From Methanobacteriota archaeon (GTDB taxonomy: Archaea > Halobacteriota > Methanomicrobia > Methanomicrobiales > Methanospirillaceae): 64,000 nucleotides of DNA. This document shows, piece after piece, positions 1-64,000 of the stretch. How positions within the stretch are numbered: the stretch's first letter is position 1; each line of letters begins with the position of its first letter. Location: positions 1-64,000 of the forward strand of contig JAKPPV010000026.1 in assembly GCA_029547145.1 (NCBI GenBank), read 5' to 3'. Position numbers and translations under genes: made by a program. The notes beneath the pieces are model-generated. The model saw nothing but the letters and a program-made list of their open reading frames with translations. It was not told where the DNA came from and ran no database searches.

Positions 1-6
1 CCCCTC

Positions 7-1164
7 ATGGTTCCCCAACCCAGGGGCAGTACCTGCACCCAAGGTTCGTCTATTCGACCGAATCAATGCTACGCTCTGGCCGTCGGTGCCCTGGACCAGC
101 ATCTGAGTATCCCGATCCAGGGATCCCTGACCCAGACCACGGTCTTCCGTACGCTGGTGGGGATGACTGCGATGCAGCAGTCCATCCACACCATCAGTTC
201 CCTACTGGAACGGAGTCCGTGTGAAACCTCACTGCGGTACCATCTCGCCAAGCTCTCTATGGATGACCTGGAAGCCGTGAATTCGGCAATTCTGGCGCAC
301 GAGCTCTCCTCAGTCCTCAAACCAGGAAGAGCGTACACGTTTGCCATCGATTACACGAACGACCCATACTACGGGTCGGCTGTCCCGGAGAACGAGCAGT
401 ATGTCATCCGGAGCCAGCTGAAGAAATCGACCAACGACTTCTATTCGTATGTCACGGTCTACGCGATCACGCGAAATCGCCAGGTGACGCTGGCGGTGTA
501 TCCTGTCACGAAGGGTACCTCCAAGGTCGCATATATCACCCGGTGCCTTGAAGCGATCACGGCAGCCGGCCTGACAATCCAGGCACTCTGCCTGGACCGG
601 GAGTTCTACGCGTACGATGTCATCGAGTTCCTGATAACTGAGAACGTCCCGTGTATCATCCCGGTCAAGAAACAGAGCGTTGCGATGAAACAGCTCCTGA
701 ACGGGACACAATCCCGATTCGGGGACTATATCATGCATGGAAAGACACCGCTCAATCTGAAGATCGCGATCGCTGTGACGTACGCGAAAGGAAAACGAGA
801 GAAGCATGGAGTCGAGAATCTCGGGTATGTCGTCAACGGCGTCGACTGGAATCCTCAGAAGATCCACACCACGTACCGATCCCGGTTCGCGATCGAGTCG
901 TCGTACCGAATGCGCAACAAGGTGAAACCCAGAACGTCAACCCGCAACCCGGTGATCCGCTATCTCTTTGCCATTATCTCATTCCTGCTCAGAAACCTCT
1001 GGATGGCCGTTCTCTGGACCCGGTTTTCACCCATGAAACCCGGGCCGAGAACCATCGAGATGTGCGCGTTCCGGTTCGATCAGTTTCGGCTGATAATCTG
1101 GGAAGCGGTGCGATCGACCTTGAAGATCGTGCGAAACATCCCAGCACGCAGAAACCCGGGATAG
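7..1164 (+). CDS. ISH3-like DDE transposase
   Basis: Likely cut-and-paste transposase of the archaeal ISH3/IS4-like group. It reads as a DDE enzyme: the first Asp is in AIDYTNDPYYG (D115), the second in CLDREFYAYDVI (D197), and the Glu in a YRSRFAIESSYRMRN motif (E297), the Y-(2)-R-(3)-E-(6)-K signature typical of IS4-type enzymes. A hydrophobic helix follows (YLFAIISFLLRNLW). Length (385 aa) suits the family. The frame stays open to the window edge, so the true start may lie upstream, and the left terminal repeat is outside the window. I saw no clear right inverted repeat, so the element may be incomplete. Family assignment is from motif memory. Confidence 0.8.
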   Translation: MVPQPRGSTCTQGSSIRPNQCYALAVGALDQHLSIPIQGSLTQTTVFRTLVGMTAMQQSIHTISSLLERSPCETSLRYHLAKLSMDDLEAVNSAILAHELSSVLKPGRAYTFAIDYTNDPYYGSAVPENEQYVIRSQLKKSTNDFYSYVTVYAITRNRQVTLAVYPVTKGTSKVAYITRCLEAITAAGLTIQALCLDREFYAYDVIEFLITENVPCIIPVKKQSVAMKQLLNGTQSRFGDYIMHGKTPLNLKIAIAVTYAKGKREKHGVENLGYVVNGVDWNPQKIHTTYRSRFAIESSYRMRNKVKPRTSTRNPVIRYLFAIISFLLRNLWMAVLWTRFSPMKPGPRTIEMCAFRFDQFRLIIWEAVRSTLKIVRNIPARRNPG

Positions 1165-1862
1165 CCTAAGGAAACCTCGAGCGCGAACGAATGAAAAAGG
1201 GTACGGAGGGATATTAGCGAAGTACTGATCCTCGACCTCCGGATGACAGTACGAAGCGACGCCCGGATGGTATGGCAAAAAAGGTGACGGGGACCCCCTC
1301 GATCCACCGGAGAATCCCGGCGCGCTCCCGCGTTGGCGCCCCCGATCGATCCGGGTCGGGTTTTTGGGCCACACACTGGTCAACCCCCCAGCTCGTACGA
1401 AAATGATGGAAACGGGCCAGATCCCCCCGTTCTACCGATCGGAGCCATTACCCGGACCATTCCGCGAAATCCATCGGAAGGGACACCGGCAATCTACCAG
1501 GAGCTGGTTCGGTACGTCACGGGAACCCGGGACCACCCATCCCGGACACCACCAGCCAGAACTGCGAACGCCTGTCCGCGCTAATTGTCTGAGAATCGGT
1601 GCAATCCGCCGACCGGGGTCACATCCGGCAGAGCAGAGGTGGCGGTGGAAGTGCGCCGATCGCCTCCCGGATGCAATCCCGTTGCCTGGATCACGAGGGA
1701 CGAGATCTCCTGCAGCTACGTTCAGGTGCCCCCCCCCGTCCCTCCTTTCCGGGGATCGCATCCAGGAACCCGGTTTCTCTCCCTGCAGTGCCTCTCCGGG
1801 TCCAGGACCCCTGGCGCCATTCCGGCAAGTGCGCATCCGTCAAAAAGAGCGTCGGCACCGTT
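1165..1862. other. Non-coding stretch after the transposase
   Basis: About 700 bases with no recognisable gene. Several reading frames are open because of the high GC content, but their translations are Pro/Arg/Gly-rich, resemble no family and overlap one another in opposite directions. An A-rich patch near 1189-1200 could belong to the end of the insertion element. No tRNA fragment or terminal repeat could be recognised that would define an insertion boundary. Confidence 0.5.
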
Positions 1863-1879
1863 CCCCCGTGAAACGGGGG
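1863..1879 (-). terminator. GC-rich hairpin just 3' of tRNA-Leu
   Basis: A perfect 7-bp inverted repeat with a three-base loop (CCCCCGT, GAA, ACGGGGG) begins 14 bases beyond the 3' end of the tRNA on the minus strand. No T-run follows, so a role as terminator or processing barrier is only inferred. A hairpin of the same geometry lies at 33142-33158. Confidence 0.4.
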
Positions 1880-1892
1880 TCGGGCAACGGTA

Positions 1893-1975
1893 TGCGGGGG
1901 AAGGGATTCGAACCCCTGAACTCCTTCAAGAGGCGCTCTTGAGGCGCCCGCCGTTGGCCGCTTGGCTACCCCCGC
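1893..1975 (-). tRNA. tRNA-Leu (anticodon CAA)
   Basis: 83-nt class II tRNA read on the minus strand. The acceptor stem GCGGGGG pairs with CCCCCGC, followed by discriminator A. The anticodon stem GGCGC/GCGCC encloses a 7-base loop CTCAAGA, giving anticodon CAA (codon UUG). A long variable arm and a T-arm with GGGG-TTCGAAT-CCCT follow, as expected for Leu. CCA is not encoded. No intron is seen. It lies between the transposase region and the polymerase gene and has its own TATA-like box about 30 bases upstream. Confidence 0.95.
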
Positions 1976-2000
1976 GCGGATCATGGTTCGGTCTTCGATG

Positions 2001-2008
2001 GTATAAAG
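2001..2008 (-). promoter_or_regulatory. TATA box for tRNA-Leu
   Basis: On the minus strand the sequence reads CTTTATAC, centred about 29 bases upstream of the tRNA 5' end, the usual place for an archaeal TATA box. It lies just before the end of the polymerase gene upstream. Confidence 0.6.
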
Positions 2009-2016
2009 TCGTAGTC

Positions 2017-5000
2017 CTAGATGAAGTCGGCAAGTCCGAGCTGTTCGATGCGGGGCTGGCCGAAGGTCGACTCGATCGCCAGGTCCAGCACCTCGATCCG
2101 CTGCCGGGTATACTCAGTCACCCGGTACTCCCGGCATATACGGCGTGACATCTCCAGGTACTTCTTCACCGAGGACTCGTGCACGGTCTGGATCACCGCC
2201 TGCCCGCAGTTCGTGCACTTTCCGCCCAGCGGCATCCTCCGGAACTTCGCCGAGCACCGTGTGCAGCGGAACTTCTGCTTGGAGAAGGCGGAGAGGTTGC
2301 CCATCAGGTCCCGAATGAAATGGGTGTTCAGCACCCGTTCCGCGACATCGTCCTGGTCGACCGCTCGGATCCGGCGTGCGAGGGCGAGTTCCGCCTCGAG
2401 TTTCTCAACCATCGTCTCGAGCGTGGTATAGGTCGATTCGAGCGGTCCCTGGGAGATGTCGGAGGTGTCGTGGGTGAACCGGAAGCCCTCGAGCTGCGCC
2501 GGTGTCCCGAGACGCCGCTCCACCCGGTCGATCAGGTGATCGAGGTCCTTCGGGTGCCGGTACTCAAGCGCTGCCAGGTAGAGCTCGACGGGATACCCGC
2601 TTCCGATGTCGACGTTCAGCGACTCCTTGTCGATCTCCCTCGGGTCGAGACGGGTCGTCAGGACGAGCGGGGCGTCCATGGAGCCCCCTCTCGTCTCCGG
2701 GAGGAACCGGCGGGAGAAGTTCAACAAGCCATCGAGGAGGAGCATCACGCAGTCCTCGTCGCCGTCACACTGGCCCGTGAAGATTCCGTTGGCGAGCACC
2801 GAGTGGTCCTCGGCAACGGTGAGGCAGTAGACCCGGTCATCGGGGCACGGTACCCGCTCGATCCGTGCCACCCGGTCCGCGATCACAACGGGCCCGGTGG
2901 GCGCCGGCAGCGGGTCCCCGACGCGGACCTCCACCGCGCGAAGACGCCGGACCCGGTCCTCCTCGAGCACGAGCATCGCGTGGTCCTCCGTAACCGCGAG
3001 CGACCGTCCCTGCACCGTTTCGATCCGGAGGAGTGTATCCGGTGCCTGATGGATCGAGACCGCCGTGATCCGCCGTACGCGCTGGCGTCCATTCTGGTCG
3101 ATCGCCCTGGTCATGAACGGGCGCACGGGGTCCGACCAGAAGGTGCCCCTGTGGTCGAGATCGGCCCGGGTAAGGTCGAACTGCTCGATGACGAAGTCGC
3201 GGACCGGCACGCGGCGCCAGGCGCCCGAATGGTCCCGGACCTCGATCTCGGTCCCGCCGAAGAAGCAGTTGCGCCGTTTCGCCGCGTGGAAGAACGGGTG
3301 GGCGTACCCGACGTTCGCCCTCGTGAAACCGAGAAGGCGGCAGAGGACGCCGGCGGAGGTGTGCGGGGCAAGTCCGATGAGGAGCCGACCGACGAGATCG
3401 CCGGGTTCGTTGGCCCGGTAGTACGGGGAAAGACCGTAGACGTGCTCGAGCTCCTCGTCGACGAAGTGCGCGACCCGCACCAGCCACTCCCCACACTTCT
3501 CCGACACCAGGATGTCCTGGGGCTTCAGTTCGATCACCTGGTCGGGCCTCTCGAGCGGTCGTCCGTCGATGTCCACGGGATATCCCAGGGTTGCCAGGAC
3601 CGATGGCTCGACCCCAATCTCATTTGGCCGGACATGGGTCACCGGGAGGTCGATCATGTCGTACCGGACGGTGCCGTCCTTGAAGACGTAGAGCCCGGCT
3701 TTTGCCCGGAGGATGCCCTTTGCCAGGTCCTCTGCCACCTTCTCCCGGGAGATCATCCCCTTGACCCCCTTGACCATCGTCACCTGACCGGCCCGCAGCC
3801 CGCACCGTTCCATCGCGGCAGCGAACTCGTCCCGGATGTTGATCGACACCTTCTGCGAACAGGCGGCGGGCGTCCCGCAGGCAGGGCAGACCGCTCCCTC
3901 GACCGACCGGTTGCACCGGGGACAGCGGAAGACGGGCTCGGTGTGAGCGCCGCATTCGCACCGGTTCCTGAACGTCACCGCACCGCAGGCGGGACATCGC
4001 CGTTCCCCCATCTCTGCGGTGATCAGACCTCCGTCCATGTTGGGTCGCGCGGCGTACGATGTGGCCTCCTGGATCGAACGGCGGGAACCGCCCGCATCGC
4101 CAACGGGGAAGAGGGCATGGGGTGGGGGCTTCATCTCCCGGGGTTTTGACTTGCCGGGCCGCCCCATCCGTCCGCCGATGCGGGTGCCTCCCCGAGCCCG
4201 CAACTTCATCCCCGAGAGGTGCTGGAGGAGGGCGAGGGTGTCATGGCACGGCGCGTCGTCCCAGGCAGGTCTGAGCTGCAGACCGAGGTCGAGTCCGAGA
4301 CAGGCGAGCAGGATCAGGCAGGGTTCGATCACCACCTCCCCGTTGCGGACCCGGTGGAGAACGAGCGCCTCCTCCAGGGTCTGTTTCATCCGGGGGGTGT
4401 CAGGAAGATGGAGGGCCATCCCTTCGAGCCGACCGTTCGCCGAGATCCATTCGGCGAGCACCCTGACCTGCTCCGGGAGGAGATCGTCGAGAAACGGCTG
4501 GAACGAGGGGTGCAGGTACCCTCCCGCGAGGGCGTACCCGATCGCCTCGATCTCGTCGGTCGGCGGATCCGCTTCGTGCTCCTGCCGCCACCACTCGTCG
4601 CAGTACCCGACGGGGACCAGCACATGGTTGTTCTCCAGGAACTCCCCGTAGGAGATCAGGATCTCACCGACATCCAGGATCGAGACCACCTCGGGCCGAA
4701 GCCGGAGCGCTTCTTCGAGGGTGTCGATCCGGACGACGTCCCCGTCCCGGAGCAGCACCGTCGGCCCCTCGATCGTGTCCACGGGCACGATCCCTGCCGC
4801 CTTCCCCGGTCGTTCCACCTTCATCTGGGTGCCGACCGCGAGGAAGTCGTCCAGGATATGCATGGTTGCCGGGTTGAGCCCCGCCGCGGCGAATCCTGTG
4901 TTGCGCGACCGACCGTACCGGAGCCGGAACCCACCTGTCCTCATCGGGTGGGAGAAGACCGGTCGGCCGGCGATCAGGTCCCGGAGGTACTTGTCCCGGG

Positions 5001-5874
5001 GTTTCACCCCGACTTCGTCGTCGGAGGTTCTGGATGCACCGCTGATCAGGCGCTCGAGCCAGTCCCACCCCTCCATCCTCATCGTGCGCACGTGCTTCTG
5101 CACCTTGGGGGCCTTCAGCGCGACGCCCTCGGCGATCACGAGGGCCATTCCACCCCTGACCGTATTCGTCTCCACGCGTTCGAGGTTCCGGTACCCCGAG
5201 ACCTCCTGCTGCTCGGTCGGTTCGCCGTCGATGCAGACCGGGCAGTTCTGGATGATCAGCCGGATCTCGTTCTCCCCCGGGAGGTACTGGAGGCTCATGA
5301 TCGAGTTGTACTGCCGGATCTCCTCCACGTACCGCTCGACCTCTTCGGGGCGCGGGATGTAGCGGTTGATCCCGAGGGCCTGGCGGACGTAGTCACCGAC
5401 CAGGACGGAGAGGGCCTGCGCAGTCCCCCCGGCGGAGCGGATCGGGCCGGCGTAGTAGATCTTCAGGTACTCGGTGCCGTCGTCGTTCCGCCCGATACCG
5501 ACCTTCCCGATCCCCTCCGTCGGCGCGGACACCACCCCTTCGGTCAGGAGCGCCATCGCTGTCCGGATTGCGTGGTCGAGGATCTCCTCCCTCGTCGTCT
5601 CCCCGAACCTGCGCGCGACGAAGTCGTCGCCGATCCTGAGGGCAGCCTCCTCGCGCGACATCTGCCCCTCGAGTTCTCTGATCCGGGCCGCCACGCCCCG
5701 GATACCGAGTAACGCCTCCACGCGGTCGGCGAGGTCGTTCGCGATCGGAATCTCGACCTCTGTCGTGGGATCGAGCCCGCGTCTCCGGGCCTCGCTGGCG
5801 ATCCCGATCGCATCGGCGAGCTGGGCCTGGAGCCCCTCCAGGTATGCCTCCATCGAGGGAGAGACCTCGGTCAT
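2017..5874 (-). CDS. polC: DNA polymerase D large subunit DP2 (intein-containing)
   Basis: Catalytic subunit of the euryarchaeal replicative polymerase PolD, which works with the small exonuclease subunit DP1 (not in this window). The precursor has 1285 aa; removing the 166-aa intein (residues 870-1035) leaves 1119, normal for DP2. The conserved catalytic motif NCDGDEDC, with its two metal-binding Asp, is split by the intein after the Asn of KRRN. Cys-rich zinc modules are visible before the intein (CPACG, CECG, CPRC, CPACG) and near the C-terminus (CTRC, CTNCG). The start ATG is followed by the family-like N-terminus [12 protein letters not shown]. The helicase gene ends only 24 bases upstream, so it probably belongs to the same transcript. 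Confidence 0.97.
2770..3267 (-). other. PolII-type mini-intein
   Basis: Self-splicing insert of 166 aa inside DP2. It begins with Cys ([10 protein letters not shown], block A). A block B motif with a T-x-x-H core follows ([12 protein letters not shown]), and it ends in block F/G ([16 protein letters not shown]) before the +1 Cys of CDGDED. No LAGLIDADG homing endonuclease fits in this length, so it is a mini-intein. The last residue is Gln instead of Asn and the penultimate residue is Gly instead of His. From memory, the Pyrococcus abyssi PolII intein at the same site also ends in Gln, so splicing is plausible. DP2 would be non-functional unless spliced. Confidence 0.9.
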
Positions 5875-5898
5875 CGGATCATGATGGGCGGTCCGGCC

Positions 5899-8136
5899 TT
5901 ATCCGGTTGTTGCCGATCGGAGCAAGGACTCCAGGACGAGCGCCGTCCCCCGTTTGTCGAGCGGCTGGTTACCGTTACCGCACCGCGGTGAGTAGATGCA
6001 GGACGGACATCCTGACTCGCACGGACAGCTCCGGACCAGTTCGAGGGCCGTTGCGACGACCTCCGGGAGCAGGCCTGCCGTCATCCGGGCCAGTCCCGTA
6101 CCGCCCGTCAGGCTGTCGTAGATGCAGATGACCGGAAGCCCGTCCCCGTTCTGCCCCTGTAGCGGGAAACGGAGGGAGGAAAAGCCACCGACATCGTTCC
6201 GATCGCAGAGGAGGTGAACGGGAAGGACCCCGATCAGGGCATGTTCTGCACCGTGGAGGGCGCCTGCAGGATCCATCCCCCCGTCCGAGAGTGCCGTGAC
6301 GAGCCCCGGGTCGATCGTCCACCAGCAGCCGATCGTCTCGAACGAGAGGGGTGGAAGGTCGAGGGGGTGGACCGCGACCGTCTCTCCGTACCGGTGGATC
6401 CGATACCCCGGGAACTCCTGGACCACCATCACCTCACCCGTGCAGACGACGAGGTCCCCGAACACCCGTTGGTCGTCGACCGTTCCGGGAGTGATCGTGG
6501 TCGTGCGGACCGGTTGGGTCTGGTAATCGGCCTGGACGGGCTCCGCGGTGCAGGATCGTGCTTCGAGGTCCATCGATGTCACGCGGTAGGTCTCACCCTG
6601 GTGGAGGAGGATCGCGCCCGGGTGGGCTTCCCGGTAGGCCTGCCCGCGGTCCATGGTCTCGAGGAGTCTCCCCCCGGCGTTCACCGTGAAGCGGTCGTCG
6701 TCGATCCCGGAGAGGTCCACGGCATCCACCGCCCGGCCCCTGCCCGAGTAGATGTACCCCCGGGGGGTCTTACGGAGGAGGAGGTGCTCCGAGAGGGGTT
6801 CAAGGAGCGGGAGATAACCATCTCCAAAGAGGTCCCGGTCGGGATCGGTGAGCGGGAGCTCGGCAGCGGCGCAGAGCAGGTGACCGGCGAGCACCGCCGG
6901 GTTCGAGGGGTCGAGACCGGCATGTTCGTGCGGTCGCCCGAAGAATTCCTGCGGATGGGCCATGTAGTACTGGTCGAGCGGACCTTCATTCGCCACGAGT
7001 ACCGTGAGCGCGGGCTCACCTCCCCTCCCTGCACGCCCCGCCTGCTGCCAGGTGGCAGAGATCGAGCCCGGATACCCGGCGATCACCACGGCATCGAGCC
7101 CCCCAATGTCGATCCCCAGTTCGAGCGCGTTCGTGGTCACCACTCCCTTCAGGCGCCCCTCCTTGAGTCCCCGTTCGATCGCACGCCGCTCCTCGGGAAG
7201 GTAGCCTGCCCGGTATGTCGCAACCAGTCCGGGGTCGTCGAGTTCTTCGCGGGCCCAGGTCGCGAGGAGCTCGGCGGTCTTCCTTGAAGGTGCGAAGCAG
7301 AGGGTCTGCAGACCAGCGTCCATGCAGTCAAGGAAGATGCGCTTTGTATCCGAGAGCATGGCGCCTCCCCCGGCCCGTGGGTTGAACAGGACGAACCTGC
7401 GGGGGCCCTGGGGCGCCCCGCTCTGCTCGATCGGTGTGGTCCGCCGCCCGGTCAGGACTTCGGCGAACTCCCGGGGGTTCGCGAGCGTCGCGGTCGACAG
7501 GATAAAGAGCGGATCGCTCCCGTGGTGCCGGCAGACCCGCCGCAGACGTCGGATGAGCAGGGCGACGTGTGCACCAAAGATCCCCCGGTACCGGTGCGCC
7601 TCGTCGATGACGATCACGCAAAGCCCACTGATGAACCGATGCCATTTTCCATGCCAGGGGAGCACGTGGTGAAGTTCGTACGGGTTTGAGAGCACGATCC
7701 TCGACCGGTTCCGGATGCCCGGTCTCGCCTGGGATGGCGTATCCCCGTCGTAGACGGCGGGATATATCGGGATGCCGCTCGCTTGCTCGATCCCCCGCAG
7801 GGTCCGGAGCTGATCGTTGGCGAGTGCCTTGGTCGGGTACAGATAGAGTGCGGTGGCATCCGTCTCCGTCTCCAGCCGTTCCAGCACGGGCAGTGTGAAC
7901 GCGAGGGTCTTGCCCGATGCGGTCGGTGTGGAGATCACGACATCGCGTCCCCTGCGAACCTCCTCGAGCACCTCGACCTGGTGTGTGTAGAGGTGGATAC
8001 CCTCCTGTTCGAGCCAGGCGGCGAGGTGGGGAGGCGGGGGGGACCGTGGCACGGCATACGAGGCCCTGGTTCCCGGAATGGCCTGGACGTGGGCGACGCC
8101 CGGTGCTCCGATCGCGAGTCCGACCCTACGCCGCAT
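5899..8136 (-). CDS. DEAH-box helicase with C-terminal DUF1998/MZB domain (MrfA/YprA-like)
   Basis: Superfamily 2 DNA helicase of the YprA/MrfA/Hrq1 group (745 aa). It shows a Walker A motif STPTASGKT (residues 69-77), a DEAH box VIDEAHRYRG (178-181) and the helicase C motifs GIDIGGLDAVVIAGYPG and QQAGRAGRGG. The C-terminal four-Cys module CPCESGCPSC...RCGNGNQ is the signature of the DUF1998 (MZB) domain. The start at 8136 lies inside the end of the exonuclease gene (11-base overlap). A longer frame exists upstream but is only the shadow of that gene. In Bacillus subtilis the MrfA helicase works with exonuclease MrfB in mitomycin-lesion repair; the same role here is inference from the pairing. 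Confidence 0.9.
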   Translation of the reverse strand: MRRRVGLAIGAPGVAHVQAIPGTRASYAVPRSPPPPHLAAWLEQEGIHLYTHQVEVLEEVRRGRDVVISTPTASGKTLAFTLPVLERLETETDATALYLYPTKALANDQLRTLRGIEQASGIPIYPAVYDGDTPSQARPGIRNRSRIVLSNPYELHHVLPWHGKWHRFISGLCVIVIDEAHRYRGIFGAHVALLIRRLRRVCRHHGSDPLFILSTATLANPREFAEVLTGRRTTPIEQSGAPQGPRRFVLFNPRAGGGAMLSDTKRIFLDCMDAGLQTLCFAPSRKTAELLATWAREELDDPGLVATYRAGYLPEERRAIERGLKEGRLKGVVTTNALELGIDIGGLDAVVIAGYPGSISATWQQAGRAGRGGEPALTVLVANEGPLDQYYMAHPQEFFGRPHEHAGLDPSNPAVLAGHLLCAAAELPLTDPDRDLFGDGYLPLLEPLSEHLLLRKTPRGYIYSGRGRAVDAVDLSGIDDDRFTVNAGGRLLETMDRGQAYREAHPGAILLHQGETYRVTSMDLEARSCTAEPVQADYQTQPVRTTTITPGTVDDQRVFGDLVVCTGEVMVVQEFPGYRIHRYGETVAVHPLDLPPLSFETIGCWWTIDPGLVTALSDGGMDPAGALHGAEHALIGVLPVHLLCDRNDVGGFSSLRFPLQGQNGDGLPVICIYDSLTGGTGLARMTAGLLPEVVATALELVRSCPCESGCPSCIYSPRCGNGNQPLDKRGTALVLESLLRSATTG

Positions 8137-9313
8137 GGCAGACCTCGCGCAGGGCGGCAACGATCCGGACCATCGATACGAGGTCCTCGCGGTTGTGTCT
8201 GAGGATCGGCAGCAGGGGGCCCGGGTTGCCGGACCGCTGGAAGGCGGCATAGAACTCAGGAACCATCGCGGAAGGAAGGTCGTCCTCCCTGACGTGTCCG
8301 AGGACGCAGGACTCGATCGTCCCGAGACGACAGTTGGGAAGCCGATCCCGCCAGCACCGGCGCGCGAGGGGGAGGAGGTCCAGGTGGTGGGTGGGGCGGG
8401 GAGCTGGAAGACCGTAGAACGCAGCACGTTCGACGAGGTACGGGAGGTCGAAGGATCGCCCGTTGAAACTGATCAGGAGGCTCCTGTCTTCGATCTCCCG
8501 GAGGGCGGCATCGAGCGCCCCACACTCGAAGGCGAGGTCGGTGACCAGGTGCTGCTCGACCTCGACGTGCCCCGCGCGGAGCCATGCGAGCCCGAAGAGG
8601 ACCACCGGCCGTGAGAAGAGCCCCAGGGTCTCGAGGTCGAGGTAGAGATGGTCTGCCTCGGAGTACAGCTCTGTCGCCAGAAAGACCCCGGGGTGGGAAG
8701 GGCCGTGTCTCTCGATGCAGATCCGGGCAATATCGGTAGGACTGCCTTCCTCGAGCACCTCGAACACATCCCGCGCGGCGGGTCCGAACCGGCGGTTCCA
8801 GCAGAGTTCACCGATCACACCGTATCCCCGGCGCCGGAGACGGGTTTCAAGGGCTGGTCCGATACCGCGAACCAGGCGGAGATCCTGGTGGAGACGTTCG
8901 AGGGCGGCGCGGGGGGATGGTGCGGATGAGGGGGCCGGTTCCGAAGATCGGACGATCCAGGTCCCACCGAGCGCCCCCTCTTCCGCCTGCCCGCCGAATA
9001 CCTCCCCGAGGCCCGCTCCCTGGTGGAGATCGAGGAGGTGCCGAAGCAACTCTGTTGCCCGCTGGTAGTCGCTGGAGAAGATGTGACGGTCGATAAAACC
9101 GGAGCGGAAGATGTTGTCGTTCCTGATGACGGTGTACTCCCGCTGTCGGTCGATCGTCCCGGCGAGCCTTGCCGCGACCTTTCCGAAGGGTTCACTCACC
9201 ACCGGCACATGGAACCGTTTCGGGAGAATACGATGAAAGGTTCCGGTCGCGGTGCGAAAGTTGGTCAGGTATATTTTCGGAGAAACGAACGGACCTTCTC
9301 TGACTCGAGCCAT
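8126..9313 (-). CDS. DEDDh 3'-5' exonuclease, YprB/MrfB-like
   Basis: RNase H-fold exonuclease (up to 395 aa). Residues 148-170 form a helix-hairpin-helix (LRLVRGIGPALETRLRRRGY). The nuclease domain then starts at YLDLETLGL (D226, E228), with the second Asp in SFNGRSFDLPYL (D289) and the last motif HNREDLV (H373, D377), the DEDDh set of the YprB family. The first 130 residues are unassigned. The gene overlaps the upstream PAS gene by 49 bases if the ATG at 9313 is used. A downstream GTG start is possible because the first residues look weak. Translational coupling to the helicase suggests a two-enzyme repair unit. Confidence 0.85.
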   Translation of the reverse strand: MARVREGPFVSPKIYLTNFRTATGTFHRILPKRFHVPVVSEPFGKVAARLAGTIDRQREYTVIRNDNIFRSGFIDRHIFSSDYQRATELLRHLLDLHQGAGLGEVFGGQAEEGALGGTWIVRSSEPAPSSAPSPRAALERLHQDLRLVRGIGPALETRLRRRGYGVIGELCWNRRFGPAARDVFEVLEEGSPTDIARICIERHGPSHPGVFLATELYSEADHLYLDLETLGLFSRPVVLFGLAWLRAGHVEVEQHLVTDLAFECGALDAALREIEDRSLLISFNGRSFDLPYLVERAAFYGLPAPRPTHHLDLLPLARRCWRDRLPNCRLGTIESCVLGHVREDDLPSAMVPEFYAAFQRSGNPGPLLPILRHNREDLVSMVRIVAALREVCHAA

Positions 9314-10284
9314 CCCCGGTCGAGCTGGTCCACTATCCGATCGATCTCCCGTGCCTGCTCGATGATCCTCTCCGCATCGGGTGTCCCAAGGAGGTCCGCG
9401 AGACCGACGATCACGGCGAGGGGGTTCCGGATATGATCACCGAGGGTCGCAAACTGAAGGATGTTCTGCTGCAGCTGCTCGTGTGCCTCCCGCCGGATCC
9501 GTTCGAGCTCGCGTCTCGTCGAGATGTCCCGTATCACATAACAGTTCACGACCCGTTCCTCTCCAATGATGATCGGGGTGACGGTCACCTCCACGGGAAC
9601 CGGTGTTCCATCGCTGCGCAGGAACTGGCACTCGGTCGTCGTTCCCTCGGGTGGAAGAGGTTGCCCGGGCACGACGAGATCGCGCATGTGCAACCCGAGC
9701 AGGGCGAACTGGGTGTACCCCAGCAGGTCGGCCACTGCCCGGTTCGAGTCCTCTATCCCCCCCTCTCCGGGGTCGACGATCAGGATGCCGTCGGTCACCT
9801 GCTGCACAACACCACGGTAGCGGTTCTCTGATTCGGTGAGCGCTTCCAGGATCCGGTTTCGCTCGGTTACGTCGCGGGCGACGACGACCACGTACCCCTC
9901 GCCCGAGAAACGGGCCCGCTGCATCGTCATCTCGACCCAGAGCGGGTCGTCCCCGCTGCGTCGGAAACGTACGCTGACCGTCTGCTCAACGAGGGCGATC
10001 CCGCTCTCGACGAGCAGGTCGACGAACCTCAACCCGATCACCTCCCGGGCGCTCAGTCCGAGGCGGGCGCATGCCGATGCATTGGCATCGATCACCAGGC
10101 CGTCATCCTCGCGGATGAGAAAGAAGAGGTCGTTTGACCGGTCGAGAAGGAACCGGAACCGCTCCAGTTCTTCGAGCCGGCGCTGGAGCTCCGGGTAGTG
10201 GCTCTTGCGCGTCGAGTGCTCGCCGAGCCCCAGGATCGACTCGCGGAGCCGGTCCCGGTCAGTCTGATCAGAGGGCCCGCTCAT
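9265..10284 (-). CDS. Two-PAS sensor protein with a HisKA-like end and no ATPase domain
   Basis: Cytoplasmic signalling protein of 339 aa. Two PAS folds are readable: residues about 20-135, beginning RFRFLLDRSNDLFFLI and ending VVARDVTERNR, and about 140-260, ending YVIRDISTRRELE. A dimerisation-type helix follows, with ATLGDHIRNPLAVIVG resembling the phospho-accepting H-box of histidine kinases. The protein stops about 45 residues later without N, G1 or G2 boxes, so it cannot phosphorylate itself alone. The start at 10284 overlaps the end of the dehydrogenase gene by 17 bases, implying coupling. It may be a partner of the complete kinase encoded at 11421-13118. Confidence 0.85.
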   Translation of the reverse strand: MSGPSDQTDRDRLRESILGLGEHSTRKSHYPELQRRLEELERFRFLLDRSNDLFFLIREDDGLVIDANASACARLGLSAREVIGLRFVDLLVESGIALVEQTVSVRFRRSGDDPLWVEMTMQRARFSGEGYVVVVARDVTERNRILEALTESENRYRGVVQQVTDGILIVDPGEGGIEDSNRAVADLLGYTQFALLGLHMRDLVVPGQPLPPEGTTTECQFLRSDGTPVPVEVTVTPIIIGEERVVNCYVIRDISTRRELERIRREAHEQLQQNILQFATLGDHIRNPLAVIVGLADLLGTPDAERIIEQAREIDRIVDQLDRGWLESEKVRSFLRKYT

Positions 10285-11424
10285 AGCACCTCCGGACCAT
10301 CTCCTCGTCGGGGACACGCGGGTTCGTCGCCATGCAGGGATCGAGGAGGGCATTCTTCGTCAGTACCGGGATGTCCTCTGGTGTGAGGCCACAATCGGCC
10401 AGGGTCTGGTCGACACCCAGGATCCGGCGGAACGAGGAGATCCGATCGACGAGAGCGGCACACACGACCTCGGAAGACTGCTGCCAGACTTCCAGGCCGA
10501 AGGCTGCCGACACAGCACGGTAGCGGTCGGCCGCATACGGGAAGTTGCAGTGGACCACCTGCTCCAAGAGAATCGCATTACAGATGCCGTGGGGGATGTC
10601 AAGGTATCCCCCCAGGCTGTGGGCGAGTGCGTGCACCGCTCCCAGGCTCGCATTGGAAAATGCGAGCCCCGCCTCGAGACTGGCAAGCATCGTCTCATTC
10701 CGGTAGACGGCGTTGCCGGGGTGCTGGACGGCGAGGGGGAGGAACGTGGCCAGGCGGCGTATCGCCGAGAGTGCGAAGAGGTCGGTGATCGGTGACGCCC
10801 CCGTGGAGACGTAGGCCTCAACGGCGTGGGTCAGCGCGTCCAGTCCCGTGCTGCCGGTCAATCTGGGAGGAAGGGTGCAGAGCAGGTCGGGGTCGAGCAG
10901 AGAGACATCGGGCACGATACTCTTGGAGATGATGGCGAACTTCAGCCGTCTCCCGGGCGAACTGAGAATGGCGAACTGCGAGACATCGGCGGACGAACCG
11001 GCGGTCGTGGGAACGCATAGGAGCGGAGGACCGGGTCGGTCGATCCGGTCGACCCCCTCAAACTCCTCGATCGGTCGTCCGGTCCCGGCGACGACCGCGA
11101 TCCCCTTGGCGCAATCCATCGGAGATCCCCCCCCACCGCGACCAGGGCATTACACCCCTCCGCGCAGAAGAGGCGGGCGCCCTCGGCGACCTCGTTGACC
11201 CTCGGGTTCTCTGAGACGCCGTCAAAGAGCACGTGGTCGACTCCGACCTCCTCCAGGACATCTCCGACGGATGCGGCATGACCGGCCGCAATCACTCCCG
11301 GATCCGTGACCAGGAGCACCCTTTTCCCCCCAAGGTTACTTGCATACCGCCCTACCAGACGGTGGGCCCCCTCTCCACAGACGAACTCCGGGGCAACGAA
11401 CTTGTTCAGCATACCTGCTTTCAT
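10268..11424 (-). pseudogene. Iron-containing alcohol dehydrogenase, interrupted by a frameshift
   Basis: Two adjacent frames together make one group III iron alcohol dehydrogenase of about 385 aa. The N-terminal part begins MKAGMLNKFVAPEFVCGEG and reads through to CNALVAVGG. The C-terminal part carries SPMDCAKGIAVVAGTG, the metal-site helix GLDALTHAVEAY and the HALAHSLGG...HG site. The join falls in a run of eight G (C at 11127-11134 on the plus strand). Nine G would restore the family glycine-rich loop GGGSPMD. The start overlaps the kinase stop as ATGA (11424-11421). It may be a true pseudogene, a slippery tract or a sequencing error; all other key residues look intact. Substrate unknown. 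Confidence 0.8.
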
Positions 11425-13118
11425 GTGCGGTTCACCAGCCTGTGGTTTCCAATCCCGTCCCTCTCCGGTGGCCAATCCCCATCACCCGGCGGGGAGACCG
11501 GTACATGGTTACCACCGGCCAAGAGCGTGAAACGGACGGCAGTGCCGGCCTCCGGATGTCCTTCGATCCGATCGACGACCCGGCAGCTCCCCCCGTATCT
11601 CCTGACGAGCGAACTGACGATATAGAGACCCAGTCCATGTCCGGACCTCTCTCCCTGCCCGGTCTCGAAACGTTCGAAGAGATGTCTCTTCTTCTCCTCG
11701 GGGATACCCGGTCCATCGTCCTCGACCGAACATTCGATCCCACCCTCCGTCGGCCTGGCACGAATCCAGATGGTCACGTCCCTGCCCCCGTGTTTCAGGC
11801 TGTTCCCGATCAGGTTCGTGAAGACCTCTCCCAGGAGACGGTCAGCCAGCACCTCGCAGGGTGGGACTTCGTTGATGATCCGCGCCCCGACGAAGACCTC
11901 CATCTCTGTCCGAACGAGTTCATCGAGCCGGATGGGACACAGGGGGGTTTTGTCCTGTTCATGGATCTGCCGGATGGTCGAGACGTTCCTGATGATCTCA
12001 TTCACTTTGGCGATCCCCCGCTGGATCTGCGACAGGGCACCCGGGGATGGCTTCTCGAGCTGCAGTGCAAGCAGCTCCGAAGCAGCGCCGATGGTGGTCA
12101 CCGTGTTGCCCACGTCGTGCATCAGGATGTCGAGATAGAGGTTCGCCTGTGCGTGCGCGTCCTTGAGCCGTGCCTCGACCAGGGCCTTTCCCACGGCCGT
12201 TCCGATCTCGCAGATGATCGACTCGATCACCTCCCGCTCTTCGCGATCGAGGAGACACTCCCTTTCTGACAGAAACATCAGGCAGCCGACCGGTCGCTCC
12301 TCGGCGGTCAGCGGTATCCAGAGCAGGTCCCGCCACGCCTCTTTCCGCACCGCACCGAGGAGGGCCGTGCGGACCTCCTCCTGCGCACCCTTCTCGGTAC
12401 TTTTCATCAGGTCCAGGTACGGTCCCGCCAGCCAGATCGACCGGACCTCCTCCACCGTTCCGGGTAAAAGACCGGTCTGTACCACGAGAGCCCCGTCCGG
12501 ATCTTCGTGTTCGAAGAGATGGATCATGCCCGCTTCGAACCCCGTGTAGGAGAGCAGCAGGTTCAGCACGTTCGAGAGTCGTTCGCGGAGCCGCGCGGGA
12601 GACGTGATGGCGGTGGTCGCTGCGTGCATGATCGAGAGCTCCCGGTTCCTTCTCTGGAGCTCGGCCTCCTTCTGCCGTCGATATCCGACCTCTTCAAGCG
12701 CCCGGTCCCGCATCTCGCGGTGCAGGCCGACCTGTTCGACCAGGTCGGTGACGTCCTCGATGGCGACCAGCGCCCATCTTATCTTCCCGTCCCGGGGTAT
12801 GGCGGTCACGGTCACTTTCTGGTGCTGTCGTCTCCCTCCCGGCAGTGTGACAGGGAGCATCTCGGGGTGGAGCTGTGATGAGAAGACGGCGGGAGTCCCC
12901 TGTTGAAAGACGTCCTCGAGTCGACCCGCGTACCGGGGCTCGAGCAGGTGCGGGTACTGCTCTTTTAACTGGTGTCCGACCATCTCCTCCCGGGACAGAC
13001 CAGTCCAGGTCTCGAGCGTCCTGTTCCAGAACTGGATGACCAGGTCTCGGTCCAAAACAAACAAACCGATCGGAACCATGTCGAGGACCGACAGACTCTC
13101 CATACCGACCCCCATCAT
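11421..13118 (-). CDS. Soluble PAS-GAF sensor histidine kinase
   Basis: Histidine kinase of 565 aa without membrane segments. A PAS domain occupies about residues 8-125 (LSVLDMVPIGLFVLDRDLV ... AIEDVTDL), then a coiled linker, a GAF domain about 165-320, and a transmitter. The H-box is YLDILMHDVGNTVTTIG with His334, the N-box NLIGNSLKHGG, G1 EDDGPGIPEE and G2 GHGLGLYIV. The Asn after HDVG instead of Pro is common in archaeal kinases of this class. It lies 8 bases downstream of cheC and its stop overlaps the dehydrogenase start, so it sits in one operon with cheY and cheC. The CheY-like protein is the obvious phosphorylation partner, by inference. Confidence 0.93.
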   Translation of the reverse strand: MMGVGMESLSVLDMVPIGLFVLDRDLVIQFWNRTLETWTGLSREEMVGHQLKEQYPHLLEPRYAGRLEDVFQQGTPAVFSSQLHPEMLPVTLPGGRRQHQKVTVTAIPRDGKIRWALVAIEDVTDLVEQVGLHREMRDRALEEVGYRRQKEAELQRRNRELSIMHAATTAITSPARLRERLSNVLNLLLSYTGFEAGMIHLFEHEDPDGALVVQTGLLPGTVEEVRSIWLAGPYLDLMKSTEKGAQEEVRTALLGAVRKEAWRDLLWIPLTAEERPVGCLMFLSERECLLDREEREVIESIICEIGTAVGKALVEARLKDAHAQANLYLDILMHDVGNTVTTIGAASELLALQLEKPSPGALSQIQRGIAKVNEIIRNVSTIRQIHEQDKTPLCPIRLDELVRTEMEVFVGARIINEVPPCEVLADRLLGEVFTNLIGNSLKHGGRDVTIWIRARPTEGGIECSVEDDGPGIPEEKKRHLFERFETGQGERSGHGLGLYIVSSLVRRYGGSCRVVDRIEGHPEAGTAVRFTLLAGGNHVPVSPPGDGDWPPERDGIGNHRLVNRT

Positions 13119-13126
13119 CAGACCTC

Positions 13127-13729
13127 CTATCCTTCCAGCGATTCGATCCCGAGGAGGAGCTGATCGAGCGAACCGACCTCCAGGATCAGCACGATGTCCC
13201 CCTCGAGGTGGAGCTCCTCGAGGCAGAACCGGGTCCGCACGAGCAGCACCCGGTCGCCTGGAGATCGCATGCTCGTGCGCATGACTGACGCAAGGTCACC
13301 CTCACCGTAACAGGGGAGCGAGAAGCTGACCTGCTGCTGCAACAGGTTCATCATCGACCCGAGCACGCAGTTCACGACGATATTTCCGATCTCGGTCAGG
13401 GTCACCGCCCTGAGCGCATCGATGTCGGGCGTATCGGCCGGCTCTCCCGTGAGGTGCGAGACGAGGATCGCCGCCTCCGTCTTGGGAAAGATCAGTGCAG
13501 CCGAACCTGATAACGGTCCTCCGAAACCCATCTTCACCGCAGAGAGCTGCCTGGAGTCCTTACCTATGAGCGACTCGAGCTCACCGGCTTCTGCCAAGCG
13601 AATCCAGGGGACCCGGAGGCGGATTCGGGAAGAAGTCATCTCGTTGAGCATGGCAGCTGCCCTGCCGACACCGATATTGATCAGCTCTTTCAGGGCGTCG
13701 AGCTGCTCATCGGTCAGGATCCGGGTCAT
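13127..13729 (-). CDS. cheC: CheC-family CheY-P phosphatase
   Basis: Protein of 200 aa of the CheC/CheX/FliY phosphatase family, which removes phosphate from CheY-P. Both signature helices are present: DALKELINIGVGRAAAML near residues 11-28 (E15, N18) and LTEIGNIVVNCVLGSMMN in the second half, so both active sites look intact. The start ATG at 13729 overlaps the stop of the CheY-like gene as ATGA, indicating translational coupling. No cheA, cheW, cheB or receptor gene is nearby, so the pair may serve the adjacent histidine kinase rather than a motility system; that is inference. Confidence 0.9.
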   Translation of the reverse strand: MTRILTDEQLDALKELINIGVGRAAAMLNEMTSSRIRLRVPWIRLAEAGELESLIGKDSRQLSAVKMGFGGPLSGSAALIFPKTEAAILVSHLTGEPADTPDIDALRAVTLTEIGNIVVNCVLGSMMNLLQQQVSFSLPCYGEGDLASVMRTSMRSPGDRVLLVRTRFCLEELHLEGDIVLILEVGSLDQLLLGIESLEG

Positions 13730-14082
13730 CGTCCCGAGAGCTCCTGGACGAGGGAGAGCAGTGTGCTGCGCTGCGGCGGCTTGTTGAGAAATGCCCTTGC
13801 CCCAAGGGCCAGGCACTGCCTTTTTGTCGCCTCCTGGATATCCGCCGTCAGGATCGCCGTCGGGAGTCCGGGCAGCTCCCGGTGCAGTACCTCCAGCACG
13901 GCAAACCCATCCATCTCGGGCATGATCAGGTCGACCAGGACAAGGTCGAATCCTTCTTTTGCCAGCGCGACTCCTTCTGCGCCATCTGTCGCCTCGACTA
14001 CCTCGTGACCCTCGGGTGTGAGCATTCCGCGGACGATCCTTCGCTGAAAGGCCGAGTCATCGATGATCAGGATTCGCGCCAT
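13726..14082 (-). CDS. CheY-like single-domain response regulator
   Basis: Stand-alone receiver domain of 118 aa. The acidic pocket IIDDS (D8, D9), the phospho-acceptor D51 in LVDLIMPEMDG and the conserved Lys101 in FLNKPP are all present. No output domain. The start is ATG 14082 (MARILIIDDS); the open frame upstream is not family-like. A TATA-like sequence (TGTTATTG on the minus strand, about 14111-14118) is correctly spaced. First gene of the sensory run followed by cheC and the PAS-GAF kinase. Confidence 0.93.
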   Translation of the reverse strand: MARILIIDDSAFQRRIVRGMLTPEGHEVVEATDGAEGVALAKEGFDLVLVDLIMPEMDGFAVLEVLHRELPGLPTAILTADIQEATKRQCLALGARAFLNKPPQRSTLLSLVQELSGR

Positions 14083-14213
14083 GTCCGTGTCATTGGTTCG
14101 CCGCACTGCGCAATAACATTTCACCTCGACACCGAATCCCGTTGACTGGGATCTCTTTTTGCTGTCCCCCGCTAACCTGATCCACGATGTCATCACCCCT
14201 GGAGGACGAGTTC

Positions 14214-15620
14214 ATGCGGCGTGGCCCGATCCGCCGCGTCGGTGTGATCGGGATGGGATATGTCGGGATCCCCGCAGCGGTGCTGTTCGCGCATTCTCCC
14301 CGTCTCGAGCACGTCTATGGATTCCAGCGTGCATCCGCCTCGTCGGGGTACAAGGTCGGGATGCTGAACCGCGGGGAGAGTCCTCTGAAGGGCGAGGAGC
14401 CCGACCTCGAACCGCTGCTCGCCTCTGCGGTCAGATCGGGCCATTTCGAGGCGACGTCCGACTTCTCGAAGATCGCCCTCTGCGACGCGGTGACGCTGGC
14501 GATCCAGACGCCCTTCTCTGACCCGAAGGACCTTCTTCCCGACTTCGGTCCGCTCTTCGAAGGCCTGAGCCAGGTGGGCCGTCACCTCGTGCCGGGGATG
14601 CTCGTGGTGCTCGAGTCGACGGTCACCCCCGGCACGACCGTCGGCCCTGCCCGCGAGCTCCTGGAGTCCGAATCCGGCCTCTCGGCGGGGGTCGACTTCG
14701 GTCTCGCGCACGCTCCCGAGCGGGTGATGGTCGGGCGTCTGGTCCGGAACATCCGTGAGCACGATCGTGTCGTCGGGGGGATCGATGCTGCCTCCACAGC
14801 CCGCGCGGTCGAGCTGTACCAACATGTGCTCACCTCGGGGCAGGTCATCCCGATGACGGCAACGGCCGCAGAGGCGACCAAGACCGCAGAGAACACGTTC
14901 CGGGACCTGCAGATCGCGGCAATCAACCAGCTGGCGCTCTACTGCGAGGCGATGGGGATCAACGTCTACGACGTCCGGGCGGGTATCGACTCACTGAAGG
15001 GCGAGGGGGTGACGCGGGCGGTCCTCTGGCCCGGTGCGGGGGTCGGCGGTCACTGCCTGACGAAGGATACGTACCACCTCGAGCGAGGTGTCCGGGAACT
15101 CGGTGCCGGCCGGCTGGACTTTCCCCCCGACCTGATGTCGCTCTACGTCTCGGCCCGGCGCATCAACGACTTCATGCCGCGTCACATGGTTCACCTGCTC
15201 TCCGACGCTCTTGCCCAGGTCGGAACGCCGCTCGCAGGAGCCCGCATCGCCCTGCTCGGCTGGGCCTTCCTCGGCAACTCGGACGACGCACGGAACCCGC
15301 CGTCTGAGCCGTTCCGCGATGAGGTGCTGGCCGCCGGTGCCACCGTGCGCGTCCATGACCCCTTTGTCAGGCAGTATCCCGGGGTACCGATCGAGCACGA
15401 TCTGGATGCCGTGCTCGGGGGCGCAGACGCGATCGCCGTCTTCGCCGCGCACAACGCCTACCGTGGGCTCGATCCCGCCCGGGTAAAGGCGCTCTCGGGC
15501 CGTGATCACCCGGTGATCGTCGATGGCCGGAACGTGATCGATCCCGACGCCTTCATCGGGGCCGGTTTCGCCTACCGGGGAATCGGGCGCGGAGACCGGA
15601 ACCGGCATCTCCTGCGGTAA
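14214..15620 (+). CDS. Nucleotide-sugar (UDP-ManNAc/UDP-glucose type) 6-dehydrogenase
   Basis: NAD-dependent enzyme of the UDP-glucose/GDP-mannose dehydrogenase family (468 aa) that oxidises a sugar nucleotide to a uronic acid for surface glycans or N-glycosylation. The N-terminal Rossmann motif is VGVIGMGYVGIPAA, the central part has NTFRDLQIAAINQLA, and the catalytic Cys sits in GAGVGGHCLTKDTYHL. The C-terminal domain includes LLGWAFLGNSDDARNPPS. The sequence is closest in feel to WecC-like UDP-ManNAc dehydrogenases, but substrate cannot be fixed. The start at 14214 has GGAGG eight bases upstream; an in-frame ATG at 14187 lacks this. Divergent from the CheY gene. Confidence 0.9.
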   Translation: MRRGPIRRVGVIGMGYVGIPAAVLFAHSPRLEHVYGFQRASASSGYKVGMLNRGESPLKGEEPDLEPLLASAVRSGHFEATSDFSKIALCDAVTLAIQTPFSDPKDLLPDFGPLFEGLSQVGRHLVPGMLVVLESTVTPGTTVGPARELLESESGLSAGVDFGLAHAPERVMVGRLVRNIREHDRVVGGIDAASTARAVELYQHVLTSGQVIPMTATAAEATKTAENTFRDLQIAAINQLALYCEAMGINVYDVRAGIDSLKGEGVTRAVLWPGAGVGGHCLTKDTYHLERGVRELGAGRLDFPPDLMSLYVSARRINDFMPRHMVHLLSDALAQVGTPLAGARIALLGWAFLGNSDDARNPPSEPFRDEVLAAGATVRVHDPFVRQYPGVPIEHDLDAVLGGADAIAVFAAHNAYRGLDPARVKALSGRDHPVIVDGRNVIDPDAFIGAGFAYRGIGRGDRNRHLLR

Positions 15621-15631
15621 ACGGCAGAGAA

Positions 15632-15648
15632 TATTTTCCCGATTTTTG
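15632..15648 (+). terminator. Oligo-T terminator after the dehydrogenase
   Basis: Two T-runs (TTTT and TTTTT) lie 12-28 bases after the stop codon at 15620. This is the usual form of archaeal intrinsic termination. Confidence 0.45.
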
Positions 15649-15694
15649 ATCGTCCGGTCCTTCGGGAAGGGGCGGAGCAGACAGAGAAACCAAG

Positions 15695-15703
15695 GTTTTT
15701 AAA
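15695..15703 (+). promoter_or_regulatory. TATA box for the DUF1922 gene
   Basis: GTTTTTAAA is centred about 33 bases before the ATG at 15732. This predicts a start of transcription only a few bases upstream of the coding sequence. Confidence 0.55.
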
Positions 15704-15731
15704 CGAGTGGACAAAATTGTAGAACTGCAGT

Positions 15732-16016
15732 ATGTACCATGTGCTGCGGTGCCCGGGGTGCGCGACCTTCACCTACGCCGATCGGTTTGAACGCTGGAAA
15801 CTCTGCCACGTCTGTGGGGAGGTGATCAACGTCAAGGCCGTGCCGCATTACCTCGATGTCAGGGACTACCGGGACGCCGAGGAGGTGGTCAACCAGCTCG
15901 AGGACTACCTCTACATCTCCGGGCGACAGGACCTCTCGCAGACCGAGTTGCTGACCCTTCGCCGGGAATATTCCACCTGGTTGCGCACGCAGAACGCCGA
16001 GCCCCAGTCGCCCTGA
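15732..16016 (+). CDS. DUF1922 zinc-ribbon protein
   Basis: Small archaeal protein of 94 aa with an N-terminal zinc ribbon, CPGCATFTYADRF followed by CHVCG, then a mostly helical acidic C-terminal half (DAEEVVNQLEDYLY). This matches the DUF1922 family (MTH1184-like), whose function is not known to me. It has its own TATA box and a short leader. Flanked by the nucleotide-sugar dehydrogenase and a convergent secreted hydrolase, so the context gives no strong hint. Confidence 0.8.
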   Translation: MYHVLRCPGCATFTYADRFERWKLCHVCGEVINVKAVPHYLDVRDYRDAEEVVNQLEDYLYISGRQDLSQTELLTLRREYSTWLRTQNAEPQSP

Positions 16017-16051
16017 GGGGGTACCACGGTCTCCTTCACCTCCCTTCTCCC

Positions 16052-17188
16052 CTAGCCGATCGAGAACGAGATCCAGTCCAGGTTCTGGTGCCCCGAAGGA
16101 ACCACCCGAATACGCGTGGTCCCGGCAGAGAGGCGAATCCTGCCCTGAACAGTCGTAAACCGTTCATGGCTTCCTGTGTTCGGCACGGGTATCGTGACCG
16201 AACTCCCGCCCGGCAGCTCCAGTCGGATCGAGGTCCCGCTGAAGGGGCTTGAGACCCGGAGCAGGACGCTGTACTGCCCGGTACGCTGAACATCGAGCGT
16301 GTACCTGAGCCATTCACCGGGACGCATGTATCCAACGACGGTCCCGATCCCCGGGACGGTGGTGATGTCGACCCCGTCCTGCCTCAGGGATCCTCCCTCG
16401 TTCTTCGGGCTCGTATCGTGGTACGCCGACCCCTCGCCGCCCAGGTCGTAATGCTCCGCCTGGATCGTCCCCGGGACCACGAGGTGTGTGTACGGTCCGG
16501 ACCGGACAGGTGTCCCCGTCGGGACCGGGGTCGGGTGCGCCGTGGCAGGCACGGACCGGATCGCACTGTACCATCGTCCGGCCATTTTACGGTACCCCGC
16601 TCTGCTCGGATGTACTCCGTCGGACGAGAGATCGGCCTGACGATCGAAACCGGTGAACATGTCGACGACCGTCACGGGCGCGCGCGTGGTGTGATACCGG
16701 TTTGCGACCTCGCGGATCATTTGATTGTACTCGGCGATCCTGCGGTATGCGGCGGCGTCCTTCGCTGGCACGATCTGCGCGACAAAGATTCTGACCGACG
16801 GGTTCCGGACTCTCAGGACAGTGATGATCCGCCCCATGTCCTGTCTCATCGCGGTGATCGGGGTCGTCTGTGTCCTGGTGAGGTCATTCGTCCCGATGTG
16901 GAGCAGTACGACATCGGGCGGAGGATAGTACCTCAACCAGCCCGGGAGCGCGTCCGCGAGCTGGCGGACGGTGTACCCTGAATGCCCTTCATGCTGCGGA
17001 TCGAATCCTTTCGGCCCCCCATGGGAGAGAGAACCGACCATGTTCACGTCCTTGTGGTCATCGACCATCTGTGACCAGAGGATCGAACGGTATCCCTGCA
17101 TCGCATCGCCACGGGTGATCGAGTCGCCGAGCGGAAGAATGTTCGTTGTGGCTCCGGCCAGATGCACGATGAAGAATGCACCGATCAT
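16052..17188 (-). CDS. Secreted SGNH/GDSL hydrolase with C-terminal carbohydrate-binding module
   Basis: Extracellular esterase-like protein of about 378 aa. After a hydrophobic signal segment (MIGAFFIVHLAGA) comes the SGNH fold: block I NILPLGDSITRG (Ser23), block III LLHIGTND, block V DGVHPSRAGY (catalytic Asp/His). A Pro/Thr linker (TPVPTGTPV) leads to a CBM6-like beta domain from about residue 235 (VPGTIQAEHYDLGG ... NLDWISFSIG). The signal peptide looks short: the frame continues upstream with a charged and hydrophobic stretch (TERRQLQVLLVA) but no ATG, GTG or TTG. Likely acts on acetylated surface or environmental polysaccharide; substrate unknown. A second SGNH protein is at 34636-35742. 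Confidence 0.85.
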   Translation of the reverse strand: MIGAFFIVHLAGATTNILPLGDSITRGDAMQGYRSILWSQMVDDHKDVNMVGSLSHGGPKGFDPQHEGHSGYTVRQLADALPGWLRYYPPPDVVLLHIGTNDLTRTQTTPITAMRQDMGRIITVLRVRNPSVRIFVAQIVPAKDAAAYRRIAEYNQMIREVANRYHTTRAPVTVVDMFTGFDRQADLSSDGVHPSRAGYRKMAGRWYSAIRSVPATAHPTPVPTGTPVRSGPYTHLVVPGTIQAEHYDLGGEGSAYHDTSPKNEGGSLRQDGVDITTVPGIGTVVGYMRPGEWLRYTLDVQRTGQYSVLLRVSSPFSGTSIRLELPGGSSVTIPVPNTGSHERFTTVQGRIRLSAGTTRIRVVPSGHQNLDWISFSIG

Positions 17189-17595
17189 TGCAACGAGGAG
17201 AACCTGGAGTTGCCTGCGTTCCGTGATGATCCTCCACCTTCCCTGCCGGATGCGGCACGGGTACGATCAGGGTTGACTTCGAAGGGGAAAAAGAGTATCA
17301 AATCAGCCTGCATCCCGGGCGAGACGGAGTATTATTCATCGCTGTGCCGATGATACGTCTGCACCGGCATAACGTTCCTGACGAACCGGCGTTGAACGGC
17401 GATACCGGTGCCACGCGGAGGTTATCGGAAGATCAAACGCACGTTCCGGCCGGATTGAATCTTCGGCCCGCACGGCTCGTCGTTCGATCGATCCATCGCC
17501 CGCTGGGGGTGCACGAACGATTCCAGGAGCGAACCTGTCTTTGGACGCTCTTCTCCTGCGCCGAAAAGACCGCGAAGAGCTCCAATCGGTATTCT
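17189..17595. other. Intergenic stretch between rubredoxin and SGNH hydrolase genes
   Basis: About 400 bases without a supported gene. It must hold the promoter of the SGNH gene; an AT-rich patch near 17325-17340 is the best TATA candidate on the minus strand but is weak. No repeat or RNA gene recognised. Confidence 0.4.
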
Positions 17596-17781
17596 CTAGG
17601 TGCCCTCGACGTACCGCCTGAAGACGCCCTTCTTCACCTTCAGAATCTTGCATTCCGGGCATCGCCATGTATTCGGCAGGTCCTCGAAGGAAGTCCCGGG
17701 GGGGATATCCTGTGTCCTGTCTCCCTTTGCGGGGTCATAGATGTAATGGCATTCCAGGCAGATCCACTTCTCCATGGTCAT
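17596..17781 (-). CDS. Rubredoxin
   Basis: One-iron electron carrier of 61 aa. It has the paired Cys sites WICLECHYIYD and WRCPECKIL and the central loop GTSFEDLPNTW typical of rubredoxins. Eight C-terminal residues beyond the fold are basic (KKGVFRRYVEG). In anaerobic archaea rubredoxin delivers electrons to oxygen- or peroxide-detoxifying enzymes; no partner gene is adjacent. A TATA box lies about 40 bases upstream. Confidence 0.95.
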   Translation of the reverse strand: MTMEKWICLECHYIYDPAKGDRTQDIPPGTSFEDLPNTWRCPECKILKVKKGVFRRYVEGT

Positions 17782-17815
17782 GTTGACTGTCCTCTGCAGA
17801 TCTGTGGTATGCGAT

Positions 17816-17824
17816 AGATAAATT
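17816..17824 (-). promoter_or_regulatory. TATA box for rubredoxin
   Basis: Read on the minus strand the sequence is AATTTATCT, centred about 39 bases upstream of the rubredoxin ATG. It overlaps the space just after the ftr terminator. Confidence 0.5.
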
Positions 17825-17832
17825 CTTGGCAG

Positions 17833-17839
17833 AAAAAAA
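17833..17839 (-). terminator. T7 terminator after ftr
   Basis: Seven consecutive T on the minus strand begin 17 bases after the ftr stop codon. Confidence 0.5.
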
Positions 17840-17855
17840 GTTTGAACAAGGGGAT

Positions 17856-18740
17856 TCAGAACAGGTCCTTGAGGTGGATCGTCACCGGGCCGAGGGTGCC
17901 GCCAAAGTTGCCGGCGCTGAGGAAGACCACTCCCGGGATCATGGCGGCCGCCCTGATGCCGACCGCCATCGCCTTCCGGACGGCTGCCTCGTCCACCCCG
18001 TCGATCACGATCTCGTACAGCGCGCCGACATTCTCGGGGACCTTCGATTCCGGAACCTTTTCGCGGAGCGTCGGGCAGTATGCCTCGTTCGTCGAGGCGT
18101 TCATGAACTTGTACCGGGAGCCGACCTTCGAACCGGAGGCCACGATCCCGCCGGGGAACGGGGTGATCACGCCGGGAAGGTCACTGATCGCGTCGACCGC
18201 CGCCTTTGCCCCCATGAGCGCTGCCATCTGGTTCTCGCCCATCACGAAGAAGTTACCGCCGGCCACTCCCTTCACCGCACCGTATTCCTCCTCGACGACG
18301 AAGTCTCCCTCCATGATCGGGATCGCCCAGCATGCCCGGTCACCCACCCGGACCTCATGCTCGTACTTGTCGCCGAAGAAGTGCAGCTTGACCGGGATCT
18401 TCTCCTCTGCATCGGGCATGCCGTTGAAGGCCGCCGTCGTGGGTGCAGTGAGGATACACTCGCCGATCCGCTCGATCAGCTGCTCCTTCAGTCTCTTTTT
18501 GGACGGGTTGCAGATCAGGATCGCGTACCCTGGCCGGCCATCAGGCGTCCTCTCTCCAGGGAGGTATTCCTCAATGCCCGCCTCGCAGGGGCACCCGATC
18601 GTCGAGGTGGCGAATCCGGTTGCCTCCACGGCCGCCGCCCGGGCGAAGTCCTTCGTCGCTGCCGTGATGATCACCCGGGAGATCCATGCCGGGAAAGCCT
18701 CTGCGTAGGTGTCGTCGATCGGAACTCCGTTGTACTCCAT
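17856..18740 (-). CDS. ftr: Formylmethanofuran--tetrahydromethanopterin N-formyltransferase
   Basis: Cytoplasmic enzyme of CO2-reductive methanogenesis that moves the formyl group from formylmethanofuran to H4MPT, directly after the Fwd reaction. The 294-aa length matches the family (about 296). Family-typical segments include MEYNGVPIDDTYAEAFP at the start, EATGFATSTIGCPCEAGIE, and near the end PGVVFLSAGNFGGTLG. The start at 18740 is preceded by GAGGGATTTTGT; an upstream in-frame ATG gives non-family residues. It is transcribed away from the fwd-hdr operon, so one intergenic region serves two consecutive pathway steps. Confidence 0.97.
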   Translation of the reverse strand: MEYNGVPIDDTYAEAFPAWISRVIITAATKDFARAAAVEATGFATSTIGCPCEAGIEEYLPGERTPDGRPGYAILICNPSKKRLKEQLIERIGECILTAPTTAAFNGMPDAEEKIPVKLHFFGDKYEHEVRVGDRACWAIPIMEGDFVVEEEYGAVKGVAGGNFFVMGENQMAALMGAKAAVDAISDLPGVITPFPGGIVASGSKVGSRYKFMNASTNEAYCPTLREKVPESKVPENVGALYEIVIDGVDEAAVRKAMAVGIRAAAMIPGVVFLSAGNFGGTLGPVTIHLKDLF

Positions 18741-18792
18741 ACAAAATCCCTCGTTTCTCTCACGTTGCGAATGATGGCTCAATAACCTTTCG

Positions 18793-18802
18793 ACTTTTAA
18801 AC
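18793..18802 (-). promoter_or_regulatory. TATA box for ftr
   Basis: On the minus strand GTTTAAAAGT lies about 57 bases upstream of the ftr ATG. This predicts a leader of roughly 30 bases. Confidence 0.5.
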
Positions 18803-18927
18803 GGACAGGGAGCGCATACACCTGCATGAATCCCGATGTCGATTATCATTTACTGTTGCTTCGAGATAATGTGGAACAGTTTATTCCCAACAGAACGGAG
18901 GAAGAATCGGGCGCATTCAAACAGAGA

Positions 18928-18937
18928 AGTTTATTAG
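18928..18937 (+). promoter_or_regulatory. TATA box for the hdr-mvhD-fwd operon
   Basis: AGTTTATTAG lies about 67 bases upstream of the first ferredoxin ATG. The whole 259-base region between ftr and this gene is AT-rich compared with its surroundings. A second AGTTTATT occurs near 18878 and could be an alternative promoter element. Confidence 0.5.
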
Positions 18938-18999
18938 CATAATTTTACCAATCTTCAGTTAATCGAACGACCTTCGATGATAATTGCTGGTGTACGACC

Positions 19000-19263
19000 A
19001 TGGCATTTGCAGTGCATATAAACATGGAGCGCTGCACCGGGTGCAACAACTGTGTGGTTGCATGTCCGGTGGGAGCGCTCGAACTCTTTACGGAGGATCC
19101 GGTGACAAACGAGAAGATCTACCGGGTAAAAGACGGGAAGGCGCTCGTCCTGGACTTCCGTGCTGAGCTCTGTGCCGGATGCGGCGTCTGCGTCGAGGCC
19201 TGTCCCTACGATGTGATCAGGCTTGATGCGAACCCACAGCACGCCGAGGCCGGTGCGCAGTAA
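19000..19263 (+). CDS. 2[4Fe-4S] ferredoxin at the head of the fwd-hdr operon (FwdG-like)
   Basis: Small ferredoxin of 87 aa with two complete cluster motifs, CTGCNNCVVACP and CAGCGVCVEACP. It is the first gene of the operon and is followed 26 bases later by the polyferredoxin. By position and size it resembles FwdG-type ferredoxins that pass electrons to the molybdenum/tungsten formylmethanofuran dehydrogenase. The role is inferred from context, as ferredoxin sequences alone do not separate functions. Confidence 0.9.
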   Translation: MAFAVHINMERCTGCNNCVVACPVGALELFTEDPVTNEKIYRVKDGKALVLDFRAELCAGCGVCVEACPYDVIRLDANPQHAEAGAQ

Positions 19264-19289
19264 TCAATTCGATGCGAGAGGGTTCTTTT

Positions 19290-20468
19290 ATGGCAATGTC
19301 AACGATGTTTCCGAAGTTCTCGAAGAGGAGGGAAGGGGACAAGGTGGTCATGGAGCAGAAACTCCTCCAGACCACGAACAACCTGGTCCTCGATGTCAAG
19401 GAATGTGCAGGATGCGGCATCTGTGTTGAAGCATGCCCCGAGGAGGCGATCACCTTCGGCCTCGTCGGCGCCGCCAGGCGGGGTGCGATCGATGAACCTG
19501 CCGTGAACGTCGACCCGGAGAAGTGCTCCTACTGTGGAGTCTGCGTCTGCCTCTGTCCGTTCTCTGCCCTGAGTCTCAGGGTTGACGGGGAAGAACGTCT
19601 CCCGATCGTCGAGAAGGAGGGTTTCCCGCAGTATGACCGGAATATGAAGGTGGACGACGAAAAGTGCGTCCGGTGCACCATCTGTTCCGACGTCTGCCCG
19701 GAGGATGCGATCGATCGCGATGTGACCGAGTTCGAGGGCGTCTCGGAGGCCGGCGAGCCCCGCCAGGCGGCGCTGAAGTCCTCGACGACCTTCACCGTCG
19801 ACAAGGAGAAATGCAACCTCTGTGGCATCTGCGCCGTCGTCTGCAAGGACATCGAGATCAAGCGGGTTCCCACGTCCGGTGCCTCGACGAAGCTCGAGGG
19901 TGAGGTGAACCGGATCTCGGAGAAGGACTGCGACGCCTGCCAGGTCTGTGTACAGCTCTGCCCCGAGGAGGCGATCACCGTCGAGCGGACGGTCGAGAGC
20001 AACAAGCTCGAGGGCAAGGTCGAGATCCTTCCCGAGAACTGCATCACCTGTACCTGGTGCAAGGTGACCTGTCCGGAAGAAGCGATCACGATGGACAAGC
20101 TGATCGAGGGCGAGATCGAGGTCTACCCCTCCAAATGCCCCGGTGGCTGCTCCACCTGTATCGAGATCTGCCCGACCAAGGCACTCTACCTGCCGGCCGC
20201 GAAGCCCGCCTCTGAGCTGGCCGAAGGCCAGGAGGCGAACGTCGCGATCAACAAAGACCTCTGCATCAAGTGTGGCGCCTGCGTCGTCGCCTGTCCTGCC
20301 GAGGACGCGATCGTGCTGAAGCGGACCTCGTTCCGCATGAAGGGCAAGGAGACCGACCTCTACAAGAAGATCCTCGACAAGCTCTGCACGCGCCGCACGA
20401 GCAAGGTCAAGGAAAGCACCCCCGGTGATGTCGAGCTCAAGCAGGTCGGCGAAGCCGAGGCGGCATAA
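19290..20468 (+). CDS. fwdF: Polyferredoxin FwdF/FmdF
   Basis: Polyferredoxin of 392 aa that wires electrons between the Hdr flavin-bifurcating unit and the Fwd active site. At least seven CxxCxxCxxxC-type segments can be read (for example CAGCGICVEACP, CSYCGVCVCLCP, CVRCTICSDVCP, CNLCGICAVVC, CDACQVCVQLCP, CITCTWCKVTCP, CIKCGACVVACP), plus one variant CPGGCSTCIEICP. The start ATG 19290 has GAGAGG upstream; an earlier in-frame ATG at 19272 has none. The paired-cluster layout fits FwdF. In the Methanospirillum Hdr-Fmd complex, polyferredoxin FmdF bridges the two enzymes; the same is inferred here. Confidence 0.93.
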   Translation: MAMSTMFPKFSKRREGDKVVMEQKLLQTTNNLVLDVKECAGCGICVEACPEEAITFGLVGAARRGAIDEPAVNVDPEKCSYCGVCVCLCPFSALSLRVDGEERLPIVEKEGFPQYDRNMKVDDEKCVRCTICSDVCPEDAIDRDVTEFEGVSEAGEPRQAALKSSTTFTVDKEKCNLCGICAVVCKDIEIKRVPTSGASTKLEGEVNRISEKDCDACQVCVQLCPEEAITVERTVESNKLEGKVEILPENCITCTWCKVTCPEEAITMDKLIEGEIEVYPSKCPGGCSTCIEICPTKALYLPAAKPASELAEGQEANVAINKDLCIKCGACVVACPAEDAIVLKRTSFRMKGKETDLYKKILDKLCTRRTSKVKESTPGDVELKQVGEAEAA

Positions 20469-20480
20469 GGTGGGTTCATC

Positions 20481-21062
20481 ATGGTGACCAAGAACTATCC
20501 CGACCCGAAACTGAACGAGAAGCTTCGCGACCGGTACTATCGGCGCGACCAGTCCAAACCTGAATTTACGAAGGCCGTGCGGGAGATCTCGGGCACGATG
20601 GCACACATGTGCTATCAGTGCGGGACCTGCACGGGTGGCTGCCCATCGGCTCCGCGGTCGACCTATCGCATCCGCGAGTTCATGCGCCGGGGCGTCCTCG
20701 GTCTGGACCAGGAGGCGTTGACGGACCCCGACCTCTGGCTCTGTACCACGTGCTATTCCTGCACGGACCGGTGCCCCCGTGACCTCGCGCCGACGGACGT
20801 GATCATGGCGATGAGAAACCTTGCATTCCGTCAGGACATCATCCCGGTCAACTTCCTCAAGACCGTCCAGGCGATCTACTCCTCGGGCCACGGCGTCCCG
20901 AACAACGATGTGAACCGAGCGGCACGCGAGAAACTCGGTCTTACCCGCGACCCGCCGACCACGCACATGTATCCCGAGTACATCAAGGGGATCCAGAAGA
21001 TCCTGGACCACTATAACCTCAAAGCGAACGCGGACCGAATTGTCAAGGAGAGAGAAGGATGA
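20481..21062 (+). CDS. hdrC: CoB--CoM heterodisulfide reductase subunit C
   Basis: Iron-sulfur subunit (193 aa) that carries electrons from HdrA to the HdrB active site. Two [4Fe-4S] motifs are present, CYQCGTCTGGCPSAP and CTTCYSCTDRCPRDL. The C-terminal segment SSGHGVPNNDVNRAAREKLGL is typical of HdrC. Its stop overlaps the hdrB start by ATGA, showing coupling. Confidence 0.95.
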   Translation: MVTKNYPDPKLNEKLRDRYYRRDQSKPEFTKAVREISGTMAHMCYQCGTCTGGCPSAPRSTYRIREFMRRGVLGLDQEALTDPDLWLCTTCYSCTDRCPRDLAPTDVIMAMRNLAFRQDIIPVNFLKTVQAIYSSGHGVPNNDVNRAAREKLGLTRDPPTTHMYPEYIKGIQKILDHYNLKANADRIVKEREG

Positions 21063-21958
21063 CGACAGAGCGCAAGTACGCCTTTTTCCTCGGGTGTATC
21101 GCACCGAACCGCTACCCCGGCAGTGAATCGGCCTCCATCCGCACGAGCAAGAAACTTGGCATCGACCTTGTCCCGCTCGAGGGTGCGAGCTGCTGCCCTG
21201 CTCCCGGTGCGTTCGGCTCGATCGACCTGAACGTCTGGTACGCAATGGCCGCACGGAACATCGTGCTCGCCGAACAAATGGGGCTGGACATCGCTCTGAT
21301 CTGCAACGGGTGCTACAAGTCGATCTACGAGGTCAACCACAAGCTGAAGCACAACAAGGAGCTCCGCGACGCCGTGAACGAGGTGCTCAAGGAGATCGAC
21401 ATGGAGTTCAAGGGGACGATCGACGTCTGGCACCTGGCGGAACTCCTCTATGATCCCGAGATCGTCGGCGTGGAAAAGATCCGTGCCTCGGTCAAGGTCC
21501 CCCTGAAGGGAACCAAGATCGCGGTCCACTATGGCTGCCACCTGATGAAGCCGAAGAAGGAACGCCACATGGGATCCACCGAGGCGCCCCACTGGATCGA
21601 GGAACTCGTTGAGGCGCTCGGCGCGGAGGCGGTCGAGTACCGCAACAAGATGCAGTGCTGCGGTGCGGGCGGCGGCGTCCGTGGATATGATCTGGCGCAC
21701 TCGCTCGACATCACGAACGAGAAGCTCCAGAACATCGTCGAGGCTGGTGCGGATGCGGTCACCGAGGTCTGTCCGTTCTGCCAGCTCCAGTTCGACCGTG
21801 GTCAGATCGAGATCGAGGAGAAGTTCGGCATCAGGTACAACATGCCGGTCTTCCACTACAATGAACTGCTCGGGCTCGCCCAGGGCATGAGCCCCGAGGA
21901 GCTGGGCCTGGATCTCCACGCGATCAACACCGAGCCGTTCCTGAAGAAGGTGCTGTGA
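21059..21958 (+). CDS. hdrB: CoB--CoM heterodisulfide reductase subunit B
   Basis: Catalytic subunit (299 aa) that reduces CoM-S-S-CoB at two non-cubane [4Fe-4S] clusters. Both CCG domains are complete: ASCCPAPGAFG with ICNGCYKS about 40 residues later, and QCCGAGGGVRG with EVCPFCQLQFD. The early Cys in FFLGCIAPNRYPG is also conserved. It lies between hdrC and hdrA in the order C-B-A. Confidence 0.96.
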   Translation: MTTERKYAFFLGCIAPNRYPGSESASIRTSKKLGIDLVPLEGASCCPAPGAFGSIDLNVWYAMAARNIVLAEQMGLDIALICNGCYKSIYEVNHKLKHNKELRDAVNEVLKEIDMEFKGTIDVWHLAELLYDPEIVGVEKIRASVKVPLKGTKIAVHYGCHLMKPKKERHMGSTEAPHWIEELVEALGAEAVEYRNKMQCCGAGGGVRGYDLAHSLDITNEKLQNIVEAGADAVTEVCPFCQLQFDRGQIEIEEKFGIRYNMPVFHYNELLGLAQGMSPEELGLDLHAINTEPFLKKVL

Positions 21959-21969
21959 GGAGAATAAAC

Positions 21970-24009
21970 ATGGCAGAAGCTGTTTCACCGACAACGTCTG
22001 AGAAGTCCAAGGCACCGCGAATCGGAGTCTATATCTGTCACTGCGGGACCAACATCGCCGGTTCGGTCGATATCTCCGCGGTGGAGGAATACGCAAGGAC
22101 GCTTCCGAACGTGGCACATGTCGATAATTACCAGTACATGTGTTCGACGCCCGGTCAGGGCAAGATCGAAGAGAGCATCAAGGAGAAGGGCCTCACGGGA
22201 GTCGTCGTTGCGGCCTGTTCCCCCCGTCTGCATGAACCCACCTTCCGGACGGCGACGAAGGAGGGTGGCCTGAACCCGTTCCGGTTCGAGATGGCCAACA
22301 TCCGCGAGCAGAACTCGTGGGTGCACATGCACGACCGCGAGGGGGCGACCGAGAAGGCCAAGGACGCGATCCGGATCGCGGTGGCAAAGGCCTCCCTCCT
22401 CGAGGACCTCTACCCGAAGTCCGTCCCCGTCGAGCACGCGGCGATGGTCGTCGGTGCAGGTGTCGCGGGCATGCAGGCGGCGCTCGACCTCGCGAACGCG
22501 GGGATCAAGACCTACCTGATCGAGAAGGCCCCGACGATCGGCGGCCGCATGTCGCAGCTCGACAAGACCTTCCCGACACTCGACTGCTCGCAGTGCATCC
22601 TGACTCCGAAGATGGTTGACGTGGGCCGGAACGAGAATATCGAGCTGATGGTCAACTCCGAGGTCGAGGAGGTCGAGGGATACATCGGCAACTTCGACGT
22701 CACGATCCGGCGCAAGGCGAGCGGTGTGCTCTCTCCCAAGGAGGCCGAAGCCCGAGGTATCGTCGGCGGCGGCTGTACGGGTTGTGGGGACTGTGTCCCG
22801 GTCTGCCCGGTGACAAAGCCGAACCCCTTCGAGATGGGGATGGCGCCGCGCAAGGCGATCTACATCTACCACCCGCAGGTCGTGCCGCTGCTCTACACCA
22901 TCGACTGGGATTCCTGCGTGAAGTGCGGCCTCTGTGTCGAGGCATGCGGGGAGAAGAAGGCGATCGACCTGGAGATGCAGGACGAGCTCGTCAAGGTCAA
23001 GGTCGGCACGGTCATCCTCGCAACCGGTTACGAGCTCTTCCCGATCGAGAACAAGGAGGAGTGGGGATACAAGCGGTACGAGAACGTGATCACGTCCCTC
23101 GAGTTCGAGCGGCTGATCTGTGCGTCCGGTCCAACCGGCGGGCACCTGGTCCGGCCTTCGGACGGGACCACCCCGATGCGGATTGCGTTCGTGCTCTGTG
23201 CCGGTTCCCGTGACAACACCGGCATCGGAAAGCCATACTGCAGCCGGTTCTGCTGCATGTACTCGCTCAAGCACGCCCACCAGATCATCGAAAAGATCCC
23301 CGGTGCGGTGCCGTATCTCTTCTACATGGATATCCGGTCTTTCGGGAAGGCCTACGAGGAGTTCTACTACCGGATCCAGGACGAAGGCGCAAAGTTCATT
23401 CGCGGACGTGTCTCGAACATCCAGGAGGACCCAAAGACCAAGAACCTCTATGTCTACGCGGAGGACACGCTCCTCGGTCGCCCCATGGAGCTCGAGGTCG
23501 ACATGGTCGTGCTCGCGGCAGCGGTTCAGCCGACCGACCTCACGAACAAGACCCGGAAGCTCTTCGGCGTCTCCTGCTCGCAGGACGGCTGGCTCCTCGA
23601 AGCCCACCCGAAGCTGAACCCGTGCGGGACGACGACGGCCGGTGTCTACCTCGCGGGCGCCTGCCAGGGCCCGAAAGACATCCCCGACGCGGTCGCCCAG
23701 GCGGAGGGCGCAGCATCTGCGGCCTCGATCCCGATCCACAAGGGGGAGGTCGAGCTGGAGCCGTACTACGCGATGTGTATCGAGGAGAAGTGTGCGGGTT
23801 GTGGGATGTGCGTGAACCTCTGTCCCTACTCGGCGCTCTCGCTGGTCGAGAAGGACGGGCGCACGGTCATGCAGGTGACGGAGGCGAAGTGCAAGGGCTG
23901 CGGCACCTGCGGCGGGTTCTGCCCCGGCGGTGCGATCTGGATGAACCACTTCGCGACCCCGCAGATCCTGGCTCAGATCGATGCCTTCCTCATCGGAGGT
24001 GAGCAGTGA
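21970..24009 (+). CDS. hdrA: CoB--CoM heterodisulfide reductase subunit A (flavin bifurcating)
   Basis: FAD-containing electron-bifurcating subunit, 679 aa. Visible parts: an N-terminal domain beginning IGVYICHCGTNIAGSVD, the FAD-binding GAGVAGMQAALDLANAG, the conserved Cys region TLDCSQCILTPKM, two ferredoxin motifs CTGCGDCVPVCP and CVKCGLCVEACG, a second flavin domain segment GVYLAGACQGPKDIPD, and C-terminal clusters CAGCGMCVNLCP and CKGCGTCGGFCP. The start at 21970 has GGAG upstream. The stop overlaps mvhD (TGATG). It splits electron pairs so that ferredoxin for Fwd and CoM-S-S-CoB are reduced together. Confidence 0.96.
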   Translation: MAEAVSPTTSEKSKAPRIGVYICHCGTNIAGSVDISAVEEYARTLPNVAHVDNYQYMCSTPGQGKIEESIKEKGLTGVVVAACSPRLHEPTFRTATKEGGLNPFRFEMANIREQNSWVHMHDREGATEKAKDAIRIAVAKASLLEDLYPKSVPVEHAAMVVGAGVAGMQAALDLANAGIKTYLIEKAPTIGGRMSQLDKTFPTLDCSQCILTPKMVDVGRNENIELMVNSEVEEVEGYIGNFDVTIRRKASGVLSPKEAEARGIVGGGCTGCGDCVPVCPVTKPNPFEMGMAPRKAIYIYHPQVVPLLYTIDWDSCVKCGLCVEACGEKKAIDLEMQDELVKVKVGTVILATGYELFPIENKEEWGYKRYENVITSLEFERLICASGPTGGHLVRPSDGTTPMRIAFVLCAGSRDNTGIGKPYCSRFCCMYSLKHAHQIIEKIPGAVPYLFYMDIRSFGKAYEEFYYRIQDEGAKFIRGRVSNIQEDPKTKNLYVYAEDTLLGRPMELEVDMVVLAAAVQPTDLTNKTRKLFGVSCSQDGWLLEAHPKLNPCGTTTAGVYLAGACQGPKDIPDAVAQAEGAASAASIPIHKGEVELEPYYAMCIEEKCAGCGMCVNLCPYSALSLVEKDGRTVMQVTEAKCKGCGTCGGFCPGGAIWMNHFATPQILAQIDAFLIGGEQ

Positions 24010-24458
24010 TGGCAGAGAACCCCGAGGGCTGGCAGCCCCGCATCCTCGCCATCATCTGCAACTGGTGCTCCTACGCCGGTGCCGACCTGGCCGGTGGAGC
24101 CCGCATCCAGTACCCGCCGGATGTCCGTGCAATCCGCGTGATGTGCACGGGCCGGGTGGATCCGCTCTTCATCATGAAGGCGTTCACCGACGGGGCGGAC
24201 TCGGTCCTCGTCTCGGGCTGTCACTTCGGTGACTGCCACTATCTCGAGGGCAACTACAAGGCAGCGAAACGGATGTTCCTGGTCAAGAGCCTCCTGAAGA
24301 ACATCGGTCTCGATGACCGGCGCCTGCGCATGACCTTCGTCTCCGCATCGGAGGGTGCGAAGTGGGCGAAGGTGATCGAGGACGTCGTCAACGTGACCAG
24401 GGAGCTCGGCCCGTCGCCCTTCAACCGGGAGTTCGGCGAGTTAAAGGAGCTCGTTTAG
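24009..24458 (+). CDS. mvhD: MvhD, [2Fe-2S] linker subunit of the Hdr complex
   Basis: Iron-sulfur protein of 149 aa that feeds electrons into HdrA. Cys positions are ICNWCSYAGADLAG, RVMCTGRVD and SGCHFGDCHYLEGN, as in MvhD/HdrD-linker proteins. No mvhA or mvhG hydrogenase genes are in this operon, so electrons may come from a formate dehydrogenase or F420-reducing hydrogenase encoded elsewhere. That inference follows what is known for other Methanomicrobiales. Confidence 0.94.
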   Translation: MAENPEGWQPRILAIICNWCSYAGADLAGGARIQYPPDVRAIRVMCTGRVDPLFIMKAFTDGADSVLVSGCHFGDCHYLEGNYKAAKRMFLVKSLLKNIGLDDRRLRMTFVSASEGAKWAKVIEDVVNVTRELGPSPFNREFGELKELV

Positions 24459-24471
24459 GCGGTGTTGAGCG

Positions 24472-24870
24472 GTGGCAGATGCAATTCGTCTCAACCTGAT
24501 CACCGGCAGGACCATCCAGCAGGGCGTCGCGATGGAGGGCGGCAAGGAGAAGCCCGCCTACACCGAGGCCTGCGGCATCATCGAGATGGACCCCGTTGAC
24601 CTCAAACGGCTCGGGGCCTACCGGAACACCAACGTCCGGGTCACCTCCGAGTTCGGATCGGTCGTGGTCAAGGCGGTGGAGGCGACGCAGGGGCCTCACC
24701 CCGGCCTCGCCTACATCCCCATGGGCCCCTGGGCCAACGCGGTGGTCAACCCGAACACCTATGGGATGGGTATGCCAACCTTTAAGGGCACGCCGATACA
24801 AGTTAGTCTCGCTACGAACGAACATGTGCTGAGCTCGGTCCAGCTCGTGCAGAAGCTCGTCAAGGAGTAG
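24472..24870 (+). CDS. fwdD: Formylmethanofuran dehydrogenase subunit D
   Basis: Molybdopterin-dinucleotide binding subunit (132 aa) that completes the cofactor site of FwdB; together they match the two halves of formate dehydrogenase-like proteins. It has the beta-barrel pattern LNLITGRTIQQGVAMEGG, RNTNVRVTSEFGSVVVKA and IPMGPWANAVV. It starts with GTG at 24472, 14 bases after mvhD and 4 bases before fwdB. Confidence 0.93.
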   Translation: MADAIRLNLITGRTIQQGVAMEGGKEKPAYTEACGIIEMDPVDLKRLGAYRNTNVRVTSEFGSVVVKAVEATQGPHPGLAYIPMGPWANAVVNPNTYGMGMPTFKGTPIQVSLATNEHVLSSVQLVQKLVKE

Positions 24871-24873
24871 GCA

Positions 24874-26229
24874 ATGGCAAAAACAGTTACCGATGTAATC
24901 TGCCCGTTCTGCGGGACACTCTGCGACGACCTCGAAATCCAGGTCTCGGACGACGGAACCAGGATCCTCGAGGTCTACAACGCCTGTGCCATCGGCGCCG
25001 AGAAGTTCCTCCACTCCCAGTCAAAGGACCGGGTGACCCGTCCGCGCATGCAGCAGGAGGACGGCTCGTACAAGGAGGTCTCATATGACGAGGCGATCGA
25101 GTACACGGCCCGGATGCTCGTGAACGCGAAGAAGCCCTTAATGTACGGCTGGTCCTCCACCTCCTGCGAGGCGCAGTCGATCGGCCACGAGATCGCAGAG
25201 GCGGTCGGCGGCATCGTCGACAACACGGCGACGGTCTGCCATGGCTCGTCCCTGATCGCGATCCAGGATGTGGGGATTCCCAGCTGCACGCTCGGAGAGA
25301 TCAAGAACCGGGCCGACGTGGTGGTCTTCTGGGGTTGCAACCCCTCCCATGCGCACCCCCGCCACCTCTCGCGGTACTCGATCTTCCCGCGTGGTTTCTT
25401 CACCGGGAAGGGCCACAAGGGGCGCAAGATGATCGTCGTCGATCCCCGCAACACGGACACCATGAAGATGGCAGATGTGGGCCTGCAGCTCGAACAGGGG
25501 CGGGATTACGAGCTCCTCTCTGCACTCCGCGTTGCGTTCCGCGATGAGGAGCTGCCCGACGTGGTCGCCGGAATCCGGAAGGAGAAGATCTACGAGGCGG
25601 CCGAGATCATGAAGAACGCCCGCTTCGGGGTCATCTTCTTCGGTATGGGAGTCACCCAGTCGCTCGGCAAGAACCACAACATCGACATCGCAATCATGGT
25701 GACCAAGGACTTAAACGAGTTCACCAAGTTCTCCATCATTGCGATGCGCGGTCACTACAACGTCACCGGTTCCGGAGCGGTGCTCGGATGGCAGTTCGGC
25801 TACCCCTTCGCGACCGATCTCTCGCGCGGGTTTGCGCGGTACAACCCCGGAGAGACGACCGCGAACGACCTGCTCCGGCGTGACGAGTGTGACGCCGTCT
25901 TCGTGCTCGGTTCGGACCCGGGTGCGCACTTCCCGATCTCGTCGGTGAAGAAGATCGCCAGACTCCCGTCCGTCGCCGTCGACCCGCACATCACGCCGAC
26001 CACAGAGATCTCAAAACTCCACGTCCCGGTCGCCTTCGTCGGCGTTGAGGTCGGAGGATGCTGCTATCGGATGGACAACGTTCCGATCGAGTCGCGCAAG
26101 GTCGTCGATCCACCGGAGGGGATGATGACCGACACGGAGTTCCTCACGCGTGTGCGTGACAGGGTGGCCGAGCTGAAGGCACAGGCGCCCGTCGGTGCCC
26201 CGTCGGCGGCAGAGCCCCAGGAGGCATAA
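24874..26229 (+). CDS. fwdB: Formylmethanofuran dehydrogenase subunit B (Mo/W catalytic)
   Basis: Catalytic subunit of 451 aa that reduces CO2 to formate at a Mo or W bis-pterin centre. The N-terminal [4Fe-4S] motif is CPFCGTLCDDL with a further Cys in NACAIG. The metal ligand Cys lies in NTATVCHGSS (encoded TGC, so not the selenocysteine form). Pterin-contact segments FWGCNPSHAHPRH and VLGSDPGAHFP are readable. Whether the enzyme is the tungsten (Fwd) or molybdenum (Fmd) type cannot be decided from sequence here. Confidence 0.95.
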   Translation: MAKTVTDVICPFCGTLCDDLEIQVSDDGTRILEVYNACAIGAEKFLHSQSKDRVTRPRMQQEDGSYKEVSYDEAIEYTARMLVNAKKPLMYGWSSTSCEAQSIGHEIAEAVGGIVDNTATVCHGSSLIAIQDVGIPSCTLGEIKNRADVVVFWGCNPSHAHPRHLSRYSIFPRGFFTGKGHKGRKMIVVDPRNTDTMKMADVGLQLEQGRDYELLSALRVAFRDEELPDVVAGIRKEKIYEAAEIMKNARFGVIFFGMGVTQSLGKNHNIDIAIMVTKDLNEFTKFSIIAMRGHYNVTGSGAVLGWQFGYPFATDLSRGFARYNPGETTANDLLRRDECDAVFVLGSDPGAHFPISSVKKIARLPSVAVDPHITPTTEISKLHVPVAFVGVEVGGCCYRMDNVPIESRKVVDPPEGMMTDTEFLTRVRDRVAELKAQAPVGAPSAAEPQEA

Positions 26230-26234
26230 CACCA

Positions 26235-27944
26235 ATGGCAGAGATCCTGATCAAGAACGGATTCGTCTTTGACCCCGTTACCGGCGTCAAGGGCGACAAG
26301 AAAGACATCGCCATCAGGGACGGCAAGATCGTCGATTCGGTCTCATCATCCGCGAAGGTCTACGACGCGTCCGGCAAGACCGTCATGGCCGGCGCCGTCG
26401 AGATCCATGCCCACGTTGCCGGGCCGAAGGTGAACGAAGGCCGGAACTATCGGCCCGAGGACAAACTCTTCGTCAACAGGGCCGCCGAGAGCAAGGGGAC
26501 CAGGACCACCGGCGGTTTCTCCATCCCGACCACCTTCAAGACCGGGTATTCCTACGCGAAGATGGGATACACCGTGGTGATGGAAGCCGCGATGCCCCCC
26601 CTGTACGCGCGCCACGTCCACGAGGAGATCCGGGACACCCCGATCGTCGACGAGGGGGCCTTCCCCGTCTTCGGCAACAACTGGTTCGTCCTCGAGTATC
26701 TCAAGAACAACGAGGTGGAGAACACCGCTGCCTACATCTCGTGGCTGCTGCGTGCCAGCAAGGGATACGCGGTCAAGATCGTGAACCCCGGCGGCACGGA
26801 GGCATGGGGATGGGGGCTGAACTGTCTCTCGGTCAACGATCCGGTGCCGTACTTCGACATCACCCCGGCACAGATCGTGAAGGGGCTGATCGAGGCGAAC
26901 GAGTATCTCGGGCTGCCCCATTCGATCCACATCCACGCGAACAACCTCGGAAACCCCGGGAACTTCTCGACGACGCTCGACACGTTCCGGCTCGCCGAGG
27001 GATACCGTGCCAACAACCGGTTCGGGCGCGAACAGACGATGCACCACACGCATGTCCAGTTCCATGCGTACGGAGGCGACAGCTGGCTCAACTTCGAGTC
27101 GAAGGCGCCCGAGATCATGGACTACGTCAACTCCCACCCGAATCTCACGATCGACACGGGCAACGTCACCCTCGATGAGACCACGACGATGACCGCCGAC
27201 GGTCCCTTCGAGCACCACCTGACCGAGCTCAACCACCTGAAGTGGGCGAACGTCGACGTCGAGCTCGAGACGGCGGCCGGAATCGTGCCATACGTCTACA
27301 GTCCGAACGTGAAGGTCTGTGCGATCCAGTGGGCGATCGGTCTCGAACTCGCCCTCCTGGCCAGGGATCCGATGCGGTGCTTCATCACGACCGACCACCC
27401 GAACGCCGGGCCGTTCACGCGGTATCCGCGGATCATCAAGTGGCTGATGTCGAAGGCCTCACGTGACGAGCGTCTCAACACGTTCAAGCATGCCGATAAG
27501 GTGATCTCCGCCACGAACGTCGGAGGCATGGACCGCGAGATTACGTTCTACGAGATCGCCCAGATGACCCGTGCCGGGCCGGCGAAGGCCCTCGGTCTCT
27601 CCGCGATGTATGGTGGTCTTGCACCCGGGATGGACGCGGACGTCGTGGTCTACGACATCAACCCCGAGACCTCGTTCAGCGGTGAGGAGATCGAGCGTGC
27701 GTTCTCCGCCGCCTCCCTTGTCGTCAAGACGGGCGTCCCGGTGGTCGAGGATGGTCGCGTCATCAACAACGGGAACAAGCGCACCCTCTGGGTCGACGCG
27801 AAGGTCAACGAGAACGCACAGGTCATGCGCGACGTCGAGGAGAAGTTCCTCAAGTTCTACAGCGTCAACCTGAACAACTACGAGGTCCAGGGACACCACT
27901 ACATCCCGAACCCGTTCGCGATCGAGGTGGACGCGACCCAGTGA
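26235..27944 (+). CDS. fwdA: Formylmethanofuran dehydrogenase subunit A
   Basis: Amidohydrolase-fold subunit of 569 aa that condenses formate, delivered through an internal tunnel, with methanofuran at a dinuclear zinc site. The metal-binding motif is VEIHAHVAG; further His come from HSIHIHANN, HHTHVQFHAYGGD and the Asp in TTDHPNAG. The sequence is complete, with GAGG upstream of the start and 9 bases to fwdC. Confidence 0.96.
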   Translation: MAEILIKNGFVFDPVTGVKGDKKDIAIRDGKIVDSVSSSAKVYDASGKTVMAGAVEIHAHVAGPKVNEGRNYRPEDKLFVNRAAESKGTRTTGGFSIPTTFKTGYSYAKMGYTVVMEAAMPPLYARHVHEEIRDTPIVDEGAFPVFGNNWFVLEYLKNNEVENTAAYISWLLRASKGYAVKIVNPGGTEAWGWGLNCLSVNDPVPYFDITPAQIVKGLIEANEYLGLPHSIHIHANNLGNPGNFSTTLDTFRLAEGYRANNRFGREQTMHHTHVQFHAYGGDSWLNFESKAPEIMDYVNSHPNLTIDTGNVTLDETTTMTADGPFEHHLTELNHLKWANVDVELETAAGIVPYVYSPNVKVCAIQWAIGLELALLARDPMRCFITTDHPNAGPFTRYPRIIKWLMSKASRDERLNTFKHADKVISATNVGGMDREITFYEIAQMTRAGPAKALGLSAMYGGLAPGMDADVVVYDINPETSFSGEEIERAFSAASLVVKTGVPVVEDGRVINNGNKRTLWVDAKVNENAQVMRDVEEKFLKFYSVNLNNYEVQGHHYIPNPFAIEVDATQ

Positions 27945-27953
27945 GGTGCAGGG

Positions 27954-28856
27954 ATGGAGACAGTAACACTCACACTCAAGACCACCCCCACCCTCATGCT
28001 CGAGGCGGAGGCGATCAGCCCCGACGGTCTTGCCGGAAAGACCCCCGACCAGATCCGGGCGCTTCCCGTCTACATGGGCCGGGAGACGTACACGCTCGGT
28101 GAATACTTCGACGTCAGCGGAAGTCCCGGGTCGACGGCGGCGGAGACGAAGGTCGTCGTGAAGGGTGACCTCTCGCGGGTCAAGTACCTCGGGTCCAAGA
28201 TGTCCGCCGGGGAGATGGTGATCGAGGGCAACGCCGACATGTATGTCGGTGCCTGGATGTCGGGTGGCAGGCTGACCGTGAAGGGCAGCGTCGACGACTT
28301 CGCCGGCACGGGTATGAAAGGTGGCGAACTGCTCATCGAGGGCAACGCCGGCAACTACCTGGGTTCCGCCTACCGCGGCGACTGGCGCGGGATGCAGGGC
28401 GGACTCATCCGCGTGAAGGGCAACGCAGGGTCGGACACCGGCTACTTCATGAACGGCGGCACCATCATTGTCGAAGGGAATGTCGATGTGCATGTCGGAA
28501 CCCACGCCGAGGGCGGCACGATCGTGATCAAGGGGAACGCCAAGTCACGGCTCGGCGGTCAGATGGTCGAAGGGACGATCATCCTCCTGGGTACGGTCGA
28601 CGTGATGATGCCGGGTTTCAAGTACGTCGGGGACGAGGAGGTCGACGTCGACGGACAGAAGTTCCTGATGTCCGCGTACATCGGGGACCTCGGCGAGCGA
28701 CACCGGAAGCGGAAGGGGGCGACCATCTACGGCAGGCTCCTCATCCGGAAGCCCGCGCCGGCAGATATCGCAGCGAGCCGCGAGGCCCGTCTCGCCCGCG
28801 CACGCGAGGCAAAGAAAGCCCGGTTCATCGCTCCCGAAGAGACCGCTTCGGCCTGA
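27954..28856 (+). CDS. fwdC: Formylmethanofuran dehydrogenase subunit C
   Basis: Structural subunit (300 aa) with a right-handed beta-helix like the C-terminal domain of glutamate synthase. Repeated units of the form G-x-x-GG-x-x-x-x-x-G-N-A are easy to see (EMVIEGNADMYVG, GGELLIEGNAGNYLG, GGLIRVKGNAGSDTG, GGTIIVEGNVDVHVG, GGTIVIKGNAKSRLG). A basic C-terminal tail rich in Arg/Ala extends beyond the repeats. Last gene of the operon; T-rich terminator follows. Confidence 0.95.
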   Translation: METVTLTLKTTPTLMLEAEAISPDGLAGKTPDQIRALPVYMGRETYTLGEYFDVSGSPGSTAAETKVVVKGDLSRVKYLGSKMSAGEMVIEGNADMYVGAWMSGGRLTVKGSVDDFAGTGMKGGELLIEGNAGNYLGSAYRGDWRGMQGGLIRVKGNAGSDTGYFMNGGTIIVEGNVDVHVGTHAEGGTIVIKGNAKSRLGGQMVEGTIILLGTVDVMMPGFKYVGDEEVDVDGQKFLMSAYIGDLGERHRKRKGATIYGRLLIRKPAPADIAASREARLARAREAKKARFIAPEETASA

Positions 28857-28861
28857 TCCCC

Positions 28862-28879
28862 TATTTTTCGTCCTTTTTC
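28862..28879 (+). terminator. Oligo-T terminator of the hdr-fwd operon
   Basis: Two runs of five T within 20 bases of the fwdC stop codon. This marks the probable end of the ten-gene transcript. Confidence 0.6.
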
Positions 28880-28887
28880 AATCCAGA

Positions 28888-28899
28888 ATAAACGTTTAT
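28888..28899 (+). promoter_or_regulatory. Palindromic promoter element of purA
   Basis: ATAAACGTTTAT is a perfect 12-base palindrome about 40 bases upstream of the purA ATG. Its right half (TTTAT) can serve as the TATA box. The symmetry could also form a repressor site, which is speculative. Confidence 0.4.
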
Positions 28900-28933
28900 C
28901 TCCCTTCACCGCCCCACGATATATGATAGGACA

Positions 28934-29950
28934 ATGACCTGCACCATCATCGTTGGCGGTTTTTTCGGAGACGAGGGAAAAGGTAAGATCGTCGCCCACA
29001 TCGCTCACCAGGACAATCCCACGATCATCGCCCGTGGGGGTGTCGGCCCGAACGCAGGCCACACGGTCCAGGTGGGGGACCGACAGTACGGTGTCCGCAT
29101 GGTGCCCTCGGGTTTCGTCTATCCGGATGCCCGTCTCTGCATCGGAAGTGGTGTCCTGGTCGACCCCCGCGTCCTGTTGAACGAGCTCGATACCCTTGAT
29201 GCGCACAGGCGGTGTTTCGTCGACTTCCGCTGTGGCATCATCGAGGAGGAGCATATCCTTCGTGACAAGGCCTCGGATCACCTGCGCGAAACGATCGGTT
29301 CGACCGGGACCGGTTGCGGACCGGCGAACGCAGACCGGGTGATGAGGACCGGCCGGCTCGCCCGCGATCTCCCCGAGCTCCAGCCGTACCTGCTGGATGT
29401 GCCTGCCGCCGTGAATGCCGAGATCGAAAACGGCAACTCGGTCCTCCTCGAGGGGACGCAGGGCTTCGGGATCTCGCTGTATTACGGTACCTACCCCTAT
29501 GTGACGAGCAAGGACACCTCCGCCTCCCAGATCGCCGCCGATATCGGCGTCGGACCGACCGTCATCGATGACGTGGTCGTGGTCTTCAAGGCCTATCCGA
29601 CCAGGGTCGGGGAGGGACCGTTCTCCACGGAGATGAGCCACGATGAGTCGACCGCCCTCGGTCTCCAGGAGTTCGGGACCGTGACCCACCGGGAGCGACG
29701 TATCGGGGCCTGGGACGGCGAGATGGCACGTTATTCGGCGATGATCAACGGGTGCACCCAGGCGGCGATCACCGGGATCGACAAGGTCGACCACGCGTGT
29801 GCCGGCGTCACCGAGTTCCGCCGTCTCTCCCCGAGGGCGAAGGAGTTCCTGCGTGATGCGGAGGCGGATATCGGTCGGCCGATCACCCTCATCTCGACCG
29901 GCCCCGAGCTCTCCCAGATCATCGACCTCAGGGCCGAGTACTGCACGTGA
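28934..29950 (+). CDS. purA: Adenylosuccinate synthetase
   Basis: Converts IMP and aspartate to adenylosuccinate with GTP in AMP biosynthesis. The 338-aa length matches the short archaeal form. Key motifs: IVGGFFGDEGKGKIVAHIA (IMP/Asp site), GGVGPNAGHTV, GSTGTGCGPANADRV, LLEGTQGFGISL, and FKAYPTRVGEGPF. The catalytic Asp and His of the GDEGKGK and AGHT motifs are intact. First gene of a run with trm112-like, membrane protein, cobD, pdxS and pdxT genes. Confidence 0.96.
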   Translation: MTCTIIVGGFFGDEGKGKIVAHIAHQDNPTIIARGGVGPNAGHTVQVGDRQYGVRMVPSGFVYPDARLCIGSGVLVDPRVLLNELDTLDAHRRCFVDFRCGIIEEEHILRDKASDHLRETIGSTGTGCGPANADRVMRTGRLARDLPELQPYLLDVPAAVNAEIENGNSVLLEGTQGFGISLYYGTYPYVTSKDTSASQIAADIGVGPTVIDDVVVVFKAYPTRVGEGPFSTEMSHDESTALGLQEFGTVTHRERRIGAWDGEMARYSAMINGCTQAAITGIDKVDHACAGVTEFRRLSPRAKEFLRDAEADIGRPITLISTGPELSQIIDLRAEYCT

Positions 29951-29957
29951 GCAGAGC

Positions 29958-30140
29958 ATGAAGAAGAGTATGATGGAGATCCTCTGCTGTCCTGTCTGTA
30001 AGGGGGATCTCACCCTTGAGGTGACGGAGGAGGACGATCACGAGGTGCTCGAGGGGCATCTCCGGTGCAGTGCGTGCTCGATCGACTATCCGATCGAGGA
30101 CGGGATTCCCAACCTGCTTCCGCCCGGGGCCGGCGCCTGA
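29958..30140 (+). CDS. Trm112-like zinc-ribbon protein
   Basis: 60-aa protein resembling Trm112/YcaR, which in archaea and eukaryotes activates several SAM methyltransferases that modify tRNA, rRNA or release factors. Family signs are MMEILCCPVCKGDLTL, a second knuckle LRCSACSIDYPI and the ending DGIPNLLPP. It begins 8 bases after purA. The methyltransferase partner is not in the neighbourhood. Confidence 0.88.
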   Translation: MKKSMMEILCCPVCKGDLTLEVTEEDDHEVLEGHLRCSACSIDYPIEDGIPNLLPPGAGA

Positions 30141-30160
30141 CACGGGCTGGTGCGTGGACG

Positions 30161-30685
30161 ATGGCGAACGAGATCCACCTGAACAATGCGGGTATCAACA
30201 GCATCACCACCCCATCTGCCCCCGTCCAGGTGCTGGCCGGAACTCCGCTTCGGTTGAAGCTGATCAACCACGGCGCCCCGATACACCTCACGCTGACGTC
30301 GACGAATGCCTCACCGTTCTCCGATTTCTCCCACCAGAACCTCTTCGTTCGTGAGGAGGTCGTCCACGAGATTCCCATCCGCGAGGATGCATTTCCGGGG
30401 TCGTTCGACATCACCGTCGTCACCGGCTACGGAACCGTCCGTTCCTCATTCCGGGTGATGGTGCTGCGGGAACCGGAACGGCCTCCGGAACCCCCGGTTC
30501 GCCCGAAATACCGGACGATCGTTCCCGAGGATCGGGGACTGCCACCGGTGGTCCTGCTCTTCGCAGGAGCGGGCGTCGTCCTCTACCTGGTCTGGTGGGT
30601 GACCCGTCTCGAGGTCGTGAACTTTGCTGCCTTTGTTCTTTTGATGGCAGGACTCGTCGTCGGATGGTTGATCCAGCGATCGTAG
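30161..30685 (+). CDS. Membrane-anchored beta-domain protein (DUF7524-like)
   Basis: 174-aa protein with a beta-rich N-terminal domain (about residues 1-100, starting MANEIHLNNAGINS) and two C-terminal membrane helices (VVLLFAGAGVVLYLVWWV and [17 protein letters not shown]) separated by a short loop. It lacks a signal peptide, so the beta domain is probably cytoplasmic. The pattern recalls an uncharacterised archaeal family known from haloarchaea as DUF7524, from memory. It overlaps cobD by 22 bases. Function unknown. Confidence 0.75.
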   Translation: MANEIHLNNAGINSITTPSAPVQVLAGTPLRLKLINHGAPIHLTLTSTNASPFSDFSHQNLFVREEVVHEIPIREDAFPGSFDITVVTGYGTVRSSFRVMVLREPERPPEPPVRPKYRTIVPEDRGLPPVVLLFAGAGVVLYLVWWVTRLEVVNFAAFVLLMAGLVVGWLIQRS

Positions 30686-31599
30686 GGGGGACGGTTCTCC
30701 TCTGTGCGCTGATCATCGATCGTATCGCCGGAGACCCGGATTCCCCGTACCATCCGGTGGCCCTCCTGGGGCGGGTGATCGCCTGGTGGGGACGCCCGGA
30801 GCGCTGGTCACCCCGACTGCAGCGGCCCGTGGGGGTGCTGTTGACCGTCGCCACCGCTGGTCTGTTTTCGGGTCCGTTCATCCTCTGCACCCGTCTCGGC
30901 CCACTGGTCCTGTTGCTCGCAGGCCCGCTGCTCCTCAAGGTCTGTTTCGCGTGGCGGGCCCTCGAGGAGCATGCTGCCATGGTGGAGACCGCACTTACCG
31001 TCGATCTCGAGGACGCGCGACGCATGGCCGGACGTCTCGTCTCCCGCGACACCGCCCCGCTGACCGCCGAACAGGTACGATCGGCCGCCTACGAGTCGGT
31101 GGCCGAGAACCTGGTCGACTCGATCACGGCCCCCCTCCTCTACTACTCCGTGCTGGGGCTGGGCGGTGCCGCCGTGTACCGGGCCGTCAACACCATGGAC
31201 GCGATGCTTGGTTATCGCGACGAGCGGATCCGCCTCGGGTGGGCGGCGGCGCGACTCGACGATCTCCTTGGTTTCATCCCTGCACGGATCACCGGCCTGA
31301 TCCTCCTGGCCTGGTTCTGGGCGATCGGGAGAGGTCCCCAGGCATGGCGGACGCTGCGCGCTGATCGGCGCAAGCGGCCCGGTTTCAACGGCGGTATCCC
31401 CATGGCGCTCATCGCAGGGGGTGTCGGCGTGGCCTTCGAGAAACCGGGCGTCTATCGGATCGGGGAGCCCGAGATCACCCTGGCCGAGGGGGGTCCGGGG
31501 ATCGTGCGCGCCGTCCGCGCTGCGTCGGCAGGGACCGTCGTTCTCTGCCTGATCACACTATTTTTATGCGCCGTACTCGCCAATAGGATACAGCTATGA
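30664..31599 (+). CDS. cobD: Adenosylcobinamide-phosphate synthase (CobD/CbiB)
   Basis: Integral membrane enzyme of 311 aa that joins aminopropanol phosphate to adenosylcobyric acid in B12/corrinoid synthesis, needed for the methyltransferase Mtr. Family motifs include [22 protein letters not shown] at the start, [11 protein letters not shown]-like [47 protein letters not shown] and [13 protein letters not shown]. Several hydrophobic segments are visible. The start is inside the previous gene and its stop overlaps pdxS (ATGA). Confidence 0.94.
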
Positions 31600-32492
31600 A
31601 GCTCGAGGAGTTGAGATTCGGGACCGAGCTCGTCAAGCGGGGGTTCGCCTCGATGCAGAAAGGCGGGGTGATCATGGACGTGATCAACGCCGACCAGGCC
31701 CGGATCGCCGAAGAGGCGGGGGCGGTCGCGGTCATGGCGCTCGAGCGCGTGCCGGCCGATATCAGGAAGGCAGGCGGGGTGGCACGCATGGCCGACCCGG
31801 CCCGGGTCGCCGAGATCATCGACGCGGTCTCGATCCCGGTGATGGGCAAGGTCCGCATCGGACACTTCGTCGAGGCACGGATTCTCGAGGCACTCGGTGT
31901 CGACATGATCGACGAGTCCGAGGTCCTGACCCCTGCCGATGAGGAGTTCCACATCGACAAGACCGCCTTCACGGTTCCCTTCGTCTGCGGAGCCCGGAAC
32001 CTGGGCGAAGCCCTCCGGCGGATCAACGAGGGCGCAGCGATGGTCAGGACCAAGGGTGAGGCCGGCACCGGCAACGTGGTCGAGGCGGTGCGGCACATGC
32101 GGGCGATCATGGGGGAGATCCGGCAGCTCCAGGGGATGGATCGGCAGGAACTCTCCGAACGTGCACGTGCGATCGAGGCGCCGGTGGACCTCGTCGTCGA
32201 GTGTGCCCGGATGGGACGTCTCCCGGTCGTGAACTTCTCGGCAGGAGGGATCGCGACCCCTGCCGATGCGGCCCTGATGATGCAGCTCGGGGCGGACGGG
32301 GTCTTCGTCGGATCCGGCATCTTCCTCTCCGAGAACCCCGCGCAGATGGCGAAGGCGATCGTGACTGCGGTCGATCACCACGACGATCCCCAGATCCTGG
32401 CAGAATGCTCGAAGGGTCTCGGATCGGCGATGCGCGGTCTCGACGTTCACACCCTCCCGGAGAACGAGGTGCTCCGATTCCGTGGCCGCTGA
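31596..32492 (+). CDS. pdxS: Pyridoxal 5'-phosphate synthase subunit PdxS
   Basis: Lyase subunit (298 aa) of the deoxyxylulose-independent PLP synthase, which uses ribose 5-phosphate, glyceraldehyde 3-phosphate and ammonia from PdxT. The sequence is highly conserved: [16 protein letters not shown] (Asp after IM), [14 protein letters not shown] with the catalytic Lys, [16 protein letters not shown], and [16 protein letters not shown]. Complete barrel. Confidence 0.97.
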
Positions 32493-33072
32493 TACGGATA
32501 TCAGGGTCGGGGTGCTCGCTCTTCAGGGGGACGTCTCCGAGCACGTCCGGGCGTTCGAACAGGCGCTCTCTGCCAGGATCGGTGAGCATCATCCTGTCGT
32601 CCCCGTCCGGCGCCCCATGGAGATAGAGGGCCTTGACGCCCTTGCGATCCCGGGTGGCGAATCAACCACGATCACAAGGTTGATCGAGAAGAACGGCCTT
32701 CGCCGTCCCCTGGCCCGTTTTCCAGGCGGCATCTTTGCCACCTGCGCCGGGATGGTCCTCCTTGCGACCGCCGTCGACGACCCCCGGGTCGAGCCTCTGG
32801 GGCTGGTCGACATGAGGGTCGTGCGCAATGCCTTCGGTCGGCAGCACGAGTCCTTCGAGGCCGATATCGCGATCGAAGGTCTCGATTCCCCGTTTCATGC
32901 GGTCTTCATCAGGGCTCCGGTCGCGGAGCTGGTCGGCACCGGTGCCGAGATTCTCGCCCGCCTGAACATCGGCGCGGTCGCTGTCCGGCAGTCCCTCCAT
33001 CTCGCCCTCTCGTTCCATCCCGAACTGGGGCAGGACCTCCGTCTCCATGAGCTTTTTCTCGAACGGCTCTGA
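32482..33072 (+). CDS. pdxT: Pyridoxal 5'-phosphate synthase glutaminase subunit PdxT
   Basis: Class I glutamine amidotransferase (196 aa) that supplies ammonia to PdxS. Catalytic Cys in [13 protein letters not shown], His and Glu in ALSFHPELG, and the family motif [10 protein letters not shown] are all present. It starts with GTG at 32482 inside the end of pdxS, so synthesis of the two subunits is coupled. Confidence 0.95.
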
Positions 33073-33141
33073 TCGGCTCCTCCCAGGGCCTCTCCTCTCC
33101 AGCCGATGCGGGTTCGTTCCTGCTGTCACCGTTCGGCCCCG

Positions 33142-33158
33142 CCCCCTCTCGGAGGGGG
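33142..33158. terminator. GC-rich hairpin between convergent genes
   Basis: A perfect 7-bp stem with three-base loop (CCCCCTC, TCG, GAGGGGG) lies between pdxT and the convergent EF-Tu-like gene. It has the same geometry as the hairpin after tRNA-Leu. It could act as a bidirectional terminator; no T-run is attached. Confidence 0.35.
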
Positions 33159-33235
33159 TCGGTGTCGCCCTCTCTGACCCGTGAACGGTTCTCCGCTGTA
33201 CCGGAGGTCCCCCCCCGCTCGTCTCAATACCATGC

Positions 33236-34195
33236 TCAGTCGAGGATGAGCGTCCCGACGACCCGGAGACGTCCCCCGTCCAGCCAGCAGAGCAGGACGC
33301 GGGCGTCGGGAGGATAGACGAGGGGCCGCTCGAGCTCGAGCCGGAGCTGGGGTCGGTGCCAGTCTCCCTCCACCCCGATGCTGATCACCCGGGCCGGCAG
33401 GAACTGCATCCAGTGTCCCACCGTCAGGACCATCCCCTCCTTTAGGGGTGCGGGCCAGTAGGGGACGATGGAGGCCCTTCCGGAGAGGTGGGCCGACTGG
33501 ATCAGGTCGGGATCCGTTGTCAGCACGTCACCTCTGACAAGGTCCTCCGCCTCGATCCCCTTGAGCGCAAGGCCCACCCGGTCCCCCTGGTAACCCGCCG
33601 GGGCATCGTCATCGTGCCGCTGGATCGAACGGACCTGTATGGTCCGGTTCGAGGGAAGTACCCGCATCGTGTCATGGCGACGGACGGCCCCGTGCACCAC
33701 GTCCCCGAGCACGACGGTGCCGATCCCCTTCACCGGGAACGCATGGTCGACGGGAACGGTCCCGGTTTCGGGGGTCTGATCCTCGACCAGCTCCGCAGCC
33801 CGTGTGAGGAGCTCCTCCCGGAGGGAGATCGGCGCGTCCTCGCGGAGCCGGTATCCCTCCACCACGGTCCCCCGTATGAGCGGAGCCAGCTGTTCAGGTG
33901 TCAGGTAGTTCCTGAGAACGAGATAACCCTCGCGAATCCCCATGCAATCGAGCATCAGCACCTGCTCTCCGAACCGGGCATTGATCCCATCCACGACCAT
34001 GACCGCAGCTCGGGCCGGCGAGATGGCGAAGAACAGGGACGCAAGCCGCTCGGGATAGCGTGTGGGCTCGAGGAAGGTGACCGTCACATCCCCTTTCTTC
34101 AGGTTATAATACGTGATGTCACTCGTGGTCCCCGCCTTCCCGAGGTCCCTCGCATATCCGGCCGGTGCGAGGACCGCCACGTTCAGGTTCGGCAT
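33236..34195 (-). CDS. EF-Tu/SelB-like protein with degenerate GTPase domain
   Basis: 319-aa protein laid out like a translational GTPase. An N-terminal domain of about 120 residues starts PNLNVAVLAPAGYARDLGKAG where SelB/EF1A have their P-loop. Beta-barrel domains follow: a domain II segment AFPVKGIGTVVLGDVVHG with RVLPSNRTIQVRSIQRHD, then domain III ending RVLLCWLDGGRLRVVGTLILD. The G1 motif has one residue too many and no Ser/Thr after GK, G3 DxxG reads FLEPTRYP, and no NKxD is seen, so GTP binding is doubtful. Similar proteins are annotated as EF-Tu domain 2 proteins in methanogens, from memory. The start at 34195 is preferred; an ATG at 34222 is also possible. Confidence 0.8.
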   Translation of the reverse strand: MPNLNVAVLAPAGYARDLGKAGTTSDITYYNLKKGDVTVTFLEPTRYPERLASLFFAISPARAAVMVVDGINARFGEQVLMLDCMGIREGYLVLRNYLTPEQLAPLIRGTVVEGYRLREDAPISLREELLTRAAELVEDQTPETGTVPVDHAFPVKGIGTVVLGDVVHGAVRRHDTMRVLPSNRTIQVRSIQRHDDDAPAGYQGDRVGLALKGIEAEDLVRGDVLTTDPDLIQSAHLSGRASIVPYWPAPLKEGMVLTVGHWMQFLPARVISIGVEGDWHRPQLRLELERPLVYPPDARVLLCWLDGGRLRVVGTLILD

Positions 34196-34573
34196 CACTA
34201 CTGGTACGGTTCCCGTAACCATTCAAGCTGACGATCTTCGGGGTCCCTCGACTCTCGAACTCCCACGGCACCTCTGCCTCTCTCGCGGTGCGATCCCGTT
34301 GTTGCCGGGTACGGTTCGGGCAGCTGTTCCCGGCCCCGACTTCGATTCCTGTCGGCCCTTCTTGCGGGCCCGATGCGCGTCCCGTGTCCAGCCAGAAAGA
34401 ATACGACCCCTTTGCCGACCCTGTCCCTGGACCGGGACGATCAGGGAGAGATCACTCCCCCCCCTTTCAGCCAATTCGAAGCGGTTCCATCGCCTGGTTC
34501 CCGGCCTTGACTCGTATGATATGGTGGATATCTGATTTACCTTGTCTCCTGAGCAGTTTCGATCTCCGTTATG
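34196..34573. other. Intergenic stretch before the second SGNH gene
   Basis: About 380 bases with no recognisable gene, repeat or RNA. It separates divergent genes and must contain the promoter of the EF-Tu-like gene, for which I could not identify a convincing TATA box. Confidence 0.4.
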
Positions 34574-34580
34574 CTTAAAA
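34574..34580 (+). promoter_or_regulatory. TATA-like box for SGNH hydrolase
   Basis: CTTAAAA in an otherwise GC-rich region, about 59 bases before the ATG at 34636. This implies a leader of about 30 bases. Confidence 0.4.
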
Positions 34581-34635
34581 CCTTACATGCCGAAATGGTA
34601 TACATCTCCGTTTACCACGGACCGCGGGGAGTATA

Positions 34636-35742
34636 ATGAGAGGCTATCACCTGGGAATCCTATGCTGTATCGCGGTCATGGTCTTCTGTGCCGGCGGTGC
34701 AACGGTCGTCGCCGGGACGGTCAAGATCATGCCGCTCGGTGATTCGATCACGAAGGGAAGCACGGCAACCCCCGAAGAGGCCCAATATCCGACCTACCGC
34801 TACTGGTTGTGGAACGATCTGGTCAAGAACGGCTACGATGTCGACTTCGTCGGTTCATGGTCTGCCCCGGACTTCAAGAACTTCACCTTTGACCAGGACA
34901 ACGAGGGTCATGGCGGGTACTCCACCGACGAGATTCTCCACGGGGTACCGAATGATAAGTGGGAGAACGGGTATCTCTCCCGGTGGATCCAGGGATACGA
35001 TTACGATATCGTGCTCCTGCTGATCGGCACCAACGATGTCGTGCGCGAGATACCTCTGAACGAGACCGTGACGAACATCAAGAAGATCGTCAAGGTTGTC
35101 CGGCAGAAGAACCCCCGTGTGACGGTCTTCATCGCGACGCTGCCTCCGACGAAGGTCTACCGGCAGGGTCTGATCGATCTGAATCAGGAGATACCCCGGA
35201 TCGTCGAGGAACTGGATTCGCAGGAGTCACGCGTGATCCTCGTCGAGCAGTATTACGGGTACGATGGTGCGGCGGATAACCAGCCCCCCCTCTATGTCCA
35301 TCCCTGCACCAGCGGTGAGAAGAAACTGGCGAAGAACTGGTACGATGCCCTCACCGCCTATCTCGATGGAACCCTGCCGACCCCCACGCCAACCCCCACG
35401 CCGACTCCAACCCCGACGCCGCTCCCCACGCCGGAACCCACCCCCGTGCCGACCGAGCTTCCGACGCCAGTCGCGACTCCGGCGGTGACGCAACCGACGT
35501 TGACCGTCCCCACCGTTCCGACTCCCGGGACGGTGGATCCTGCTTCGGGTTTTGGGGCCAGAAGGTATGTCGTCGGTGGTCAGCGGGGACTTGAAGGCTT
35601 CAACCGGTACGAATGGGGGACCAGTCCGCGCGGGGGTACGGTATCCGCACCGACGGTGACGCCCTACGCGGGGACGGGTTTCCAGTCCCGGGCATTCGTC
35701 CGGTGGTACCGGGGCGACCGCTGGAGCTCGGTTCCGAGATAA
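34636..35742 (+). CDS. Secreted SGNH/GDSL hydrolase with Thr-Pro repeat linker
   Basis: 368-aa exported hydrolase. A signal peptide with basic start (MRGYHLGILCCIAVMVF) ends near residue 26. The catalytic domain shows KIMPLGDSITKG (Ser37), LLLIGTNDV and a late PLYVHPCTSGEKKLA block with the His. From about residue 245 a Pro-Thr linker with tandem TP units runs for about 50 residues, a typical cell-surface spacer that could be O-glycosylated. A C-terminal basic domain of about 70 residues is unassigned (RYVVGGQRGLEGFNRYEWG). No membrane anchor is seen at the C-terminus, so it may be released or bound through the tail. Related in fold to the protein at 16052-17188. Confidence 0.87.
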   Translation: MRGYHLGILCCIAVMVFCAGGATVVAGTVKIMPLGDSITKGSTATPEEAQYPTYRYWLWNDLVKNGYDVDFVGSWSAPDFKNFTFDQDNEGHGGYSTDEILHGVPNDKWENGYLSRWIQGYDYDIVLLLIGTNDVVREIPLNETVTNIKKIVKVVRQKNPRVTVFIATLPPTKVYRQGLIDLNQEIPRIVEELDSQESRVILVEQYYGYDGAADNQPPLYVHPCTSGEKKLAKNWYDALTAYLDGTLPTPTPTPTPTPTPTPLPTPEPTPVPTELPTPVATPAVTQPTLTVPTVPTPGTVDPASGFGARRYVVGGQRGLEGFNRYEWGTSPRGGTVSAPTVTPYAGTGFQSRAFVRWYRGDRWSSVPR

Positions 35743-35763
35743 CAGACACCCGGACAGCTTCTC

Positions 35764-35770
35764 TTTTTTT
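35764..35770 (+). terminator. T7 terminator after SGNH hydrolase
   Basis: Seven T in a row, 21 bases after the stop codon at 35742. Confidence 0.5.
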
Positions 35771-35950
35771 CTCGACACAACCCCGGGGATGTTCACCAGT
35801 CTCAGGGGCGGGGATCGGCTCTTTCCCATCCGGAATATCGCTGGTTCACGATCGTCACCCTGCTCTCCCGGATCGAATGCATTGCAGATCGCATCGGGTG
35901 CACGCAGGGTTCGAGGGGGGAGGGATCCCCCGATCTGGCGTGAACGGTGG

Positions 35951-36766
35951 TCAGATCTCCTGGAGCGGAATCGCCTCGGACCTGAGGTGATCGAAGAGTC
36001 GGTGACCCCAGGCGACCGCGGTCGGGTCGCGGGAGAAGAGATCGGTCGAGCTGTCGTATATCTCGGCATCTCTCTTGTAAAAACCGAGTGAGAGGCATTT
36101 ATCCGTGACCGTCATCCCGAACCGGATCGGCCGATCGACGAGCCAGACATGGAAGTTATCAAAGGCATCGAGGGCATTGATCTGGGACCGGTACGGCTCC
36201 TTGTTCAGCAATGGAATGATCGACGTGTTGACGAGCAGGTGAACCGGGATGCCCTGGGTGACCCGCCCGCCCAGCGATTCGGCGAGCCCCGGGCTCATCA
36301 CTGCCGAGACCCCGAATATCTCGTTCGCCTCGCTGATCAGCTGGAGGTAGTGGTAGTACACATGGAGGATATCCGTCCCTGTGTCGTAGATGATCTCGGA
36401 GTTCAGCAGATCGCCGAGCCGTTCGAGCAGGGGCCACGGCACCGTGGAGAGGTCGTGGTCCTCCCAGAACGACTGATGTGCGGTGAGCGTCCCCATCGTG
36501 AGTGAAAAGTCACCGATCTTCTGAGCGATCAGCATGCCCAGCGTCGTCGGTGCGTATCCCGAGCCCTGCGGCTCGACGAGCGTGAGTGACTCGAGTTTCC
36601 GAATCTTCGGGATGAGTGCCTGGGATGTGCTGCCTGTGATCTCCCTCAGTCTGGAGAGCGGTGTTCCTCCGGGTTCGACCGACAGGAGGATCTGAATCAT
36701 CAGCCTCGACCCGTAGATCGACTGGATCGCCTTGTAATACCGTTCAAAGACATCGAGAGGGGTCAT
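35951..36766 (-). CDS. FilR1-type winged-helix transcriptional regulator
   Basis: 271-aa regulator. An N-terminal winged helix spans about residues 15-85 (SRLMIQILLSVEPGGTPLSRLREITG ... LTLVEPQGSGYAPTTLGMLIA). A C-terminal sensor domain follows, characteristic of the FilR1 (former DUF1724) family described in methanogens (GVSAVMSPGLAESLG, IPVHLLVNTSIIPLL, LGFYKRDAEIYDSSTDLFS). FilR proteins control filament form and methanogenesis genes in Methanothrix; the target here is unknown. GGAGTGAT precedes the ATG. The nearest gene upstream is the UbiA prenyltransferase on the same strand. Confidence 0.88.
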   Translation of the reverse strand: MTPLDVFERYYKAIQSIYGSRLMIQILLSVEPGGTPLSRLREITGSTSQALIPKIRKLESLTLVEPQGSGYAPTTLGMLIAQKIGDFSLTMGTLTAHQSFWEDHDLSTVPWPLLERLGDLLNSEIIYDTGTDILHVYYHYLQLISEANEIFGVSAVMSPGLAESLGGRVTQGIPVHLLVNTSIIPLLNKEPYRSQINALDAFDNFHVWLVDRPIRFGMTVTDKCLSLGFYKRDAEIYDSSTDLFSRDPTAVAWGHRLFDHLRSEAIPLQEI

Positions 36767-36883
36767 TCGGGTATCACTCCGTTCACGGTTGCCTCCTTTC
36801 CCTCTATTCGCACTCCTTGCATTAATACCCTTTTAAAAATTCACCGGCGCGAAGAATGTTCATCGCGCCGGTTAAGATTCACG

Positions 36884-37831
36884 TCAGATGAGGGGGAGGA
36901 TGGACCCCTGGAACAGGAAGATCACCAACCCGATGATGAGGAACTGTCCGTCCGAGAGGATGTCACAGATCAGGTCGTGCTGGTTGATCCTCCCGAACGA
37001 GGTGATGCAGCACTGGGTGTAGACATGGGCTCCCGTGTACAGGGCGGCGATAAACGGGGGGATCGTCGCGGCGATGCCGAGCATCACCACCACGCATGCC
37101 GTGGTCCAGTTCATGAGTCCGAGCACTCCTTTCGTCCTGTGGACACCGATCAGTACCGGAATCGTCCTCACGCCGGCAAGGGCATCGCCCTCACGGTCAC
37201 GCATGTCGGGGAGGGACGAGGCGATGAAGGCGTATGTGAAGAAAAAGAGCAGGCAGAGACCCGTCTCCATGGTGACGGGTGAACCGTTCGCCACCACCGG
37301 CAGAAATACCAGGATTAATGACCAGGATCCGCCGACGACCAGGTTCTTCATCACCGGGATCTCTTTCAGTCGACGGTACCCGAGGCAGGAGGGGAGGATC
37401 GGCATACTGTAGAAGATACCGGCGATCAGGGGTACCAGGGTGACAAGGATGGCAACAGGACCATAGATCGCTGCGATCAGCACGGCGGCAAGATATGCCA
37501 GCAGGGCACCGTAGAAGAGCGGTTTCTCGAACCGCTTCGTGAACGAATACCGATCCTGGCGGTTGATGCTGTCCTCCTCCTCGTCCGTCTTCCGGTTCAT
37601 GTTGTAGACAGAGAAGGGAACCAGCATCATGATCGCGAGCACCGGCACCAGGGGTTCGAGCCGCTGAATGAGGCACGAGGTGTAGACCATTCCCACGCCG
37701 GCGATCCCTACAAACGTCGATGAGAAGAGGAGAAAGTCGACGACCGACCTGACCGTCCTTCGGAGTCCGAAGCCAATCGCGGGAAGACGGACTCCATTAT
37801 CCGTATGATTCGCATCACACACGGTAGGCAT
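36884..37831 (-). CDS. UbiA-family prenyltransferase
   Basis: Integral membrane prenyltransferase of 315 aa with about eight hydrophobic segments. The two Mg-binding motifs are YNMNRKTDEEED (N-x-x-x-D type, residues about 77-88) and PDMRDREGDALAGV. Substrate could be a quinone-like head group, a lipid (as for geranylgeranylglyceryl phosphate) or a chlorin/heme-like ring; sequence does not decide. The motif spacing and the DMRDREGD box differ from the archaeal lipid enzyme DGGGP synthase as I remember it, so a secondary role is possible. The N-terminal 28 residues are hydrophilic and the start may be further inside. Confidence 0.87.
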   Translation of the reverse strand: MPTVCDANHTDNGVRLPAIGFGLRRTVRSVVDFLLFSSTFVGIAGVGMVYTSCLIQRLEPLVPVLAIMMLVPFSVYNMNRKTDEEEDSINRQDRYSFTKRFEKPLFYGALLAYLAAVLIAAIYGPVAILVTLVPLIAGIFYSMPILPSCLGYRRLKEIPVMKNLVVGGSWSLILVFLPVVANGSPVTMETGLCLLFFFTYAFIASSLPDMRDREGDALAGVRTIPVLIGVHRTKGVLGLMNWTTACVVVMLGIAATIPPFIAALYTGAHVYTQCCITSFGRINQHDLICDILSDGQFLIIGLVIFLFQGSILPLI

Positions 37832-37890
37832 GAGGAGAATGTTCCGACTTCGTGTTAACGTTAATTATTACAATAAATCTTCATCATCCC

Positions 37891-37966
37891 GATGAATCCG
37901 AATCGAAGCGATGAATTCGAATCCGGGAAGGTAACTGGAAAAGGGGTGATGAACTCGAAAGGTCGT
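37891..37966. repeat. 19-bp-period direct repeats, possible operator array
   Basis: The motif GATGAA(T/C)(C/T)CGAA occurs at 37891, 37910 and 37948. The intervals are 19 and 38 bases (two periods). At the skipped position, 37929, a degraded copy (AGGTAACTGGAAA) is present in register. The array lies between divergent genes (UbiA and the orphan protein at 37976). An AT-rich block before it (near 37860-37880) could hold the UbiA TATA box. Nearly two helical turns of spacing place all copies on about the same DNA face, as for cooperative regulator sites. The regulator is unknown. Confidence 0.6.
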
Positions 37967-37975
37967 GATAAATAA

Positions 37976-38536
37976 ATGAGTCAATTGTTAATGTGTTGTT
38001 GTGGAGCGATCGTTCGCGTCCCGGACGTTCAGGGGTTCGCGCCGATCGGGATCCACCTGATCAATGAATCTTATCCGGTATGCATGGGTGTAACCGAGGC
38101 GATGAATGAGATGCTGACAATGACGGTTCCGAGAAGAGAGGCGGTCGCAAAGGCAAGGGCGGCAGAAGTGGTCTTCCAGACACAGCTCGTGGCAATGGCC
38201 CTGCTCCCTTCGGTGGGAAGCGAAGCCGAGCTTGTTCCCCAGCAGCGCGAGCTCCTGGCGGCATACGGCGTCAACGTTCGTGATCTCAGGACGATCGTTC
38301 TCGAATGCGCCACGCTTGAGGGGCGAGAAGTCCGTATCGGCCGCTTCTGGCTTGACATGGAACTCGACGAAGGGGGGCGAAGAAGGCGTTTGCGCACCGA
38401 GGGCCATTTCTACGGGGTCGTAGAACGCGACGGCCCGGTGACGATCACCTATGCCGGCTCCGATGGCTTCGAGATGCGATGGCAGTCACCGACTCTGCCG
38501 GGGGGTGAATGCTCTCTGAACCGGTCCGTGGTCTGA
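37976..38536 (+). CDS. Hypothetical protein upstream of a REC-GAF-PAS protein
   Basis: 186-aa protein of unknown family. The first 35 residues contain a Cys cluster (MSQLLMCCCG). The middle is helical and charged (VPRREAVAKARAAEVVFQTQL ... LVPQQRELLAAYGVN). The C-terminal half looks like a beta domain (EVRIGRFWLDMELDE, HFYGVVERDGPVTITYAG). The start is uncertain: ATG 37976 follows AGGTCGTGAT, but an internal ATG at 38084 gives a plainer N-terminus. The end lies 2 bases before one possible start of the response-regulator gene, so they are probably co-transcribed. No membrane segment. Confidence 0.65.
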   Translation: MSQLLMCCCGAIVRVPDVQGFAPIGIHLINESYPVCMGVTEAMNEMLTMTVPRREAVAKARAAEVVFQTQLVAMALLPSVGSEAELVPQQRELLAAYGVNVRDLRTIVLECATLEGREVRIGRFWLDMELDEGGRRRRLRTEGHFYGVVERDGPVTITYAGSDGFEMRWQSPTLPGGECSLNRSVV

Positions 38537-38538
38537 CG

Positions 38539-39924
38539 ATGGAACGGAGGGTGGTCCCGGGGGGGACGGTTGACTCGCCTCCCATCACCATTCTCTATGT
38601 CGATGACGACCCGGACCTGCTCTCTATCGGTCGCCGCTTTCTCGAGAGGCTCGGTTCATACCGGGTGGAGTCCGTGCAGTCACCGCTCGATGCGCTCGAT
38701 CGTCTCCGTCAGACTCCCGTGGACCTGGTCCTGTCAGACTATCAGATGCCCGACATGGATGGTATCACCTTTTTAAAGACGGTCCGCTCGACCTACGGGG
38801 ATCTCCCGTTCATCCTCTTCACCGGCAGAGGGCGCGAGGAAGTGGTGATCGAGGCCCTCAACTCCGGTGCGGACTTCTACCTCCAGAAGGGCGGAGACCC
38901 CCGCTCGCAGTTCGTTCAGCTCGACTACACCATCCGTCAGGCGGTCACGCGGCGCAGGATCCTCCGACAGGCCCGCTTCTTCGACCGGTTCAACACCCTG
39001 TTCTCCTGCATATCGGCTGCAGCCCGGACCATCCTCAATCGCGACCTGTTCCTGCAGGAGTGCTGTCGGTCCGCGGTCTCCACGGGGTTGATCCAGCGAG
39101 CGTGGATCGGAAGGATGGAGGGCGACCCCGTCGAGATCGAGATCCTGGCATGCGCAACCGATGGTTCAGGAGACGACAGACGGTCACCATCATCTCTCCT
39201 CGAGGATGCCGTGGTTCTGGAAGCGTGCCGGGCGGCATGGGCAACGCGCACCCTTCAGACCTGCCTCTCCTCTTCGTTACCAACGCGGGTCTTTCCTCTC
39301 TCCTTCAATGGCCGGTGCGCCGGCGTATTCGTCGTCTCGGAGACGTATCCTGGTATGGAGGCGGACGAGGAGTACAGCCTTCTCGGCAGGGTTGCCCAGG
39401 AGATCTCGTCGGCCATCGAACGGTTCGAACGGGTATCGGACCTGGACCGGATGAAGGAAACCCTTTCAGACCTGTATGTACGGTTCGAGCTCCTTGCTGA
39501 CCATACCCCACTTGCCTTCCTCACGCTCGATCCCTCGGGTCGGATCATCGAAACGAACCGGGCATCGCTGGACCTGTTCGGTCGGACCCGTGAAGAGATG
39601 GTCGATCGCCCCTTCGAGCAGCTCGTCATTCCGGAATGCCGGGCTCAACTCGAACGCCTCTTCCCCGGAGCGGCGCCCGCCAGGGGGAGAGAATGGCCGG
39701 TACGGCTCAGTCTCACCCGGGACGACCACCTCCCGCTAGATGTCGAGGTGACGAGCAGGGCGTCGCTTGGTCCGGATGGGCGCCTGCTCGGAGTGCACTG
39801 TCTTCTTCGTCCGCTCTCCCCTGCCGACAACAGGGTCTTCGCCTTCCAAAACGACCCGGAGTCGTCATCCTTCCGGTGTGGGTCTCGACGAATGGGGAAC
39901 GGAGATCGCGCCCGGGCGCCATGA
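38539..39924 (+). CDS. Receiver-GAF-PAS signalling protein without transmitter
   Basis: 461-aa multi-domain protein. The receiver domain covers about residues 10-130 (ITILYVDDDPDLLSIG, phospho-Asp in DLVLSDYQMPDMDG, ILFTGRGREE, Lys in FYLQKGG), a GAF-like domain about 155-305, and a PAS domain about 315-440 (LADHTPLAFLTLDPSGRIIETNRASLDLFG). It ends without H-box or ATPase, so it cannot act as a kinase and may bind a partner. Methanogens have many such REC-PAS proteins. An in-frame ATG at 38509 overlaps the upstream gene; the later start is nominal. Confidence 0.85.
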   Translation: MERRVVPGGTVDSPPITILYVDDDPDLLSIGRRFLERLGSYRVESVQSPLDALDRLRQTPVDLVLSDYQMPDMDGITFLKTVRSTYGDLPFILFTGRGREEVVIEALNSGADFYLQKGGDPRSQFVQLDYTIRQAVTRRRILRQARFFDRFNTLFSCISAAARTILNRDLFLQECCRSAVSTGLIQRAWIGRMEGDPVEIEILACATDGSGDDRRSPSSLLEDAVVLEACRAAWATRTLQTCLSSSLPTRVFPLSFNGRCAGVFVVSETYPGMEADEEYSLLGRVAQEISSAIERFERVSDLDRMKETLSDLYVRFELLADHTPLAFLTLDPSGRIIETNRASLDLFGRTREEMVDRPFEQLVIPECRAQLERLFPGAAPARGREWPVRLSLTRDDHLPLDVEVTSRASLGPDGRLLGVHCLLRPLSPADNRVFAFQNDPESSSFRCGSRRMGNGDRARAP

Positions 39925-40380
39925 CCCGTCTTCTTGATCGTGACCGGGGTCCTGAATACGGAAGATCATTCCATTTTCAAAACCCCTCCTGACCGCCTGT
40001 GCCGGCCCGTGATGCGACGATCATGGGGAAAAACAGCTCTCATGGATGAACCATTTCAGAAACCAGAGTGTGCACCGTGATCTCCGTCACGGTTGAGGCG
40101 ACATGTCTTTGTGCCCTCTTCCCTCGATTCAACCGGCCGACAGGATCGGGCGTCGGAGCAGGCGGGTATGGCAGGAGGTCGATGACCGGGGTCACCAGTC
40201 TGCGGGAGACTGGTAACGAAGTCCGGTGGTGCGTCCTGAAGTCTTTTTATAATAGCAGTGTGATTTCATCTATCATTCTCATTCCTCTCCTGTTATACCG
40301 CGCGCGTGGATCCGGGGTGGACGTCGAGACCGGGTATGCCACAGGCTCATCATACAGAAGGTCCAATCTTCCCAGCAACC
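39925..40380. other. Intergenic region with hairpin and TATA box
   Basis: No gene recognised. A perfect 8-bp inverted repeat with 5-base loop (ACCAGTCT, GCGGG, AGACTGGT) lies at 40194-40214. A strong TATA-like sequence CTTTTTATAATA follows at 40243-40254, likely the promoter of the agmatine gene. The hairpin lies just upstream of this promoter, where an activator or repressor could bind as a dimer. Confidence 0.5.
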
Positions 40381-42291
40381 ATGTGTCCACGACCTCTTCG
40401 TCTCGGGCTGGTCCAGTCGCCGGTCGGGAACGACCTGGAGGAGAACCTCTCTCGCACGATCGGGCTCGTGCGGTCGGCCCTCGACCGGGGGGCGCAGGTG
40501 GTCTGCCTGCAGGAACTCTTCCGGATACCGTATATCCCACGTGAACGGGGCGTCGATCCCACCCCCTTCCTGGAGACGGTCCCAGGCGTTTCAACCGACG
40601 CCCTGCAGTCGCTTGCAGAGGAGTACGGCGCCGTGATCATCGTTCCGGTCTTCGAAGCCGGCGACGACGGGGAGCGGTACAACTCTGCGGTCGTCCTGGG
40701 GCCGAACGGCATCCTCCACCCGGTCTATAGAAAGGTGCACGTCCCGCACGATCCTGGCTTCTGGGAACAGGACTACTTCTCTCCCGGGGAACGGTTCGTG
40801 GTCCACGACACCCCGTACTGCCGGCTCGCCGTCCTGATCTGTTACGACCAGTGGTTCCCGGAGGCAGCCCGGTCGGCTGCTCTCCAGGGAGCGGAACTCC
40901 TCCTCTATCCCACCGCGATCGGCCGGGTGACGGGCGGAAACCCGGAGGAGGGTGACTGGCAGGACGCCTGGGAGACGATCCAGCGGGCGCACGCGATCGC
41001 GAACAGCGTGCACCTCGCCGCGGTCAACCGGGTCGGCATCGAGGGTCACCTCCGGTTCTGGGGGGGGTCGTTCGTCGCGGATGCATTCGGTAACATCCTG
41101 GCCCGGGCGGGAGACGGGGAGGAGGTCCTCGTGGTGGAGGTGGACCTCGCCATGAACGCGCGCGTCCGGGAGGGGTGGGGATTTATGGCGAACAGGCGCC
41201 CCGGATCGTATGGCACCCTGATCGCAGGCGCGGCGGGTGACCCCTCCCCCGTCGTGCCGGCGGCGCTCGGGTACCGGATGCCGGCCGAATGGGAGCCTCA
41301 CCGGGCCTGCTGGCTGTCCTGGCCCCATGACCCGCTCACCTTCCCGGACCTTGCGGCGGCGGAGGCGTGTTATGTTGAGATCATCCGCGCGCTCTCCGGT
41401 CACGAGATGGTCGAACTCCTCGTCAGGGACGACGCCATGGAGGGCCGCGTCCGATCCCTGCTCTTCGAGGCAGGTGTCGAACCGGTGAACCTGGCATTCC
41501 ACCGATTCGCCTATGCCGACGTCTGGTTCCGCGACTATGGACCCACGTTCCTCCTCCATCGGGACGGCAGACGACGGATGCTGGTCGGGTGGCACTTCGA
41601 CGCCTGGGGGAAGAAATACGATGCCCTGATGGCCGACGCAGCGGTGCCGGCCCATTTGGCCTCGCTCACCGGCTTACCCCTGACCCGTCCGGGTATCACG
41701 CTGGAGGGCGGTTCGATCGAGGTCAACGGGGCCGGTACCCTGCTCACGACCGAGGAGTGCCTGCTGAACCCGAACCGGAACCCGAATCTCTCGCGCGGCG
41801 AGGTGGAGCGATACCTGCGGGACTTCCTCGGGGTCCGGCATATCTGCTGGCTCGGGAGGGGGATCGCCGGTGACGATACCGATGGCCATATCGATGATAT
41901 TGCGCGCTTCGTCGATGAACGCACGATCCTCCTGGCGGTCGAAGACGACCCGGAGGACCCGAACTGCGAGGTGCTGCAGGATAATCGACGGCGCCTCGAG
42001 TCCGCCGTAGACCAGGACGGGCACCCGTTCTGCGTGGTGGAACTCCCGATGCCGGCACCGGTGGTCGACGCCGATGGAAACCGCCTGCCGGCGAGTTACG
42101 CGAACTTCTACATCGGAAACGGTATCGTGCTCGTGCCTGTCTTCCAGGATCCGAACGACGAGCGGGCGCTCAGGATCATCCGCAGGGCCTTCCCGGGACG
42201 GGAGGTCCGCGGGATCGACTGCAGGGCGCTCGTTGCGGGGCTCGGTGCGATCCACTGCATCAGCCAGCAGGAACCTCTCGGGAGGAGCTGA
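40381..42291 (+). CDS. Fused N-carbamoylputrescine amidase and agmatine deiminase
   Basis: 636-aa protein joining two consecutive enzymes of the agmatine-to-putrescine route. Residues 1-285 are a nitrilase-fold amidase (AguB) with Glu45 in VCLQELFRIPY, Lys118 in YRKVHVPHDPGFWEQ and Cys154 in LICYDQWFPEAAR. Residues from about 298 on are a peptidylarginine-deiminase-like agmatine deiminase (AguA): MPAEWEPHRACWLSWPHD, WFRDYGPTFLL, GDDTDGHIDDIARF and the nucleophile Cys626 in GLGAIHCISQQEP. All catalytic residues of both parts are present. The start is uncertain; GTG 40306 and ATG 40336 are in frame upstream. Expected to release CO2 and two ammonia while making putrescine. Confidence 0.93.
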   Translation: MCPRPLRLGLVQSPVGNDLEENLSRTIGLVRSALDRGAQVVCLQELFRIPYIPRERGVDPTPFLETVPGVSTDALQSLAEEYGAVIIVPVFEAGDDGERYNSAVVLGPNGILHPVYRKVHVPHDPGFWEQDYFSPGERFVVHDTPYCRLAVLICYDQWFPEAARSAALQGAELLLYPTAIGRVTGGNPEEGDWQDAWETIQRAHAIANSVHLAAVNRVGIEGHLRFWGGSFVADAFGNILARAGDGEEVLVVEVDLAMNARVREGWGFMANRRPGSYGTLIAGAAGDPSPVVPAALGYRMPAEWEPHRACWLSWPHDPLTFPDLAAAEACYVEIIRALSGHEMVELLVRDDAMEGRVRSLLFEAGVEPVNLAFHRFAYADVWFRDYGPTFLLHRDGRRRMLVGWHFDAWGKKYDALMADAAVPAHLASLTGLPLTRPGITLEGGSIEVNGAGTLLTTEECLLNPNRNPNLSRGEVERYLRDFLGVRHICWLGRGIAGDDTDGHIDDIARFVDERTILLAVEDDPEDPNCEVLQDNRRRLESAVDQDGHPFCVVELPMPAPVVDADGNRLPASYANFYIGNGIVLVPVFQDPNDERALRIIRRAFPGREVRGIDCRALVAGLGAIHCISQQEPLGRS

Positions 42292-42347
42292 CCTGTGCGA
42301 AACGACGACCCGGAACGCCCTGATCCGGAATGGTGGAGAAGATCCCC

Positions 42348-43859
42348 ATGACCAGACGGTACTCGTTCGTCGCCCGCGTCCCTGACGAGCCCGGAACCCT
42401 CCACCGGGTCGCCCGTCTCCTGAAAGAACACGCGGTCAATATCAACCGGATCCAGTACGACCACCGGATCGACCGGAACACCGTCTTCTTCGAGGTGACC
42501 GGGTCTGCGGAGGGGTATGCCCGGGTGGTCGAGGAACTTGACCGGATCGGGTATCTTCAGACCGGACTCCCCACCCTCCGCCTCCTCACCCTCTATGTCT
42601 GGCTGCCGCATCGTCCTGGCGGGCTCTTCGAGTTCCTCCAGGAGGTGACCGACGCCCGGACCAACATCGTCGCGATCGACTTCGATGACCGGGGGGTCGC
42701 CCCCGAGCGCGTCGAACTGACCCTGAACCTCTCTGAATCCCTCGCCATCGAGACCCTTTTGGAGCGGTTGAAGGCGCGGTACCGGCTGGAGATCGTGGAA
42801 TATGATCCCACAACCACCCGTCTCGATGACACGATCTATTATGTCAGGCTTGCCGAGCAGATACGCGAACTGATCGGCGGGGCTGACGACCGTTTCCTGC
42901 TCTGTCTTCTCCAGGACATCAACCACGTGGTGCAGGAGCTGAAGAACCGGGGACGCGATCCCGCCGAGACGTTTGAGACCTGCCTGGCGGCCGGCAGGCG
43001 CCTGAGGGAAACGCAGAAAGAGGGATTTTTTGCCGATATCCAGCAGCTTCGGGTCTCGGAGCAGGTCAGGCTCTGGTGCTTTCAGCTGCCGGCCGGAGGG
43101 AATACCTATCTCCTCGATGCCGGTGATGACCTGGTGCTCGTGGACACGGGCTTCGGCTGTTACCACGACGAGATCGTTCGGATGATGCAGGCGCAGGGTA
43201 TCACCGACCTCTCGCGCCTCTCGCGGGTGGTGGTCTCGCATGCCGACGCGGACCATTCCGGGGGGGCCGGTCTGTACTCCGCTACGGCTCTGATGCACCC
43301 GGTGACCCACAGGATCGGATGTGAACTCTCCCGTGCCTACGGCTCCCGGTCCCAGGAGTCCGTCCTCGAGGCCGTGTATACCACCCTCATCAACCTCTTC
43401 TCCCGGTACACGCCCGCCACCGAGATCCGCACCTTCCGGACAGAGCCCCTCGGTTACCGGGAGGGATTTGCCATCATCGACCATCTCCCCGTCGGCGATC
43501 TGGTCTTCGAGGTACTGGAGGGGCATGGTGGTCACATGCACGGGCAGTGCTATCTCTACGAACCCGATCATGGCCTGTTGTTCCCTGCGGACGCCCTGAT
43601 CAACTTTGACAGCCTCACCGACGAACGAAGGAACTACGCCTCCATCGCGGTCTACCTCGTCACCTCGGTCAACGTGGACAGTGACCGGGCCCGGGAAGAA
43701 CGCCAGGCGCTCCTCCGACTCGTGGCGAAGACCGATGCCCGTCTTGCCTCCGTCGGGCGTCGGTGCCTCGTCGCCGGAGGGCACGGGGCCGTCTCTGTCC
43801 TGGAACAGGGTCGTCTCGTCTCGCTGGGAGAACCGGTGCCGTACCGCCCGGGAGGATGA
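42348..43859 (+). CDS. ACT-ACT-metallo-beta-lactamase fusion protein
   Basis: 503-aa cytoplasmic protein of unknown function. Residues 1-70 and about 75-150 are two ACT-type ligand-binding domains (YSFVARVPDEPGTLHRVARLL; LYVWLPHRPGGLFEFLQEV). A helical linker follows to about residue 235. Then comes a metallo-beta-lactamase-fold hydrolase with VDTGFG (D266), SHADADHSGG (H298, D300, D302, H303), HPVTHRIG and GHGGHMHGQCYLY. The His-x-Asp-x-Asp-His pattern keeps the usual metal ligands except that the second His of HxHxDH is Asp. A Shine-Dalgarno-like GGTGGAG precedes ATG 42348. It sits between the agmatine enzyme and the cardiolipin synthase, perhaps with amino-acid control of the hydrolase. 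Confidence 0.82.
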   Translation: MTRRYSFVARVPDEPGTLHRVARLLKEHAVNINRIQYDHRIDRNTVFFEVTGSAEGYARVVEELDRIGYLQTGLPTLRLLTLYVWLPHRPGGLFEFLQEVTDARTNIVAIDFDDRGVAPERVELTLNLSESLAIETLLERLKARYRLEIVEYDPTTTRLDDTIYYVRLAEQIRELIGGADDRFLLCLLQDINHVVQELKNRGRDPAETFETCLAAGRRLRETQKEGFFADIQQLRVSEQVRLWCFQLPAGGNTYLLDAGDDLVLVDTGFGCYHDEIVRMMQAQGITDLSRLSRVVVSHADADHSGGAGLYSATALMHPVTHRIGCELSRAYGSRSQESVLEAVYTTLINLFSRYTPATEIRTFRTEPLGYREGFAIIDHLPVGDLVFEVLEGHGGHMHGQCYLYEPDHGLLFPADALINFDSLTDERRNYASIAVYLVTSVNVDSDRAREERQALLRLVAKTDARLASVGRRCLVAGGHGAVSVLEQGRLVSLGEPVPYRPGG

Positions 43860-43910
43860 AGACCGCAATGGCTATGGGCAGGTCTGACGAGATCTACTGC
43901 TGAACACCCT

Positions 43911-45392
43911 GTGGCTGTAATCCTTCCGGACCTGATCTACGAGCTTCTCACGCTGTCCCTCGATCTCTTCGAGATCGGCCTCCTCATCTTCAACCTCTCG
44001 GCGATCTTTGCGATCGTCTTCGTCGAGCGAAGAAACCCGACGGCCGCACTCGCATGGCTCGCCGTCCTGATCCTTCTCCCGTACCTGGGTTTCGTTCTCT
44101 ACCTCCTCTTCGGCCGGCACCTGTACGCCGAGAGGCGGTTCTGCCTGAAGGCACTGAACGACCAGTATGTTCTCTCGAAGGTCCGTCGGCAGCGCCGTGC
44201 TCTCAATGAACGAAGGATCGCATTCAGCGAGACCGACTCGGGGCGGTTCCTGCCCCTGATGCGCCTCCTCCTCGCCGAGGGCCGGTCGATGATCTACACC
44301 CGGAGCCGCATCGTCTACGAGGATCGCGGGGAGCTGCACTTCGACGAGATGCTGGAGGCGATCCGTCAGGCTCGCCATCATGTCCACATGGAGTACTACA
44401 TCATCAGGAACGATGCACTCGGACGACGGTTCGTCGATGCCCTCGCGGAGCGGGCCCGTGCCGGGGTCAGGGTCCGGCTGGTGTACGATGCGGTCGGGTG
44501 TCTTCGGGTCGGCAGAGCATTCTTCCGCCCGATCATCGATGCGGGAGGGAAGGTCGTGCCCTTCTACCCCGGTCTGCTGGGGATCATCAACTTCAGGATC
44601 AACTACCGCAACCACCGGAAGATCCTGGTCGTCGACGGGCAGACCGGTTTTCTGGGAGGGTTCAATATCGGTACGGAATACCTGGGGGACGGGCCGCTCG
44701 GGTACTGGCGGGATGCACACCTCCGAATCGAGGGTGATGCCGTCCATGCACTCCAGGCGCGGTTCCTGATGGACTGGAACCATGCCGCGGGAGAGCAGGA
44801 TGGCGTGGATCCTGCATTCTTCCCCGAACCGCTCGTGGTCGGGGACGTCGCGTGCCAGATCGCATCGTCCGGACCGGATACGCCGTCGGCAACCATCAAG
44901 GAAGGATTCATCCGGATGCTGATGTCTGCCGAACGGTCCATCGAGATCACGACCCCGTACTTCGTCCCCGATGAAACCGTCCTCGACGTGCTGCGTGTGG
45001 CTGCCCTCTCCGGCGTGAAGGTCCGGATCCTGATCCCGTCAAAGCCGGACCACATCTTCGTCTACTGGACGACGCTCAGCTACATCGGCTCTCTGCTGGA
45101 TGCAGGCGTGCGGGCCTTCACCTACGACCGGGGTTTCCTCCATGCAAAGACTTGCGTCGTCGACGGACGTGTCTGCACAGTCGGTACGGCAAACTGGGAC
45201 GTCCGGTCGTTTCGGTTGAACTTCGAGACGAACGCTTTCATCTACGATCGCGCTCTCTCCGAGACGCTCCGTCACGCCTTCGACCGCGATCTCGAGTTCT
45301 CGACCGAACTGACGCGGGACCGCTATGCCGCCCGCGGCAGGACGGTCCGGATCAAGGAGTCCGTCTCGCGCCTGTTGACATCCGTGCTCTGA
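43911..45392 (+). CDS. cls: Cardiolipin synthase (phospholipase D superfamily)
   Basis: 493-aa membrane enzyme that joins two phosphatidylglycerol-type lipids. Two membrane helices lie at about residues 15-65 (FEIGLLIFNLSAIFAIVFVE; ALAWLAVLILLPYLGFVLYLLF). Two catalytic HKD motifs follow: NHRKILVVDG (His235, Lys237, Asp242) and LHAKTCVVDG near residue 415, each followed by the family's Gly/Asn region (GGFNIGTEYLG; GTANWDVRSFRLNFE). An archaeal enzyme of this type was characterised from Methanospirillum, from memory. The start is GTG 43911; the gene begins 51 bases after the previous one. Confidence 0.94.
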   Translation: MAVILPDLIYELLTLSLDLFEIGLLIFNLSAIFAIVFVERRNPTAALAWLAVLILLPYLGFVLYLLFGRHLYAERRFCLKALNDQYVLSKVRRQRRALNERRIAFSETDSGRFLPLMRLLLAEGRSMIYTRSRIVYEDRGELHFDEMLEAIRQARHHVHMEYYIIRNDALGRRFVDALAERARAGVRVRLVYDAVGCLRVGRAFFRPIIDAGGKVVPFYPGLLGIINFRINYRNHRKILVVDGQTGFLGGFNIGTEYLGDGPLGYWRDAHLRIEGDAVHALQARFLMDWNHAAGEQDGVDPAFFPEPLVVGDVACQIASSGPDTPSATIKEGFIRMLMSAERSIEITTPYFVPDETVLDVLRVAALSGVKVRILIPSKPDHIFVYWTTLSYIGSLLDAGVRAFTYDRGFLHAKTCVVDGRVCTVGTANWDVRSFRLNFETNAFIYDRALSETLRHAFDRDLEFSTELTRDRYAARGRTVRIKESVSRLLTSVL

Positions 45393-45431
45393 GGATGATC
45401 AAGAAGCGGTGAAACCGCCCGTCCCCTCGGG

Positions 45432-46670
45432 TCACGCAAACATCGCGCCGGCGGCACCCGGGTAGGAACCGCGGTCGAGCTCGCCCGTCAACTTGTCGAT
45501 CGCCCTGATCAGATCCGCCTGGGTGACCGAGTCGTGCTCGGAACGGATGGCGAACATCCCTGCCTCCATCGTGATCGCCCGGAGGTCCGCGCCATTTCTT
45601 CCCTCCGTCCTCCTCGCGATCTCCTTCAGGTCTACCGAGGGGTCCAGGTTCATCCCGCTCGTATGGATCTTCAGGATCGAGAGCCGTCCCTCGGTATCCG
45701 GAAGCGGGATCTCGATGATCCGGTCGAATCGACCCGGGCGGAGCAGGGCACGGTCAAGGATATCGATCCGGTTCGTCGCACCGATGATGCGCACGTCTCC
45801 ACGGTCTCCGAAACCGTCCATCTCCGCGAGCAGCTGCATCAGGGTCCGGTGTACCTCCCGATCGCCGGAGGTGTTGGACTCGGTTCTCGAAGCTCCGATG
45901 GCGTCGATCTCGTCGATGAAGATGATGGACGGACTCTTCTTCTTTGCCAGTTCAAAGAGTTCGCGAACGAGCCGGGCCCCCTCTCCAATGTACTTCTGGA
46001 CCAGCTCCGAGCCCACCACCCGGAGGAAATGTGCCTCGGTCTCGTGTGCCACTGCCTTTGCCAGGAGCGTCTTTCCGGTGCCCGGTGGCCCGTAGAGGAG
46101 GACTCCCTTCGGGGGCTCGATCCCGATCCGCTTGAAGAGTTCGGGTTTTTTGAGCGGTAGTTCGACCGACTCCTGGATCTCCAGGACCTGCCGCTCAAGT
46201 CCGCCGATATCGTCGTACCGCTCCGTCGGCGCCTCGACCACCTCCATCCCGTATACCTGCGCATCGAAGTTCGATGGCAGGATCTCCACGATCGCGAGGG
46301 ACTGCTGGTTCAGGGTGCACCGTGCACCCGGTTTGACCAGGTCCGTCTCAACGTTCGAAGAGAGTCCCACGAGGAACCGCGGGCCGGCTGAGGACCGGAC
46401 GATCACCCGCGATTCGTCGATCACATCGGTCACGGTGCCGATCACGAGGGGCGGGCTCTTCATCTGCTCGATCTCCGACTTTAACTTTCGCACCTCTCTC
46501 TCGTACCGGACCTTCTGCGTCTCGAGGTACCGCTTGTCGGCCTCGAGCTGACGCAGCTGCTCCCGGAGCTCGGTATTTCTGTCTTCCAGGTTCGTCACCC
46601 GTTCAAGAAGATACCGATAGAGGTCTTCGCCTTTTTGGGGCTCAGGAAAGTTTTTGAGGCTGTCGGGCAT
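45432..46670 (-). CDS. pan: Proteasome-activating nucleotidase PAN
   Basis: AAA+ unfoldase that feeds proteins to the 20S proteasome. The length of 412 aa is normal. An N-terminal coiled coil runs from about residue 15 to 75 ([18 protein letters not shown]), then the OB domain, then the ATPase with Walker [12 protein letters not shown], Walker [13 protein letters not shown] and the arginine-finger region LLRPGRFDR. The C-terminus ends in AGAMFA, not the classic HbYX motif (hydrophobic-Tyr-X) of PAN proteins that I recall as hydrophobic-Tyr-x; here Met-Phe-Ala takes its place. The start ATG 46670 fits family length and has its own promoter. Confidence 0.96.
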
Positions 46671-46684
46671 GAAGGGCCCCACAT

Positions 46685-46710
46685 AGGTATATAGGATAAT
46701 GACTATAAAG
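46685..46710. promoter_or_regulatory. Crossed TATA boxes for pan and MBF1
   Basis: Two AT boxes lie in the 56-base gap. GTATATA (about 46687-46693) is about 37 bases before the MBF1 ATG on the plus strand. On the minus strand CTTTATAG (46703-46710) is about 36 bases before the pan ATG. Each predicts a leader of roughly 10 bases, and the two transcripts would start within the space of the opposite promoter. Confidence 0.5.
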
Positions 46711-46726
46711 ACGTTTGCGAGTGACA

Positions 46727-47230
46727 ATGCAGTGCGAGTTATGTGGTGCAAGCATGGCAGGACCCGGGAAGAGGGTTCGTATCGAGGGTGCCGAGCTCCT
46801 GGTCTGCCCGAGTTGCGCCCGGTACGGGACCGAAGTCCAGCAGGCCCGGCAGGCTCCCCGACGGTTCTCCTCACACTCGCCCACCACCATCGCCCCAACA
46901 CCGGCCCGGAGGAGGCGGGATCTCTTCGACCAGCTGGTCGGTGAACTCGTCGATGACTACGGGGAGCGGATCCGGGCTGCCCGCGTGGAGAAGGGTCTCT
47001 CCACCAAGGATCTCGCGCTGGCGATCAAGGAGAAAGAGCTCCTCGTCAAGAAGATCGAGAAGGGAGAACTCGTGCCCGAAGACGGTGTCCGGGCAAAGAT
47101 CGAGAAGTTCCTGGAGATCCGGCTCCTCGACGTCCCCGAGGACGCGATCGTCCAGCAGCGAAAGGAACAGCACCATATCTCGACCACGCTCGGGGATGTT
47201 CTTTCGTTCCGGAAGAGTCCCAAGTCCTGA
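46727..47230 (+). CDS. Multiprotein bridging factor MBF1 homologue
   Basis: Archaeal MBF1-type DNA-binding protein of 167 aa. It has an N-terminal zinc ribbon CELCGASM ... CPSCARYG, a low-complexity linker, then a Cro-type helix-turn-helix about residues 75-130 ([37 protein letters not shown]). In archaea the protein associates with ribosomes and probably with the basal transcription or translation machinery. The ATG 46727 is preferred over an upstream TTG in frame. Confidence 0.93.
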
Positions 47231-47349
47231 AGACCCCTGTTCCATCATCTCTGGTCGATCCGGAATGCCTGTCCGATCCGCACTCTGACGGGGTTCCGGT
47301 TGTGGACCGAAGGCACGAACCCGCCGATCGGTCCCCCCCGCCCGGCAAG

Positions 47350-47356
47350 AAAAAAA
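47350..47356 (-). terminator. T7 terminator after ferritin
   Basis: Seven T on the minus strand start about 10 bases after the ferritin stop codon. Confidence 0.5.
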
Positions 47357-47365
47357 GTGGTTTCG

Positions 47366-47851
47366 TCACCTCTTGGCGAGGTGATGATCCAGTCCATAGA
47401 GGGAACCGACCGATCCCCCGACCGCCTCGAGCTGCGCCATCACCGCACCGGTGCTCTTCTCCTCCTCCACCTGCTCGGTGACGAACCACTGCAGGAAGAT
47501 CGCGGTTGCATGGTCCTTCTCTGCCTGGGCAAGGTCCATCAGTGCCCAGATCATGCCGGTGACCGCTCTCTCGTGTGCAACCACCTCGGCAAATGCCTCC
47601 TTCGGTCCGGCCCATTCCTTCGGAGGCGCCTCGATCGCTTCCATGACAGGCCTGCCTCCTGCATCGGAGAGATAGTCGTAGAACTTCATCGCGTGCCCGA
47701 GTTCCTCCTTCGCCTGGATGCGGAGCCACGAGGAGAAGCCCGGCAGGTTGATGGAGTCGTAATACGCCGACATGGCGAGATACAGGTACGACGAATAGAG
47801 TTCCCTGTTCAGTTGTCGGTTCAGTGCCGCCTCGATCGTTGGTTTGAGCAC
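47366..47851 (-). CDS. Ferritin
   Basis: Iron-storage protein of 161 aa, a four-helix bundle with ferroxidase ligands: Glu in NRELYSSYLYLAM, Glu and His in KEELGHAMKFYDYL, and later Glu in FVTEQVEEE. It resembles non-heme bacterial/archaeal ferritins of the FtnA type. It stores iron and limits oxidative damage, relevant for an iron-sulfur-rich methanogen. Own TATA box and terminator indicate a single-gene unit. Confidence 0.94.
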   Translation of the reverse strand: MLKPTIEAALNRQLNRELYSSYLYLAMSAYYDSINLPGFSSWLRIQAKEELGHAMKFYDYLSDAGGRPVMEAIEAPPKEWAGPKEAFAEVVAHERAVTGMIWALMDLAQAEKDHATAIFLQWFVTEQVEEEKSTGAVMAQLEAVGGSVGSLYGLDHHLAKR

Positions 47852-47884
47852 GATTCACTCACCTCAGACGTGGTATGGGAATCC

Positions 47885-47897
47885 GTTTAATAAATAC
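47885..47897 (-). promoter_or_regulatory. TATA box for ferritin
   Basis: GTATTTATTAAAC on the minus strand lies about 40 bases upstream of the ferritin ATG. Confidence 0.55.
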
Positions 47898-47915
47898 ATG
47901 GTGTTGACCAGCCAT

Positions 47916-48662
47916 TCAGGTCCGTATGACAGCGGTCGCCTGATCGTTGAACGGGTTCGTCCTCACGGCGAGGGAGTACAGGTACGGGTAATTGCGCCTC
48001 AGATACCCGAGATGATCGATCCACTCCATCACGAGTGATCGGTAGATCCGCTCGATATCGGTCGTCAGGTGCTCGATGTCGCTCGCTGGCAGTGTCCCGA
48101 GGTCATCCCGGTACTCCAGCTCCTCGATCAGGTGAAAGATCGAGCGGAGGAGTTCGGTGAAGCTCTCGTGCTCCAGGATCATCGGATTCTCCAGAAGACG
48201 TATCAGAAACTCTGCCCGATCGTGCAGGAACTCACGGAGATCGATCAGGTCATGCATCCCTGGCCTGATCTCAAACCGCCGTGCAGCCATCTCAGCACGG
48301 GCCCGGGAATAATCCCTGTCGGTCCAGTCTGCATCAGCGATGAGGTTCTGCGCGTACTCAGGAAGGCGCCCGTCGAGGGCAGCAAGCTTGGCGAGGAGCT
48401 GGTACCCCGTCCATGAGAAGAACGTCCCGGTCAGCATCCTGGTCTTCTCGACGCGCTGCTGTCTGTCCCTGAGTTCCAGGAGCCGTTCCAGGACCAGGGT
48501 CACGACCAGGATGGAGATGGGAAGGAACGCGAAGTCCTGCAGGATGTAAAAGGCGGTATTCTTCGGGTCCTGGAAGATGGCCAGCTGTTCGAGATACACG
48601 AAGAATGAGATCGAGAGCAGGATGATGGCTAAGACCAGGTCGTGAACCCGCCACCACCGCAT
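47916..48662 (-). CDS. Membrane protein of unknown function
   Basis: 248-aa protein. Two membrane segments lie at the N-terminus (LVLAIILLSISFFVYLEQLAIF, about residues 8-30, and FAFLPISILVVTLVLERLLEL, about 40-60). A long helical cytoplasmic domain follows, rich in charged residues (AAMAARRFEIRPG-type stretch, then LREFLHDRAEFLIRLLENP and FHLIEELEYRDD). The start at 48662 is taken from the hydrophobic N-terminus; the upstream open frame is a shadow. The glycosyltransferase gene ends 37 bases upstream with an A6/T6 run between, so co-transcription is uncertain. No family recognised. Confidence 0.75.
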   Translation of the reverse strand: MRWWRVHDLVLAIILLSISFFVYLEQLAIFQDPKNTAFYILQDFAFLPISILVVTLVLERLLELRDRQQRVEKTRMLTGTFFSWTGYQLLAKLAALDGRLPEYAQNLIADADWTDRDYSRARAEMAARRFEIRPGMHDLIDLREFLHDRAEFLIRLLENPMILEHESFTELLRSIFHLIEELEYRDDLGTLPASDIEHLTTDIERIYRSLVMEWIDHLGYLRRNYPYLYSLAVRTNPFNDQATAVIRT

Positions 48663-48699
48663 CACCTGATCCCTTGTCCTTCGAGGGGAAAAAATGATG

Positions 48700-49674
48700 T
48701 CAGGCCGCCAGGGATCGATACAGGGACGCGTGGCGTGCTGCGATGGAGCGGATGTCAAATGGGAGGGTCGACTCCCTGGCGGCGGCACGACACCGCTCCA
48801 CCACACCATCGTCCCCGAGGAGCTCCGATACCTCGTCGATCGCTGAAAAGTACAGGATCGATGGACCGAAGATCTCCCTGAACTCCGGGATATCACGAGC
48901 GATCACGGGGAGCCCTGAGGAGAGCGCCTCCAGGATGACCAGCCCGAACGTCTCGGCATAGGAGCCCATGAAGAAGACGTCGGCAGCCGCGTACGGCGCT
49001 GTGATGTCGTCCACGTATCCCGTGAAGATGACGTTCGGCCCTGCCTGTTCGCGCAGGTTCCGAATCCGGTAGTAGTCCTTTGAGAGGGCGCCGTAGGGCA
49101 GACCCCCGACCCAGATGAACCGGTGGTCGGGGTGGGCCTTCGCGACGTGCAGGAAGTCGTACACCCCCTTTCGAGGGGTGAGCTGGGCGACTGACAGGAC
49201 GACCCGTTCCTCCTCCGGGATCCCGTACTCCTCCCTGAACAAGGCCCTCTTTTCGGGATCGGGCCTGAAGAGCTCCCTGTTGACACCGTTCGGGATGAGT
49301 GTCGCCGGGACGTCCGGCACCATCTCCGAGATCTCACGGTGGCAGGGGGGAGAGACGGTGATCACGTGGTCGAACTTTCGGTACACCGCCGGGTAGAGCC
49401 GGTTGATCCAGCTGGCGAAGGCGATGTTTCCCTGGTTGATGCGGGGGGTCGAGTGGGCTGTCAGGACGGCGATGCCCTCGGTGCGCTGCAGGTGACCCAG
49501 GGCGAGCGGTCCGAAGGTATGAAAGTGAACGAGGTCCGATTCCGTCGTCCCACGTTTCCACGAGAGCTCGAGGTCGCCCTCATTCTCGAGCGCCCGGTAG
49601 AGTGCCCGCGCGGAGGTTGCACACCCGATGAAGCGAAAGAAGAACTGGTCCTCGACGTAAAAGGTCACGCGCAC
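48700..49674 (-). CDS. GT4-family glycosyltransferase
   Basis: GT-B fold glycosyltransferase of 324 aa. The C-terminal nucleotide-sugar site is clear: RVVLSVAQLTPRKGVYDFL, NVIFTGYVDDI, and ETFGLVILEALSSGLPVIA (the E-x7-E motif). The N-terminal acceptor domain begins VRVTFYVEDQFFFRFIGC. The start is GTG 49674, placed 8 bases after AGGAGG, inside the end of the flavoprotein gene, so the two genes are coupled. Likely makes a surface or lipid-linked glycan; sugar and acceptor unknown. Confidence 0.9.
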   Translation of the reverse strand: MRVTFYVEDQFFFRFIGCATSARALYRALENEGDLELSWKRGTTESDLVHFHTFGPLALGHLQRTEGIAVLTAHSTPRINQGNIAFASWINRLYPAVYRKFDHVITVSPPCHREISEMVPDVPATLIPNGVNRELFRPDPEKRALFREEYGIPEEERVVLSVAQLTPRKGVYDFLHVAKAHPDHRFIWVGGLPYGALSKDYYRIRNLREQAGPNVIFTGYVDDITAPYAAADVFFMGSYAETFGLVILEALSSGLPVIARDIPEFREIFGPSILYFSAIDEVSELLGDDGVVERCRAAARESTLPFDIRSIAARHASLYRSLAA

Positions 49675-50996
49675 GGTCCGTTCCTCCTGACGTGGTCGAG
49701 CGCGTGACGGATGCACCCGTCCATGTTGAGGTACTCGAACTCGGCAAACCGACCGACCAGTTCGATCCCCTGTCGCTCGACATGGTCACGCACCACCCGG
49801 ATGGATTCCCGGTACTCGAGGTCGTAGACCACGTAGGCGAAGGGCTGGCGGGTGCACCCGGTGAAGACGACGTCCTCCCGGTCCAGGATGCCCATCTTTT
49901 CGAGGTGATAAAGGACATGGTCGATGAGCGCCCCGTCGCTCATGGATGCCGGTGGGTCATTCTGCCGGTAGGTGCACTCTGCCAGGATCGAACCACATCC
50001 TTCGGGGGCCGTATGTGAACTGTAGTTTGACGGGAAGGAGATACGATTCGCGTACCCGAGCTCTGGGTCGGCCAGGTATACCCACGAATAGGGCGGAACC
50101 GGTCCCCGGAGCCCGATGAAGACGCAGGCGACCGAGTTGTACACCAGACGCCTGCCGGCCTCTCTCACCGACTCCGGGACCCCCGCGAGCATTCCGAGCA
50201 GTGCCTGGACCGGGATCGTCGAGATGCACCGGTCGGCGGTGATCTCTCTTCTGCCGTCCGAGATGACGAATCCTTCCTTCTCGCGCCGGACCGAGGAGAC
50301 CCGGAAGTCGCAGATGACCCGGTCACTGACGGGTGCGACGATCGCCTTCACGAGGGCTTCAATCCCACCCACAGCGGGGTAGGAGAAGATCGCCTGGTGG
50401 GTATACCCCTCGGTTGGAATGCCGCAGGCGGAGCGGAGGACGTCTTCGAGAGGGGGCCGGGGCACGCGCCCGTCGACCCAGTGTGCGGACATCCTGTCGA
50501 GGGGGTATTTCCAGATCTTCTCGTTGTACGGGATCAGGTACAGTTCCGCGATGCCGTCACCGAACGTCCTCTGGATCCAGTCGAGGAAGTGGCGGGCCGG
50601 TTCCGTCGCCCCTCGTGAAGCGGCCAGCTCTTCCGTGATAACGGCTCGGACGAAACCGTCAAGGCACCTGAACCGGTCCTCGGGGGGGAGATCGCCAAGC
50701 CCGTTCTCGAACGGGTAACGGACGTAGATCCCACGGTACCAGCACCGGGTCTCCCGATGTCGCTCTTCCCGGTTCGGTCCGAGCACCTGCCGTATCCAGT
50801 CGAGCACCTCCCGGTCCCTCGAAAAGATGATGTGGGAGCCGCCGAGATCGAAGGTGAACCCGTCACTGGTGAATGATTGGCAGAGCCCGCCTGGACGCGA
50901 CTCCGCCTCAAGAACGGTCACCTCTTCACCGGCATCTGCAAGGAGACGGGCGAGCGTGCAGCCGGTCAGGCCAGCTCCCAGGATCACGGTCGTCAC
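49665..50996 (-). CDS. FAD-dependent oxidoreductase (protoporphyrinogen oxidase/UDP-galactopyranose mutase-like)
   Basis: 443-aa flavoprotein. The Rossmann motif TTVILGAGLTGCTLARLLADAG is followed by EVTVLEAESRPGGLCQSF and FDLGGSHIIFS, then LYLIPYNEKIWKYPLDRM, a segment seen in UDP-galactopyranose mutase-like and amine-oxidase-like proteins. The C-terminal flavin segment is IELVGRFAEFEYLNMDGCIRHA. A minus-strand TATA-like CCATATACG about 30 bases upstream supports the GTG start at 50996 rather than ATG 51053. Pairing with a glycosyltransferase suggests sugar-nucleotide or glycolipid modification instead of heme synthesis. Confidence 0.87.
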   Translation of the reverse strand: MTTVILGAGLTGCTLARLLADAGEEVTVLEAESRPGGLCQSFTSDGFTFDLGGSHIIFSRDREVLDWIRQVLGPNREERHRETRCWYRGIYVRYPFENGLGDLPPEDRFRCLDGFVRAVITEELAASRGATEPARHFLDWIQRTFGDGIAELYLIPYNEKIWKYPLDRMSAHWVDGRVPRPPLEDVLRSACGIPTEGYTHQAIFSYPAVGGIEALVKAIVAPVSDRVICDFRVSSVRREKEGFVISDGRREITADRCISTIPVQALLGMLAGVPESVREAGRRLVYNSVACVFIGLRGPVPPYSWVYLADPELGYANRISFPSNYSSHTAPEGCGSILAECTYRQNDPPASMSDGALIDHVLYHLEKMGILDREDVVFTGCTRQPFAYVVYDLEYRESIRVVRDHVERQGIELVGRFAEFEYLNMDGCIRHALDHVRRNGPCA

Positions 50997-51103
50997 GCTA
51001 TCAGCGTTGGTGCCCGGTGCGTATATGGTTGTTCTCGGCGGTACCGACCACATTTCTTATTATCAGAGGAACCGAGTGGTAGTAACCAGATGGGGGTGCA
51101 GTG

Positions 51104-51664
51104 ATGACGGAAGGGGATACCGATCTGCTGATGCGCGAGGCTGACCGACTGCTCGGGAGCGAACAGTACGAAGATGCGTTACAGATATACGAGCGCGTGC
51201 TTGCGATCGATTCGCGGAACGCCTCCGCATGGCACCACCGTGGGTACGCGCTCAGGCGCCTCGGTCGTTTCGAGGAGGCGCTCGAATCCTTCGATCGCGA
51301 GATGGAGCTCGATCCGGTGAACACCGAAGCGGTTCACTCGAATCGGGGGTACAGCCTGCAGGCGCTCGGTCGTTACCGCGAGGCGATCGACGCCTTCGAC
51401 GAGGTGCTGCGGATCAATCCGAACCACGTGAAGGCGCTGACGAGCCGGGGGCTCTGCCTCGCCGCGCTCGGACGCCACAACGAGGCGCTGCCCTGCTACG
51501 ATCGGGCACTTCAGCCGAACATGCTGAACGCCTTTGTCTGGCATGCGAAGAGCCAGGCGCTGGCGGCGCTGGGTCGACGGATAGAGGCAGTGGAGGCCGA
51601 ACAGATCGCCCTCCGCTTCGGGTATCTCGTAGGCAGGGACGAAAAGAGAAAGGGGGATCAGTAA
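51104..51664 (+). CDS. TPR-repeat protein
   Basis: 186-aa protein made almost wholly of about four to five tetratricopeptide repeats of 34 residues (for example [80 protein letters not shown]). These fold as protein-binding superhelices. No signal or membrane segment. The partner is not evident from neighbours. Its stop overlaps the convergent proS gene by 7 bases. Confidence 0.9.
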
Positions 51665-53091
51665 CTCCTTCCGACGAGGGCGGTGGTGCCTGCCCGCCCG
51701 CAGGCGATACATGCCCCCTCCCTGACCTCGACGAGCGGGCTCCTGACCTCGACCCCGAGAACCGCCGCCCCCGTCTCCTCCTCGATCCGGTCCGCACAGG
51801 CCCTGTCCCCGCACCACCCGACCACGGCGACACCGTGCTTGAGGACCTCGTCAAGGTCGGTGAGGACGTCCGCGGTGCGGATCTGTGCCGCGAGGCGGTC
51901 TGCCGCTGCCTGTCTGATCGTCTTCATCACCTGTTCCAGAAGGCGCCTCACCTCCTCGCCGCACTCGTCGAGGGGTACCGTAGTTCGCCCACCGGTCCGG
52001 AGTACGGCGGTCGCCACCCCCGCATCCAGGTCCCTCGGACCGAGCTCGAGCCGAACCGGAACACCCCGCATCTCCCAGTGGTAGTATTTGGCACCCGGTC
52101 GGATGTCACGGTCATCGAGCCGCACGCGGATACCAGCCCCCTCCAGCATGCCGGCGAGCTTCCGTGACGCAGAGCGTATCTCATCTCCCCGCTTACCGAC
52201 GATGATCGGTACGACGACCACCTGCACCGGCGCCACCTCGGGGGGGAGAACGAGCCCCCGGTCGTCTCCGTGCAGGCTGATCAGGGCGGCGATCGAGCGT
52301 TCGGAGATGCCGTAGCAGGTCTGGAACGCAAGCCGTTGCTCCCCGTCGCGGTCCTCGTAGGTGATCTCGAAGGTCCTGGAGAAATGGTCGCCCAGGTGGT
52401 GCGCCGTGCCGATCTGGAGCGTCCTGCCGTCGGGCATCACGCAGTCCACCGCGATCGTGTAGTCAGCGCCGGGGAACTTGTCCCAGTCGGGCCGCTTCGA
52501 GACAAGGACCGGGATGCCGAGCCGGTCGTAGAATTCCCGGTAGAGAGCGACCGCGTCCTCGACCTGAGCTGCCGCCTCCTCCCAGGTCGCGTGGACCGTA
52601 TGTGCCTCCTTGAACGAGGTGATCTCACGCAGTCGGATCAGGGGACGGGTGTGCTTCGTCTCATACCGGAAGGTGTTCACGATCTGGTAGTACTTCAGCG
52701 GGAGGTCCGCATGGGAGCGGACCCAGAGCGCATACATGGGGTAGATCGCGGTCTCGCTCGTCGGACGGAGCGCCAGTTTGACATCGAGGGGCGACAGTCC
52801 CCCGTGGGTAACCCAGTAGACCTCGTCCTCGAATCCCTTGATATGCTCCGCCTCCTTCATGAACTCCGTCTCGGGGATCAGGAGTGGAAAGAGTGTCTCC
52901 TCGTGGTCACGGTCCAGCAGGTCCCGCAGCAGACCATAGGTCCTCTTGCGGATCCCGAACCCGAAGGGGAACCAGACGTAGAGCCCTTTGACCGGGTAGC
53001 GGACGTCCATGATCTCCGCCCGCCAGAGGATCTCGTTGTACCAGTTCGAAAAATCGGTCCGGCTCGGAAGAGCCCCGGTATCGTCGTCCAT
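51658..53091 (-). CDS. proS: Prolyl-tRNA synthetase
   Basis: Class II aminoacyl-tRNA synthetase of 477 aa, the archaeal/eukaryal-type ProRS without the bacterial editing insert. Class II motifs are present: motif 2 [22 protein letters not shown] and motif 3 [18 protein letters not shown]. The N-terminus [10 protein letters not shown] is family-typical. The C-terminal domain has a zinc-like pair region ([14 protein letters not shown] and CIACGRAG) and ends in Tyr, as archaeal ProRS proteins do. Confidence 0.96.
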
Positions 53092-53103
53092 CTCTCCGAT
53101 CCT

Positions 53104-53673
53104 CTATGAGATCAGCTGTAGGATATGTGGTGTAATAAACGCCTCGACAGCGGCTGCCACCATGAGAAAGGGAATGACGTACCGGACGAAGAGGCGTCCA
53201 TGGTCCAGTGCCTCCTGGGAGGCGTCTCCCTCGTCCTGGAGCAGCTCCCGTGCGAGGGCCTCCGCAAGCAGAAATCCCAGTCCGGCGGAGACGAGGAAGG
53301 CGGGGATCTCAAGGACGCCGTGAGGGAGGATCGCAGCCAGGATGAACCCGGTCCCCTTCTCCTGCCGGACCATCTCGACGATCCCCCCGATCACGAGACC
53401 GTTCGATGAGAGGACGAGCAACGGCAGGATGCCGAAGGTACCTCCTCCCACGAAGAGGGCGATGCAGGCGACGAGATTGTTTACGAAGATCTTTGCAAAG
53501 AGAACGACCGGGTGGTCGGACTGGACCTGGAGGGCGACCTGGTCGCGGAAGCCCGCGAGGAGCTCGTGGCCGAATGCAGGGTCCTGCCTGACTGCGAGGA
53601 CGCCACCCATCACGGCCAGAACGAAGAGCACCGCGGAGAAGGTGAGAGATCGGGAGAGGAGCCGGTCAAACAT
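53104..53673 (-). CDS. Stage II sporulation protein M-like membrane protein
   Basis: 189-aa integral membrane protein of the SpoIIM (DUF95) family with about five hydrophobic segments (SLTFSAVLFVLAVMGGVLAV, IFVNNLVACIALFVGGG, GFILAAILPHGVLEIPAFLVS). The HGVLEIPA motif is characteristic. Archaea have no sporulation; the family role there is unknown, perhaps in membrane organisation. It overlaps the DUF63 gene by 8 bases and lies 12 bases before proS, so the three genes form an operon. Confidence 0.87.
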   Translation of the reverse strand: MFDRLLSRSLTFSAVLFVLAVMGGVLAVRQDPAFGHELLAGFRDQVALQVQSDHPVVLFAKIFVNNLVACIALFVGGGTFGILPLLVLSSNGLVIGGIVEMVRQEKGTGFILAAILPHGVLEIPAFLVSAGLGFLLAEALARELLQDEGDASQEALDHGRLFVRYVIPFLMVAAAVEAFITPHILQLIS

Positions 53674-54502
53674 AGAGCATCATTCTGACCATGTCGCGGA
53701 CCCCTGGTGCCAGGCCGACCACGATCATCGCGAGCACGATCAGGTGCCAGAATGACGTCGCCGTTCCTTCCCGACGATAGAGCTCCAGCACGTAGATCCC
53801 GGGGATGAGGACGACCAGCTTGAGCGGAAACATTACGAATCCGGTCCCGGTAGCGGCGATCAGGGTCGATCCGACCACGTGCTGTTCGACGTATCCCAGC
53901 GGGTGGAGGTCGATCCCGTACGAGGTGGCAGCTGCATCGAGCAGGTGCCCTCCGATCAGCACCTGGTAGATACGGTCGTCCAGGTACCTCCACTTGAGAC
54001 CGTAGCGGAGGAATGCCCAGAGGGCCAGGCTCGTCAGCGCCGCGGTACCGAGGATGATCGCCGGAACCTCGGGAGCCAGGTGGTTCGAGATCAGGCCGTA
54101 CCCCACAAGGACGATGAAGATGACGAGTGAGGATCCGATCCCGATCCCCCCGTATACCCGAAGACCGCGTTCACCCATGAACCGGTGGCAGAGGTACAGC
54201 GTCAGCACGGCGTAAAAGAAGAGGACGAAGAAGATCAGGGGGGTGATCAGGAGGTACCTCCAGGGTGCCGCGATCAGACCGGTGTCCTCGAGCACACGTA
54301 AAAGTCCGCCCAGAACGACCCAGGGAAGGGTCGAAAAGAGCAGATCCCTGTCGAACGGGAGGCCCGAACGGGTCATCCACCGGTGGATGAGGAAGACGGC
54401 GATGATCAGGATGAGGGCGTAGGTGAGCGTGTCGACGAGGGTGTACGCTCCGCCTGTCGTTATTGGATCGATGTAATATTTGTATATGAACTCCCTAATC
54501 AT
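53666..54502 (-). CDS. DUF63 membrane protein
   Basis: 278-aa protein with about seven to eight membrane helices, of the archaeal DUF63 family. Recognisable features are the start MIREFIYKYYIDPI, PWVVLGGLLRVLEDTGLI, GHLLDAAATSYGIDLHPLGYVEQH and a final hydrophobic pair. The function of the family is unknown. The gene is first in the operon with the SpoIIM-like and proS genes and starts only 11 bases from egsA on the other strand. Confidence 0.88.
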   Translation of the reverse strand: MIREFIYKYYIDPITTGGAYTLVDTLTYALILIIAVFLIHRWMTRSGLPFDRDLLFSTLPWVVLGGLLRVLEDTGLIAAPWRYLLITPLIFFVLFFYAVLTLYLCHRFMGERGLRVYGGIGIGSSLVIFIVLVGYGLISNHLAPEVPAIILGTAALTSLALWAFLRYGLKWRYLDDRIYQVLIGGHLLDAAATSYGIDLHPLGYVEQHVVGSTLIAATGTGFVMFPLKLVVLIPGIYVLELYRREGTATSFWHLIVLAMIVVGLAPGVRDMVRMMLYV

Positions 54503-54534
54503 CCAAGATCGTAATGAGCGCAGACGAAATAAAC
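54480..54534. promoter_or_regulatory. Interleaved divergent promoters of egsA and DUF63
   Basis: TTGTATATGA at 54480-54489 lies about 29 bases before the egsA ATG (54514), within the first codons of DUF63. On the minus strand GTTTATTTC (54526-54534) lies about 28 bases before the DUF63 ATG (54502), within the first codons of egsA. Both transcripts are predicted to be leaderless. Confidence 0.6.
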
Positions 54535-55599
54535 GTACTCAAAAACGGGAGCTTTGATAAATCAAAGTGGATGCAGCTCCCCCGGGACGTGGTGATCGGT
54601 CATCGGGTACTCGACCAGATCCCTGCCGTCTGCGCCGATCTTGGGCTCGGAAGACGTATCCTGCTCGTATCCGGTCCCAGGACGGTCGAGGTGGCGGGTG
54701 CCCGTGTCAGGGACCTCCTCTCGCAGACGAGCGAGGTCACCGTTCACCTGGTCGATGCGTGCACGCCCGACGAATGCCGCAGGACCGAGGAGGTGGCACG
54801 TGCCGCCGGTGTCGACCTCCTGGTCGCCGTCGGCGGGGGTCGGGTGATCGATACCGCCAAGATCGCGAGCTACAACCTGGAGCGGCAGTTCGTCTCGGTT
54901 CCGACGGCCGCTTCGCACGACGGGATCGCCTCATCCCGTGCCTCGATCGCCGCACCCGGTGGCGCCGCGTCGCTCCAGGCTCATCCCCCGATCGCCGTCG
55001 TCGCCGACACGGGCCTGATCGCGTCGGCACCGCATCGGTTGCTCGCCGCAGGGTGTGCCGACATCATCGCAAACTCGACGGCGGTGCTGGACTGGCAGCT
55101 GTCACACCGTCTTCGTTCAGAGCCGATCAGCGAGTACGCGATCACACTTGCACGGATGACGGCGGAGATCCTGATGGGGAATGCCCATGCGATCCGCCCG
55201 CACCAGGAGGAGTCCGCGTGGATGGTGGTCAAGGCCCTCGTCTCCTCGGGTGTCGCGATGGCGATCGCCGGATCCTCACGCCCGGGTTCGGGGGGGGAGC
55301 ACAAGTTTGCCCATGCGCTTGAACGGCTGGTCCCCGGGCGGGTCCTGCACGGTGAGGCCTGTGGCATCGGTACGATCGTCTGCATGTACCTTCATGGGGG
55401 GGACTGGCGATCGATCCGTGCCGCATTGCGGCAGATCGGTGCCCCTGTCACCCCGCGGGAGCTCGGGATCGACGATGACATCGTCGTCCAGGCCCTCCTG
55501 ATGGCAAAGACTATTCGTCCCGAGCGCTTTACAATACTTGATGGTGGGCTGACGGACGAGTCCGCCCACGCTCTTGTCAGGATGCTCTACGAGGAGTAG
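54514..55599 (+). CDS. egsA: sn-Glycerol-1-phosphate dehydrogenase
   Basis: NAD(P)-dependent enzyme of 361 aa that makes sn-glycerol-1-phosphate, the backbone of archaeal ether lipids. Dehydrogenase motifs are GLGRRILLVSGPRTVEV, LLVAVGGGRVIDTAKIAS and VPTAASHDGIASSRAS. Zn-binding residues lie in GCADIIAN, FAHALERL and LHGEACGIG. The protein is complete. It is followed 7 bases later by UPF0179, so the two are probably co-transcribed. No upstream leader is expected. Confidence 0.96.
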   Translation: MSADEINVLKNGSFDKSKWMQLPRDVVIGHRVLDQIPAVCADLGLGRRILLVSGPRTVEVAGARVRDLLSQTSEVTVHLVDACTPDECRRTEEVARAAGVDLLVAVGGGRVIDTAKIASYNLERQFVSVPTAASHDGIASSRASIAAPGGAASLQAHPPIAVVADTGLIASAPHRLLAAGCADIIANSTAVLDWQLSHRLRSEPISEYAITLARMTAEILMGNAHAIRPHQEESAWMVVKALVSSGVAMAIAGSSRPGSGGEHKFAHALERLVPGRVLHGEACGIGTIVCMYLHGGDWRSIRAALRQIGAPVTPRELGIDDDIVVQALLMAKTIRPERFTILDGGLTDESAHALVRMLYEE

Positions 55600-55606
55600 G
55601 TCCGGT

Positions 55607-56056
55607 ATGGTTGGAGAGAGATCGAAGATCACCCTGATAGGCACGGACCTTGCCCGTCCTGGCCTCGAATTCATCTACCAGGGCCCCCTCGCAACATGCG
55701 ACCAGTGCAAGGTCCGTAAGGCCTGTAACAACCTCCGGGTGGAAAGGAAGTACCGCATCCTCTCGGTGAGGAACACGCATCACGACTGCCCGGTTCATCA
55801 TAACGGTGCCTCTGCGGTCGAGTGTGTCGAGTCCCCCGTCATCGCCCTGATCGGTGCTGACATGGCCATCGTCAATTCACGGATTCTCTTCGAGTGCGCC
55901 TGCACCCGGACCGACTGCAAGGCGTATGAACTCTGCCGTCCGGACGGGCTGATCGAGGGGGATCGGTACCTGGTCGGCGAAGTGCTGGGCAACTCTCCGA
56001 CCCCGTGTGAGCGGGGGAGGGCCCTGAAGATGGTGGAACTCCGGCCGATCACCTGA
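55607..56056 (+). CDS. UPF0179 Cys-rich protein
   Basis: 149-aa protein of the archaeal UPF0179 family. Cys motifs are CDQCKVRKACNNL, CPVHHNGASAVECVE, and CACTRTDCKAYELC, enough for one or two iron-sulfur or zinc sites. The start at ATG 55607 follows GTCCGGT and fits the family N-terminus (ITLIGTDLARPGLEFIYQGP). Function unknown. It follows egsA and ends in an 8-base overlap with the convergent glycohydrolase gene. Confidence 0.9.
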   Translation: MVGERSKITLIGTDLARPGLEFIYQGPLATCDQCKVRKACNNLRVERKYRILSVRNTHHDCPVHHNGASAVECVESPVIALIGADMAIVNSRILFECACTRTDCKAYELCRPDGLIEGDRYLVGEVLGNSPTPCERGRALKMVELRPIT

Positions 56057-56939
56057 CCGTGATCTCCAGGCGGGTGAGCTCCCTGGCAAGTTCGAAGAGC
56101 CGTCCCCTCTCTTCAAGCGTGGTGATCCATGCATCGGGAATCGCAAGGACACCGTGCTCTGCGCCGGCCAGCGCCCCCACGACCGCTCCGAGGGTGTCGG
56201 TATCGCCACGTGCGTTCACCGCACGCTCGACCGCTTCCCGAAACGAACGGGAGGTCATCGTGATGGTGAGGGCGGCATGCGCCAGCAACAGTGCGTCGAG
56301 AGAGGCAATCACGGGATGAGCACGCCATTCGCCGAGCATCCCCGCCACCTCGGGCTCCCGGCACCCTGAGAGGGCGGCATGGTACGCCTCCTGTCTCGTC
56401 CGCCCCCGGCAGAGCTCGCTCACCACCCGGTTCACGAACCCGGATGCGGCACCAGCCACCGGATCATGGTGTGTCAGCTTTGCGGCGGCCATGGAGACCT
56501 CCTCGACCCTTCGTCCCTCGTAGACGATTCCGATCGGCGCTCCCCGCATCACCGGCCCGTTGGTCCGGCTCCCCGAGCACCGTTCGTGGGCGAGGCGGAC
56601 CGCCCGTGGGATCGGGATGCCGGTCTCGATCAGCGAAAAGACCGTGCTCGAGGTCGGTCCGTAGAACTCGGGGCGGGCACGATAACCCGTGAGGAGCCGT
56701 GCGGCCATATCCGGCCCCGAGAAACCCCGGCATGCGATCAGGGACTCGGCGACCGCGATCGCCTGGAGCGTGTCGTCCGTCACCGCTCCCGCCCGTCTCG
56801 GGGAACGGCCCCCCGGTTCCATCCTCCCGCTCCAGCGATCCCTTTGCCCCGTTCCCTCGAACGGCGCGCCGAGGGCGTCTCCGATCGCCAGCCCGATCAG
56901 GGCCCCTTCGGCCCGTTCCCTCAGCAATATAAACATCAC
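56049..56939 (-). CDS. ADP-ribosylglycohydrolase (DraG/ARH family)
   Basis: Di-Mg/Mn hydrolase of 296 aa that removes ADP-ribose from proteins or small molecules. Conserved blocks: GALIGLAIGDALGAPFEG, VTDDTLQAIAVAESL (Asp pair), and the C-terminal NARGDTDTLGAVVGALAGA. No ADP-ribosyltransferase gene lies nearby, so its target is unknown. The nitrogenase regulator DraG is the best-known relative, but no nif genes are in the window. Confidence 0.92.
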   Translation of the reverse strand: MMFILLRERAEGALIGLAIGDALGAPFEGTGQRDRWSGRMEPGGRSPRRAGAVTDDTLQAIAVAESLIACRGFSGPDMAARLLTGYRARPEFYGPTSSTVFSLIETGIPIPRAVRLAHERCSGSRTNGPVMRGAPIGIVYEGRRVEEVSMAAAKLTHHDPVAGAASGFVNRVVSELCRGRTRQEAYHAALSGCREPEVAGMLGEWRAHPVIASLDALLLAHAALTITMTSRSFREAVERAVNARGDTDTLGAVVGALAGAEHGVLAIPDAWITTLEERGRLFELARELTRLEITVR

Positions 56940-56943
56940 CCAT

Positions 56944-56971
56944 AAAATATTTCCCTCAATGGGAAAATATT
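56944..56971. promoter_or_regulatory. Inverted repeat and shared AT boxes between draG-like and UPF0058 genes
   Basis: Two AAAATATT boxes (56944-56951 and 56964-56971) flank the arms TTTCCC and GGGAAA separated by TCAAT. The right box is about 28 bases before GTG 56995 on the plus strand. On the minus strand the same box lies about 28 bases before the glycohydrolase ATG. Likely divergent promoter with a possible operator. Confidence 0.5.
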
Positions 56972-56994
56972 ACACTCTGTCGAGAGGTGGTAGG

Positions 56995-57261
56995 GTGCAA
57001 AAGGAGGAGCTGCTCCATCTGCATATGCTGATGGTGCATATAAAAAAGTATTACGAGTCCACGACGGGAGAGTCGATCGACACGTCCCGTTATGTTGGTC
57101 TCGAGGTCTCGCCTGTGCACATTCACAAGAATAAAAAATCCCACAAGGAGGCCCTCCTGGTCCTGGGGGAAGAGATCGTGGACCAGATGAGAGGCCAGAA
57201 ACGCCCTGTCTTCGAACTCGTGGGAAAAACCCGGGTCGAATCGGCTTCTGTCGAACATTAA
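56995..57261 (+). CDS. UPF0058 protein
   Basis: 88-aa protein of the archaeal UPF0058 family, mainly helical with the typical opening QKEELLHLHMLMVHIKKYYE and later VSPVHIHKNKKSHKEALLVLG. GTG 56995 is chosen because the family begins at this point and the TATA box spacing predicts a leaderless transcript there; an in-frame ATG at 56959 adds 12 atypical residues. It lies 6 bases before elp3. Function unknown. Confidence 0.83.
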   Translation: MQKEELLHLHMLMVHIKKYYESTTGESIDTSRYVGLEVSPVHIHKNKKSHKEALLVLGEEIVDQMRGQKRPVFELVGKTRVESASVEH

Positions 57262-57267
57262 GACTTC

Positions 57268-58839
57268 ATGGACGAACCCACTCTTTTTCGGGAGATTGCT
57301 TCCCGGATCGCTCAAGACACCACCACCGATGTTCAGGTCATCAAGCGTCTCGCGGCCCACGAGTTCCACCTCTCCGCGGTGCCCCGCAACTCTGCCATAC
57401 TGGCAGCTGCATCACCGGAAGACCTCCCGATCGTCAGGAGCCGGCTCCTCGTCAAACCCACCCGGACACTCTCGGGGGTTGCGCCGGTTGCCGTGATGAC
57501 CTCGCCGGCCCCCTGTCCTCACGGCAGGTGCCTCCCCTGCCCGGGTGGCCCCGACCATGTCTTCGCCTCCCCGCAGTCCTATACGGGGGAGGAACCGGCG
57601 GCACGACGGGCCCGGGAGTACGACTACGATCCGTATGGTCAGGTCCGGGGACGCCTCAGTCACTACCAGGTCCTGGGTCATTACGTGGACAAGGCCGATC
57701 TGATCGTGATGGGGGGGACGATCACAGCCCGCCCTTTTGAATACCAGTCCTGGTTCGTCGGCCGGTGCCTCGCCGCGATGAACGATCACGGCCAGGCGAC
57801 CATCACCGAGGGGGCCGATCCCGTCGTGGAGGCAACCCGAAACGAGACGGCGGCGGTTCGCTGTATCGGGCTGACCTTCGAGACGCGGCCGGACTGCGCC
57901 ACCCGCGAGGTGATCGACCGGATGCTGGACCTCGGAGTCACCAAGGTGGAGCTGGGTGTCCAGCACCTCTCGAACCGGGTTCTCGAGCTGATCCGCCGGG
58001 GCCATACCGTCGAGGAGGTGGTGCGGGCCAATACCGAGCTGCGGGACGCTGGTCTGAAGGTGGGATTCCACATGATGCCGAACCTGCCCGGTTCCCCGCT
58101 CGAATGCGATCGTGCCGTCTACCGGGCGCTCTTCGGCGACTCCCGGTTCCGGCCCGACTTTCTGAAGCTCTATCCGACCCTCGTCACACCCGGGGCCGAG
58201 CTTGAGGACTGGTACAGGCGCGGGGAGTATGAGCCGTACGACGAAGAGACCCTGATCGCACTCATCGCCGAGATCAAGGGGGGGCTTCCGGAGTACGTCA
58301 GGCTCCAGCGGGTCCAGCGGGACATCCCCGCGAAACTGATCGTGGCCGGTTCGCGCCACGGCAACTTCCGACAGCTGGCCGCCGAGCACCTCCGTGCCTC
58401 GGGGAGAACCTGTAGGTGCATCCGGTGCCGGGAGATCGGGCGGCGGGCCTCCCCCCAGGCCCCCCCCTCCCTCTCGACTCTCACCTACGACTGCTGCGGT
58501 GGTCAGGAACGGTTCATCCAGGTGACCTCTGCAGGGTCGTTGATCGGGTTCGCCAGGCTCCGGTTCCCGGGAGCGACGTGGAGACCGGAACTCGAAGGGG
58601 CAGCGCTCCTCCGCGAGCTCCATGTCTATGGCGCACAGGTACGACTGGGGTCGGGCGCGGGGGCGGAGGAGTGGCAGCACCGGAACTTTGGCCGGGAACT
58701 GCTGGCTGAGGCCGAGAAACAGGCGGGAGAGGCCGGTTTTGGTGTCGTGGCGATCATGAGCGGGATCGGGGTCCGTCCCTACTACCGGCGGCAGGGGTAT
58801 ATCAGGGATGGACCGTATATGGTAAAACGGATCTGGTGA
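57268..58839 (+). CDS. elp3: Elp3 tRNA-U34 acetyltransferase/radical SAM enzyme
   Basis: 523-aa enzyme that installs the cm5 group at uridine 34 in tRNA. The radical SAM cluster motif is in TSPAPCPHGRCLPCPGG (C-x4-C-x2-C). The SAM domain continues with DLIVMGGTITARPFEYQ, GLTFETRPD, VELGVQHLSN and GFHMMPNLPGSPLE. The C-terminal GNAT acetyltransferase ends with FGVVAIMSGIGVRPYYRRQGY. A Cys knuckle CRCIRCREIG joins them. The stop overlaps the priS start (TGATG). Confidence 0.95.
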   Translation: MDEPTLFREIASRIAQDTTTDVQVIKRLAAHEFHLSAVPRNSAILAAASPEDLPIVRSRLLVKPTRTLSGVAPVAVMTSPAPCPHGRCLPCPGGPDHVFASPQSYTGEEPAARRAREYDYDPYGQVRGRLSHYQVLGHYVDKADLIVMGGTITARPFEYQSWFVGRCLAAMNDHGQATITEGADPVVEATRNETAAVRCIGLTFETRPDCATREVIDRMLDLGVTKVELGVQHLSNRVLELIRRGHTVEEVVRANTELRDAGLKVGFHMMPNLPGSPLECDRAVYRALFGDSRFRPDFLKLYPTLVTPGAELEDWYRRGEYEPYDEETLIALIAEIKGGLPEYVRLQRVQRDIPAKLIVAGSRHGNFRQLAAEHLRASGRTCRCIRCREIGRRASPQAPPSLSTLTYDCCGGQERFIQVTSAGSLIGFARLRFPGATWRPELEGAALLRELHVYGAQVRLGSGAGAEEWQHRNFGRELLAEAEKQAGEAGFGVVAIMSGIGVRPYYRRQGYIRDGPYMVKRIW

Positions 58840-59972
58840 TGCGTCCGGCCACGGTTGAGTTCCTCCGCCAGCGGTTCCTCTCATACTATACAACGGCGCA
58901 GATCGGAGCTCCGAATGCGCTCGCACAGCGCGAATGGGGCTTTCTTTTCTTCTCCAGCTCGGGCAGCGCCGGGATGAGGCGTCATATCGGTTTCGGCAGT
59001 CGTGACGAGCTTGTGGGGTACCTCCGCACGCTGACCCCCGCCCACGTCTTCTATTCCACCGCCTACTACGAGGATCCAGCCGCTCCGACGATGGCGGCAA
59101 AGGGCTGGACGGGGGCGGACCTGATCTTCGACCTGGATGCCGATCATATCATCGACCCACGGACCAGCACGTACCCGGAGATGCTGGCACGGGTGCGCGA
59201 CGAGACCGTACGGCTACTCGACGTCCTCACCGACGAACTGGGCTTTGCAGAACGCGACCTGCAGGTGGTCTTCTCCGGGGGAAGGGGGTACCATGTCCAC
59301 GTGAAGGATCTGGCCCTCCGGCATCTCTCCAGCGTGGAACGGAGGGAGCTGATCAACTACGTCTCCGGGATCGGTCTCGACCCGACCCTGCTTCTTCGTC
59401 AGACCGACCACCCGGAACGTGGGTGGCAGGGACGACAGCGGCGGGCGCTCCGGGAGTACCTCGCGTGGCTCGATACGATGGGTGAGAGAGATGCGCTCGC
59501 ACACCTTTCATCGCTGCCGGGGATCGGTTCGGGGCGCGCCCGGAGAATCTGGGACCGGCGCGCACACCTGGGGACGGGAGGGGGTGACACCGGGGACCGA
59601 CGCCTCCTGAGGCTTCTTCTCTCCCCGGAGAATCCGGAGTGGCGCAACCGGATCAGGGAAGCGGGCATTCGGGCAGACGAGCCGGTGACGACCGATATCA
59701 AGCGCCTGATCCGGGCACCCGGAACGCTGCATGGAGGGAGCGGGCTGCGTGTCACACCAATCGAGGTCGGTGACCTGTGTGCGTTCGATCCCCTCGTCGA
59801 TGCGGTCGTCTTCTCGGACCGTGAGGTGACGGTCGAGGTGCTCCGGCCATGTCAGGTCCCGTTTCCAGGCTCCCAGACGAGGCTGGAGGCAGGCCCGGCC
59901 GCGCTTGCCGAGGCGTCGGCGGTCTATCTCTGCGCCCGCGGACTCGCCGAGATGGGGGGTGTGCACGCATGA
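58839..59972 (+). CDS. priS: DNA primase small catalytic subunit PriS
   Basis: Catalytic subunit of archaeal/eukaryal-type primase, 377 aa, that makes RNA/DNA primers with PriL (not in the window). The catalytic Asp pair is in ADLIFDLDADHII; SGGRGYHVHVKD with the catalytic His and the later region RLIRAPGTLHGGSGLRV are conserved. A central basic part (RGWQGRQRRALREYLAW) likely contacts nucleic acid. The start ATG overlaps the elp3 stop and its stop overlaps the GINS gene as ATGA. Confidence 0.95.
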   Translation: MRPATVEFLRQRFLSYYTTAQIGAPNALAQREWGFLFFSSSGSAGMRRHIGFGSRDELVGYLRTLTPAHVFYSTAYYEDPAAPTMAAKGWTGADLIFDLDADHIIDPRTSTYPEMLARVRDETVRLLDVLTDELGFAERDLQVVFSGGRGYHVHVKDLALRHLSSVERRELINYVSGIGLDPTLLLRQTDHPERGWQGRQRRALREYLAWLDTMGERDALAHLSSLPGIGSGRARRIWDRRAHLGTGGGDTGDRRLLRLLLSPENPEWRNRIREAGIRADEPVTTDIKRLIRAPGTLHGGSGLRVTPIEVGDLCAFDPLVDAVVFSDREVTVEVLRPCQVPFPGSQTRLEAGPAALAEASAVYLCARGLAEMGGVHA

Positions 59973-60622
59973 CCGGGTCTCCGGACCACCCGGCGGTGCT
60001 GGACAGTCTCCAGCTCGTCGTCTCCGGGGAGCGCGATGCAGTCGGCACGTTGACGGCGGTGCCGGCCGACATCTTCATGCGCGCAGAGGAGGAGATCAGA
60101 GCCCTTCGGCGGATCTTCTCGGTCTGTTCCGACCCATTGACCGGGCCGTTCCGCACGGCCACAGAGCGGATCGAGTCACTCCAGCAGCATCTCGAGGACC
60201 TCGTCCGGATGCGCTCGCAGAAGATTCTCCTGCTTGCTCTCTCGAGGTCGGAGGGGCGTACGGTCGATCGCGAGGAGATGAAACGGATGCTTCCCGCCGA
60301 AGTGGCACTCTTCGAGGCGGTCTGTGCTTCACTGGAGGAGTTCCGCCGGGCCACAATCCCCGATCTGCATTCCGGTGCCGGTGACCGGATCGAGGAAGAT
60401 GGGACTGCGTGCGCGGCAGCGATCGAGGAGGCAGGGGTGCCGCGGGATGTTGAGACACCGGTCACCGTCCTCGTCCGGGTGCTTCTTCCGGTCGAGCCGT
60501 TCCTCGGTTTCGATGGTCAGGTCTACGCGCTCGAACCCGAGGATATCGTGACGCTTCCCCGCGAGAACGCGGCGGTCCTGATGGAACGCAACATAATATT
60601 AAGTATATTCCCGGACCAATGA
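59969..60622 (+). CDS. GINS-family replication protein (Gins51-like)
   Basis: 217-aa protein next to priS, as archaeal GINS subunits often are. It has a helical N-terminal domain (IRALRRIFSVCSD, RIESLQQHLEDLVRMRSQKILLLALSR) and a short C-terminal beta domain (VTVLVRVLLPVEPFLGFDGQVYAL, EPEDIVTLPRENAAVLMERN) with the family's B-domain feature VYxLxxxDVxxLPxxNAxxL. GINS links Mcm helicase and GAN/Cdc45 in the replisome. Sequence alone does not tell Gins51 from Gins23, but the A-then-B domain order favours Gins51. Confidence 0.87.
   Translation: MTGSPDHPAVLDSLQLVVSGERDAVGTLTAVPADIFMRAEEEIRALRRIFSVCSDPLTGPFRTATERIESLQQHLEDLVRMRSQKILLLALSRSEGRTVDREEMKRMLPAEVALFEAVCASLEEFRRATIPDLHSGAGDRIEEDGTACAAAIEEAGVPRDVETPVTVLVRVLLPVEPFLGFDGQVYALEPEDIVTLPRENAAVLMERNIILSIFPDQ
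60603..60610 (+). promoter_or_regulatory. Possible internal promoter for ribosomal genes
   Basis: GTATATTC lies within the last codons of the GINS gene, about 52 bases before the rpl44e ATG. The sequence around it (60590-60612) is the most AT-rich part of this run, so a separate start for the ribosomal genes is plausible. Confidence 0.4.
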
Positions 60623-60658
60623 TGATGCTGTTTTTGCCAGCAGTCAAGAGGGCTTAGC

Positions 60659-60937
60659 ATGAAGATGCCAGGAAAGTTTAGGGCCTACTGTCCGTTCTGT
60701 CTCTCTCACCAGGAGCATGAGGTCGAGCGCGTAAAGCGTGGCAAGACCACGGGGCTTCACTGGATCGACCGGCAGAAGGCCCGCAGAGGTGGTGTGGGGA
60801 ATATGGGTAAGTTTTCCAAGGTACCCGGTGGCGACAAGCCCACCAAGCGCATCAACGTCCGCTACCGGTGCACGACCTGTCATAAGGCGCACCTGCGGGC
60901 CGGTTTCCGTATCGCAAAGTTCGAACTGACGGAGTGA
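60659..60937 (+). CDS. rpl44e: Ribosomal protein L44e (eL42)
   Basis: 92-aa large-subunit protein near the E site. The zinc finger is [19 protein letters not shown] with [10 protein letters not shown]; the basic, Gly-rich [20 protein letters not shown] is highly conserved. Followed after 6 bases by rps27e. Confidence 0.97.
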
Positions 60938-60943
60938 GTGGAT

Positions 60944-61132
60944 ATGGTACGACTCTACCGCGAGAACCGTTCCCGGTTCCTCCGGGTCAAGTGCCCGGAC
61001 TGCGAGAATGAACAGATCGTCTTTGAGAAGGCGAGTACGACGGTCGGTTGCGTCGTCTGCGGGCGCATCCTCGCCGAACCGCGCGGCGGACGCGCAGATA
61101 TCCGGGCCGAGATCCTGGCAGCTCTCGAGTGA
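60944..61132 (+). CDS. rps27e: Ribosomal protein S27e (eS27)
   Basis: 62-aa small-subunit protein with a zinc ribbon, [22 protein letters not shown] and [14 protein letters not shown], both family-typical. The ATG 60944 is used rather than an in-frame GTG two codons earlier. Confidence 0.97.
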
Positions 61133-61136
61133 CTCC

Positions 61137-61925
61137 ATGAACGAGGGATCGTGGCCTGAGGAGGGCGAACTGGTCGTCTGCACCGTGACGCAGGTCAAGG
61201 ACTTCGTTGCGTTTGTGCAGCTCGACGAGTACGGGGGGCGTGAGGGGCTGATACCGATCTCCGAGATCGCGACCGGCTGGATCAAGTACATCCGCGACCA
61301 TATCTCCGAGGGACAGAAGATCGTCTGCAAGGTCCTGCATGTCGACCCGGAACGCGGTCACATCGATCTCTCGAAGAAGGACGTCAACGACCACCAGCGG
61401 TCAGAGAAGATCCGCGAGTGGAAGAGCGAGCAGAAGGCACGCATGTGGATCGGGTTCGCGTCCGAAACGTCGGGTGTTCCCGAGTCCGAGATCGTCACCG
61501 CACTCCTCAAGGAGTACTCTCTCCTGTACGAGGCCTTTGAGGACCTCGTCATCGATGAGAAGGGGTTCCGCTCTCGCGTCTCGCTACCGGAAAAGGCGCT
61601 CGAGGCGGTGGTGGCCGTCGGCAGGGAGAACGTCAAGATCCCCCGTGTGACGGTGACAGGTGTGCTGACGCTCACCTCTCCCAGGCCGGACGGCGTAAAC
61701 GTGATCCGTCGGGCCCTCCGATCCGCTGAACCGAAGATCGAGGGGGTTGATGTCGAACTCTACTATATCGGGGCGCCCAAGTACGGTATCAAGATCACCG
61801 CCCCTGACTATAAGACAGCACAGAAGGCGATCGAAAAGGCAGCCGCTTCTGCGATCGGTGTGATGGAACGGTCCGGGGGCGAGGCGAAGTTCGCCCGGAA
61901 ACAAAAGTCCGGCAAGACCGCATGA
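61137..61925 (+). CDS. Translation initiation factor aIF2 subunit alpha
   Basis: 262-aa alpha subunit of the aIF2 complex that brings Met-tRNAi to the small subunit. An S1 domain fills the first 85 residues (EGELVVCTVTQVKDFVAFVQL ... GHIDLSKKDVNDHQR), with SEIATGWIKYIRDH. A helical middle domain and the alpha-beta C-terminal domain that binds the gamma subunit follow. It overlaps nop10 by ATGA, the gene order found in many archaea. Confidence 0.96.
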   Translation: MNEGSWPEEGELVVCTVTQVKDFVAFVQLDEYGGREGLIPISEIATGWIKYIRDHISEGQKIVCKVLHVDPERGHIDLSKKDVNDHQRSEKIREWKSEQKARMWIGFASETSGVPESEIVTALLKEYSLLYEAFEDLVIDEKGFRSRVSLPEKALEAVVAVGRENVKIPRVTVTGVLTLTSPRPDGVNVIRRALRSAEPKIEGVDVELYYIGAPKYGIKITAPDYKTAQKAIEKAAASAIGVMERSGGEAKFARKQKSGKTA

Positions 61926-62071
61926 AGGGCCTGATGCGGTTCTGCCGCCGCGACAGGGTCTATACACTTGGAATGCTCTGCCCGGTCTGCGGGGAGCCGG
62001 TTGGCCCCGCGCACCCGCCCCGTTTCTCTCCTCAGGACCGGTACGGGCGGTTGCGGCGAATGGTGAGGTGA
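61922..62071 (+). CDS. nop10: Nop10, H/ACA RNP protein
   Basis: 49-aa protein easily missed because of its size. It opens MKGLMRFCRRDRVYTLG, has the second knuckle CPVCGEP and the conserved AHPPRFSPQDRYGRLRR. Nop10 binds Cbf5 and helps H/ACA-guided pseudouridylation of rRNA. Archaeal versions carry zinc through four Cys; here three are visible (C8, C20, C23) with an Arg/Asp replacing the other early Cys. The start overlaps the aIF2-alpha stop as ATGA and the stop adjoins the next gene directly. Confidence 0.9.
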   Translation: MKGLMRFCRRDRVYTLGMLCPVCGEPVGPAHPPRFSPQDRYGRLRRMVR

Positions 62072-62821
62072 ATGGAACCGGTCAGTGTTCGATACTGTAC
62101 CGACGGACCGTTCGAGGGTCCGGCGGTCCTGATCGAGGGGCTTCCCGGCATCGGCCAGGTGGGCAAGGTCGTCGTCGACCACATCCTTCACGAACTCCCT
62201 GCCGAAAAGGTGGCCGAGATCCACTCCTCGTATTTTCCTCCCCAGGTCGTGATCGGCCAGGACGGTACCTGCCGGCTGGTCAACAACGAGGTGTGGCGGC
62301 ACCGGACCGTTTCGATGACCTATTACTTCCTGGTCGGTGACTGCCAGAGTCTCTCTCCCGAGGGGCATTACGCCCTCACCGAACGGTACCTCGACTGCGC
62401 CGAACGGTTCGGTGTCACGAGGATCTATACGCTCGGCGGGTACGGAGTCGGGCGACTCGTCGATGCTCCCCGCGTTCTCTCTGCCGTGACCCATCCGCAC
62501 CTCCGTCCCGCCGTCGAGGAGGCCGGCGGCGTCTTCGAGCGGGACGAACCCGGAGGCGGGATCATCGGCGCCGCCGGTATGCTGCTCGGGCTCGGGGCCC
62601 TGCGTGGATTTGAGGGCGTCTGCCTGATGGGCGAAACGTCCGGGTACCTCGTCGACCCGAAGTCGGCCCATGTCCTCCTCCAGGTCCTCTGTCGCCTGAC
62701 AGGTCTCGAGATCAACCCGGACCGGTTGCAGGACCGGGCTCTGGACATGGAACAGGTCCTCGAGCAGGTCCGGCAGTCCGAGCGGGTCCGGCAGAACGAC
62801 GAGCTCTCGTACATCGGGTGA
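62072..62821 (+). CDS. PAC2-family protein (proteasome assembly chaperone-like)
   Basis: 249-aa protein of the archaeal PAC2/ATP-grasp-neighbour family. Characteristic opening GPAVLIEGLPGIGQVGKVVVDHI, then YFLVGDCQSLSPEGHY, TLGGYGVGRLV and GAAGMLLGLGALRGFEGVCLMGETSGYLVDPKSA. In eukaryotes PAC2 helps proteasome assembly; the archaeal role is unproven. The gene follows nop10 with no gap, part of a conserved archaeal cluster with aIF2-alpha. Confidence 0.88.
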   Translation: MEPVSVRYCTDGPFEGPAVLIEGLPGIGQVGKVVVDHILHELPAEKVAEIHSSYFPPQVVIGQDGTCRLVNNEVWRHRTVSMTYYFLVGDCQSLSPEGHYALTERYLDCAERFGVTRIYTLGGYGVGRLVDAPRVLSAVTHPHLRPAVEEAGGVFERDEPGGGIIGAAGMLLGLGALRGFEGVCLMGETSGYLVDPKSAHVLLQVLCRLTGLEINPDRLQDRALDMEQVLEQVRQSERVRQNDELSYIG

Positions 62822-62823
62822 GG

Positions 62824-63948
62824 ATGGAGCTGAACACGGATCTCCACCTTCACTCTCCCTACGCCCGTGGCGTGAGCCCGCGGATGCAGCCCGAGACCCT
62901 GATCGCCGCCGCGTCCCGCAAGGGTATCGGCGCGATCGGGACGGGTGACGCCCTCCATCCGGCCTGGCGCAGGGCATGGACCCCGATCCTTGAGAACGAC
63001 CTGGGGATCGTGGTGGTTCCAACGGTCGAGGTGCAGGCGGAACGACGGGTCCATCACCTGGCACTCTTTCCGGACTTTGAGGCGGTCGAAGCCTTCGGCG
63101 ACCTCCTCGCAGAGGGCGGGGGCCGGTTTGAGAACGATGGACGCCCCCATCTCCGGATGACCGGTACAGAGGTGGTTGCGGCAGCACACGAGACGGGGGG
63201 TCTCGCGGGCCCGGCGCATGCCTTCACCCCCTGGACCGGTTGTTTCTCCGCTTTTCCGAGTATCCGCGGCTGCTACGGTGACGAACCGATTGACTTCCTG
63301 GAACTCGGCCTCTCCGCCGATTCCTCGTATGGCGCGGGGATCTCGGAACTCCACAGGGTCCCGTTCATCTCGTCGTCGGACGCCCACTCCCCCGAGCTCC
63401 ACCGAATCGGGAGGGAGTTCACGCGCCTCGATGTCCGGGAGGTTTCACCCGGGGGGGTTTTAGAAGCGCTCCGCCAGGGACGGGTGATCATGAACGTGGG
63501 ACTCTTCCCTGAGGAGGGGAAGTACAACGAGACGGCCTGCACGAGGTGCGGGCGGCACGTCACCCTCTCCGAGGCGATTACCGCCGGATGGCGGTGTCCT
63601 GTGGACGGAGGCCTCTTGAAGAAGGGGGTCCGGGATCGTGCGCGCGAGCTCTGGGACGACGATCCCCGCCCGCGTCCGCCGTATCTCCACCTGATCCCGC
63701 TCGGTGAGGTGATCGCCGTCGTGCTCGGTGTCGCCTCGCCGAATGCCCGGTGTGTGCGGGTAGTCCACGAAGCCTTTCTCGAGCGGTTCTCCACCGAGAT
63801 CGCCGTGCTGGTGGACGAACCGATCGACGAGCTGGTCGGTGTTCATCCTGCCGTCGGGCGGGCGATCGGCGCGCTGCGCGAGGGAAGAGTGGTCCTGCAT
63901 CCCGGCGGCGGCGGCATCTACGGCACCTTCCAGCTCCTGATGGCCTGA
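62824..63948 (+). CDS. Endonuclease Q (PHP-domain DNA repair nuclease)
   Basis: 374-aa PHP-fold nuclease that cuts 5' of deaminated bases such as uracil and hypoxanthine. The metal-binding N-terminus is LNTDLHLHSPYARG; further ligands lie in AIGTGDALHPAW, VEVQAERRVHHLALF, HETGGLAGPAHAFTPW and SSSDAHSPELHRIGREF. A zinc module CTRCGRHVTL ... WRCPVDGGLLKKG follows, as in EndoQ of Thermococcales and methanogens. ATG 62824 is used; a GTG two codons earlier overlaps the previous stop. Confidence 0.92.
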   Translation: MELNTDLHLHSPYARGVSPRMQPETLIAAASRKGIGAIGTGDALHPAWRRAWTPILENDLGIVVVPTVEVQAERRVHHLALFPDFEAVEAFGDLLAEGGGRFENDGRPHLRMTGTEVVAAAHETGGLAGPAHAFTPWTGCFSAFPSIRGCYGDEPIDFLELGLSADSSYGAGISELHRVPFISSSDAHSPELHRIGREFTRLDVREVSPGGVLEALRQGRVIMNVGLFPEEGKYNETACTRCGRHVTLSEAITAGWRCPVDGGLLKKGVRDRARELWDDDPRPRPPYLHLIPLGEVIAVVLGVASPNARCVRVVHEAFLERFSTEIAVLVDEPIDELVGVHPAVGRAIGALREGRVVLHPGGGGIYGTFQLLMA

Positions 63949-64000
63949 TCGCGGCTCACAGGGATACCAATAACCTTTTCCTCCACCCGGGCAAATACAA
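63949..64000. other. Window end, AT-rich tail
   Basis: Fifty-two bases after endonuclease Q. A T-run (AACCTTTTCC) might be a terminator. Nothing else is visible. Confidence 0.3.

Follow-up and report, generated by a model that had tools for sequence, protein, structure and literature searches.

An ACT-ACT-metallo-β-lactamase protein of methanogens as a candidate ligand-regulated dinuclear metalloenzyme

What might a metallo-β-lactamase (MBL) domain do when two ACT domains are placed in front of it? The question is raised by one gene of the window, the whole stretch of 64,000 nucleotides analyzed here. The gene (42348..43859, + strand) is an ORF of 503 residues, with its ATG at 42348, a start backed by orthologues, and its stop at 43857-43859. 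The ORF, Pfam and the orthologues together define its product, P0001, as an ACT-ACT-linker-MBL protein. The Pfam search found ACT (2.6e-12, 46.7 bits against a cut-off of 27) in two stretches and Lactamase_B on residues 250-461 (8.5e-15, 55.6 bits against a cut-off of 22.7), both above their cut-offs, which bears out the architecture proposed in an earlier, sequence-only reading of this DNA. Among 35 aligned orthologues (E 0.001), Lactamase_B was present in 35/35, ACT in 27/35 and Thr_dehydrat_C in 13/35; the locus L092 was excluded from alignment A1 because of extra sequence within its reading frame. Both halves are well-known domain types, and their fusion is largely unstudied: literature searches, whose coverage mostly left out subscription papers, found no paper on an ACT-MBL fusion.

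The first ACT domain (residues 5-74; 42360..42569, + strand) contains the loop D13-x-P-G16-x-L18 together with the invariant R34 and D42, and is supported by the Pfam match, the strands and helices of a structure model, structural alignment and conservation. The second one (residues 78-153; 42579..42806, + strand), with the loop H88-x-P-G91-x-L93 and the invariant D113, is likewise supported by the model and by conservation, and corresponds to the C-terminal regulatory segment of threonine ammonia-lyase that NCBIfam places on residues 77-143. The AlphaFold2 model, built from P0001 and its two nearest relatives (L003 and L004), was poor overall (mean pLDDT 51), with pLDDT values of 57-88 in the ACT blocks, where both stretches were modelled as β-α-β-β-α-β. 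In VIA-align, the three top-ranking structural neighbours of the ACT model were the ACT domains of homoserine dehydrogenase (Z of 11.2, 75 residues aligned, 2.1 Å), of the regulatory subunit of acetohydroxyacid synthase (Z 10.5, 137 aligned, 7.8 Å) and of a presumed repressor of glycine cleavage (Z 9.8); further down stood SerB2 with bound serine (5jlp; Z 7.6, 139 aligned, rmsd 6.2 Å). The ACT fold, whose absence from a structure model had been set beforehand as a ground for giving up the reading, is therefore present. Since ribosomal protein S6 and acylphosphatase were also among the matches, the likeness is to the fold and is no proof of ligand binding. Across the orthologues, the loop glycines are kept in 32/35 (G16) and 34/35 (G91) sequences, and R34, D42 and D113 are kept as well. 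Judged by the order of its domains, control of the enzyme by an allosteric ligand, as suggested earlier, would be the natural reading of such a protein.

The ACT pair is followed by a linker of about 75 residues (residues 161-235; 42828..43052, + strand), defined by the alignment and by the model, where it is helical, with three predicted helices at a confidence mostly below 50. Its H193 is invariant in 35/35 full-length orthologues, and copies of the gene that lack the ACT domains (see below) keep the linker region but not this residue. The MBL domain (residues 242-490; 43071..43817, + strand) is supported by both the Lactamase_B match and PDB profile matches, and the protein belongs to the MBL superfamily by a curated model above its cut-off and by the presence of motifs II-V. 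Motif II reads H298-A-D300-A-D302-H303 (43239..43256), exactly as numbered in the sequence-only reading, and it is followed by the ligand H396 of motif III (43533..43535), the bridging ligand D415 of motif IV (43590..43592) and the ligand H479 of motif V (43782..43784), all on the + strand. These seven predicted ligands are invariant in 35/35 orthologues and are also kept in five aligned ACT-less copies and in a Methanosphaera protein that is only 24% identical. The nearby H393 of 'EGHGGH' is variable, being H in 5/35 orthologues. Motif II is HxDxDH, instead of the usual HxHxDH, in 74/74 distinct copies, a count in which frames were chosen by H-x-[HDE]-x-DH plus a later GGH, so that His or Glu could have shown up. 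The window genome has 17 Lactamase_B matches, of which one is HxDxDH (P0001), one is HxExDH of the flavodiiron type (L115), three have no recognisable motif and the rest are HxHxDH.

With Asp in place of the second His of motif II, the site would be expected to bind a pair of Fe- or Mn-type metals and not two zincs, one coordinated by H298, D300 and H396, the other by D302, H303 and H479, with D415 as the predicted bridge. Acidic ligand sets are typical of Fe-dependent MBL oxidoreductases (PMC7785958), but a study on ComEC describes an MBL domain whose motifs II and III carry Asp and Asn, respectively, and which depends on Mn2+ and has phosphodiesterase/nuclease activity (PMC8579336). The PDB profile matches below 0.01 carry descriptions of hydrolase-type or plain MBL proteins and included no flavodiiron protein. 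In a profile comparison of 16 MBL proteins of the window genome, whose percentages are approximate because they derive from single sequences, the flavodiiron protein was not the closest and stood among the weaker relatives. On the whole, these comparisons lean toward hydrolases. The MBL half of the model was poor (mean pLDDT 50), so that pockets are not comparable, its structural ranking of MBL relatives (best Z 5.4) was not relied on, and the lack of flavodiiron chains there is no evidence.

These findings led us to propose, with slightly less than even confidence, that P0001 is a soluble, ligand-regulated dinuclear Fe/Mn metalloenzyme, likely a hydrolase of phosphate esters, other esters or lactones, which is gated by its ACT pair in the manner of SerB2. 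The ligand of the ACT pair would be a small metabolite, with amino acids as the likeliest candidates, and the signal would pass through the linker so that the catalytic domain is opened, closed or re-assembled, by analogy with the tandem ACT domains of SerB2; the reaction itself would most likely be hydrolysis of one of the above bonds. In lineages that no longer need the control, the ACT pair would be lost or degraded and the catalytic part retained. SerB2-type phosphoserine phosphatases share with P0001 the two N-terminal ACT domains before a hydrolytic domain, and one of them provides the structural match 5jlp. The catalytic domain of SerB2 is a HAD phosphatase, whereas that of P0001 is an MBL domain (the Pfam scan gave no HAD match), and only the working principle is compared here. 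SerB2 is described as being regulated by L-Ser, which changes its oligomeric state (PMC10564941).

The ACT pair is separable from the catalytic core, as it has been lost in one genus and has eroded in another lineage, with the core kept in both. In genus g27 (family f6), 22/25 genomes matched, and among the 46 matches listed one reached the ACT region, while the others began at or after model position 139. Genomes of this genus each have between one and four ACT-less genes for the catalytic part (L076-L080), and when the DNA surrounding five of these was searched over 16 to 18 kb, no ACT sequence emerged (best E 0.54). In the tree, four ACT-less copies sit within the ACT-bearing family, grouped at 99/99 with the full-length f6 protein L075, which indicates that the ACT pair was lost in g27; these paralogues retain the entire active site. 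Erosion is seen in L062, with mean identities to the other proteins of 35.7 and 28.9% in the ACT domains and 48.9% in the MBL part, and in L063, with 25.2 and 16.1% and 46.1%, respectively. The ACT-less copies offer a natural control for the role of the sensor.

The gene was found in 182/199 genomes of the window's order (match at 1e-8), which is not a matter of chance, with identities of 34-87% among the full-length matches listed. Its retention in 126/132 good-quality genomes of the order suggests that it is probably needed by those cells and probably has an important function. A scan of genome contigs with the single protein as a query matched only two close relatives. A linker-MBL profile matched 65/294 genomes of the phylum at 1e-12; two of these 65 were ordinary HxHxDH proteins, and after their removal the range in the 294-genome set comprised the order and the genera g85 and g96 of family f8. 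Within f8, the gene occurs in 36/111 genomes and 5/14 genera. Pyrrolysyl-tRNA synthetase was present in 7/7 f8 genomes tested, and the enzymes of G333 and G329 best matched 2q7e, which we take to be from Methanosarcina mazei, and its set. From this we infer that f8 is Methanosarcinaceae and that g85 and g96 are Methanosarcina or close to it. As genomes resembling Methanosarcina carry the gene, a methanogen amenable to genetics is available for testing what it does. Weak matches (1e-14 to 1e-5) were also obtained in other families of the phylum; the six examined (L145-L150) were HxHxDH proteins matched over the MBL part, in one case also over the linker, and were not counted as family members.

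Among 72,556 plasmid records, matches were confined to one plasmid in two record versions; a search of 50,697 phage records yielded nothing, and no match was confirmed in viral contigs. A phage or plasmid origin was rejected on these grounds. An assignment to Avs1a or another anti-phage MBL protein was also discarded, the likeness being a local match of 57 residues, with 20.6 bits against a cut-off of 420 in NCBIfam and 16.9 bits in PADLOC.

The gene neighbourhood was compared in the window and in 38 further genomes, 41 stretches in all. At most 9 of these have any given neighbour family in common, and no neighbour shared by the whole ACT-MBL family points to a substrate. A Flavodoxin_5 gene (for example L072 7733-8239) is found upstream of the ACT-MBL gene, with the same orientation, in 22 of the 28 genomes of family f5 compared; for the other six, the 1.5 kb examined may be too short to include it. 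This flavodoxin has no homologue (E 1e-6) in 4/15 genomes tested, all four of which carry the ACT-MBL gene (G064, G156, G300 and G333); a dedicated flavodoxin partner was rejected, the arrangement being confined to f5 and not general. An upstream SAM methyltransferase gene on the same strand was seen in all f2 (8/8) and f4 (4/4) genomes compared, about 1 kb off in G021, and often overlaps the ACT-MBL gene or lies within about 50 bases of it (e.g. L064 7475-8227). It was not accepted as a partner either, being elsewhere or missing in the other genomes searched (a match in 12/18 chosen genomes). The proteasome ATPase (PAN) lies nearby in 9/41 stretches with differing order and strand, and was not taken as functional.

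Several other explanations were weighed against a ligand-gated hydrolase, two of which concern the ACT pair. Arginine, agmatine or a lipid head group had been put forward as its ligand on the strength of the adjacent genes, and the window does show an operon-like arrangement: an AguB-AguA fusion gene, the ACT-MBL gene and a cardiolipin synthase gene follow one another on the same strand, with gaps of 38 and 51 bases when the longest ORFs are taken. The fusion gene (40306-42291), also found in L053, encodes 661 residues that resemble N-carbamoylputrescine amidase (AguB; CN_hydrolase, 33-288) and agmatine deiminase (AguA; PAD_porph, 324-657). However, among the 41 stretches only the window and L053 have the fusion beside the ACT-MBL gene, and the cardiolipin synthase is found there only in the window, L053 (the same record as L003) and L004 (an additional short locus), while G117 (L054), a genome of the same genus, has neither neighbour. 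The genes are therefore unlinked outside the window's genus, an outcome that had been named in advance as speaking against the proposal, and these ligands, left without comparative support, are very improbable. The ACT pair could also be purely structural, serving oligomerisation and binding nothing, in front of a constitutive MBL enzyme. Its loss or erosion without loss of catalytic residues would agree with this, but in most lineages the ACT domains match the MBL part in conservation (mean pairwise identities of 56.6 and 52.4% vs 54.1%), with the loop glycines and the three charged residues named above maintained, and we regard a structural role as improbable.

The main rival concerns the chemistry: P0001 might be a diiron oxidoreductase, or an O2/NO sensor, of the flavodiiron/ODP type without a flavodoxin domain, which would receive electrons from a separate flavodoxin and use the ACT pair as a second input. 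Flavodiiron proteins and ODP share the MBL fold and a motif II carboxylate (HxExDH in flavodiiron proteins), and P0001 and L115 are the only Lactamase_B matches of the window genome to show one. The ODP family (PF19583) scored close to its cut-off of 27.2 bits, with 26.4 bits for P0001 in hmmscan and 30.1 bits in the genome search with in-frame neighbours, and was matched at E 0.001 in 12/35 orthologues. These ODP matches, the Asp of motif II, which could fit an oxidoreductase, and the flavodoxin gene of f5 all count against a hydrolase. On the other side, the ligand is Asp and not Glu in every distinct copy, ACT domains stand in front, no flavodoxin domain was found in P0001 by the Pfam scan or among the families listed for the 35 orthologues, the f5 flavodoxin is dispensed with in some genomes that hold the gene, and flavodiiron proteins are not the closest relatives by profile. 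Membership in the flavodiiron family was rejected because of the motif, the domain content and the profile comparisons. The sequence-only reading had left the choice between hydrolase and oxidoreductase open, citing the occurrence of the fold in flavodiiron proteins; the MBL fold stands, whereas the flavodiiron side comes out weaker in the PDB profiles, the genome profile comparison and the flavodoxin distribution. We thus consider a hydrolase more likely than an oxidoreductase, and the oxidoreductase or sensor itself unlikely. A nuclease or phosphodiesterase under metabolite control that resembles the C-terminal MBL domain of ComEC would be a special case of the proposed hydrolase. RNase J among the PDB profile matches would suit it, and ComEC shares the motif II Asp and needs Mn2+ (PMC8579336). 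That same source gives Asn at motif III, where the ACT-MBL family has His in 35/35 orthologues, which speaks against membership in the ComEC type; moreover, P0001 carries ACT domains, and its Pfam scan revealed no channel and no DNA- or RNA-binding domain. We consider such an enzyme distinctly unlikely.

In the widest frame for a ligand-gated enzyme, the family might represent a new class, namely an amino-acid-gated dinuclear Fe/Mn MBL protein with a strict HxDxDH motif, near-universal in one methanogen order and probably passed to Methanosarcina, whose reaction would be new to MBL enzymes (possibly that of a nutrient-controlled phosphodiesterase, a second-messenger hydrolase or a redox sensor tied to amino-acid status). 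We hold this to be rather unlikely.

The single plasmid match is pNP174 of Methanosphaera sp. ISO3-F5. It encodes WP_323737597.1, annotated only as 'MBL fold metallo-hydrolase', a full-length relative that aligns over residues 3-446 at 24% identity, has the ACT pair as well and carries the motif HADMDH. Second copies with HxDMDH and 28% identity occur in two g13 genomes (G178 and G442). In the tree, L079 and the Methanosphaera protein, the sole members of the HxDMDH group included, were grouped at 100/100, both on long branches, which suggests that these two and the second copies of G178 and G442 form a second, divergent subfamily. The HxDMDH group as a whole (L105 9998-11419, L151, L152 and L079) comprises the Methanosphaera plasmid protein and additional copies present in a small number of the order's genomes. 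The ACT-MBL gene was also found disrupted: several stops interrupt it in G497, and in G448 and G486 its frame is split, all cases in which assembly errors are possible. In the nearly complete genome G002, a 5'-only remnant matching residues 1-66 was found (L153, G002:C6:57500-60500).
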